Assembly (NCBI GenBank): GCA_023269085.1
Contig: JAHFML010000001.1
Span: 75,966 to 108,577 of the forward strand
Direction: 5' to 3'
DNA: 32,612 bases
From: a bacterium
GTDB lineage: Bacteria; Patescibacteriota; Minisyncoccia; Phycocordibacterales; Phycocordibacteraceae
Shown here: in pieces, positions 1 through 32,612 of the stretch
How positions within the stretch are numbered: the first letter of the stretch is position 1
Layout: each line of letters opens with the position of its first letter
Notes under the pieces: model-generated
Seen by the model: the letters and a program-made list of their open reading frames with translations, nothing else
The model's database searches: none
What the model was told of the DNA's origin: nothing
Translations under genes and position numbers: made by a program

Positions 1-267
1 GCCGGCAACGTCGTCTCCGCGAGCATTATCAGCGATCGTATGACGGGCCGCTCGCGCGGTTTCGGATTCGTCGAAATGGCGACCGAGGCAGAGGCGCAGG
101 CCGCTATTGATCGTTGGGACGGCAAGGATCTCGATGGGCGCACGCTCTCGGTCTCCTTCGCTCGCCCGCAGGGTGATCGTCCTCCTCGCCGCGACGGCGG
201 TTTCGGAGGCGGTGACCGTGGCGGCTTTGGTGGTGGTAACGGCGGCTACAGCCGCGGTGGCTACTAA
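1..267 (+). CDS. Glycine-rich RRM RNA-binding protein (5' partial)
   Basis: The reading frame is open from base 1, so the start lies outside the window; the ATG at 40 is internal. The visible part is the second half of an RNA recognition motif. It contains the RNP1 signature RGFGFVEM followed by AQAAIDRWDGKDLDGRTLSV, the usual last helix and strand. After the RRM comes a tail of about 30 residues rich in Gly, Arg and Phe/Tyr (GGFGGGDRGG), ending in SRGGY. This architecture is that of bacterial and cyanobacterial glycine-rich RRM proteins, which bind single-stranded RNA and are often cold- or stress-induced. A perfect hairpin terminator follows immediately, so the gene probably ends its own transcript. 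Confidence 0.9.
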   Translation, partial: AGNVVSASIISDRMTGRSRGFGFVEMATEAEAQAAIDRWDGKDLDGRTLSVSFARPQGDRPPRRDGGFGGGDRGGFGGGNGGYSRGGY

Positions 268-279
268 TCAGATTCGCTG

Positions 280-315
280 AGAGAACGCCCGCGCCTTTCG
301 GCGCGGGCGTTCTCT
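280..315 (+). terminator. Intrinsic terminator after the RRM gene
   Basis: A perfect 16-bp stem (AGAGAACGCCCGCGCC and its complement) closes a TTTC loop and is followed by a short TTGTG stretch. It lies 12 bases after the RRM stop codon. The T-run is weak, but the stem is very stable. Confidence 0.8.
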
Positions 316-318
316 TTG

Positions 319-333
319 TGCTAGCGTAGTAGT
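319..333 (+). promoter_or_regulatory. Extended -10 promoter of prmC, leaderless start
   Basis: TGC-TAGCGT (319-327) matches an extended -10 element and ends 6 nt before the prmC ATG. There is no Shine-Dalgarno sequence. Transcription would start at or next to the ATG. This is inferred from spacing only. Confidence 0.45.
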
Positions 334-1137
334 ATGACCCGCGACGAACAGTGGCTGCTTGAGGAGAAGTATCACGGCGCGATGTCGCCCGAGTTCGCGA
401 CCGACCGCGAGCGGCTCGCCGCAGGCGAGCCGCTCGCGTATGTCATCGGCTCACAGCCTTTCCTCGGATTGAAAATCGCGCTCGACTCTCGCCCGCTCAT
501 CCCCCGAAGCGAGACTGAGTGGTGGGTCGAGCAGATGCTTGCGCACACGACGGGCGAACATTCGAAGGTGTTCCGCAGTGCGTCGGCACGAGGCACAGCG
601 ATTTTTCAGCAGAAAAATACGCGACCTTCGGATTTCGCCCGCCGTGTGCGTGTGTTAGATCTCTGCGCCGGTTCGGGCGCGATCGGCTGTGCTGTCCTCG
701 CGCGCATCCCGAATGCGCATGTCTCTTTCGGCGAGATCGATCCGGCGCACGAGGCGACTATGTATAAAAACATTCGCGACAACAATCTCGACGAGACGCG
801 CGCGAGCGTTCGCATCGGCGATCTCTTCACGCCCTTTGCAGGCAAGCAATTTGACATCATCGCCATCAACCCGCCCTACATTCCCGCTGATCGTGAGCTC
901 GACTCGAGCGTCATCGAGCACGAGCCGCATACCGCGCTCTTCTCGGGTGTCGACGGCCTCGACCTTATCCGCCACATCGCCGCCGAGCTCCCCCGCTATC
1001 TCGCACCGGGCGGCACGGCATGGATCGAGTGCGACAGCGCCCACGCCGAGGCTGCTCGCGACTTATTCCTCGCACAGGGATTCCCCTCCACAATCCTCAC
1101 CGACCACTACGGCCGCCCGCGCGTCATCCGTATCTGA
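334..1137 (+). CDS. prmC: Peptide chain release factor N5-glutamine methyltransferase PrmC (HemK)
   Basis: PrmC methylates the glutamine of the GGQ motif in release factors RF1 and RF2, using S-adenosylmethionine. The helical N-terminal domain is short and ends in GEPLAYVIGSQPFLGL. The IPRSETEWWV segment precedes the methyltransferase fold. VLDLCAGSGAIG is the SAM-binding glycine loop, and NPPYIP (from about residue 179) is the catalytic NPPY signature that recognises the target amide. Between IPRSETE and the SAM loop there are roughly 25-30 extra residues (about 77-99) not expected in the family. They coincide with nested DNA palindromes and look like an insertion. The ATG at 334 lies 6 nt after a TAGCGT box. 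The gene is followed by hisS after 14 nt. Confidence 0.92.
   Translation: MTRDEQWLLEEKYHGAMSPEFATDRERLAAGEPLAYVIGSQPFLGLKIALDSRPLIPRSETEWWVEQMLAHTTGEHSKVFRSASARGTAIFQQKNTRPSDFARRVRVLDLCAGSGAIGCAVLARIPNAHVSFGEIDPAHEATMYKNIRDNNLDETRASVRIGDLFTPFAGKQFDIIAINPPYIPADRELDSSVIEHEPHTALFSGVDGLDLIRHIAAELPRYLAPGGTAWIECDSAHAEAARDLFLAQGFPSTILTDHYGRPRVIRI
563..630. repeat. Nested palindromes inside prmC
   Basis: Outer arms CGAAGGT (563-569) and ACCTTCG (624-630) enclose two smaller hairpins: GTGC-N4-GCAC (578-589) and ATTTTTC-AGCA-GAAAAAT (601-618). The segment encodes the extra residues of PrmC and keeps the frame. The AT-rich inner hairpin differs in composition from the surrounding GC-rich gene. Confidence 0.6.
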
Positions 1138-1151
1138 TATACTCAACTCAT
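1135..1151 (+). promoter_or_regulatory. Extended -10 promoter of hisS overlapping the prmC stop
   Basis: TGA-TATACT (1135-1143) starts with the TGA stop codon of prmC and ends 8 nt before the hisS ATG. It suggests that hisS has its own near-leaderless promoter in addition to any read-through from prmC. Confidence 0.45.
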
Positions 1152-2417
1152 ATGGCTGACCTCTCAACCGACCCCTACAAGGGCGTACGTGATTTTTATC
1201 CCGCTGATTGGGCACGCATGCAGGCGATGTTTACCCGCATGCGCGCGACGCTCGCCGCGTGGGGGTATGAGGAGTACGCCGCCTCGCCGCTTGAGCGCAC
1301 CGAGCTCTACGAGGCGAAGACGTCTGACGAAATAGTAAACGAACAAACCTACACCTTCACCGACCGCGGCGATCGAAGTGTGACGCTCCGCCCCGAGATG
1401 ACGCCGACCTTGGCGCGGATGGTCGCGGGCAAACGCGGCGAGCTCGCCTTCCCGCTCCGATGGTTCTCTATACCGAACGTCTTCCGCTATGAGCGGCCGC
1501 AGAAGGGGCGCTTGCGCGAACACTATCAGCTCAACGTCGATCTCGTCGGCGCGGCGGGAAGCGAGGCGGATCTCGAAGTCATCACGCTCGCGTCTAATCT
1601 GCTCAAAGCTTTTGGTGCCAAAGAGAGCAACTTCATCATCCGCGTCAACTCGCGCGCACTTCTCACTAACGCGTGCTCCGTCGCGGCGCTCTCTCCTGAT
1701 GCAACGCGCGAGTATCTCCGTCTGCTCGACAAGAAGGCAAAGATGCCGCCCGAGGATTTCGCCATCGCGCAGAGCGCCATCACGTCAAGAGACCCGCTCG
1801 CTATCGTAAACGACGCGAGCGAATATCCCGAAGTCGCAGAGCAGAAGCGCGCGCTCCTCGACACGATTACGGCGCTCGCCGTACGCGGGGTCAACAATGC
1901 CGTCTTCGACCCGACGCTCACGCGCGGCTTCGACTATTACACCGGCATCGTCTTCGAGATCTTCGACACCAATCCTGCCAACCCGCGCTCACTCTTCGGC
2001 GGCGGCCGCTTCGACCGGCTCGTGACGCTCTTCGGTGGTGTCGCCATTCCCGCCATCGGCTTCGGCATGGGTGACGTCACGCTCGCCGACTTCCTCGCGA
2101 CGCACGACCTCACCCCGAGCTCGGGCGACGAGAAGCCTGAGCTCTACCTCGGGACACCAACAAGCGCCGACATCCCCGCGGCGCAATCCTTCGCCGCGAC
2201 CCTGCGTGCCGAGGGTTCGCGCGTCTTCGTCAATCTCACCGAGCGCGCGCTTGGCGACCAGATCAGAGACGCCGTGAAGCGCGGCATCCCGAACTTCGCG
2301 GCCTACGGCGCCGACGAGGTCGCGAGCGGGACTCTCCGCATGAAGACGCTCGCCACGAGCGAAGAAGCCGTGCTCCCCTTTTCAGAACTCCCGGCTCTCT
2401 TGCGCGCTCATCATTAA
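1152..2417 (+). CDS. hisS: Histidyl-tRNA synthetase
   Basis: A class II aminoacyl-tRNA synthetase of 421 residues that charges tRNA-His. The ORF-track start at 1020 is too far upstream and overlaps prmC. MADLSTDPYKGVRDFYP is the natural N-terminus, because YKGVRDFYP is the conserved start of HisRS. Motif 2 is seen as FRYERPQKGRLREHYQ. The histidine-specific loops appear as LTRGFDYYTGIVFEIF and SLFGGGRFDRL, and motif 3 as AIGFGMGD. The last ~90 residues form the anticodon-binding domain. The ATP-site segment reads LRPEMTPTLARM rather than the RPEGTA form familiar from E. coli. No Shine-Dalgarno sequence precedes the ATG; an extended -10 box ends 8 nt upstream. Confidence 0.95.
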   Translation: MADLSTDPYKGVRDFYPADWARMQAMFTRMRATLAAWGYEEYAASPLERTELYEAKTSDEIVNEQTYTFTDRGDRSVTLRPEMTPTLARMVAGKRGELAFPLRWFSIPNVFRYERPQKGRLREHYQLNVDLVGAAGSEADLEVITLASNLLKAFGAKESNFIIRVNSRALLTNACSVAALSPDATREYLRLLDKKAKMPPEDFAIAQSAITSRDPLAIVNDASEYPEVAEQKRALLDTITALAVRGVNNAVFDPTLTRGFDYYTGIVFEIFDTNPANPRSLFGGGRFDRLVTLFGGVAIPAIGFGMGDVTLADFLATHDLTPSSGDEKPELYLGTPTSADIPAAQSFAATLRAEGSRVFVNLTERALGDQIRDAVKRGIPNFAAYGADEVASGTLRMKTLATSEEAVLPFSELPALLRAHH

Positions 2418-2425
2418 TCTTAGTC

Positions 2426-3010
2426 ATGCGCGCCATCACCTTCGACATCGAATCGATCTCCGACTCCGTGGTGCGCGGCCACGTCGATGTGAACGAGCAG
2501 GAGCTCATCGTCGTCGCTATCCACGACTCTCTGACCGGCGAGTACACGTCATTCTCAAGAGAAGAATTGCCGCGCCTCTGGCCGATACTCGAGCACGCCG
2601 ACTTCCTCATCGGCTATAACTCCGACTCTTTCGACATTCCTCTTCTCAATCGCTACTACCCGGGCGACCTCACGCAGGTGCACTCGCTCGATCTCCTCGT
2701 CGAAGTGCAGAAGGTGCTCGGTCGACGACTCCGGCTCCAGGCGCTCGCCGAGGCGACCCTCGGCCGCGGCAAGTCGGGCGACGGGATGAAGGCCGGCGAG
2801 TGGTGGCGCGAAGGCAAGCAGGATCTCGTGCGGAAATATTGCATCGACGATGTGCGTCTCACGCGCGAGCTCTACGACTATGCGATAGAGCACGGGAAGC
2901 TGAAGTTTAAGGACCTGCGCGACATCCGCGATATCAAGCTCGACACCACGCACTGGGGCGTCCGCTCGAGCGCCGTCCTACCCTCCCTCACCCACGCCTT
3001 CCCGATTTGA
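2426..3010 (+). CDS. RNase H-like 3'-5' exonuclease (DEDD family)
   Basis: A 194-residue stand-alone exonuclease domain of the DnaQ/YprB-like ribonuclease H fold. The acidic metal ligands are visible in order. FDIES near the N-terminus gives DxE (Exo I), GYNSDSFDIPLL gives the central Asp (Exo II), and KYCIDDVRLTREL gives a YxxxD arrangement (Exo III, DEDDy type). The substrate (single-stranded DNA, or RNA) cannot be told from the sequence. It starts 8 nt after hisS; a weak TAATCT box overlaps the hisS stop codon and ends 5 nt before the ATG. Similar domains also occur as proofreading modules of family B polymerases, but no polymerase part is present here. Confidence 0.75.
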   Translation: MRAITFDIESISDSVVRGHVDVNEQELIVVAIHDSLTGEYTSFSREELPRLWPILEHADFLIGYNSDSFDIPLLNRYYPGDLTQVHSLDLLVEVQKVLGRRLRLQALAEATLGRGKSGDGMKAGEWWREGKQDLVRKYCIDDVRLTRELYDYAIEHGKLKFKDLRDIRDIKLDTTHWGVRSSAVLPSLTHAFPI

Positions 3011-3044
3011 TACTCTCGGAGCTTTTATTTGGTATGCTAGTGAT
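3007..3044 (+). promoter_or_regulatory. Promoter of the DsbA-like gene
   Basis: TGG-TATGCT (3030-3038) is an extended -10 box ending 6 nt before the ATG. TTGATA lies 20 nt further upstream (3007-3012), which is rather far for a -35. There is no Shine-Dalgarno sequence, so the mRNA is probably leaderless. Confidence 0.5.
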
Positions 3045-3719
3045 ATGCAAAGCAAATTGACGGTGCCAATCGCGATTGTTGCCGGCGGGCTGGTGATTGC
3101 GATGGCGGTGTATGTGACGACGCCCAAGCGCGCGCCGAGCATGGGTGGCAACCCCGCGCTCGTGCGCCCCGTCGACGCGAGCGATCATGTCTTCGGCAAC
3201 CCCAACGCACCCGTGAAGATTGTCGAGTATTCTGACTTCGACTGCGACTATTGCCAAGGATTCGACTCAACAATGCGCGAGATCATCGGGAGTTCGGGCA
3301 CGAAGGGTCGTGTCGCCTGGGTCTATCGCGAATTCCCGCTCACCGAGCTCCACCCGAATGCGCTCTCGAGCGCCGAGGCAGCCGAGTGCGCGGCGCTCGC
3401 GGGCGGCAGTGATGCATTCTGGAAGTTCACGGATATTCTTTTCAAAAACCAACCGGTCGACCCGACGCAGTACGGCACCTATGCGAAGAACGCCGGCGTG
3501 ACGAGCGAAGCCTTTGCAACTTGCTTTATGAACGCTTCGACCACCGTCTTCTCGCGCATCATGGCCGACCGGACAAACGCCTTCGCAGTCGGTGCCGAGG
3601 GTACGCCATATTCTCTCATTGTCGTCGACGGGAAGGCCCCGGTCGTCATGAGTGGCGCCTACGACTATGAAGAGGTGAAGCAACTGATCGACGACACGCT
3701 CGCCGGGCTCGCGCGCTAG
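3045..3719 (+). CDS. Membrane-anchored DsbA-like thiol-disulfide oxidoreductase
   Basis: A 224-residue thioredoxin-fold protein of the DsbA/BdbD type, acting outside the cytoplasmic membrane on protein disulfides. Residues about 5-25 (VPIAIVAGGLVIAMAVYV) form one hydrophobic anchor or uncleaved signal. The fold begins at VKIVEYSDFDCDYC, giving the redox pair C67-D-Y-C70. The inserted helical domain contains ECAALAGGSDAFWKF, and the cis-proline loop is seen as GTPYS. Two further Cys (ECAAL and TCFMN) occur in the helical domain, as in many CPR and Gram-positive homologues. Its stop codon interlocks with that of the convergent helicase gene in a shared CTAG. Confidence 0.88.
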   Translation: MQSKLTVPIAIVAGGLVIAMAVYVTTPKRAPSMGGNPALVRPVDASDHVFGNPNAPVKIVEYSDFDCDYCQGFDSTMREIIGSSGTKGRVAWVYREFPLTELHPNALSSAEAAECAALAGGSDAFWKFTDILFKNQPVDPTQYGTYAKNAGVTSEAFATCFMNASTTVFSRIMADRTNAFAVGAEGTPYSLIVVDGKAPVVMSGAYDYEEVKQLIDDTLAGLAR

Positions 3720-6631
3720 CGCAATCCGCGTACAGCCGCTACGAGATCGCAGTAGTCGCACGTTTCTTTGTCGCAGTCCGCCGTGAAGGCGGATCCGTCG
3801 GCGATCGCTTGCGCGGCTTGTATGAGTTCGGTCTCAAGCGCCGCAACTTCAGCATCGGTGACCGTGAATGTCCGCAGGATACACCTCCCCTTCTCGTCCG
3901 GCTCGACGAAGTGAAGCGCGCCGTCGCGCATCGCGTAGCGGCCGTCCTTAGCAAGAAGCAATTTATAAAAGACGAGCTGACGATAATAATCGCCATCGGC
4001 GGCCTTCGTGAGCCCGCGAATCTCGTTCTCGCTCTTCGCCTTGCCCGTCTTGTAGTCAATCACCGTAACGGTGCCGTCCTCGGCGAGATCGAGCCTGTCG
4101 AGCTTGCCCGAGAGCGGCACCTCGCCAACACCCGGCACCGTGAGTGACGCGGTCACCGCAAATTCTGATTCGCGAGCACGAGGGAGCGCCGCGCCCTCTT
4201 GCGTCAGATACGCACGCAAGGTGTCTTCACCCTTCCCTCCAAGTTCATCGCGATCGCGCTCGGTGAGCGGCAGATGCGCGAGCGTCGCGTGAAGTGTCGC
4301 GAACGCGCTCTCGAGCGGATCTCGGGCATGAGTGAGCGCATCAACAGAGGCCTTCAACCCGGCGTGCACTGCCGTGCCGAAGAGCATCGAGAGCGACGGC
4401 GCGTCCGGTAGCTGGAGTAGCGTACGGAAATAATACTGCCACGGCGACTGCACATAATTATTAAAACCCGTGGGCGAGAAGCCGCGCGCGAGGAGACGCT
4501 CCTTCAAGAAAGAGGGGTCGAGGACCGCGCGCGCGGCATAGGGCGCGGCGGCTGTCGCCGCCGCGCCCTGCGCGCCCGCCACAATGTGCCCGATCAAATC
4601 TGCGAGGAACCGAAGCGGCGTCTGCGAACGATCTTCGTCGGTCACCAGAGAACGCGTGATGAAGACGCTGTCGCGAGCGCGGGTGAGCGCGACATAGAGC
4701 AGGCGGCGCACGTCATGCTCGTCATCATCGCTCTCACGAAGGAGCGAGAATTCGCTCGCCTTCCCGCGGATCCACTTCTCGTCGGTCGCATGAGCGATGA
4801 TGACGTGCGAGAACTCGAGCCCCTTTGCGCCATGCGCCGTCATGAGCCGTACGCCCGCATGCCGCGTGCGCGGGCGACGGAGCTTGAGCTCATGTGCCTC
4901 GATCATCTCGAGGCGCATGAGCAGGTCCTGCGCCGTCGCGGCCGGCTTCTCGCTCGTGAGGAGCGCCGCCTCGTCCATGAAGCCTTCATACGCTTCATAG
5001 GCATCTTCGCTCTCGGCGAGCGTGAGGAGGCCTGCGGTGAAGCCGCTCTCGTCGGCAAGGCGAGCGAGCCACGCGACCACGGGTGTCGACGACATCTCTT
5101 CAGAGAGCTTCTGCAAGCGCTGTAGCCACGCGCGCATCTCGCCCGCCTCGCACTGTTCAAGAATCCGCACGAGCGGAGCGCCCGCACGTGGCCGCGCGAG
5201 GAGCCGCATGCGTTCTTCGAGCGCGAGTGGCGCACCCGGGATGAAGAGCGCGCGAGCGAGCGCCGCATCTCGCGAGAGGTCAGTGAGCGCGCGGATAAGC
5301 GAGATGAAGAGTCGCACGGCTGGATGCGCGAGCGCGCTCGCCTCAGCGCTCACATGGTCCTCGGGGATGCCCGCGCGACGCAAATAGTCAGCGAGCGCGA
5401 GCACGTCGGCATTCTTCTTGGTCAAGATGGCAATGTCTTCATACGACACGCCGCTCGCGTGGAGTATCTCGATGTGCGCGCGAATCGCTTCCCGCTCAGC
5501 GCGCGGCGTGTCACAGACGACCTCCTCGATAACACCACCCGTGCCGCGCACCGCGGTGAGCTCGGGGCGGAGCGCCGGGTCCGGCGCGGGCGCGGGCGCG
5601 ATGAGGTCGTGCGCGGCCTTGAGTATCGCGCCGCGTGAGCGATAGTTCTCGTCGAGCGAGATGAGCTTCGCCTCAGGATATTTCGCTTTGAAGTAGAAGA
5701 ATGAAGCGAGCGACGCGCCTTGGAAGCGATAGATCGCCTGCTTCTCGTCGCCGACGATGAAGAGGTTCGGCGCGCCATCGAAGTCGGTGATGAGCTCGAG
5801 GAGCCGGTTCTGCGCCGGGTTCGCGTCCTGATGCTCATCGGCGAGGACGAACTGCGAGCGCTCGCCGACCTGCGCGCGGAACCCCTCGTCGCTCTCGAGG
5901 CCGCGTATCGCCTCGGCAATCAAGTCTTCATAATCATAGAGCGACTCGCGCTCGAGCGCCGCCTCGTATGCCGCGAAGAGCTGCGCGACTTCGAGATGCT
6001 TCTCGAGCTTCTCGCGTCGACGCGTATAATCGCCCTTCTCTTGGCCGATATACTTCCCGCTTTTATGCACCCGTTCTGGTTCGCCAAGCAGGAGCTCATG
6101 CTCCCGTGTGAGCTCCGCGAGATACTGCGCGGGCGTGTAATGCTCCTTCTTCAACTCGCTCATGAAGGCGAGGAGCTTCGACGCCGAGCGGTACGGATCC
6201 TTCGCGCTGCGAATCTTCGTATACGACCCCGCGTCGAGTAGCTCCTCCATGAGTACGACACCGCGCACCTCGGAGAGCGGCGCGCCCTGCGCGATACGCG
6301 GGAAGAGGTCGCTTCGGAGCTCGAGTATCGACCGTGCGAAGCCGTGGAAGGTCGCGACTCGCACGCGATACGCCGCGCCGCCGATAAAGGAGGCAAGCCG
6401 CGTGCGCAGGGCGGTCACGGCGCTCTCGGTGAAGGTGAGTGCGAGGATCTCGTCGGGTGTGGTGCCGGTCGACTTCTGCAATATGTTGCCGATGCGGAGC
6501 GCGAGCATCTGCGTCTTGCCGGTCCCTGGGCCCGCGACAACCATCACCGGCCCGTAGAGCGCGTCGACGGCCTCCTTCTGCTTCGCGTTTAGCTTCGCGT
6601 ACGCCTCGTCATAGGCCGTGGTCGTTATCAT
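3716..6631 (-). CDS. UvrD/PcrA-like DNA helicase fused to a RecB-type nuclease
   Basis: A superfamily 1A helicase with a C-terminal PD-(D/E)XK nuclease, 971 residues from the ATG at 6631 (974 from 6640). Helicase motifs in order: AGPGTGKTQ (Walker A), LADEHQDANPAQ (Walker B), VGDEKQAIYRFQGA (III), LDENYRS (IV), MTAHGAKGLEF (V) and RRLLYVALTRARD (VI). The nuclease part starts near SPTGFNNYVQSPWQYYF and has GTAVHAG, GKLDRLD, VIDYKTG and a Q-x3-Y motif (QLVFY). This resembles AdnA/AdnB and AddA-type end-processing enzymes, so a role in double-strand break repair is likely. The C-terminus has CDKETCDYC, but the usual Cys before Pro in the first cluster motif is Ser, so a 4Fe-4S cluster is doubtful. 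A TAGGAT box overlaps the ATG at 6640, which favours 6631 as start. Confidence 0.93.
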   Translation of the reverse strand: MITTTAYDEAYAKLNAKQKEAVDALYGPVMVVAGPGTGKTQMLALRIGNILQKSTGTTPDEILALTFTESAVTALRTRLASFIGGAAYRVRVATFHGFARSILELRSDLFPRIAQGAPLSEVRGVVLMEELLDAGSYTKIRSAKDPYRSASKLLAFMSELKKEHYTPAQYLAELTREHELLLGEPERVHKSGKYIGQEKGDYTRRREKLEKHLEVAQLFAAYEAALERESLYDYEDLIAEAIRGLESDEGFRAQVGERSQFVLADEHQDANPAQNRLLELITDFDGAPNLFIVGDEKQAIYRFQGASLASFFYFKAKYPEAKLISLDENYRSRGAILKAAHDLIAPAPAPDPALRPELTAVRGTGGVIEEVVCDTPRAEREAIRAHIEILHASGVSYEDIAILTKKNADVLALADYLRRAGIPEDHVSAEASALAHPAVRLFISLIRALTDLSRDAALARALFIPGAPLALEERMRLLARPRAGAPLVRILEQCEAGEMRAWLQRLQKLSEEMSSTPVVAWLARLADESGFTAGLLTLAESEDAYEAYEGFMDEAALLTSEKPAATAQDLLMRLEMIEAHELKLRRPRTRHAGVRLMTAHGAKGLEFSHVIIAHATDEKWIRGKASEFSLLRESDDDEHDVRRLLYVALTRARDSVFITRSLVTDEDRSQTPLRFLADLIGHIVAGAQGAAATAAAPYAARAVLDPSFLKERLLARGFSPTGFNNYVQSPWQYYFRTLLQLPDAPSLSMLFGTAVHAGLKASVDALTHARDPLESAFATLHATLAHLPLTERDRDELGGKGEDTLRAYLTQEGAALPRARESEFAVTASLTVPGVGEVPLSGKLDRLDLAEDGTVTVIDYKTGKAKSENEIRGLTKAADGDYYRQLVFYKLLLAKDGRYAMRDGALHFVEPDEKGRCILRTFTVTDAEVAALETELIQAAQAIADGSAFTADCDKETCDYCDLVAAVRGLR

Positions 6632-6638
6632 GCTTCTC

Positions 6639-6644
6639 ATCCTA
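6639..6644 (-). promoter_or_regulatory. Putative -10 box of the helicase-nuclease gene
   Basis: TAGGAT on the minus strand lies 7 nt before the ATG at 6631 and overlaps the alternative ATG at 6640. The same TAGGAT box precedes dnaG. No clear Shine-Dalgarno sequence can be used if transcription starts here. Confidence 0.35.
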
Positions 6645-6660
6645 CCGCGCGGCTCGCTAA

Positions 6661-6688
6661 TTGACTAACAATATAAAGAGCGTATAAT
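6661..6688 (+). promoter_or_regulatory. Consensus sigma-70 promoter of the 61-aa gene
   Basis: TTGACT (6661-6666) and a perfect TATAAT (6683-6688) are separated by 16 nt. This is the best promoter in the window. The ORF-track start at 6687 lies inside the -10 box and therefore cannot be the true start. Confidence 0.8.
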
Positions 6689-6725
6689 GCCCGCAGAACC
6701 AACCAACCCCGAAAAAGGAGGGGAT

Positions 6726-6911
6726 ATGCTCAAGTTCATCAAGAAAGTACTCGCCGAGCGGGCATTCGTAAAAAATCTTCGGCGCGCGCTCTGCGACTGT
6801 GAGCGCGAATCGGGCGTTGCGAAGCTCGCCTGCGTCGTCTTCAAGTCGCGCTTCGGTATCCCTGAAGCGCGTGCCGACCAGCTCGCCCAACGTGTCTGGG
6901 ACGAGAAATAA
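6726..6911 (+). CDS. Small conserved-looking protein, 61 aa, unknown function
   Basis: I do not recognise the family. The start is set at ATG 6726 because a strong Shine-Dalgarno sequence AAGGAGG lies just before it and the upstream ATG falls within the -10 box. The product begins MLKFIKKVLAERAFVKNLRR and is basic at its N-terminus, with a central segment holding three cysteines (ALCDCERESGVAKLAC) and a C-terminal helix ending RVWDEK. No membrane segment is evident. It is bounded by its own consensus promoter and a strong intrinsic terminator, so it is an independent and probably well-expressed unit, divergent from the helicase gene. Confidence 0.75.
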   Translation: MLKFIKKVLAERAFVKNLRRALCDCERESGVAKLACVVFKSRFGIPEARADQLAQRVWDEK

Positions 6912-6915
6912 CAAC

Positions 6916-6955
6916 CGAGCCGCGCTACGAAAGTAGCGCGGCTCGATTCTTTTTA
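6916..6955 (+). terminator. Intrinsic terminator of the 61-aa gene
   Basis: A perfect 13-bp stem (CGAGCCGCGCTAC) with a GAAA tetraloop is followed by ATTCTTTTTATT. It begins 5 nt after the stop codon. A second weaker hairpin (AGGGA...TCCCT, 6958-6976) followed by ATTTTTAG also points in the + direction. Confidence 0.9.
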
Positions 6956-6984
6956 TTAGGGATATCGTAAGTCCCTATTTTTAG

Positions 6985-8292
6985 TTAGTACGACTTCAGG
7001 TGCCGCGCTTTGTCGTGGGTGCGGATTTTCTCGAGCGCCTTCGCCTCGATCTGGCGGATGCGTTCGCGCGTGACGCCGAACTCCTTCCCCACTTCTTCGA
7101 GCGTATGGTAGACGCCGTCCATGAGGCCGTGGCGCATTTCGAGAATCTTGCGTTCCTTCGGCGAGAGGTCGTTCAGAATCTCGCGCACTTGCTCTGAGAG
7201 GATGCGCTCCGAAGATTCCTGTACCGGCGAGGGGATGCGGTCATCGGGGATGAAGTCGCCCAGCGTCGACTTCTCGTCATCATCCGAGCCAATCGGATTC
7301 TCAAGCGAGAGCGTGTCCTGATTGATCTTCTCGATCTGATAGATCTTCTCCGGCTCGACGCCCATCTCTATCGCTATCTCCTCTGCCTGCGGGTCGCGGC
7401 CGAGTGCTTGCGCGAGACGGCGGCTGACCTGCTTATATTTGGCAATCGTCTCGACCATGTGGACAGGGATGCGGATAGTACGCGACTGGTCGGCGAGCGC
7501 GCGTGTAATCGCCTGGCGGATCCACCACGTCGCGTAGGTCGAAAACTTGTAGCCCTTCTTCCAATCGAACTTGTCGACGGCGCGGAAGAGGCCAAGGTTC
7601 CCCTCTTGGATAAGGTCGAGGAGGGTGAGGTCGGGTGAGCGGCCGACATACTTCTTGGCAATAGAGACGACGAGACGCAGGTTGCTCCGCGCGAGGATGT
7701 TGCGCGCTTCGGCATCGTTCTTCTCGATGCGCTTCGCGAGCTCGCGCTCCTCGGCGGCGGTGAGGAGCGGGTATTGCCCGATCTCGCGCAAATAAATCTG
7801 TATCGAATCATAGCTCGTCGAGTGGCGATCCTTGATGTTGCGCGTCGCGAGATACTCGTCGGCGGCGTCCTCAAGCATACCGCCTTCGAGCACGTCGACA
7901 CCGGCCGTCGCGAAGCGCTCGTAGAGCGACTCGAGGAAGCTGACGTCATCTTCGACATGCGGGAACGACTTCAAGATCTCGTTGTAGGTGACATAGCCGC
8001 GCTCCTTACCCTTCTCGATGAGCTGTTCGGCAGTGAGGGTCTTCTGCTCGAGCGCCTTCGCCTTCGCGCCCTTCGCCGCGACGCGCACGACCTGCTTCTT
8101 GGAGTGGAGCTTCAGAGGCGCTTTCTTCGGCGCGACTTTCTTGAGTATCTTCTTGACTGCCTTCTTCGGAGCAACTTTCTTAGGTGCAGACTTCTTGACC
8201 GCCTTCTTCGGGGCGGATTTCTTCACGACTTTCTTTGCTTGCCCCGAGCTTGGTCGAGTGGCCTGCTTTTTCTTGGTGACAGGTTTCGTCAT
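6985..8292 (-). CDS. rpoD: Primary RNA polymerase sigma factor RpoD (sigma-70)
   Basis: The housekeeping sigma factor, 435 residues. Residues about 1-80 are a low-complexity Lys/Ala/Pro/Val tail ([16 protein letters not shown]), followed by a region-1.1-like segment starting [20 protein letters not shown]. Region 1.2 begins [18 protein letters not shown]. Region 2 contains [20 protein letters not shown] and [18 protein letters not shown], which cover -10 recognition and melting. Region 3 follows, with IPVHMVE. Region 4 has [15 protein letters not shown] and [18 protein letters not shown] for -35 recognition. The gene lies 29 nt downstream of dnaG on the same strand, the ancestral dnaG-rpoD order. 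A TATTTT box 7 nt before the ATG may give it a separate leaderless transcript. Confidence 0.97.
8239..8262. repeat. Palindrome-like segment in the rpoD N-terminal tail
   Basis: An imperfect inverted repeat with GCCCCGAGC and GTCGAGTGGC halves encodes TRPSSGQA in the basic tail of RpoD. It resembles CGACAAGCTC-type dispersed palindromic repeats common in many bacterial genomes, but only one copy is seen here, so the assignment is weak. Confidence 0.3.
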
Positions 8293-8321
8293 AGGTATGA
8301 AAATAAAATAAAAAAGTTGGG

Positions 8322-10061
8322 TTAGCCGAGCTTCGCGAGGCGACGTGAGAGATCGGCGCAGACTGCCTGTGCATGAGCAATCGCCGAAGCGTTTCCTCCT
8401 GCCTCGGCTCGGCGCAGATCCGTCACTGCTCCTTGATACGCCTCGCGGATGACCGCTGATTCAAAGGCGCGAAGAAGCTCGTCAGCAGCATCCTCGAGCG
8501 GTGCCTCGCCAAACGCCTGTTCGACTTCAAACACGGCAGATTCTGGCGGAACCTCTTCGGGGAGCGCGACGACTTCAGTAATTCGACAATACTCTGATTT
8601 CACCCGTTTGGCAAGAGACGTATCGGGATAGGCGTGGAGAACGGCGAGGAGCTGCTCGGCGCGCGCGTCGCTCACTGACCGAGCCGGCACTGTCTTCAAG
8701 GTCGAACCTTGAATATTCGAATTCAAGGTTCGACCTTGCGTCTGCTCTCTAGATTCCCTCGGCACCCGCTTGAGCGACTCGCGCACTGCCTCGCCCGAGA
8801 GCCCGAGCGCGCGTGCCGCGATTTGGACGAAGTGCTCGCGCTCCATCGGGCTCGGCGTCGCGATGATGAGCGGGAGGACGATCGCCTCAGCCTTCCGCAC
8901 GAGCCGGTGCGGGTCGTGCTCGCTCCGCGAGAGTTCGTCGAGGAAAAATTCGACGATCGGCTTCGCGCTCGCGACGCGCTTCGAGAATTCTTTTGCGCCG
9001 TCGTCACTGCTCGTGACTAGATCGGCCGGGTCCATCCCTTCTGGCAGTGACACTGCCTTGACCCTAATGCCTTGCCCGAGAGCGAGTGCGGCACTTCGCG
9101 CGGTCGCCTTCAACCCCGCTGGATCAGCGTCGAGCATCAGCATGAGATTCTCGCTGTAACGCTTCATGAGCGCCCCGTGTCGCTCGGTGAACGCCGTACC
9201 CGAGAGCGCGACGGCATTCGTGAAGCCGGCCTGATGTGCCATGAGCACGTCGAGCTGACCCTCGACAAGGAGCGTGAAGCCGCGCACCCGTATCGCGTCT
9301 TTTGCCTTATCAAGCCCAAATAAGATTTCAGATTTGTGATAGAGCTCGGTCTCGGGGCTGTTCAGATACTTCGCTTGCTCGTCGGGAGACAAGGCGCGAC
9401 CCGTGAAGGCGACTGCGTGACCGGCGACGTCGCGTATCGGGAACATCAGCCGATTGCGGAAGCGATCATAATAGGTGCCCGGCTTGCTGTCGGCCTCCTT
9501 CACTAATCCCGCGGCGAGGAGTTCGGGGATGGTGAAGCCCTGTGCGGTGAAGGCTTCAAGCAAAGCGCGCCACGCGTCGGGCGCGTAGCCGAGGCTCCAT
9601 GCCTTTATCGATTCCTCCGTGAGCCCTCGCTTCTTCGCGTACGCATACGCACCTTCTCCCATGTGGGGTTTCGTAAACCCCACATGCAATTGCTCGGCGT
9701 ACCACTCAAGGGCGCGCGCCATGAGCTCGCGCAAGCGATCCTTCTTCGACGCGTCTTCCCTATTCCCGCTTCCCGAATATTCTATGACCACGCCGGCTTT
9801 GTCTGCGAGAATCTTTAGGGCACCTTTGAAGTCGACGCCCTCTATCTTCTCAATGAAGGCGAAGCCGTCGCCGCCCTCGCCACAGCCGAAGCAGTGCCAG
9901 CTCCCGCGCTCGGGGCTGACATGGAAGCTCCCGGTCTTCTCTTTATGGAATGGGCAGAGGCCGACCATCGACCTCCCTGCCCGATGTAGCTTCACATAGG
10001 GACTTACGATGTCCATAATTGAGAGCCGCTCTTTAATCTGTGCCACCGTGTCCTGCGCCAT
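8322..10061 (-). CDS. dnaG: DNA primase DnaG
   Basis: DnaG makes the RNA primers for replication; 579 residues. The N-terminal zinc-binding domain shows [16 protein letters not shown] and HCFGCG (about 36-60). The catalytic core has the TOPRIM motifs [12 protein letters not shown] and MLDADPAG. The C-terminal ~150 residues are a helical region expected to contact the replicative helicase. Two palindromic DNA elements lie in frame: one encodes HVGFTKPHM (residues 126-134, just before the YAKKRGL segment), and one encodes the stretch around [10 protein letters not shown] (about 442-455) in the linker before the C-terminal domain. Both sit between conserved blocks. The start is supported by a TTGTCA-N17-TAGGAT promoter ending 8 nt upstream. 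Confidence 0.96.
8697..8738. repeat. Palindromic element, AAGGTCGAACCTT family, in dnaG
   Basis: A perfect inverted repeat with 18-bp arms (CAAGGTCGAACCTTGAAT and complement) around a 6-nt centre. Each arm holds the 13-bp palindrome AAGGTCGAACCTT. The same core is present twice in dnaE and, with one base changed, beside the rpoC stop. It encodes 14 residues of the DnaG linker without breaking the frame. Confidence 0.85.
9660..9686. repeat. Palindromic element encoding VGFTKPHM, copy in dnaG
   Basis: A perfect 12-3-12 palindrome with arm CATGTGGGGTTT. It encodes HVGFTKPHM in DnaG. A second copy with 10-bp perfect arms lies in rnhB in the same reading frame and gives the same octapeptide. Confidence 0.88.
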
Positions 10062-10069
10062 GTCTCCTT

Positions 10070-10098
10070 ATCCTACCTCGCGCGCGAGCACTTGACAA
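10070..10098 (-). promoter_or_regulatory. dnaG promoter
   Basis: On the minus strand TTGTCA (10098-10093), a 17-nt spacer and TAGGAT (10075-10070) end 8 nt before the dnaG ATG. AAGGAG lies inside the 8-nt gap but is too close to the ATG for a normal Shine-Dalgarno interaction. Confidence 0.6.
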
Positions 10099-10120
10099 TG
10101 TGTGTACGTTATGCTAACCT
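10092..10120 (+). promoter_or_regulatory. Promoter of the 48-aa gene, sharing its -35 with dnaG
   Basis: TTGACA (10092-10097) is a perfect -35 box; 17 nt downstream is TAACCT (10115-10120), and TATGCT overlaps it. The -35 overlaps the dnaG -35 on the other strand, because TTGACAA reads TTGTCAA in reverse. The leader to the ATG would be about 60 nt. Confidence 0.5.
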
Positions 10121-10187
10121 GTTTTACAGGTAGTACTGGTGCGGCTCGTTCGTCGAACCGCAATTCAAAACTTTACTGGAGAACGAA

Positions 10188-10334
10188 ATGAAATTTTCGC
10201 AGTATTTAGCTTGTATTCTTATCGCGATTCTTGGCGCCGGCCTGCTGAGCGACTATGTCCATTCGCTTGGCATAGCCTTCTGTATGTGGTCCATAATTTC
10301 GGCCATATACTTCTCCACACAGAAGAACGACTGA
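10188..10334 (+). CDS. Small hydrophobic membrane peptide, 48 aa, unknown
   Basis: This gene is not in the ORF track; the listed ORF at 10139 is a different frame. From ATG 10188 the product starts MKFSQYLACILIAILGAGLL and ends YFSTQKND. It has two hydrophobic stretches, about residues 5-20 and 27-43, separated by SDYVHS, so a two-span hairpin in the membrane is likely. GGAG (10178-10181) gives a Shine-Dalgarno sequence with 6-nt spacing. A promoter upstream and two hairpin terminators downstream make it a separate unit. No family is recognised. It lies divergently from dnaG and convergently to rpoC. Confidence 0.7.
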   Translation: MKFSQYLACILIAILGAGLLSDYVHSLGIAFCMWSIISAIYFSTQKND

Positions 10335-10340
10335 CCACTC

Positions 10341-10370
10341 CGGCGCGGATTAGGAATCCGCGCCGTTATC
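10341..10370 (+). terminator. Intrinsic terminator of the 48-aa gene
   Basis: An 11-bp perfect stem (CGGCGCGGATT, loop AGG) is followed by TTATCATTT. It begins 6 nt after the stop codon. Confidence 0.75.
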
Positions 10371-10377
10371 ATTTCTG

Positions 10378-10400
10378 GTATCGAAGTCTGACTTCGATAC
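10378..10400. repeat. Perfect palindrome, GTATCGAAGTC family, copy 1
   Basis: Arms GTATCGAAGTC (11 bp) around a single T. A second copy with one mismatch lies between rpoB and trmD at 17590-17612. Neither copy has a T-run that would make it a terminator. Confidence 0.8.
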
Positions 10401-10405
10401 TTTAC

Positions 10406-10442
10406 AAAAGCACGGCCGCCAGGGGTGGGCGGCCGTGCTTTT
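10406..10442. terminator. Bidirectional intrinsic terminator between the 48-aa gene and rpoC
   Basis: A 15-bp stem (AAAAGCACGGCCGCC and complement) with a 7-nt loop, flanked by AAAA and TTTT, so it can work in both directions. It lies 31 nt beyond the rpoC stop and is probably the rpoBC terminator. Confidence 0.85.
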
Positions 10443-10447
10443 GCGTC

Positions 10448-10472
10448 TTGAGTAAGGTCGGACCTTACTCAA
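10448..10472. repeat. Perfect palindrome, AAGGTCGRACCTT family, beside the rpoC stop
   Basis: Arms TTGAGTAAGGTC (12 bp) around one G, touching the rpoC stop codon. The arm is nearly the same as the one inside dnaE (TTGAGTAAGGTCGAACCTT). Confidence 0.85.
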
Positions 10473-13400
10473 CTAGAGCGCACCGGCGCGGGAGACATAG
10501 GTCGAGCGCTCGACCGGGGCCGGCTCGGGGCGCTCGGCTTGAAGCTTCGCGATCGAAGCGTGCTTTTTACTTCCCGCGAAGCCCGTGCCCGAGGGGATGA
10601 GGCGGCCGAGGATGACGTTCTCCTTCAAGCCACGCAAGCGGTCGAGCGAGCCGCGCAGTGACGCGTTGATGAGTATCTTCGTCGTCTGCTCGAAGGACGC
10701 GGCGGAGAGGAAGGAGCGGCGCGAGAGCGCACTCTCCTTGATCCCGAGCACGATCTCCTTCGCCTTCGGCGCGATCTTGTTCTCATCTTCAGCATCCTTC
10801 AGCGCCTTCGCGAATTCCCAATCCTCGACGATATCGCCGACCGAGTAGTCGGTGTCGCCCGACTCGGTAATCTTCACGCGAGAGAACATCTGCTTCACCA
10901 CCACCTCGAGGTGCTTGTGCGAGACCGGTGCACCCTGAAGCTCATAAATCTTCGAGGCTTCGGTGATGATGTACTCCTGCGTAATCGCGCGGCCGGCATA
11001 GTCGAAGAGCTCGTCGAGATCGGCCGAGCCGTCGGTGAGGATCTGGCCCTTCACGACCGTCGCTCCCTCCTTCACCAAGGGCACGCGCGGATACGGCGCG
11101 AGGTATTCGTAGGCAGAGCCGTCCTTCTTCCCCTGCCCCGCTTGTGGCGCGACGACGATAACCTTCTCGCGACCAGCCTCTTTCACCTCCATCACGATGC
11201 CGTCTGACTTGCTCACAACCGCCGGATTCTTCGGACTGCGCTTCTCGAAGACTTCTTCGACGCGCGGGAGACCGCTCGTGATGTCGCCGCCGACCGACGC
11301 AACGCCGCCCGCGTGGAAGGTGCGCATCGTGAGCTGGGTACCCGGTTCGCCGATAGCCTGCGCCGCGACCGTGCCGACTGCTTCGCCCAAGTCGACGAGC
11401 TCTTGCGTCGTCAGGTCCATGCCGTAGCAAGTCTGACAGACGCCATAGCGCGTCTCGCAGGACATCGCCGATCGTGCGTCGACCGAGGTGACCGAGGTTG
11501 CCGCCGCAAGCGCTTCGGCATCAAGGATAGAGAGATAGTGCCCTTTCTTGAAAAGCAGTGTGCCGTCCGCATCGAGGACGTCCTCGGAGAGCGTGCGGCC
11601 GCGAAGCGCTTCGGCATAGTCAACATGAATACCCGAGGCGCTCACGCGATTAATCTTCACGCCGCGCTTCGTGCCACAGTCGTGCTCGGTGACAATCGAG
11701 TCCTGCGCGACGTCGAAGAGACGACGCGTGAGGTAGCCAGCCTTCGCCGTACCGAGCGCGGTATCGGTGAGGCCCTTGCGCGCGCCGTGCGTCGACATGA
11801 AGTATTCGATCGGGTTTAACCCATCGATGAAGGAGGAGGTAATCGGCACCTCCATCGTCTCGCCAGAGGTGTTCTGGATGAGGCCCTTCATGCCGGCCAT
11901 TTGGTTTATCTGACCCAGCGAGCCGCGAGCACCGGAAGTAACCATGTCCGACACTGACCCCATCGGATCGAGCTCCGCGCCGACGAGCGTCTCGATCTCT
12001 TGCTTCGCGCCCTGCCAATATTCAATCGCCATGCGGCGTTTCTCCTCGGCAGAGATGAGGCCGTTCTGGTAATCCTCTTCAATCTTCATAATCTTCTCTG
12101 CCGTCTCATCAACAACTTTCTGTTTCCCTTGCGGAACCTTCACGTCACCAATCGCCCACGTGACGCCCGACTTGGTCGCGTATTCGAAGCCGAAGCGCTT
12201 CACCTTGTTCACGATTGCAGGGACCGCGTCGATGCCGTAGCGACTGATGCAATCGGTCACGATGCGAGCAAGGACCTTCTTAGTGATAGTGTCGTTCACG
12301 AACGGATAGTCTGCGGGAAGCACGGTGTTGAAGAGGAGGCGACCAACCGTCGTCTCGAAAGGAGTCTCGCCGAAGGCGGCATACTTCACCTTGCCCGCGA
12401 CGGGCATCACCTTGATCTTGGCGCGCATGTCGATCGCGTCATACTCGGACGCGAGAATCGCGGAGTTCGGCGACGAGAGATATTCGCCCTCGCCCTTCGC
12501 ACCGTCAACGGCCTTGGTGAGCCAATAGACGCCGAGCACGATGTCGAGCGGCTTGCCGATAAGCACGATCATGTCACCCGAACCAGGCTTCAAGATGTTC
12601 TTGTTCGCGCTCATGATGTTCGCGGCTTCCCACTGCGCCTCTTCAGAGAGCGGCACGTGGACGGCCATCTGATCGCCGTCGAAGTCTGCGTTGAAGGCGT
12701 TACAAACGAGCGGATGGAGCTGGATAGCGTCACCCTCGATGAGCTGCGGACGGAAGGCCTGGATGCCTTGGCGGTGCAGGGTCGGCGCGCGGTTGAGGAG
12801 CACGTACTTGCCAGCAATCGCCTCTTCAAGAATTTCCCACACCTCGGACACGCCGTCTTCTATTAGGCGGCCCGCACCGCGAATGTTGAAAGCGAGTTCG
12901 CGCTCAAGGAGCCCCGCGATGACGAAGGGACGGAAGAGCTCGAGCGCCATGTGCTTCGGGAGACCGCATTCGTCGAGCTCGAGATTCGGGCCGACGACGA
13001 TAACCGAGCGACCCGAGTAGTCGACGCGCTTGCCGAGCAAGTTCTGACGGAAGTAGCCCTGCTTGCCCTTCAGATAATCAGCGAGACTCTTGAGCGGACG
13101 GCGCTGGGCGGCGGTGAGCGCACCGGCCGAGGCGCTGCTCTTCCGGATCGAATTATCGAGGAGCGCGTCAACCGCCTCTTGCAAGATGCGCTTCTCGTTG
13201 CGCAAGATGACCTCCGGCGCGTGGATGTCGATGAGCTTCTTCAAGCGATTGTTGCGATTGATGACGCGGCGATAGAGATCGTTCACGTCGCTGGTCGCGT
13301 GGCGGCCGCCCTCGAGCGCGACCATCGGGCGAAGCGCCGGCGGGATGACCGGGATGCGCGTGAGGAAGAACCACTCGGGCCGCACGCCGCTTGCGATGAG

Positions 13401-14189
13401 CCCTGCGATGAGCGAGAGACGCTTCGCAAGCTTCTCGCGCTCTGCGGCACCCGCCTTCTCATAACGCGCTTGAAGCGTCGCTTCGAGCGCCCTCAAATCA
13501 AGTTTGGTGAAAATGTCATAGATGGCTTCGGCGCCGATACGAGCCTCGAAGAGGCCGCCGTACTTGACCGAGAAGCGGTGGTACTCGAGCTCATCGAGCA
13601 CCTTGCCGACGACCACACCCTCGATCTCGTTCTTCGCGAGCGTCATCTTCTCCTTCAGCGTGTCGCGCTCCTTATCATTCTCGAGCGACTTGTACTTCGA
13701 CTTATATTCGCTGTCGAGCTCGTTCAAGAGACGCTTCTTCTCGTCTTCTGCGATCCGAGTGACGATGTAGCCCGCGAAGTAGACGACCTTCTCAATATCG
13801 GTCGCCGAGGCGCCGAGCAAGAGTGCCATGCGGCTTGGCACCGAGCGGAGGAACCAGATATGCGCGACCGGCGTGCAGAGCTCGATGTGGCCCATGCGCT
13901 CACGGCGGACGATCGAGCGCGTGATCTCGACACCGCACTTGTCGCAGACGATGCCCTTGTAGCGGATGCCCTTGTACTTGCCGCAGTAGCACTCGTAGTC
14001 CTTCTCGGGACCGAAGATTTTCTCATCGAAGAGGCCGTGCTTCTCAGAACGCTGGGTGCGGTAGTTGATAGTCTCGGGCTTCGTCACTTCTCCTTGCGAC
14101 CAAGCGAGAATCTTCTCGGGCGAAGCGAGCGTAAGGCGCAGACCATTCCAGGTGTCGCGGGAAGGAAGTTTTCGGGGGGTGAATGCCAT
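10473..14189 (-). CDS. rpoC: DNA-directed RNA polymerase subunit beta'
   Basis: The largest RNA polymerase subunit, 1238 residues, which holds the catalytic magnesium. The N-terminal zinc ribbon is CYCGKYKGIRYKGIVCDKC. The active-site loop NADFDGDQMAVHVPL lies near residue 500. The bridge helix and trigger-loop region include MTSGARGS and MGARKGLTDTAL-like sequence (STHGARKGLTDTALGTA). The second zinc site is built from HDCGT and CETRYGVCQTCYG. The C-terminal RPSGTGF-type segment reads LIPSGTGFAG. The length is close to that of Gram-positive beta' and lacks the large proteobacterial insertion. It follows rpoB after 42 nt. The stop is next to a palindromic repeat and then a bidirectional terminator. 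Confidence 0.98.
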   Translation of the reverse strand: MAFTPRKLPSRDTWNGLRLTLASPEKILAWSQGEVTKPETINYRTQRSEKHGLFDEKIFGPEKDYECYCGKYKGIRYKGIVCDKCGVEITRSIVRRERMGHIELCTPVAHIWFLRSVPSRMALLLGASATDIEKVVYFAGYIVTRIAEDEKKRLLNELDSEYKSKYKSLENDKERDTLKEKMTLAKNEIEGVVVGKVLDELEYHRFSVKYGGLFEARIGAEAIYDIFTKLDLRALEATLQARYEKAGAAEREKLAKRLSLIAGLIASGVRPEWFFLTRIPVIPPALRPMVALEGGRHATSDVNDLYRRVINRNNRLKKLIDIHAPEVILRNEKRILQEAVDALLDNSIRKSSASAGALTAAQRRPLKSLADYLKGKQGYFRQNLLGKRVDYSGRSVIVVGPNLELDECGLPKHMALELFRPFVIAGLLERELAFNIRGAGRLIEDGVSEVWEILEEAIAGKYVLLNRAPTLHRQGIQAFRPQLIEGDAIQLHPLVCNAFNADFDGDQMAVHVPLSEEAQWEAANIMSANKNILKPGSGDMIVLIGKPLDIVLGVYWLTKAVDGAKGEGEYLSSPNSAILASEYDAIDMRAKIKVMPVAGKVKYAAFGETPFETTVGRLLFNTVLPADYPFVNDTITKKVLARIVTDCISRYGIDAVPAIVNKVKRFGFEYATKSGVTWAIGDVKVPQGKQKVVDETAEKIMKIEEDYQNGLISAEEKRRMAIEYWQGAKQEIETLVGAELDPMGSVSDMVTSGARGSLGQINQMAGMKGLIQNTSGETMEVPITSSFIDGLNPIEYFMSTHGARKGLTDTALGTAKAGYLTRRLFDVAQDSIVTEHDCGTKRGVKINRVSASGIHVDYAEALRGRTLSEDVLDADGTLLFKKGHYLSILDAEALAAATSVTSVDARSAMSCETRYGVCQTCYGMDLTTQELVDLGEAVGTVAAQAIGEPGTQLTMRTFHAGGVASVGGDITSGLPRVEEVFEKRSPKNPAVVSKSDGIVMEVKEAGREKVIVVAPQAGQGKKDGSAYEYLAPYPRVPLVKEGATVVKGQILTDGSADLDELFDYAGRAITQEYIITEASKIYELQGAPVSHKHLEVVVKQMFSRVKITESGDTDYSVGDIVEDWEFAKALKDAEDENKIAPKAKEIVLGIKESALSRRSFLSAASFEQTTKILINASLRGSLDRLRGLKENVILGRLIPSGTGFAGSKKHASIAKLQAERPEPAPVERSTYVSRAGAL

Positions 14190-14210
14190 ATAAATTAGGA
14201 ATTAGATAGT

Positions 14211-14228
14211 TAGGCGCTAGGCTCTAGC
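14211..14228. repeat. TAGGCGCTAGGC repeat in the rpoB-rpoC gap
   Basis: TAGGCGCTAGGCTCTAGC fills much of the 42-nt space between rpoB and rpoC. Its first 12 bases also occur in the rpmF-nusB gap (25349-25373), where the unit is tandemly repeated. Confidence 0.55.
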
Positions 14229-14231
14229 AAG

Positions 14232-17200
14232 TTACGCTTCTGCTTCGGACGGAAGATTCATCGGCTCGACGTCGAGCGCGAGGCCGCGGATCTGATTGGT
14301 AAGGACCGCGAAGGATGCCGGCGTGCCTGAGTGACTGATCGGCTCGCCCTTCACGATAGCGTCGAAGGCGGCAGAGCGGCCCTGGATATCGTCGGACTTG
14401 ATAGTGAGCATCTCGCGGAGCGTGTACGCCGCGCCGTAGCCAAGGAGCGCCCACACTTCCATTTCGCCGAAGCGCTGACCGCCGTTCTGCGCCTTGCCGC
14501 CAAGCGGTTGCTGCGTGATGAGCGAGTAAGGACCGATCGAGCGCATGTGGATCTTGTCCTCCACCATGTGATGCAACTTGAGGATATACATATAGCCGAC
14601 CGCGATCGGCTGGGCGAAGGCTTCGCCCGTGTGACCGTCGAAGAGCTTCATCTTGCCGCTTCGGTCGAAGCCGGCTTTTTCAAGCTCGTCCTTGATTTCG
14701 TCGGCCGTTGCACCAGCGAAGGGCGGGACGACCGCCTGATACCCAAGCGTATGCGCCGCGAGCCCAAGGTGCATCTCGAGGATCTGACCGAGGTTCATAC
14801 GGCTCGGGACGCCGAGCGGAGTAAGAATGATGTCGACCGGATTGCCGTCCTTGTCATAGGGCATATCCTCGACTGGCAGGACGCGGCTAATAACGCCTTT
14901 GTTGCCGTGCCGGCCGGCGAGCTTGTCGCCGACACTGACATTACGCACCTGTGCGACCGTCACGACGATCTTCTTGATGATGCCGGTCTCGAGCTGATCG
15001 CCCGCCTCGCGCGAGAAGACGCGCACGCCGATGACGCGGCCGCGCTTGCCACCCTCCATGCGGAGGCTGGTGTCCTTCACGTCCTTCGCCTTATCGCCGA
15101 AGATCGAGCGGAGGAGACGCTCCTCAGGCGTGAGCTGGGTCTCGCCCTTCGGCGTCACCTTGCCGACCAAGATGTCGCCTGAGCGGACCTCGGCGCCGAT
15201 GCGGATGACGCCCTCTTCGTCGAGATTCTTGAGCCGCATATCGCCAACATTCGGGATATCGTGCGTCGTCGTCTCATCGCCGAGCTTCGTGTCGCGCACG
15301 ACGCACTCGAAGTCCTCGATATGCACTGTGGTGAACTTCGCTTCTTCGACGAGCCGTTCAGAAATAATAATAGCGTCCTCATAGTTCGCGCCGTTCCAGC
15401 TCATGAAGGCGACGCGGACATTCTGACCGAGCGCAAGCTGGCCGCTCTCGGTCGAAGAGTTGTCGCCGAGCACGTCGCCTTTCTTCACCTTGTCGCCCAG
15501 CGACACCGACGGCCTTTGCATGAAGGTCGAGTTCTGGTTGGTCTGCGTGATGCCCTGCAGCGGGTACTCTTTCTTCTTGTCGTCCTTATTCGTCACGACG
15601 ATCTTGCGCGAGTCGACATAGGTCACTTCGCCTGCCTCATCGGCGAGCACGAGGCGGCCGGTCGAGCGAGCGGCCGGCGTCTCGATGCCGGTGGCCACGA
15701 GCGGCGCCTCAGGGATAAGGAGCGGCGTCGCCTGCTTCTGCATGTTGCTACCCATCAAGGCGCGGTTCGCATCGTCATGATCGACGAAGGGAATCATGCA
15801 GGTCGCGACCGAGAACATCTGATACGTTGACGCATCAATGAGCGTAATCGTGTCGCGCGGAACGATGATTGCATTACCTTGATAGCGCGCCTCGACCGAG
15901 TTAGTTACGATGCGGCCGGACTCGTCAATCTTGGTCGCGCCGTGCGCGATATACTCTTGCTCTTCATCAAGTGCGTTCAGATAGACGATCTCGTCAGTTA
16001 CCTTTCCTCCCTTCATCCGAACATACGGCGTCTCGATAACGCCATAGTCGTTGATGCGGGCGTGCGTCGCCATGTGGAGAATGAGACCGATGTTCTGACC
16101 TTCGGGCGTGTGAATCGGGCAAAGGCGGCCATAATGCGAAGGGTGCACGTCGCGCACTTCGAAGCCAGCGCGCTCACGCGTGAGACCGCCGGGGCCGAGC
16201 GCCGAGAAAAGGCGCATGTGTTCGAGCTCCGCGAGGATGTTCTGCTGATCCATGAACTGCGAGAGCTGGTTGGCCGTGAAGAATTCGTGCACCGAGGCGT
16301 GGAAGGGGCGCGGATTGACAAGCGCCATCGGGAGCGTCGTCTCACTCTCGATGGTGCTCATGCGATCTTGAATGTTGCGCTTCATGCGGCTCATGCCGAC
16401 GCGCATGCGCGACTGCAAGAGCTCGCCGACGAACCGCACGCGGCGGAAGCCGAGGTGGTCGATGTCGTCCGGCCGTGCCGACGGGTCGACATTGAGACGC
16501 GTGATCTCGCCGACAATGCGGACAAAGTCGGCGAGCCCGAGCGTGCGCTTCTCGAGTGCCTTCTCGGTAGTCGGGAGTCCGAAGCGCATCTGGAGACGCG
16601 AGCGGCCGACCTTCCCGAGGTCATAGCGCTCCGTCGAGAAGAGCGCTTGGACGAAGTTCTTCGCGTTCTCTGAGGTCGCGAGGTCACCGTCGCGCATGCG
16701 GCGATGGATCTCGACATACGCCTCTTCGATCGACTTCGCCTCATCGTGCGCGAGCGTCGCTTCGATAGCCGCCTTCGCAAGCGGATCCTTCTCAAAATGC
16801 TTCAGTACCTCAGCGCCCAAGCCGCCGCCGAAGACGGTGAGGAGCTGGGTGATCGGAAACTTGCGCTTCCGATCGATCTTCATGAAGATCGCGCCGTCTG
16901 CTTCAGAGTCGATCTCGATCCAAACACCGCGGAGCGGGATTATCTTCGAGCCGAAATACTGCTTGCCGCGGATGAGCTCCGAGACGAAGAACGCGCCGAA
17001 AGAGCGTGCGAGCTGGGGGACGATAGCGCGCTCGACACCCGAGACGATGAAGGAGCCGTGCGGCGTCATCATCGGCATGTCCGTGAGGAAGATCTCTTGC
17101 GACTTCTCCGAGCCGAAGGTCTTGTTGACGAGCTTCACGGTCGCCTTGATCGGCGCCTCGTAGGTGCGGGCGTTCTCGCGCGCGAATTGCTCGTCGAACT

Positions 17201-17408
17201 TCGGTTCGCCGATTTCAAAACTTTCAAACTGAATCTCGAACTTCTTGCCCGAATAATCGCTGATCGGCGAGAACTCTTTGAAGAGCTCGGTCAAGCCATC
17301 TTTCAAAAGCCAGGTGAACGAGTCGCGCTGGTGGCCGACCAGGTCGGGGAACGGGACGGAGGGTGCCTTGTAGGCACCGAAGGTCTTCTGGATGAGGTTC
17401 TTGCGCAT
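14232..17408 (-). CDS. rpoB: DNA-directed RNA polymerase subunit beta
   Basis: The second-largest RNA polymerase subunit, 1058 residues from ATG 17408. The ORF-track start (17552) adds 48 residues of unrelated leader; MRKNLIQKTFGAYKAPSVPF is the expected beginning. Family blocks are easily seen: the rifampicin-pocket region with FMDQQNILAELEHMRLFSALGPGG, VHPSHYGRLCPIHTPEGQNIGL, the GRHGNKGVIS and PVEDMPYDKDG blocks, and the C-terminal QPLGGKAQNGGQRFGEMEVWAL. The aligned position of the usual E. coli S531 cannot be fixed by eye. It heads its own rpoB-rpoC unit, with no rplJL upstream. A candidate TGATAGGAT promoter lies about 135 nt upstream of the ATG. Confidence 0.98.
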   Translation of the reverse strand: MRKNLIQKTFGAYKAPSVPFPDLVGHQRDSFTWLLKDGLTELFKEFSPISDYSGKKFEIQFESFEIGEPKFDEQFARENARTYEAPIKATVKLVNKTFGSEKSQEIFLTDMPMMTPHGSFIVSGVERAIVPQLARSFGAFFVSELIRGKQYFGSKIIPLRGVWIEIDSEADGAIFMKIDRKRKFPITQLLTVFGGGLGAEVLKHFEKDPLAKAAIEATLAHDEAKSIEEAYVEIHRRMRDGDLATSENAKNFVQALFSTERYDLGKVGRSRLQMRFGLPTTEKALEKRTLGLADFVRIVGEITRLNVDPSARPDDIDHLGFRRVRFVGELLQSRMRVGMSRMKRNIQDRMSTIESETTLPMALVNPRPFHASVHEFFTANQLSQFMDQQNILAELEHMRLFSALGPGGLTRERAGFEVRDVHPSHYGRLCPIHTPEGQNIGLILHMATHARINDYGVIETPYVRMKGGKVTDEIVYLNALDEEQEYIAHGATKIDESGRIVTNSVEARYQGNAIIVPRDTITLIDASTYQMFSVATCMIPFVDHDDANRALMGSNMQKQATPLLIPEAPLVATGIETPAARSTGRLVLADEAGEVTYVDSRKIVVTNKDDKKKEYPLQGITQTNQNSTFMQRPSVSLGDKVKKGDVLGDNSSTESGQLALGQNVRVAFMSWNGANYEDAIIISERLVEEAKFTTVHIEDFECVVRDTKLGDETTTHDIPNVGDMRLKNLDEEGVIRIGAEVRSGDILVGKVTPKGETQLTPEERLLRSIFGDKAKDVKDTSLRMEGGKRGRVIGVRVFSREAGDQLETGIIKKIVVTVAQVRNVSVGDKLAGRHGNKGVISRVLPVEDMPYDKDGNPVDIILTPLGVPSRMNLGQILEMHLGLAAHTLGYQAVVPPFAGATADEIKDELEKAGFDRSGKMKLFDGHTGEAFAQPIAVGYMYILKLHHMVEDKIHMRSIGPYSLITQQPLGGKAQNGGQRFGEMEVWALLGYGAAYTLREMLTIKSDDIQGRSAAFDAIVKGEPISHSGTPASFAVLTNQIRGLALDVEPMNLPSEAEA

Positions 17409-17608
17409 GTCGGTATTGCGTGAGGTAGTAAATATATAAATGCAAACGCACGGACACAGTCCGCTTTCGCTCTTGCGTTGTATTCGATTCCCGTATGTTA
17501 TCTCTCCCCGCCCTTCGTGACTCACTCGTATCTGATATCGGTATCCTATCACCCGCCCCCATGCTCCGCAAGGGGGCGGTTTTCCCCACGTATCGAAGTC
17601 TGACTTCG
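17409..17608 (-). other. Intergenic region upstream of rpoB (leader and hairpins)
   Basis: About 200 nt separate trmD and rpoB, both on the minus strand. Reading on the minus strand it holds: a GTATCGAAGTC-family palindrome (17590-17612), a GC-rich hairpin with CCGCCCCC/GGGGGCGG arms (17553-17579) that may end the trmD transcript although no U-run follows it, TGA-TAGGAT (17551-17543) as a possible rpoB extended -10, and a small CGGAC-ACA-GTCCG hairpin (17451-17463) inside the predicted leader. No Shine-Dalgarno sequence is clear before the rpoB ATG. Confidence 0.45.
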
Positions 17609-17612
17609 CTAC
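17590..17612. repeat. GTATCGAAGTC-family palindrome, copy 2
   Basis: Arms GTATCGAAGTC and GACTTCGCTAC around one T, with a single mismatch. It is otherwise identical to the copy at 10378-10400. Its end overlaps the last codons of trmD by 4 bases. Confidence 0.75.
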
Positions 17613-18277
17613 TTCTCTTTACGCCACTTGTCAATGTTCGCGTGATGGCCGGTCTGGAGGACTTTTGGGACGTTATATTTTTTGTCTTTAAATAAAATCG
17701 TTTCGGGGCGGGTGTAGACCGCGCTCGAAGCGACGCGGCGCTCCTCGACCGACGCATCTTTACCGAGCACGCCGGGCAAGCGACGGGTGATAGCGTCGAC
17801 CATTGCCATAGCTGGTACCTCCCCGCCGGTGTAGACGGCAGAGCCGACGGCATACTCCTTCACGGTCGCGAGCGTCTTCAGCATCTTCTTCGCGCGTTCG
17901 TCGATGCCCTCATAGCGGCCGCAGACGAGCACGACATCGTCATACTTTGCGAGCTTGTCGGCTTCTTTGTTATCAAATTGTTTGGCCGACGGAGAGAACC
18001 AAACGACCACCGGTCGTTTGTCCCGCGTAGCTTTAGCGGAGTGGGACTTTTTCAGCGACTTCTCGACCGCGCGGACAACCGGCAATGCCGTCATCACCAT
18101 ACCCGGTCCGCCGCCATACGGCCGCTCGTCGACCTTGCCCCATTTGTTATCCACGAAGTCGCGCGGCGTCTGATAGACTACCGAAATCTTTTTCTCTTTA
18201 CGGGCGCGCCCGACAATAGACGCCGAGAGATACGCGTCGCACGCTTCTTCAAAGAGCGTAATCAGATGGAACTTCAT
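17609..18277 (-). CDS. trmD: tRNA (guanine37-N1)-methyltransferase TrmD, short form
   Basis: TrmD methylates G37 next to the anticodon, using SAM bound in a deep trefoil knot. At 222 residues it is shorter than E. coli TrmD (255) and lacks the C-terminal helices. Signatures seen: DERPYGGGPGMVM, LVCGRYEGIDER, AVYTGGEVPAMAMVDA, RRLPGVLG and VYTRPE. The family's GDYVL reads GSAVY. The linker that normally carries the catalytic Asp (E. coli D169, in EDSF) reads VEERRVASS, without Asp. Residues about 77-93 (SHSAKATRDKRP and following) are extra and coincide with DNA palindromes. The start lies inside khpA (29-nt overlap), so translation is coupled. Confidence 0.93.
   Translation of the reverse strand: MKFHLITLFEEACDAYLSASIVGRARKEKKISVVYQTPRDFVDNKWGKVDERPYGGGPGMVMTALPVVRAVEKSLKKSHSAKATRDKRPVVVWFSPSAKQFDNKEADKLAKYDDVVLVCGRYEGIDERAKKMLKTLATVKEYAVGSAVYTGGEVPAMAMVDAITRRLPGVLGKDASVEERRVASSAVYTRPETILFKDKKYNVPKVLQTGHHANIDKWRKEK
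18000..18047. repeat. Two adjoining palindromes inside trmD
   Basis: CAAACGACC-ACC-GGTCGTTTG (18000-18020, perfect 9-3-9) is followed directly by an imperfect GTCCC...GGGAC palindrome (18020-18047) with a CGCGTAGCTTTAGCG core. They encode the extra residues of TrmD and keep the frame. Confidence 0.6.
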
Positions 18278-18530
18278 GTTTGCCGCCGATGGGCTCGTTT
18301 ATCTTCAAGTTGACGCGTGCGTTCCCCTTCATCCCGACGACACGCAAGAGGATCCGGAGCGCCTCGGCCGTCTTGCCATTCTTGCCGATGATCTTCCCCA
18401 TATCCTCGGCGTGGACCATGAGCGTAAGCAAGACGCCCATCTGGTCGATGGTGCGCGTCGTCTCGACCGCCTCAGGATGGTCGACGAGCGCTTTGACGGC
18501 GTATTCAAGAAATGCCTGATCTGGTTCCAT
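18249..18530 (-). CDS. khpA: KH-domain RNA-binding protein KhpA
   Basis: A 93-residue single KH-domain protein of the KhpA (YlqC) family, which binds RNA and in other bacteria pairs with KhpB/Jag. The start is set at MEPDQAFLEYAVKALVDHPE, the normal N-terminus of the family; the ORF-track start is 37 codons too far upstream. The RNA-binding GxxG loop is seen in GKIIGKNGKTAEALRILL. The last residues (IGGKHEVPSDYAL) overlap the trmD start. It lies 34 nt after rpsP. A TATAAT sequence 4 nt upstream of the ATG looks like a -10 box, but the spacing is shorter than at the other genes. The usual downstream gene rimM is missing. Confidence 0.92.
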   Translation of the reverse strand: MEPDQAFLEYAVKALVDHPEAVETTRTIDQMGVLLTLMVHAEDMGKIIGKNGKTAEALRILLRVVGMKGNARVNLKINEPIGGKHEVPSDYAL

Positions 18531-18564
18531 AAAAATTATAGTGCCACCGCCCGTAGGCGATGCG

Positions 18565-19044
18565 TTATGCGGCGGGTTCAGCGGGAACTTCTTCAGCAAC
18601 AGCCGGAGCTTCTTCGACTGCGGGCTCTGCTTCTGCGACAACCTCTGCTTCAGTCGGCAATGCTTCAGCGGCCTTGGCGGCTTCAGCGGCGGCGACCTTG
18701 GCGGCAGTAGCTTCTTCTATCGCCGCCTTTGCCGCGGCGGCTTCAGCTGCGATAGCTGCTTCGCTCTTCTGCGGCGACTTGCGCGGGAGGACATTCACTT
18801 TCTTCCCTTCTATGACGCCCTGTGAGATGAGGAGGTTACGGATGGAGTCGGTCGGTTGAGCACCCTTCAGGAGCCACGCCTTCACGCTCTCTTTGTTCAA
18901 GGTCAAGGCCTTGCTCCTCGGGTTGTAGGTGCCAACCTGCTCGACGATATTGCCCGCCTTAGCCGCGCGCTCCTTCTCGAGGACGGCAATGCGAAACGCC
19001 GGATCATTCGTCCGGCCGATGCGTTGGAATCGGATCATCAACAT
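18565..19044 (-). CDS. rpsP: 30S ribosomal protein S16 with Ala/Glu-rich C-terminal extension
   Basis: S16 stabilises 16S rRNA during 30S assembly. The start is MLMIRFQRIGRTNDPAFRI; the 796-aa ORF in the track is an antisense run-on through the RNase R gene. The core follows the family: VLEKERAAKAGNIVEQVGTY, ALTLNKESVKAWLLKGAQPT and SIRNLLISQGVIEGK. After about residue 88 there is a ~70-residue tail made almost only of Ala, Glu, Val and Lys (AAAAKAAIEEATAAK, then AEAEPAVEEAP), likely helical then disordered and acidic. The core alone would be of normal size. A TGG-TAGTGT box on the minus strand ends 10 nt before the ATG. It heads rpsP-khpA-trmD. Confidence 0.93.
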   Translation of the reverse strand: MLMIRFQRIGRTNDPAFRIAVLEKERAAKAGNIVEQVGTYNPRSKALTLNKESVKAWLLKGAQPTDSIRNLLISQGVIEGKKVNVLPRKSPQKSEAAIAAEAAAAKAAIEEATAAKVAAAEAAKAAEALPTEAEVVAEAEPAVEEAPAVAEEVPAEPAA

Positions 19045-19054
19045 AGATAGATAG

Positions 19055-19063
19055 ACACTACCA
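19055..19063 (-). promoter_or_regulatory. Extended -10 promoter of rpsP
   Basis: On the minus strand TGG-TAGTGT lies 10 nt before the rpsP ATG. TTGCGA is found 17 nt further upstream and could be the -35. Confidence 0.5.
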
Positions 19064-19097
19064 GACCTGGCAAAAAATCGCAAATAGTGTCGATGTC

Positions 19098-19113
19098 TGA
19101 TAGAGTAAGAGAA
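19098..19113 (+). promoter_or_regulatory. Extended -10 promoter of rnr
   Basis: TGA-TAGAGT (19098-19106) ends 7 nt before ATG 19114. This favours 19114 over the GTG at 19087 and the ATG at 19093. Confidence 0.45.
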
Positions 19114-21069
19114 ATGCCGCCAACCCAATCGCTCGAAGGCCCGATACTGATGACCCGCAAGGGCTTCGGCTTTTTCGTCATGGGCGACGACCGCGAGGAT
19201 CTGCTCGTCCCGCCCGAGTGGACCAACCACGCGCTCTCGGGCGACGTGGTCAAAGTCGTGCCAATGGGCGACTACCGCGACCCGTCTGGCCGCATGCCGC
19301 CGCGCGCCGCGGGCAAGGTGGTCGAGCTCGTCTCTCGCGCGCGCGAGACCTTTGTCGGGACCCTTGTCGAAGATGCTGACAAGATGTTTATCACACCGGA
19401 TTATAAGAAGATGCATGTCGCGGTTGAGGTGCGGGACACGGCCAGCGCGGCGATTGGCGACAAAGTGCTCGTGCGTCTGAAGGGGTGGGAAGAGGGCGTC
19501 GCGTATCCGTGGGGTGTCGTCGAAGAAGTCATCGGCAAGGCGGGCCAGCACGATGTCGAGATGCGCGCACTCGCCTTGGGTCAAGGCTTCTCGCCCATCT
19601 TCCCTCCCGGCGTTGTCGCTGAAGCGAAGCGGCTCGAAGCCGAAGGGCGCCAGATGTTGGCCGATGAAGTCACGGCGCGGCTCGCAGACTCGCCGCGTGC
19701 CGACTTTAGGGAAATCAGCACCTGCACCATCGACCCCTTCGATGCAAAAGATTTCGATGACGCGCTCTCGGTACGGCAGCTCGACGATGGAAATGTCGAA
19801 GTCGGCGTGCACATTGCCGACGTCTCCTTCTTCGTCCGTCCGGGCAACGCGCTTGATACTGAGGCGCGCGAGCGCGCGACCTCGGTCTATCTCGTCGACC
19901 GCACGATCCCCATGCTCCCCGAGATCCTCTCGACCGACCTCTGCTCGCTCAATCCAAACGAAGACCGGCTTGCCGTCTCCGCTGTCTTCACCCTCGACGC
20001 CGAAGCAAACATCGTGAGCGAGTGGTTCGGTGAGACCGTCATCCATTCTGATCGCCGCTACACCTACGAAGACGCGCAAGCGACCCTCGACGCGGGCGCG
20101 GGCGACCTCCACACCGAACTCGCGACCCTTCTCGCCCTTTCTAAAAAAATCCGCGCGCGGCGCCAAGCAAAAGGCGCTATCGAGTTTGATACTGCCGAGG
20201 TCAAGATAGAGCTTGATAAAGCGGGTACACCCATCGCGATTCGCCTCAAAGAGCGCAAGGATACCAATCTCCTGATCGAAGATTTCATGCTCCTCGCCAA
20301 CGAAGCGGTCGCGAAGCATTTGGCAAAATTGACGAGCAACGGTAGCCCGCACTTCGCCTCGCTCTACCGTGTCCACGACGAGCCGGATGCCGACCGCATC
20401 GAGCGTCTCGCCGACCTTCTGCGCGTCCTCGGCTACAAGCTCACTATCGCCGGCGGCAAGGTGACCGGCGCCGAGCTCAACCAGCTTATGGAGTCGGTGA
20501 AGGGCACGCCCGAAGAATATCTCGTGAAGACCGCGACCCTCCGCTCGATGAGCAAGGCGGTCTACACCACGCGCAACATCGGCCACTTCGGTCTCGCCTT
20601 CGACTTTTATACCCACTTCACTTCGCCTATTCGCCGCTACCCTGACCTCGTCATCCACCGACTCGTGAAGGCGCATGCGGGCGGTGCGGCCATCACCCGT
20701 GAAGAGATGCAGGAGTTCGATCGGCTCGCACTCCACGCCTCCGAGCGCGAGGTCGCCGCGGCCGACGCCGAGCGTGACTCGATCAAGATGAAGCAGGTCG
20801 AATATCTCGCGGGGCGTATCGGCGAGACCTTCAGCGCGGTCATCTCGGGCGTGACCGAACGCGGCCTCTATGTCGAAGAGCAGACAACCCACGCCGACGG
20901 CATGATTCTGATTCGGAATGTCGGCGATGACTATTTTGAATATGACGAGAAGCACTACCGCCTCGTCGGCAAGCGCACCAACAAGTCATTCCGTCTCGGC
21001 GACCCAATAAAAGTAAAGCTTATCGCCGCCCGCGTGATGGAGAAGGAACTCGACTTCGTCCCGGCGTAA
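19114..21069 (+). CDS. rnr: Ribonuclease R / RNase II family 3'-5' exoribonuclease
   Basis: A processive 3'-5' exoribonuclease that degrades structured RNA and takes part in rRNA quality control. It has 651 residues from ATG 19114; GTG 19087 and ATG 19093 are alternatives. The N-terminal OB domain starts ILMTRKGFGFFVMGDDREDLLVP. The RNB catalytic block is TIDPFDAKDFDDALSV, with the clustered Asp that bind magnesium, followed by VGVHIADVSFFV, CSLNPNEDRLAVS and HFTSPIRRYPDLVIHRL. The C-terminal ~85 residues are an S1 RNA-binding domain (GVTERGLYVEEQTTHADGMI). It lacks the N-terminal HTH and the basic tail of E. coli RNase R. It is divergent from rpsP and ends at a shared terminator. Confidence 0.95.
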   Translation: MPPTQSLEGPILMTRKGFGFFVMGDDREDLLVPPEWTNHALSGDVVKVVPMGDYRDPSGRMPPRAAGKVVELVSRARETFVGTLVEDADKMFITPDYKKMHVAVEVRDTASAAIGDKVLVRLKGWEEGVAYPWGVVEEVIGKAGQHDVEMRALALGQGFSPIFPPGVVAEAKRLEAEGRQMLADEVTARLADSPRADFREISTCTIDPFDAKDFDDALSVRQLDDGNVEVGVHIADVSFFVRPGNALDTEARERATSVYLVDRTIPMLPEILSTDLCSLNPNEDRLAVSAVFTLDAEANIVSEWFGETVIHSDRRYTYEDAQATLDAGAGDLHTELATLLALSKKIRARRQAKGAIEFDTAEVKIELDKAGTPIAIRLKERKDTNLLIEDFMLLANEAVAKHLAKLTSNGSPHFASLYRVHDEPDADRIERLADLLRVLGYKLTIAGGKVTGAELNQLMESVKGTPEEYLVKTATLRSMSKAVYTTRNIGHFGLAFDFYTHFTSPIRRYPDLVIHRLVKAHAGGAAITREEMQEFDRLALHASEREVAAADAERDSIKMKQVEYLAGRIGETFSAVISGVTERGLYVEEQTTHADGMILIRNVGDDYFEYDEKHYRLVGKRTNKSFRLGDPIKVKLIAARVMEKELDFVPA

Positions 21070-21080
21070 TATAAAAAATG

Positions 21081-21110
21081 CGCGGCAAGGTCTTCGATCT
21101 TGCCGCGTTT
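21081..21110. terminator. Bidirectional terminator between rnr and the coiled-coil gene
   Basis: A 9-bp stem (CGCGGCAAG / CTTGCCGCG) with a 9-nt loop, flanked by ATAAAAAAT on the left and TTTGCT on the right. It serves convergent genes; the left-hand A-run gives the better U-tail for the minus strand. Confidence 0.8.
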
Positions 21111-21111
21111 G

Positions 21112-21465
21112 CTACACAGCGTGCTCAAGCCGGTCAACGCGGACGGCGAGTGCGTTGAATTCGCCCCGCGGGACCGTGGCATCGAGAGAATACTGCAAGC
21201 CGTCCAACTTCCGTTCGAAGGAGTCGAATCGGCGCATGTCTTCTATGTGATTCTTTTCGAGAGTAAGGAGGCGGTCTTCAACTTCAGAGAAACGAACATC
21301 AACTTTATCGAATCGTTTGTCGATCTTGTCGAATCGATTATCGACCTGATTGAATCGTTCATTAAATTCCTGTCGTATCTCGCCGAAGCCGCCCGCGACC
21401 ATCTGCGCGAGGTCATCGAGCGTCACCTTCCCTCCCCATTTTTCCTCTTTCTTCTCGCGCGGCAT
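21112..21465 (-). CDS. Small coiled-coil protein, 117 aa
   Basis: The middle of this protein is a run of 7-residue repeats (FNQVDNRFDKIDKRFDKVDV), with Phe/Val/Ile at heptad core positions, predicting an extended coiled coil over residues about 30-75. The N-terminus is MPREKKEEKWGGKVTLDDLA followed by QMVAGGFGEIRQEF. Such short proteins with repeated RFDKIDKRFD units are frequent in CPR genomes and in phage or DUF families; no function is established. There is no signal peptide or membrane segment. It lies 23 nt after smc on the same strand, but TGC-TAAGAT 9 nt before its ATG suggests its own promoter. Confidence 0.8.
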   Translation of the reverse strand: MPREKKEEKWGGKVTLDDLAQMVAGGFGEIRQEFNERFNQVDNRFDKIDKRFDKVDVRFSEVEDRLLTLEKNHIEDMRRFDSFERKLDGLQYSLDATVPRGEFNALAVRVDRLEHAV

Positions 21466-21474
21466 ATGTCCTGT

Positions 21475-21483
21475 ATCTTAGCA
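21475..21483 (-). promoter_or_regulatory. Extended -10 promoter of the coiled-coil gene
   Basis: TGC-TAAGAT on the minus strand ends 9 nt before the ATG at 21465 and lies just after the smc stop codon. Confidence 0.45.
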
Positions 21484-21488
21484 CACCG

Positions 21489-23693
21489 CTACTTCGCCAC
21501 GGCGATGGCTTCGTCGAATTTTACTGACAAGAGTTTGGAGACGCCGTCAGAGCCCATCGTGACGCCATAGAGGATCCCCGCGCGGGACATCGTCTCGCGA
21601 TTGTGCGAGATGACGATGAGCTGTGACTTCTGCGCGAGGTTCTCTATCATGTCGCCATAGCGGCGACTGTTCGCCTCGTCGAGCGCGGCGTCGGTCTCGT
21701 CGAGGATGAGGAAGGGCGGCGGGTTCACCTGACTCATCGCGAAGATGAGCGCGATGCTCGTGAGCGCGCGCTCGCCGCCCGAGAGTTGCATGAGCGCGCG
21801 CACTTTCTTCTTCGGCAGGTTGACGGCAATCTCGATACCGGCGCGTTCTTTCTCTCTCGGTATCTCGTCGAATGACTCCTCGGGATCTTCGGATTCTTCA
21901 GAAGAATCCTCGACCTCGAGTGTGAGACGCGCGCCGCCGCCGCCGAACATGAGCGCGAAGTATTCGCCGAACGAGGCGTTCACCTTCGCGAGCCCATCAG
22001 CGAAGTGCTTCGCGAGCTCGGTGTCGAGATCGCTCACAAGGGCGCGAAGCCCGGCGGCCGACTTCGCGAGGTCCTCAAGCTCGGTCGCGAGGAATGCTTC
22101 GCGTGCGCTCACCTCCTTGTGCTCTTCGCGAATGTCTTCGCCCGTGCCGCCCGCCTCTTCGAGCCGGATGCGCACGCGTTCGAGCGCGCGCTTGCGCTCC
22201 TCTTGTGCGCGACGATCTTCACTCGGCAATTCACCGAGCGGCTCATACGAGATGGCCGCCATACCCGCGAGCAATCCCGCATCGGCCTTGTCACGGTCGA
22301 GCGACTCGGCAAGCATCGTGAGCTCGCGCTCGCGTGCTTCGAGCGAAGCAATCGCGCTTTCTCCCTGCGCCTTCGCTTGTGCGAGCTCGAGGATGCTGTG
22401 GCGCATCTCGCGCCCCGTCTCATCGTGCGCCGTTAGCGCCTCGCGTGCACGAGCAAGCACGAGCCGTGCTTCTTCGAGCTCGCATGCAAGGCGATCATCC
22501 TTCGCGACAAGCTCGCCGCGTTCATTCTCGAGCCGGTGCGCCGCGCGCTCCTCCTCGACGAGATAGTCGTCGGTCGGTGCGATGAATTGGCTCACAAAAA
22601 TTTTGACCAGCCCGCCGACCGCCTTGAGCGCGGCCGCAATCGCCTCAGGCGTGGTCGCGCCGCGCACCTGATCTTCGACCTCCTTCGCGAGCGTGATGAG
22701 ATCTTCACGCGGGACCTTGGTGTAGGGCTCGCGCGCGACGCGCGCGCTCCGCTCCGTAGCCGCCGCGAGCGCGCCTTCGACACGGCCAATCTCGCGCGCG
22801 AAATGGCTGCGCTCTGTGCTCAGGCGCTCGGTCTCGCGCTCAGCAACGCGCACCGCCTCGAGACGCTTACCGCCCTCAGCATCGATGGTTACTTGGTCTT
22901 CAATGTGCGCGAGATCTGCCGAGACCTGCGCGAGCGTCTCGGCCGCGTGTTTCCTTTTCGTGACGACATGCACCTTCTCTTGTGCGAGATACGCGTCTTC
23001 AATGGCGAAATACGTATGTGCGAGGTTGATGAGCTCGGTGCGAAGACTGTCGGCGCGTTCGAGCTTCTTGACCTGGCTCTCAAGGAAGCGGAGGTGCGGC
23101 GCAAGCTCTCTTCGCAGAGAATTGACCTGCGCGATATTGCCTTCGGTCTTCTCAAGCTTCCGGAGCGCCTCCTGCTTCTTGAATTCAAACACCTTCAGCC
23201 CAAGCGCGTCCTCGAGCATGAGCCGTCGCTCGCGCGGGCTGGAGAGGAGAATGCGATCGGCCTCGCCCTGCGAGATGATGTGATGGCCCGTCTCGCCGAT
23301 ATTGGCGCTTGCGAGGAGCTCGACGACATCGCGCAAGCGCACTTTCGAACCGTTGATAGCATATTCGCTCGTCCCGTCGCGCAAGACGGCGCGCTCGATA
23401 GCGACTTCATTGAAGTCAATCTTGAATTGCCGTTTTGAATTATCAAAAACGATAGCGACCGCCGCGCGGCCCGAGCGCGGCACCAAGTGCGAACCGCCCC
23501 AGATGAGGTCTTCGCTGCGCTTGCCGCGTAGGCTCTTCATCGACTGTTCCCCAAGCGCGAAGCGGAAGGCTTCGGCGACGTTACTCTTCCCCGAGCCGTT
23601 CGGCCCGACGATGGCGGTCGTCGCCTGCGAGAAGTCGAGCACGGTCTTCTTCGCGAATGACTTGAACCCGACGATCTCTAATCGCTTCAACAT
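21489..23693 (-). CDS. smc: Shortened SMC chromosome-segregation ATPase without a canonical hinge
   Basis: SMC ATPases organise and segregate the chromosome. This protein has 734 residues, against about 1150-1200 in the family. The N-terminal ATPase half is complete: LEIVGFKSFAKKTVLDF, GPNGSGKSNVAEAFRF (Walker A) and HHIISQGEADRILL (Q-loop region). The C-terminal half is complete too: LSGGERALTSIALIFAM (signature), FLILDETDAALDEAN (Walker B and D-loop) and IVISHNRETM (switch). Only two short coiled-coil arms of roughly 150 residues join them. The centre (about 325-385, EDLITLAKEVEDQVRGATTP and VGGLVKIFVSQF) lacks the glycine-rich SMC hinge pattern. It lies 28 nt after rnc, a common pairing. 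Its own TGC-TACAAT box ends 8 nt before the ATG. Confidence 0.93.
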   Translation of the reverse strand: MLKRLEIVGFKSFAKKTVLDFSQATTAIVGPNGSGKSNVAEAFRFALGEQSMKSLRGKRSEDLIWGGSHLVPRSGRAAVAIVFDNSKRQFKIDFNEVAIERAVLRDGTSEYAINGSKVRLRDVVELLASANIGETGHHIISQGEADRILLSSPRERRLMLEDALGLKVFEFKKQEALRKLEKTEGNIAQVNSLRRELAPHLRFLESQVKKLERADSLRTELINLAHTYFAIEDAYLAQEKVHVVTKRKHAAETLAQVSADLAHIEDQVTIDAEGGKRLEAVRVAERETERLSTERSHFAREIGRVEGALAAATERSARVAREPYTKVPREDLITLAKEVEDQVRGATTPEAIAAALKAVGGLVKIFVSQFIAPTDDYLVEEERAAHRLENERGELVAKDDRLACELEEARLVLARAREALTAHDETGREMRHSILELAQAKAQGESAIASLEARERELTMLAESLDRDKADAGLLAGMAAISYEPLGELPSEDRRAQEERKRALERVRIRLEEAGGTGEDIREEHKEVSAREAFLATELEDLAKSAAGLRALVSDLDTELAKHFADGLAKVNASFGEYFALMFGGGGARLTLEVEDSSEESEDPEESFDEIPREKERAGIEIAVNLPKKKVRALMQLSGGERALTSIALIFAMSQVNPPPFLILDETDAALDEANSRRYGDMIENLAQKSQLIVISHNRETMSRAGILYGVTMGSDGVSKLLSVKFDEAIAVAK

Positions 23694-23701
23694 TGCTAGC
23701 T

Positions 23702-23710
23702 ATTGTAGCA
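23702..23710 (-). promoter_or_regulatory. Extended -10 promoter of smc
   Basis: TGC-TACAAT on the minus strand, 8 nt before the smc ATG, in the 28-nt gap after rnc. There is no Shine-Dalgarno sequence. Confidence 0.5.
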
Positions 23711-23721
23711 TCGAAACTCCC

Positions 23722-24411
23722 CTACCACTTCATCTTGTCCAACCCTGCCTGCGCGGCGTTCTGTTCTGCTTCTTGCTTGCTCTTCCCTTCACCCTTCGCA
23801 ATCTCTTTGTCGCCCACGAAGACGCCGACCGTGAAGACTTTATCGTGATCGGGACCAATTTCTGATAGTGTTTGATATTCTGGCGTCAGACCACGCTTCT
23901 CCTGTGCTGATTCTTGGAAATGGCTCTTCGCGTCTTGGTAGGAGCGTTTCGCGATGACTGAGTCAATCTTGCTACAGAGTTTTTTTTGTATAAAAGATTC
24001 TGCGGCGGCGTAGCCCGCGTCGAGATAGATCGCGCCGATAATCGCTTCGACCGCGTCGGCCATAATAACGTCGCGCGCGCGGCCCGTGTCCCGCGCCTCG
24101 CCCTTCGAGAGGAGGAGGAAGTCGTTGACGCCGAGTGCTTGTGCCGTTTCAGAAAGTGAGACGGTGTTCACCAAGGCCGCGCGATAGCTCGTGAGCTCGC
24201 CTTCGTCCTTCGCCGGAAACTTTTTAAAGAGGAAGTCGGTGCTGGCGAGCTCAAGCACCGCATCGCCCAAGAACTCGAGTCGCTCATTATGATTCCCCGC
24301 ATATTCGCGATGTTCGTTCAGATACGAGCGGTGCGTCAAAGCCTCGACGAGCAAGTCGCGATTTGAAAAAGGGTGGCCAAGCCGTTCTTCGAGAAGTGAG
24401 AAATCAGGCAT
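23722..24411 (-). CDS. rnc: Ribonuclease III
   Basis: RNase III cuts double-stranded RNA and matures rRNA precursors. It has 229 residues. The catalytic signature is ERLEFLGDAVLEL, with the second acidic cluster in DAVEAIIGAIYLDAG. The C-terminal double-stranded RNA-binding domain runs from about residue 155 (DAKSHFQESAQEKRG) to GEGKSKQEAEQNAAQAGLDK. The start overlaps the end of the NusB-Nudix gene by 8 nt, so the two are probably translationally coupled. An A8 run in the mRNA (coding within FIQKKLC) is a possible slippage site, but the frame is intact. Confidence 0.96.
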   Translation of the reverse strand: MPDFSLLEERLGHPFSNRDLLVEALTHRSYLNEHREYAGNHNERLEFLGDAVLELASTDFLFKKFPAKDEGELTSYRAALVNTVSLSETAQALGVNDFLLLSKGEARDTGRARDVIMADAVEAIIGAIYLDAGYAAAESFIQKKLCSKIDSVIAKRSYQDAKSHFQESAQEKRGLTPEYQTLSEIGPDHDKVFTVGVFVGDKEIAKGEGKSKQEAEQNAAQAGLDKMKW

Positions 24412-25309
24412 GCGAACTAGCGTGATCGAGGAGCTTCTGGACAGCCGCCGTCACGATGGGGAGCATATCATCATAGAAATTAAGGTCAATGATGTCCTGC
24501 AGACGGAACCACTTCGCGTCATCGAGGCCGCCGCTCTTCTTGAGTACGATCGGTTCAAACGTGGAGGACGCAAGGAAGAACCACACATGCTTGCGCACGC
24601 GACCCTTCTCAGGGTGCGACGCGACATATTCGTTCTCGCCGATCTGATCTTCGACCTTCGCTTCAAGACCGAGTTCCTCCTTCACGATGCGCACAATGCC
24701 GATCTCGGGCGTGGCGTCTTCTTGAATATGCCCCTTTGAGAGTGTCCAGTGCCCGAAGACGTCATGCACGAGCGCGAGATAATATTGCCCTTGATGCTTC
24801 GTGTAGACGATAGCGCCGCCCATCTTCTCGATCGGAAGCTCTTCGCGCTTTGTCTTCTTATTTTTATCACTCTGCTCGTCCTTGCCCGGCTCGCCAAGCT
24901 CTTTGTAGATAGCGCCGAGGACGCCGTTCACGAAGCGACCCGAGGAGTCGCCACTGAAGGTCTTCGCGAGCTCGATAGCCTCGTTGATCGCAACCTTCGC
25001 CGGCACTTGGGCGCGATCGGCGAAGAGGAGCTCATAGAGCCCGAGGCGCAGGATATTCCGGTCCAAGGGCGCGATGCGGTCGAGTGGCCATTCGGGCGCG
25101 GCCTTCTCGATGATGAGATCGATGTCATCCTTCTTGGCGATGACGCCGGCAAGGAGCTGATCGGTGAAGGGGCGGTCGACATCGTCACTGCCAAACTCGG
25201 CGACATTGCGCGCGAGAATAGCCGCCGTCTCGCTGTCAGGCACGTGGGTCGTGTCCCACTCGAAGAGAGTCTGGAGGACGATGGAACGGGCGAGGTGTCG
25301 GTTGGCCAT
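24404..25309 (-). CDS. nusB: NusB antitermination factor fused to a Nudix-fold domain
   Basis: A two-domain protein of 301 residues. Residues 1-135 are NusB, the RNA-binding antitermination factor for rRNA operons: NRHLARSIVLQTLFEWD, APLDRNILRLGLYELLF, VAINEAIELAKTFSG and GRFVNGVLGAIYKEL. A Lys/Glu/Asp-rich linker (DEQSDKNKKTKREE) follows, then a Nudix domain from about residue 160 (GGAIVYTKHQGQYYLALVHD, LSKGHIQED). In the Nudix box GX5EX7REUXEEXGU, the Glu at position 7 is Ala and the RE Glu is Ile (RIVKEELG), while R, the EE pair and G remain. Catalysis is therefore uncertain. Plain NusB is 130-150 residues long. The gene overlaps rnc by 8 nt, and both act on rRNA. Confidence 0.93.
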   Translation of the reverse strand: MANRHLARSIVLQTLFEWDTTHVPDSETAAILARNVAEFGSDDVDRPFTDQLLAGVIAKKDDIDLIIEKAAPEWPLDRIAPLDRNILRLGLYELLFADRAQVPAKVAINEAIELAKTFSGDSSGRFVNGVLGAIYKELGEPGKDEQSDKNKKTKREELPIEKMGGAIVYTKHQGQYYLALVHDVFGHWTLSKGHIQEDATPEIGIVRIVKEELGLEAKVEDQIGENEYVASHPEKGRVRKHVWFFLASSTFEPIVLKKSGGLDDAKWFRLQDIIDLNFYDDMLPIVTAAVQKLLDHASSHA

Positions 25310-25335
25310 TGAAAGATCTGGTTAGGTACGAAGGT

Positions 25336-25344
25336 AGTATAACA
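25336..25344 (-). promoter_or_regulatory. Extended -10 promoter upstream of nusB
   Basis: TGT-TATACT on the minus strand, 26 nt before the nusB ATG. Unlike its neighbours it would leave a short leader of about 20 nt. No Shine-Dalgarno sequence is clear. Confidence 0.35.
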
Positions 25345-25348
25345 ACAA

Positions 25349-25373
25349 CTAGGCGCTAGGCGCTAGGCTTTAG
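25349..25373. repeat. Tandem TAGGCGC repeat between rpmF and nusB
   Basis: Three imperfect 7-nt units (AGGCGCT, AGGCGCT, AGGCTTT) preceded by CT and ending in AG. The sequence TAGGCGCTAGGC is shared with the rpoB-rpoC gap. Confidence 0.6.
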
Positions 25374-25401
25374 TGTGAATTGCTAACGCCTTGAACCTAT
25401 C

Positions 25402-25755
25402 TTACGCTCCCCCGCCGAAGCCGCTCCGCGCCTTCGGGCGGCCACCCGTCGCGACCTTGCCCGAGACGCCTTTTGCGCTCTTGTCGGTCGCGTTCGCATG
25501 ATCAACATGCGCGTGCTCGTGCGTGTGCTCTGCAACCGGAGCCGTCGAGACGCCCTTCGTCTTCGGTGCCTTAGCCTTCACGACGCGCGCGGGAGCGATC
25601 TGCCGGCCGCGGTACAGGCCCGTCGCCTCGTCGACGCGGTGCGGAAGGCGCAGAGTGCCGCTCTCTTTATCGACGACAATATTGACGTTCTCGAGCGCGT
25701 GGTGCGATCGGCGATTACGGGTGTGCCCCTTAGTGTGACGCATTCGAATTGACAT
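25402..25755 (-). CDS. rpmF: 50S ribosomal protein L32, cysteine-free, with His-rich tail
   Basis: L32 is a small protein of the 50S subunit. The start is MSIRMRHTKGHTRNRRSHHAL; the 12 upstream residues in the ORF track are non-coding. The family core MRHT.GH..NRRSHHAL is followed by NIVVDKESGTLRLPHRVDEATGLYRGR. The two CxxC pairs that bind zinc in classical L32 are absent (DKESG and DEATG stand there). After the ~55-residue core there is a tail of about 60 residues, including AKAPKTKG, a His-rich stretch EHTHEHAHVDHAN and a basic Gly end (RPKARSGFGGGA). TGG-TAGGGT ends 7 nt before the ATG. It precedes nusB on the same strand. Confidence 0.92.
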   Translation of the reverse strand: MSIRMRHTKGHTRNRRSHHALENVNIVVDKESGTLRLPHRVDEATGLYRGRQIAPARVVKAKAPKTKGVSTAPVAEHTHEHAHVDHANATDKSAKGVSGKVATGGRPKARSGFGGGA

Positions 25756-25762
25756 GTCTCTT

Positions 25763-25771
25763 ACCCTACCA
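25763..25771 (-). promoter_or_regulatory. Extended -10 promoter of rpmF
   Basis: TGG-TAGGGT on the minus strand ends 7 nt before the rpmF ATG; there is no Shine-Dalgarno sequence. Confidence 0.45.
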
Positions 25772-25785
25772 TGGGCGGTATAAAA

Positions 25786-25815
25786 AATCAAAAGCGCCGC
25801 TTATTAGGCGGCGCT
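25786..25815 (-). terminator. Intrinsic terminator of the two-gene orphan operon
   Basis: An 8-bp stem (AGCGCCGC / GCGGCGCT, 25793-25815) with a 7-nt loop, read on the minus strand into TTTGATTTTTTATA. It lies 20 nt after the stop of the 80-aa gene. A small GGGGA...TCCCC hairpin (25819-25836) precedes it. Confidence 0.8.
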
Positions 25816-25835
25816 CGTGGGGATTCTCCGATCCC

Positions 25836-26078
25836 CTAGTGGTGTTGTACTGGCGGTGTGTAATCACACTCACCTGCGTCACGTGAGGTGAGAGGCGAAT
25901 TCGTATTGAGTGCACACTTCAAAACGGTCGTATGCAAACAACCCCCAATACGTCTCTGTAATGCCTCGGCATTCGGACATGGTTTTTGGTAGACAATGCA
26001 CCCACCAAAACCCATGGCCTCAAGCCTCACGACGGTCACTGTTACCGGCCGCTTCTCAACAACTGTGATTTTTTTCAT
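25836..26078 (-). CDS. Hypothetical Cys-containing protein, 80 aa
   Basis: Not recognised. The start MKKITVVEKRPVTVTVVRLE is supported by AGGAG 7 nt upstream. The first 20 residues alternate charged and beta-branched residues as in a beta hairpin. Five cysteines follow (GGCIVY, KPCPNAE, GGCLHT, LKCALN, GECDY). There is no clear signal peptide or membrane segment. It is the second gene of a two-gene unit (35 nt after the 91-aa gene) with a promoter upstream and a terminator downstream. Base composition is lower in GC than its neighbours, which suggests separate ancestry. Confidence 0.65.
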   Translation of the reverse strand: MKKITVVEKRPVTVTVVRLEAMGFGGCIVYQKPCPNAEALQRRIGGCLHTTVLKCALNTNSPLTSRDAGECDYTPPVQHH

Positions 26079-26113
26079 ACCACGTCTCCTTCGCCTGTTT
26101 GCCAGGCTGTTGA

Positions 26114-26389
26114 TTAGTCAAGAATCTTGATCCCCCACGAGGGCTCGTACGGCTTCATGGAATGCTTGCAGACAGCCGCCACCTCAGGAGAGACTGGATC
26201 AGTACAGCACCAACACGACAACTCGACCGAGCCAGATGCGCCTTGATACAGCTCCTCGGCACGATGGCATACACCATCATCGTCATGATGATATCCGTGT
26301 CCACTCCCTTCGCGCGGGACTGTACACGAAGCAAACCCAGAATCTCGTAGAGATTCTGCACTAATCAGGATGTGATGCTTTCTCACCAT
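26114..26389 (-). CDS. Hypothetical Cys/His-rich protein, 91 aa
   Basis: Not recognised. The start MVRKHHILISAESLRDSGFA is preceded by GAGGT with good spacing (AGAGGTAAGAAAATG). The protein is rich in His and Cys: HGYHHDDDGVCH in the middle and SCWCCTDP with AAVCKH in the C-terminal half. Seven ligand-type residues close together make metal binding possible, but no known zinc-finger spacing is matched. It ends PYEPSWGIKILD. It is first in a two-gene unit with a TTGACG-N16-TATGCT promoter, placed between rnhB and rpmF, and its lower GC content sets it apart from the surrounding core genes. Confidence 0.6.
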   Translation of the reverse strand: MVRKHHILISAESLRDSGFASCTVPREGSGHGYHHDDDGVCHRAEELYQGASGSVELSCWCCTDPVSPEVAAVCKHSMKPYEPSWGIKILD

Positions 26390-26421
26390 TTTCTTACCTC
26401 TTTTGAGAAAGACCTAAAAAT

Positions 26422-26437
26422 CCAATCTCTCGATTGG
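26422..26437 (-). terminator. Small hairpin after rnhB, weak terminator or 5' leader hairpin
   Basis: CCAATC-TCTC-GATTGG gives a 6-bp stem followed on the minus strand by ATTTTTA. It lies 21 nt after the rnhB stop, but also about 6 nt after the predicted transcription start of the orphan operon, so either role is possible. Confidence 0.4.
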
Positions 26438-26449
26438 ACACCAGCCTGT

Positions 26450-26477
26450 AGCATACCTTATTTGAGTCTGCCGTCAA
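26450..26477 (-). promoter_or_regulatory. Sigma-70 promoter of the orphan operon
   Basis: On the minus strand TTGACG (26477-26472), 16 nt, TATGCT (26455-26450). The -35 box lies within the last codons of rnhB. The leader to the 91-aa ATG would be about 55 nt. Confidence 0.65.
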
Positions 26478-27066
26478 GATGCACGAAGGTGCGACGGTGG
26501 ATAGCCGAGAGGCCGTGCTCACGAAGCATCTCATAGTGTCGCTTGGTGCCGTAGCCCTTATGAATCTCGAAGCCGTAAGCCGGATACTCGGCGGCGAGCG
26601 CGACCATCAGATGGTCGCGCGACACCTTCGCCGCGATAGACGCGAGCGAGATGATTGGCACGAGCGCGTCGCCGTGGATGATGGTCTCTTGGGAGAATTC
26701 GGGCGGCGCGCGAAGCGCGCCGTCGAGCAGAATGTGAACTTCATCTTTCATGTGGGGTTTCGTAAACCCCACAAGGTTGCGCACACCACGGGCGAGCGCG
26801 TCCGACACTGCGGCGCTGATTCCCTTCTCGTCGATGAGAACAGCATCGGAAAATTCGACCGCGAAGCGCGCGTCGCCTCTTGCGACGCGCGCAGTGAGCA
26901 TTTCGAAAATCTCTTCGCGCTTCTTCTCCGAGAGTTTCTTCGAATCATTTACTCCGGGGAATTCGCGCGCGACGTCAAACCCTTCGGGCATCATGACCAC
27001 CCCGACCGCCACCGGCCCGGCGAGTGGCCCACGCCCCGCTTCATCTACCCCGAGCAAAAATCGCAT
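26458..27066 (-). CDS. rnhB: Ribonuclease HII
   Basis: RNase HII removes RNA primers and single ribonucleotides from DNA. It has 202 residues from ATG 27066, where MRFLLGVDEAGRGPLAGP is the family N-terminus; the ORF-track start at 27228 overlaps dnaE. Catalytic blocks: DEAGRGPLAGP, VNDSKKLSEKKRE, HILLDG and HGDALVPIISLASIAAKVSRD, with C-terminal YGFEIHKGYGTKRHYEML. Residues about 98-106 (VGFTKPHM) are encoded by a palindromic element that also occurs in dnaG. It is inserted between the helix ending ARGVRNL and the HILLDG strand. TATACT ends 6 nt before the ATG and is shared with divergent dnaE. Confidence 0.96.
   Translation of the reverse strand: MRFLLGVDEAGRGPLAGPVAVGVVMMPEGFDVAREFPGVNDSKKLSEKKREEIFEMLTARVARGDARFAVEFSDAVLIDEKGISAAVSDALARGVRNLVGFTKPHMKDEVHILLDGALRAPPEFSQETIIHGDALVPIISLASIAAKVSRDHLMVALAAEYPAYGFEIHKGYGTKRHYEMLREHGLSAIHRRTFVHLDGRLK
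26751..26773. repeat. Palindromic element encoding VGFTKPHM, copy in rnhB
   Basis: A perfect 10-3-10 palindrome with arm TGTGGGGTTT. Together with the next base on the left it is identical to the dnaG copy over 24 bases and is read in the same frame. Confidence 0.88.
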
Positions 27067-27072
27067 GATGAA

Positions 27073-27080
27073 AGTATACT
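27073..27080. promoter_or_regulatory. Shared palindromic -10 box of rnhB and dnaE
   Basis: AGTATACT is its own reverse complement and reads TATACT on both strands. It lies 7 nt before the dnaE ATG (+) and 6 nt before the rnhB ATG (-). The entire intergenic region is 21 bp, so both mRNAs would be leaderless. Confidence 0.6.
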
Positions 27081-27087
27081 GTGCCTT

Positions 27088-30000
27088 ATGGCATCGCGCT
27101 TCGTCCATCTCCACACGCATAGTCATTATTCCTTCTTGCAGGCCTTGCCCAAGATCGACGAGCTCGTCGATAAGGCAAAGAAGGAGGGTATGGACGCCCT
27201 CGCCCTCACCGATGGCGGCAACATGCACGGCGCTATCGAGTTCTATAAAACGGCAACCAAAAAGGGGGTGAAGCCTATCCTCGGCGTCGACACGTATCTG
27301 GCGCCACGCTCACGATTCGACAAGGACCCAACCCTCGACGCGAAGCGTTCGCGCATTGTCCTGCTCGCAGAGAATACCGAAGGCTACCAGAATCTCCTCG
27401 CGCTCGTGACCCGGTCGTGGACCGAAGGCTTCTATGAGCGGCCGCGCATCGACAAAGAGCTCCTGCGCGTGCATGCGAGCGGTCTCATCGCACTCCTCCC
27501 CTCCTTCGCGAGCGACACGAGTCAGCTCTTGCGTGCGGGCAACAGCGAGGGCGCGCATGCCGCACTCGCCGAGTTCACGAGCATCTTCGGCCATAACAAT
27601 CTCTTTTTAGAAATCACGCACCACCCGCATGTCGAGGGGCACGAGAAGGTGATGAAAAAGATTGTCGCGCTCGCGCACGAGACCGGTGTCCCGCTCGTCG
27701 CTCAACACGACGTCTACTACCTCGAGCCGGACGACCGCGAAGCGACCGAGATCCTGCGCCGCATCGGCCAAGGCGGCCACGGCAAAAATGAAAAAGAAGA
27801 TTTTTCCTTCTTGAGCGAGGCGAAGATGCTCGAGCTCTTCGCCGACCTGCCCGAAGCGGTCGACGCGTCACGCGCCATCGCCGACCGCTGCAACATATCC
27901 TTCGAGCTCGGCACCTGGACCTTCCCTGCCATGCCCGTGTCGCCCGGATTCGCATCACACGACGACGAGCTCCGCGTCAAGGCCTATGCGGGTATCGAGA
28001 TCCGCGGCCTCGAGGAGACCAAGGAGGTCATTGACCGCATCGAGTACGAGCTCAACATCATCATCACCAAAGGGTTCGGTGTGTACTACCTCATCGTGGG
28101 CGATCTACTCGCCTTCGCCAAGAGCGCGGGCATCGTCACCACGACGCGCGGCTCGGCCGCCGGCAGCCTCGTCGCCTATCTCGTCGGCATCACGAACGTC
28201 AACCCGCTCTTCTATAAGCTCCCCTTCGAACGCTTCTTGAACCCCGAGCGGCCGAAAGCGCCGGACATCGACATGGACATGGCCGACGACCGCCGCGACG
28301 ACATGATCGCCTATGCGAAGCAGAAGTACGGCGATGACCACGTTGCGCAGATCGGCACCTTCGGCACCATGATGGCGCGGGCGGCCGTGCGCGACGTCGC
28401 ACGCGCGCTCGGCCATGCCTACTCGACCGGCGACCGCATCGCGAAGCTCATCCCGATGGGCTCGCAAGGTTTCCCGATGACCATCGACCGTGCGCTCGAG
28501 CTCGAGCCGGATCTGAAAGCGCTCTACGACGAAGACGACGATGCGCACGAAGTCATCGATCTCGCGAAGCGCATCGAGGGCTGTGTGCGACATGTCGGCG
28601 TGCATGCGGCTGGTGTCGTCATCTCGCCAACGCCCATGATCAAGTGGACGCCCGTCCAACCCGACCCGAAGGGTACCGGCAAGCTCATTACGCAATACGA
28701 CATGTACGCGGTCGGCGAGGACGGCGTTGGGCTGACCAAGTTCGACTTCCTCGGTATCAAGAACCTCGCCATCCTCGCCGATGCGGTCGCCCGCATCAAG
28801 GAGACCCGCGAGCTCACGATCGATATCGAGAACATTCCCATCGACGACGAGAAGACCTTCACGATGCTCGCGAAGGGCGACACCGAGGGCGTCTTCCAGC
28901 TGAATGGTTCGGGCATGACGCGCTGGCTCAAAGAGCTGAAGCCTTCGACTATTCACGACATCAACGCGATGGTCGCGCTCTATCGCCCGGGGCCGATGGA
29001 GACCATCCCGCAATATGTCGAACGCAAACATAATCCGCGCATGATCAACTTCCTCGATCCGCGGATGAAAGAGTATCTCGACTTCTCCTACGGCCTCCTC
29101 GTCTATCAAGATGACGTGCTCCTCACCGCTATCAAGCTCGGCGGCTATTCGTGGCTCGAGGCCGACAAGCTGCGCAAGGCGATGGGCAAGAAGATCCCCG
29201 CCGTCATGCAAGCCGAGAAGGAGAAGTTGCTCAAGGGATTCGTCGAGTACGGCAAACTTCCGAAAGAGAAGGCTGAGAAGCTCTGGCACCTTATCGAACC
29301 CTTCGCCGCCTACGGATTCAACAAGGCGCACGCCGCGAGTTATGGCAAGGTTGCGTATCAGACCGCCTATTTGAAAGCGAATTATCCGGTCGAATATATG
29401 GCTGCCGTGCTCACTGCCGATTCGGGCGACACCGAAGCCATCGCCGTCTTCGTCGCCGAAGCGGCCCGCATGAACATCCGTGTTCTCCCGCCCGACGTGA
29501 ACGAGAGCGGGAGCGTCTTCACGGTGGTGCACGCCGGCGAAGACGCATTCGCTGAGGGCATCTCCAACTTGAGTAAGGTCGAACCTTACTCAAATGAGGA
29601 AGGTTCGACCTTACTCAAGTTGGACCGACAAACCTATAACGCCATCCGTTTCGGCTTGTCGTCAATCAAGAACTTCGGCGAGGGCATCTCTGAAGCAATC
29701 ATCGCCGAACGCAAAGCGCGCAGCCCCTTCACTTCCCTCTCCGACTTCCTCTCCCGTGTCGGGTCGAAAAATTTGAACCGCAAATCGCTCGAGGCGCTCA
29801 TCAAGTGCGGCGCGCTCAACTCGCTCTGCATCGACGCGGGCGGCCGCGGCACGCTCCTCGACAATATCGAGACCCTCCTCTCTTATCATCGCGAGTCGAC
29901 CGCGGTCGCGCCACAAGACTCGCTCTTCGGCACGCTCATGGCGCCGCCCGCGCTCACGCTCCCCATCGGCAAGCCCGTCTCACTCATAGAGAAGCTCGCA

Positions 30001-30360
30001 CTCGAGAAAGAGTTGCTCGGCATCTATGTCTCTGGCCACCCGCTCGACGCCTATGCCGAGAAGACGAAGAAGGCGGGAATCTCGATCGCGCAGATTCTCG
30101 AAGATCCTCATTCGGGTCAAGGGATTATCCTGCCGGTCTTGGTCGGCGTCGTGCGCACTATCCTCACCAAGAGTGGTGAGAAGATGGCCTTCGTCACCCT
30201 CTCGGACAAGAGCGGCGCCGTCGAGGCCGTCATCTTCCCCAAACTCTTTAAAGAGCATGCCGCGCTCGTCGCGCAGGGCACCTGCCTCCTCGTGAAGGGC
30301 AAAGTCTCCCTGCGCAACGGCGAGACCTCCCTCGCCATCGACGAATTGAAGCCGTTGTAA
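27088..30360 (+). CDS. dnaE: DNA polymerase III alpha subunit
   Basis: The replicative polymerase, 1090 residues from ATG 27088; the ORF-track start at 26479 runs antisense through rnhB. The N-terminal PHP domain begins MASRFVHLHTHSHYSFLQAL and contains LALTDGGNMHGAIEF. The C-family polymerase core has the metal-binding PDIDMDMADDRRDDM and the third Asp in KFDFLGIKNL. YRPGPMETIPQYVERK and PFAAYGFNKAHAASYG are further family blocks. A helix-hairpin-helix region and an OB fold (VGVVRTILTKSGEKMAFVTL) end the protein. Residues about 826-845 are a palindrome-encoded insertion just before AIRFGLSSIKNFGEG. It is in frame and lies in a variable spot. Confidence 0.97.
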   Translation: MASRFVHLHTHSHYSFLQALPKIDELVDKAKKEGMDALALTDGGNMHGAIEFYKTATKKGVKPILGVDTYLAPRSRFDKDPTLDAKRSRIVLLAENTEGYQNLLALVTRSWTEGFYERPRIDKELLRVHASGLIALLPSFASDTSQLLRAGNSEGAHAALAEFTSIFGHNNLFLEITHHPHVEGHEKVMKKIVALAHETGVPLVAQHDVYYLEPDDREATEILRRIGQGGHGKNEKEDFSFLSEAKMLELFADLPEAVDASRAIADRCNISFELGTWTFPAMPVSPGFASHDDELRVKAYAGIEIRGLEETKEVIDRIEYELNIIITKGFGVYYLIVGDLLAFAKSAGIVTTTRGSAAGSLVAYLVGITNVNPLFYKLPFERFLNPERPKAPDIDMDMADDRRDDMIAYAKQKYGDDHVAQIGTFGTMMARAAVRDVARALGHAYSTGDRIAKLIPMGSQGFPMTIDRALELEPDLKALYDEDDDAHEVIDLAKRIEGCVRHVGVHAAGVVISPTPMIKWTPVQPDPKGTGKLITQYDMYAVGEDGVGLTKFDFLGIKNLAILADAVARIKETRELTIDIENIPIDDEKTFTMLAKGDTEGVFQLNGSGMTRWLKELKPSTIHDINAMVALYRPGPMETIPQYVERKHNPRMINFLDPRMKEYLDFSYGLLVYQDDVLLTAIKLGGYSWLEADKLRKAMGKKIPAVMQAEKEKLLKGFVEYGKLPKEKAEKLWHLIEPFAAYGFNKAHAASYGKVAYQTAYLKANYPVEYMAAVLTADSGDTEAIAVFVAEAARMNIRVLPPDVNESGSVFTVVHAGEDAFAEGISNLSKVEPYSNEEGSTLLKLDRQTYNAIRFGLSSIKNFGEGISEAIIAERKARSPFTSLSDFLSRVGSKNLNRKSLEALIKCGALNSLCIDAGGRGTLLDNIETLLSYHRESTAVAPQDSLFGTLMAPPALTLPIGKPVSLIEKLALEKELLGIYVSGHPLDAYAEKTKKAGISIAQILEDPHSGQGIILPVLVGVVRTILTKSGEKMAFVTLSDKSGAVEAVIFPKLFKEHAALVAQGTCLLVKGKVSLRNGETSLAIDELKPL
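29564..29623. repeat. 60-bp palindromic element in dnaE
   Basis: Two 24-bp arms, perfect over their whole length, beginning CCAACTTGAGTAAGGTCGAA, enclose ACTCAAATGAGG, which itself pairs CTCA with TGAG. Each arm contains AAGGTCGAACCTT. The total is 20 codons, so the frame is kept. It is the longest inverted repeat in the window. Confidence 0.92.
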
Positions 30361-30386
30361 CCACCTTTTGCTCTCATGCGGCAAAG

Positions 30387-30401
30387 TGCTATCATACCGC
30401 A
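30387..30401 (+). promoter_or_regulatory. Extended -10 promoter of thrS
   Basis: TGC-TATCAT (30387-30395) ends 6 nt before the thrS ATG, with no Shine-Dalgarno sequence. It lies in the 41-nt gap after dnaE. Confidence 0.5.
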
Positions 30402-31628
30402 ATGGAAGAAAGCGATCACAAGAAGCTCGGCCGAGAGCTCGATTTATTTACTTTTTCGGACACGATCGGCAAAGGGCTCCCTCTCTTTACTCCCAAGGGC
30501 TCGGTGATACGCCGCGAGCTTGAACGCTTCATTGTCGATGAAGAGATTCGTCGAGATTATCTCCACGTTTACACTCCTGATATTGCGAAGCTTGATCTCT
30601 ACAAAAAGAGCGGTCACTACCCGCACTACAAAGATTCGATGTACGCGCCGATCGAGATTGATGACGAGCAATTCATGCTTCGCCCGATGACCTGTCCGCA
30701 CCACTTCGAGCTCTTCTTACGTAAGCCAGTGAGCTATCGCGAGATGCCAATGCGTATTGCCGAACTCGCTCAGCTCTATCGCTATGAGCAATCAGGTGAA
30801 CTTATGGGGCTCCAGCGCGTTCGAACCTTCTGCCTCGCCGATGCGCACATTATCTGCGCATCTGAAGAACAGGCCGTCGAAGAAATTAGCAATGCTCTCG
30901 ATCTTATCGAATATGTTACCTCGGTCTTCGGCCTCAAGCTCGACACTGATTATCGCTATCGTCTCTCGCTTGGTGATAGAAAAAATACGGAGAAATATTA
31001 CAAGAATGACGCGGCATGGGAGAAGGGCGAAGACCTGTTGCGGGTACTTATGCAAAAGCGTGGTTCAAAATTCGAAGAAGCCTCTGATGAGGCGGCATTC
31101 TACGGTCCTAAGATAGACATCCAGATGAAAAACGTGAACGGTAAGGAAGACACCGCATTTACCGTACAATACGATTTCTGCATGCCCGAACGATTTGATC
31201 TGTCGTACATCGGCACTGACGGCGAAAAACACCGTGCGTTCGTTGTGCACCGCTCATCTATCGGTGCTATCGAAAGAATCATGGCTTTCCTTATTGAGAA
31301 GTACGCCGGCGCCTTCCCGCTTTGGCTCTCGCCGGTGCAGGTGCGCGTCCTGCCGGTGTCCGAGAAGCATGCAGAGTATGCAAAAGAAATCGTCAACGCG
31401 CTGAAGAATGAAAGTGTTCGCGTCGATATTGATGACGCGAACGAATCATTGGGGAAGAAGATCCGCGCGGGCAAACAAGAGAAGATCCCCTATCTGCTCG
31501 TGGTCGGCGATGCCGAGGTAGAAGCGAAGACCGTCTCGGTCGAGAGCCGCGATGAGGGGAAGCTCGCCGCGATGCCGCTCGCCGATTTCACCGTGCGCGT
31601 GAGCGAAGAAATAAAGACTCGGAAATAA
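30402..31628 (+). CDS. thrS: Threonyl-tRNA synthetase, catalytic core only
   Basis: A class II synthetase of 408 residues, whereas bacterial ThrRS has about 640. The N-terminal TGS and editing (N2/SAD) domains are absent. The protein starts at DHKKLGRELDLFTFSDTIGKG, the usual entry to the catalytic domain. The zinc and threonine pocket is seen in LRPMTCPHHFELF and in ADAHIIC, with the third His in VVHRSSIGAIERI. Motif 2 is YRYEQSGELMGLQRVRTF. The anticodon-binding domain (SPVQVRVLPVSEKHAEYAKE to the end) is complete. The ATG is 6 nt after a TGC-TATCAT box, so this is not a fragment missing its upstream half: dnaE directly precedes it. Editing may be missing or supplied in trans. Confidence 0.94.
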   Translation: MEESDHKKLGRELDLFTFSDTIGKGLPLFTPKGSVIRRELERFIVDEEIRRDYLHVYTPDIAKLDLYKKSGHYPHYKDSMYAPIEIDDEQFMLRPMTCPHHFELFLRKPVSYREMPMRIAELAQLYRYEQSGELMGLQRVRTFCLADAHIICASEEQAVEEISNALDLIEYVTSVFGLKLDTDYRYRLSLGDRKNTEKYYKNDAAWEKGEDLLRVLMQKRGSKFEEASDEAAFYGPKIDIQMKNVNGKEDTAFTVQYDFCMPERFDLSYIGTDGEKHRAFVVHRSSIGAIERIMAFLIEKYAGAFPLWLSPVQVRVLPVSEKHAEYAKEIVNALKNESVRVDIDDANESLGKKIRAGKQEKIPYLLVVGDAEVEAKTVSVESRDEGKLAAMPLADFTVRVSEEIKTRK

Positions 31629-31629
31629 G

Positions 31630-32612
31630 TTATGCTCCGCGGACTGCGAGTGCGCGGATGAGCGCGAGCTTCGCGCCCGTGATGCCATTGGTATAGCTCG
31701 CGTCGATTGCGGTCGTGAGCGCCGCGACGAGCCGCTCGAGAGCGGGCGTGTCGAGATGCGCCGCCGCGCGTGCGAGCGATGGGTCGCAGAATGATCCGTC
31801 GATGCGCGCGCGATACACATCGTCGAGGAGACACGCGACTGAAGAGATCATCTGCTCGGGCGCGCCCCCGCCGCGCACCTGTTGGCGAAGCCCCGCGAAG
31901 ACTGCCCCGCGATCACCCTCGATGAGCGCCGTCGCGAAGCCACGGATATCTGCCGACGGCGCATTGCCCTGAAGCGTTTTCTCGAGAACAATATTGTCGA
32001 TAGGCTCAACCTGCTCATAAATCGGCTCGACCTTCGGCATGGCGCTCTGCAGGGGCATCACCGGCACGGGCGATTCTGCGACGATACGAGCGACATGCTC
32101 GCGCGCGAGACCCTTGACGATATCGTCGATCGAGAGCGCCTCTTTGTGCGCAAACGATTTGAAACCCTCATAGCTCGAGTAGCCGCGCGGTGCTTCGGGT
32201 GCTGGCTCTGGATCAAAGACTGGTGCGGACGCGGTGCGGGCCGGTGCGATGATCGGCTTCGACGCATTCACGGTCGCTACGACACGCGAACCGAACTCAC
32301 GCAGAGAACGATTCATGAACGGCAGGATCCAAAAGAGCGTTGCATACGTGAGCACAATCGAGAGCACGATGATCACCAGCCAATAGGTCGCCGTGCCGAC
32401 CGGCCCGAGATCGAGACCGGTGTAGGGGATTTCTGAAAGATACAAATATGCGAGCGGATGAACGCCAACATGAGGGAGTACTGAGAGCACAATGTTCGGC
32501 GTTGAGCCGCCCGTTCCTCCCCCACCACCACCTGCACCACCGCCGCCTCCCGAACCTCCTCCGCAATTGCTGGTACAGCCGCCTGCTCCGCCTCCACCCG
32601 GGGGAAACACAC
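31630..32612 (-). CDS. Membrane protein with Gly-rich stretch and long cytoplasmic tail (5' partial)
   Basis: The frame is open to the window edge, so the start is outside; the M given in the ORF track is a GTG. The visible part begins with a long Gly-rich, Cys-containing stretch (GGGGAGGCTSNCGGGSGGGG). This is followed by PNIVLSVLPHVGVHPLAYLY and LSEIPYTGLDLG. One clear transmembrane helix comes next (YWLVIIVLSIVLTYATLFWIL). Last is a ~240-residue soluble part with a Pro/Ala-rich linker and a helical C-terminus. IPYTG before the helix resembles a sortase LPxTG signal, but the long tail after the helix is not typical of sorted proteins. The extracellular part is probably large. The stop is 1 nt from the thrS stop. 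Confidence 0.75.
   Translation of the reverse strand, partial: VFPPGGGGAGGCTSNCGGGSGGGGGAGGGGGGTGGSTPNIVLSVLPHVGVHPLAYLYLSEIPYTGLDLGPVGTATYWLVIIVLSIVLTYATLFWILPFMNRSLREFGSRVVATVNASKPIIAPARTASAPVFDPEPAPEAPRGYSSYEGFKSFAHKEALSIDDIVKGLAREHVARIVAESPVPVMPLQSAMPKVEPIYEQVEPIDNIVLEKTLQGNAPSADIRGFATALIEGDRGAVFAGLRQQVRGGGAPEQMISSVACLLDDVYRARIDGSFCDPSLARAAAHLDTPALERLVAALTTAIDASYTNGITGAKLALIRALAVRGA

Follow-up and report, generated by a model that had tools for sequence, protein, structure and literature searches.

Two-Way and Leaderless Promoters Described in Bacteria

In the class of bidirectional promoters described by Warman et al. in 2021, as presented in PMC12825309, the symmetry of the -10 element allows RNA polymerase to bind either way. 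The divergent starts of such promoters lie 7–25 bp apart (PMC10268837), 18 bp being the commonest distance and 10 and 23 bp also common (PMC12825309). Another line of work concerns leaderless (TA-led) bacterial genes, in which a TANNNT hexamer precedes the start codon by about 12 bp (PMC3160421; for mycobacteria, PMC4633059). Since the genomes surveyed in PMC3160421 were downloaded in 2010, that survey is unlikely to cover Patescibacteria, and no leaderless-gene or start-site study for this phylum was found in the literature searched.

The locus discussed here, the divergent pair rnhB–dnaE, belongs to a member of the genus Candidatus Kaiserbacteria, a streamlined lineage from which 93 genomes were compared. 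It lies in a window (the whole stretch of DNA analysed) of 32,612 nucleotides; the assembly, referred to as G000, comprises 710,721 bp in 14 contigs and is most likely metagenome-assembled. The relatives retrieved with DnaE bear the names Candidatus Kaiserbacteria and other Paceibacteria/Parcubacteria, which places the genome in the Patescibacteria (CPR). The initial annotation proposed that one palindromic -10 box serves two leaderless genes in opposite directions, and stated that divergent transcription from symmetric -10 elements was known in other bacteria. The latter is borne out by the class of Warman et al., as far as it is presented in PMC12825309 and PMC10268837; for the former, the comparative evidence gives good support, the start sites being inferred.

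The rnhB–dnaE Junction

The features of the junction are collected in Table 1. The coordinates confirm what the initial annotation had read there: a 21-bp gap and an element, AGTATACT, that reads TATACT on both strands, at 6 nt from the start of rnhB and 7 nt from that of dnaE. Both start codons are backed by homologues beginning at the same residue, and DnaE carries the PHP and Pol III alpha domains recognized by Pfam. The opposite-strand hexamers overlap reciprocally and begin at -12 for rnhB and -13 for dnaE, that is, at the position of TANNNT in leaderless genes. Neither the 6-nt spacer of rnhB nor the 7-nt spacer of dnaE contains a Shine–Dalgarno-like motif, no TTGACA-like -35 element was found on either strand, and the TGn of an extended -10 is absent, AAG and CAG standing before the two hexamers. 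The shared promoter would be weak by E. coli standards, because it has neither a -35 element nor TG on either side. dnaE is an essential gene; a promoter for it may be concealed inside rnhB.

Table 1. Features of the rnhB–dnaE locus and further shared-box sites of the same genome.
Feature	Position	Strand	Details
rnhB, ribonuclease HII, 202 aa (MRFLLGVDEAG...)	26458..27066	-	ATG at 27066; Pfam RNase_HII PF01351, E=2.9e-33
Divergent intergenic gap GATGAAAGTATACTGTGCCTT, 21 bp	27067..27087	.	orthologous 20–24 bp gaps in 30 relatives
Perfect 8-bp palindrome AGTATACT, putative shared -10 region	27073..27080	.	core conserved in all compact gaps
Putative -10 hexamer TATACT for rnhB	27073..27078	-	6 nt 5' of ATG; from the sequence
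Putative -10 hexamer TATACT for dnaE	27075..27080	+	7 nt 5' of ATG; from the sequence
dnaE, DNA polymerase III alpha subunit, 1090 aa	27088..30360	+	ATG at 27088; PF07733, PF17657, PF02811
rmuC/yqeY, same genome	C2:1785-1811 (site C2:1794)		AGTATACT, geometry 6-8-7
recG/lemA, same genome	C5:25917		AGTATACT, geometry 6-8-8; recG start GTG

Very probably, AGTATACT serves as one symmetric -10 element from which a polymerase of the sigma70 type, engaging it in either orientation, would produce leaderless mRNAs of both rnhB and dnaE. In either orientation the same few base pairs of the box would be melted, and the RNA would start at, or at most one base from, the A of each start codon, with predicted starts at 27066 (-) and 27088 (+), 22 bp apart. 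Both directions are expected to be active. Because of the geometry of the box, polymerase would face one way at a time, and such either/or occupancy is physically plausible.

The likeness to the known bidirectional promoters lies in one -10 region used on both strands with no need of a -35 element. The predicted distance of 22 bp between the starts falls within the range of 7–25 bp and near the 23-bp class, although not in the commonest class of 18 bp (PMC12825309). Unlike the known promoters, rnhB–dnaE would yield two leaderless mRNAs, the entire gap measures 20–24 bp, and the start codons stand at the expected +1. Furthermore, the described bidirectional promoters are defined by mapped starts, one of the two RNAs being often non-coding, whereas the starts of rnhB–dnaE are predicted from the leaderless geometry. 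With the TA-led leaderless genes it shares the position and sequence of the box, together with a genome-wide peak; those genes, however, normally have one box each, while here one box would serve two genes and the TG extension is lost.

Predicted Leaderless Genes in the Same Genome

The genome-wide peak was established in a survey of start codons in G000, with the genes called from codon usage only. A TAnnnT hexamer starts 11–16 nt upstream of 227 of the 523 start codons, as against 52, 44, and 34 in control windows of equal width placed further upstream, and the hexamers peak at -12 to -15. When the boxes are aligned, the start codon follows the hexamer by 6–9 nt, a TG-like preference appears directly upstream of it (T 0.54 at -3, G 0.62 at -2), and the place of the -35 element, 21–24 nt before the hexamer, shows only a weak T-rich/G signal. 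Shine–Dalgarno-like motifs form a small peak only. By these signals the genome appears to be largely leaderless, matching the TANNNT criterion of about 12 bp (PMC3160421). The same spacing surrounds the palindrome: the genome holds 13 copies of AGTATACT, and 13 of their 26 edges have an ATG at 6–9 nt, with almost none at adjacent distances.

Conservation of the Box among Relatives

Junctions of rnhB and dnaE were taken from the genomes of the genus irrespective of motif, which gave 77 with the divergent pair. The gap is compact, 20–24 bp, in 31 junctions, and every one of these contains one shared box with a GTATA core: AGTATACT in 15, AGTATATACT in 11, AGTATAAT in four, and CGTATACT in one. 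The spacer on the rnhB side is 6 nt long in 29 of the 31, and that on the dnaE side is of 6–8 nt and of variable sequence. The initial annotation had pointed to the symmetry in relatives as the feature to be checked, a non-symmetric box at the same gene pair counting against its reading. The shared core stands throughout; the departures are mild, AGTATAAT being one base off symmetry and still TATAnT on each strand, and CGTATACT having lost the final T of the rnhB-strand hexamer, which becomes TATACG.

In many other relatives, 46 junctions in all, rnhB and dnaE lie further apart, mostly with one box per gene: an own TAnnnT box is located 6–10 nt from the start of dnaE in 43 of the 46 and of rnhB in 36. 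Because most of the longer gaps contain separate boxes, the palindrome is tied to compactness; it accompanies short gaps and is not a fixed sequence. The arrangement as a whole is, by this comparison, a recurring and selected one in Candidatus Kaiserbacteria.

In some relatives with gaps of 33–110 bp (G091, G110, G065, G022, G085, and G063) one box is an inverted copy of the other, AGTATACC...GGTATACT, and hairpin-like inverted repeats, with arms of about 20 bp in G091, lie between them in several of these gaps. It looks as if the box were split or merged by the insertion of a short inverted repeat or by slippage from one GTATAC copy to another. In five genomes (G002, G027, G012, G008, and G014) the matched rnhB stretch contains an internal stop codon or the rnhB matches are split, which may reflect assembly errors or decaying copies of rnhB.

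Other Gene Pairs with the Same Layout

Within the 93 genomes the layout CAT-N6-AGTATACT-N7-ATG occurs at 37 sites, with none in the read-backwards control, and CAT-N6-AGTATACT-N6-ATG at 34 sites, with one in the control; at the off-spacing N10/N11 the 71 sites are reduced to one, with one in the control. Beyond the genus this geometry is at background level (2 of 239 other genomes of the phylum, with two control matches), and AGTATATACT at N6/N6 spacing was found nowhere but between rnhB and dnaE. Fifty-nine junctions were read out, and nearly all of them flank substantial divergent ORFs, representing about 13 kinds of pair. Among these are rmuC/yqeY, a PolB-type exonuclease with a PLD-domain protein, rnhB/dnaE, thyA/tmk, an HhH-GPD glycosylase with a small membrane protein, recG with several different partners, alongside all of which it retains the shared box, purQ/dnaX, and serS/dprA, as well as some unrelated pairs. 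A gene of DNA replication, repair, recombination, or nucleotide metabolism is present in about 8 of the 13 kinds; the excess is an apparent one, seen in the list of pairs and in a small comparison with other close divergent pairs of G000, which are mostly not DNA-metabolism genes. The recJ/HIT-family pair of the same genome (G000:C2:283855-283883) has a 27-bp gap in which the boxes overlap but are asymmetric (ATTGTATACT); the layout recurs there in pseudo-symmetric form.

Loss of the TG Extension

When two TATACT hexamers have four bases in common, position -2 of each is necessarily A, and therefore a TG-extended -10 is impossible in the shared box. The separate boxes of the genus, in contrast, often resemble extended -10 promoters. 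For dnaE, G at -2 is present in 33 of 43 separate boxes versus 0 of 31 shared ones (Fisher's test, 2e-12, relatedness ignored), and for rnhB in 30 of 36 versus 1 of 31 (8e-12, likewise with relatedness ignored). The full TGn is found in 22 of 43 separate dnaE boxes and 23 of 36 separate rnhB boxes, and in none of the 31 shared boxes on either side. The dnaE hexamer is TATACT or TATAAT in all 31 shared boxes versus 19 of the 43 separate ones. On a tree built from 230 dnaE columns, in which 35 of the 84 inner branches are poorly supported, the passage between the shared and separate states needs 20 changes; of the independent contrasts for the TG trade-off, just three have well-supported branches, and although nearly all of them point the expected way, they are too few for significance. 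Shared boxes thus seem to have lost the TG-type extended -10 usual in separate boxes, an extension that the symmetry forbids. The shared element would have arisen as two ordinary leaderless -10 boxes merged into one, the cost being the TG-type extension and any good -35 element. Such an arrangement fits genome compaction.

Alternative Explanations

That the palindrome overlaps two start regions by coincidence in an AT-rich junction could be suspected from a single 8-bp motif in one genome, but with 0.05 copies expected in the window from dinucleotide shuffles against the one observed, 71 sites across the genus against one at the off-spacing control, and conservation in 30 relatives, coincidence is hardly credible and is refuted by the comparative data. 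Another reading is that the box drives a single gene, probably dnaE, and that its symmetry comes with the TATACT consensus as a by-product, rnhB being expressed from elsewhere or weakly. GTATAC is indeed self-complementary, and on that account a good GTATACT box comes near to symmetry by itself. However, the A needed for a complete rnhB-strand hexamer (AGTATA) is kept in 30 of the 31 compact gaps despite costing the favoured G at -2; moreover, rnhB genes standing apart usually have a box to themselves, again 6 nt away, and the genus-wide enrichment requires start codons on both sides. A box that drives one gene only is thus very unlikely.

The palindrome could also be an operator that overlaps the promoters by chance and binds a dimeric regulator, such as one repressing a DNA-metabolism regulon. 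The perfect symmetry of the box speaks for it, as do the genes of DNA replication, repair, or nucleotide metabolism present in about 8 of the 13 kinds of shared-box pair. Against it, the box holds a promoter's distance of 6–9 nt to the start codons and tolerates AGTATATACT and AGTATAAT; where the genes lie apart, the palindrome usually gives way to a GGGTATACT- or TTTGGTATTCT-like box for each gene; and one-sided AGTATACT sites in G000 are no marker of DNA-repair genes. As for a LexA/SOS operator in particular, the LexA DNA-binding domain (PF01726) has no match in this genome, and the two weak matches to PF00717 are probably signal-peptidase-like proteins. Because the symmetry vanishes in separated boxes and no LexA domain was found, the operator was rejected as very unlikely. 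The best reading of the rnhB–dnaE box is that of a compact variant of the known two-way promoter class, conserved within one genus of Patescibacteria; structurally, the observation has more strength and generality than the initial annotation could have known.

Coupling of the Partner Genes

The initial annotation also suggested that, through the shared box, the removal of primers is coupled to the replicative polymerase. This is not supported, because RNase HII acts chiefly in ribonucleotide excision and because the same promoter shape also serves unrelated gene pairs. A further reason comes from E. coli, in which basal transcription from the five bidirectional promoters tested was too low for the two directions to compete, interference being seen only on strong activation of one direction (PMC12825309). 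A wider proposal is more speculative and rather doubtful: that in Candidatus Kaiserbacteria minimal two-way leaderless promoters of fixed geometry (about 20–24 bp, with no -35 or TG), merging and splitting in evolution and preferring genes of DNA replication, DNA repair, and nucleotide metabolism, provide an either/or or noise-limiting link. If true, partner genes would be linked in this way in cells that have few regulators.

Significance for Candidatus Kaiserbacteria

If the two-way reading is correct, the box would be near the smallest possible divergent promoter, one 8-bp element from which two genes take their signals for starting both transcription and translation, and this minimal promoter would be conserved across a genus whose members are ultra-small. 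A single orthologous locus offers a natural series of shared box, two adjacent boxes, and distant boxes, which is suited to asking what promoter sharing costs and whether it couples expression. The leaderless promoter consensus could improve the annotation of start codons in Kaiserbacteria, and a combined promoter and start-codon rule is on offer for annotating Patescibacteria.
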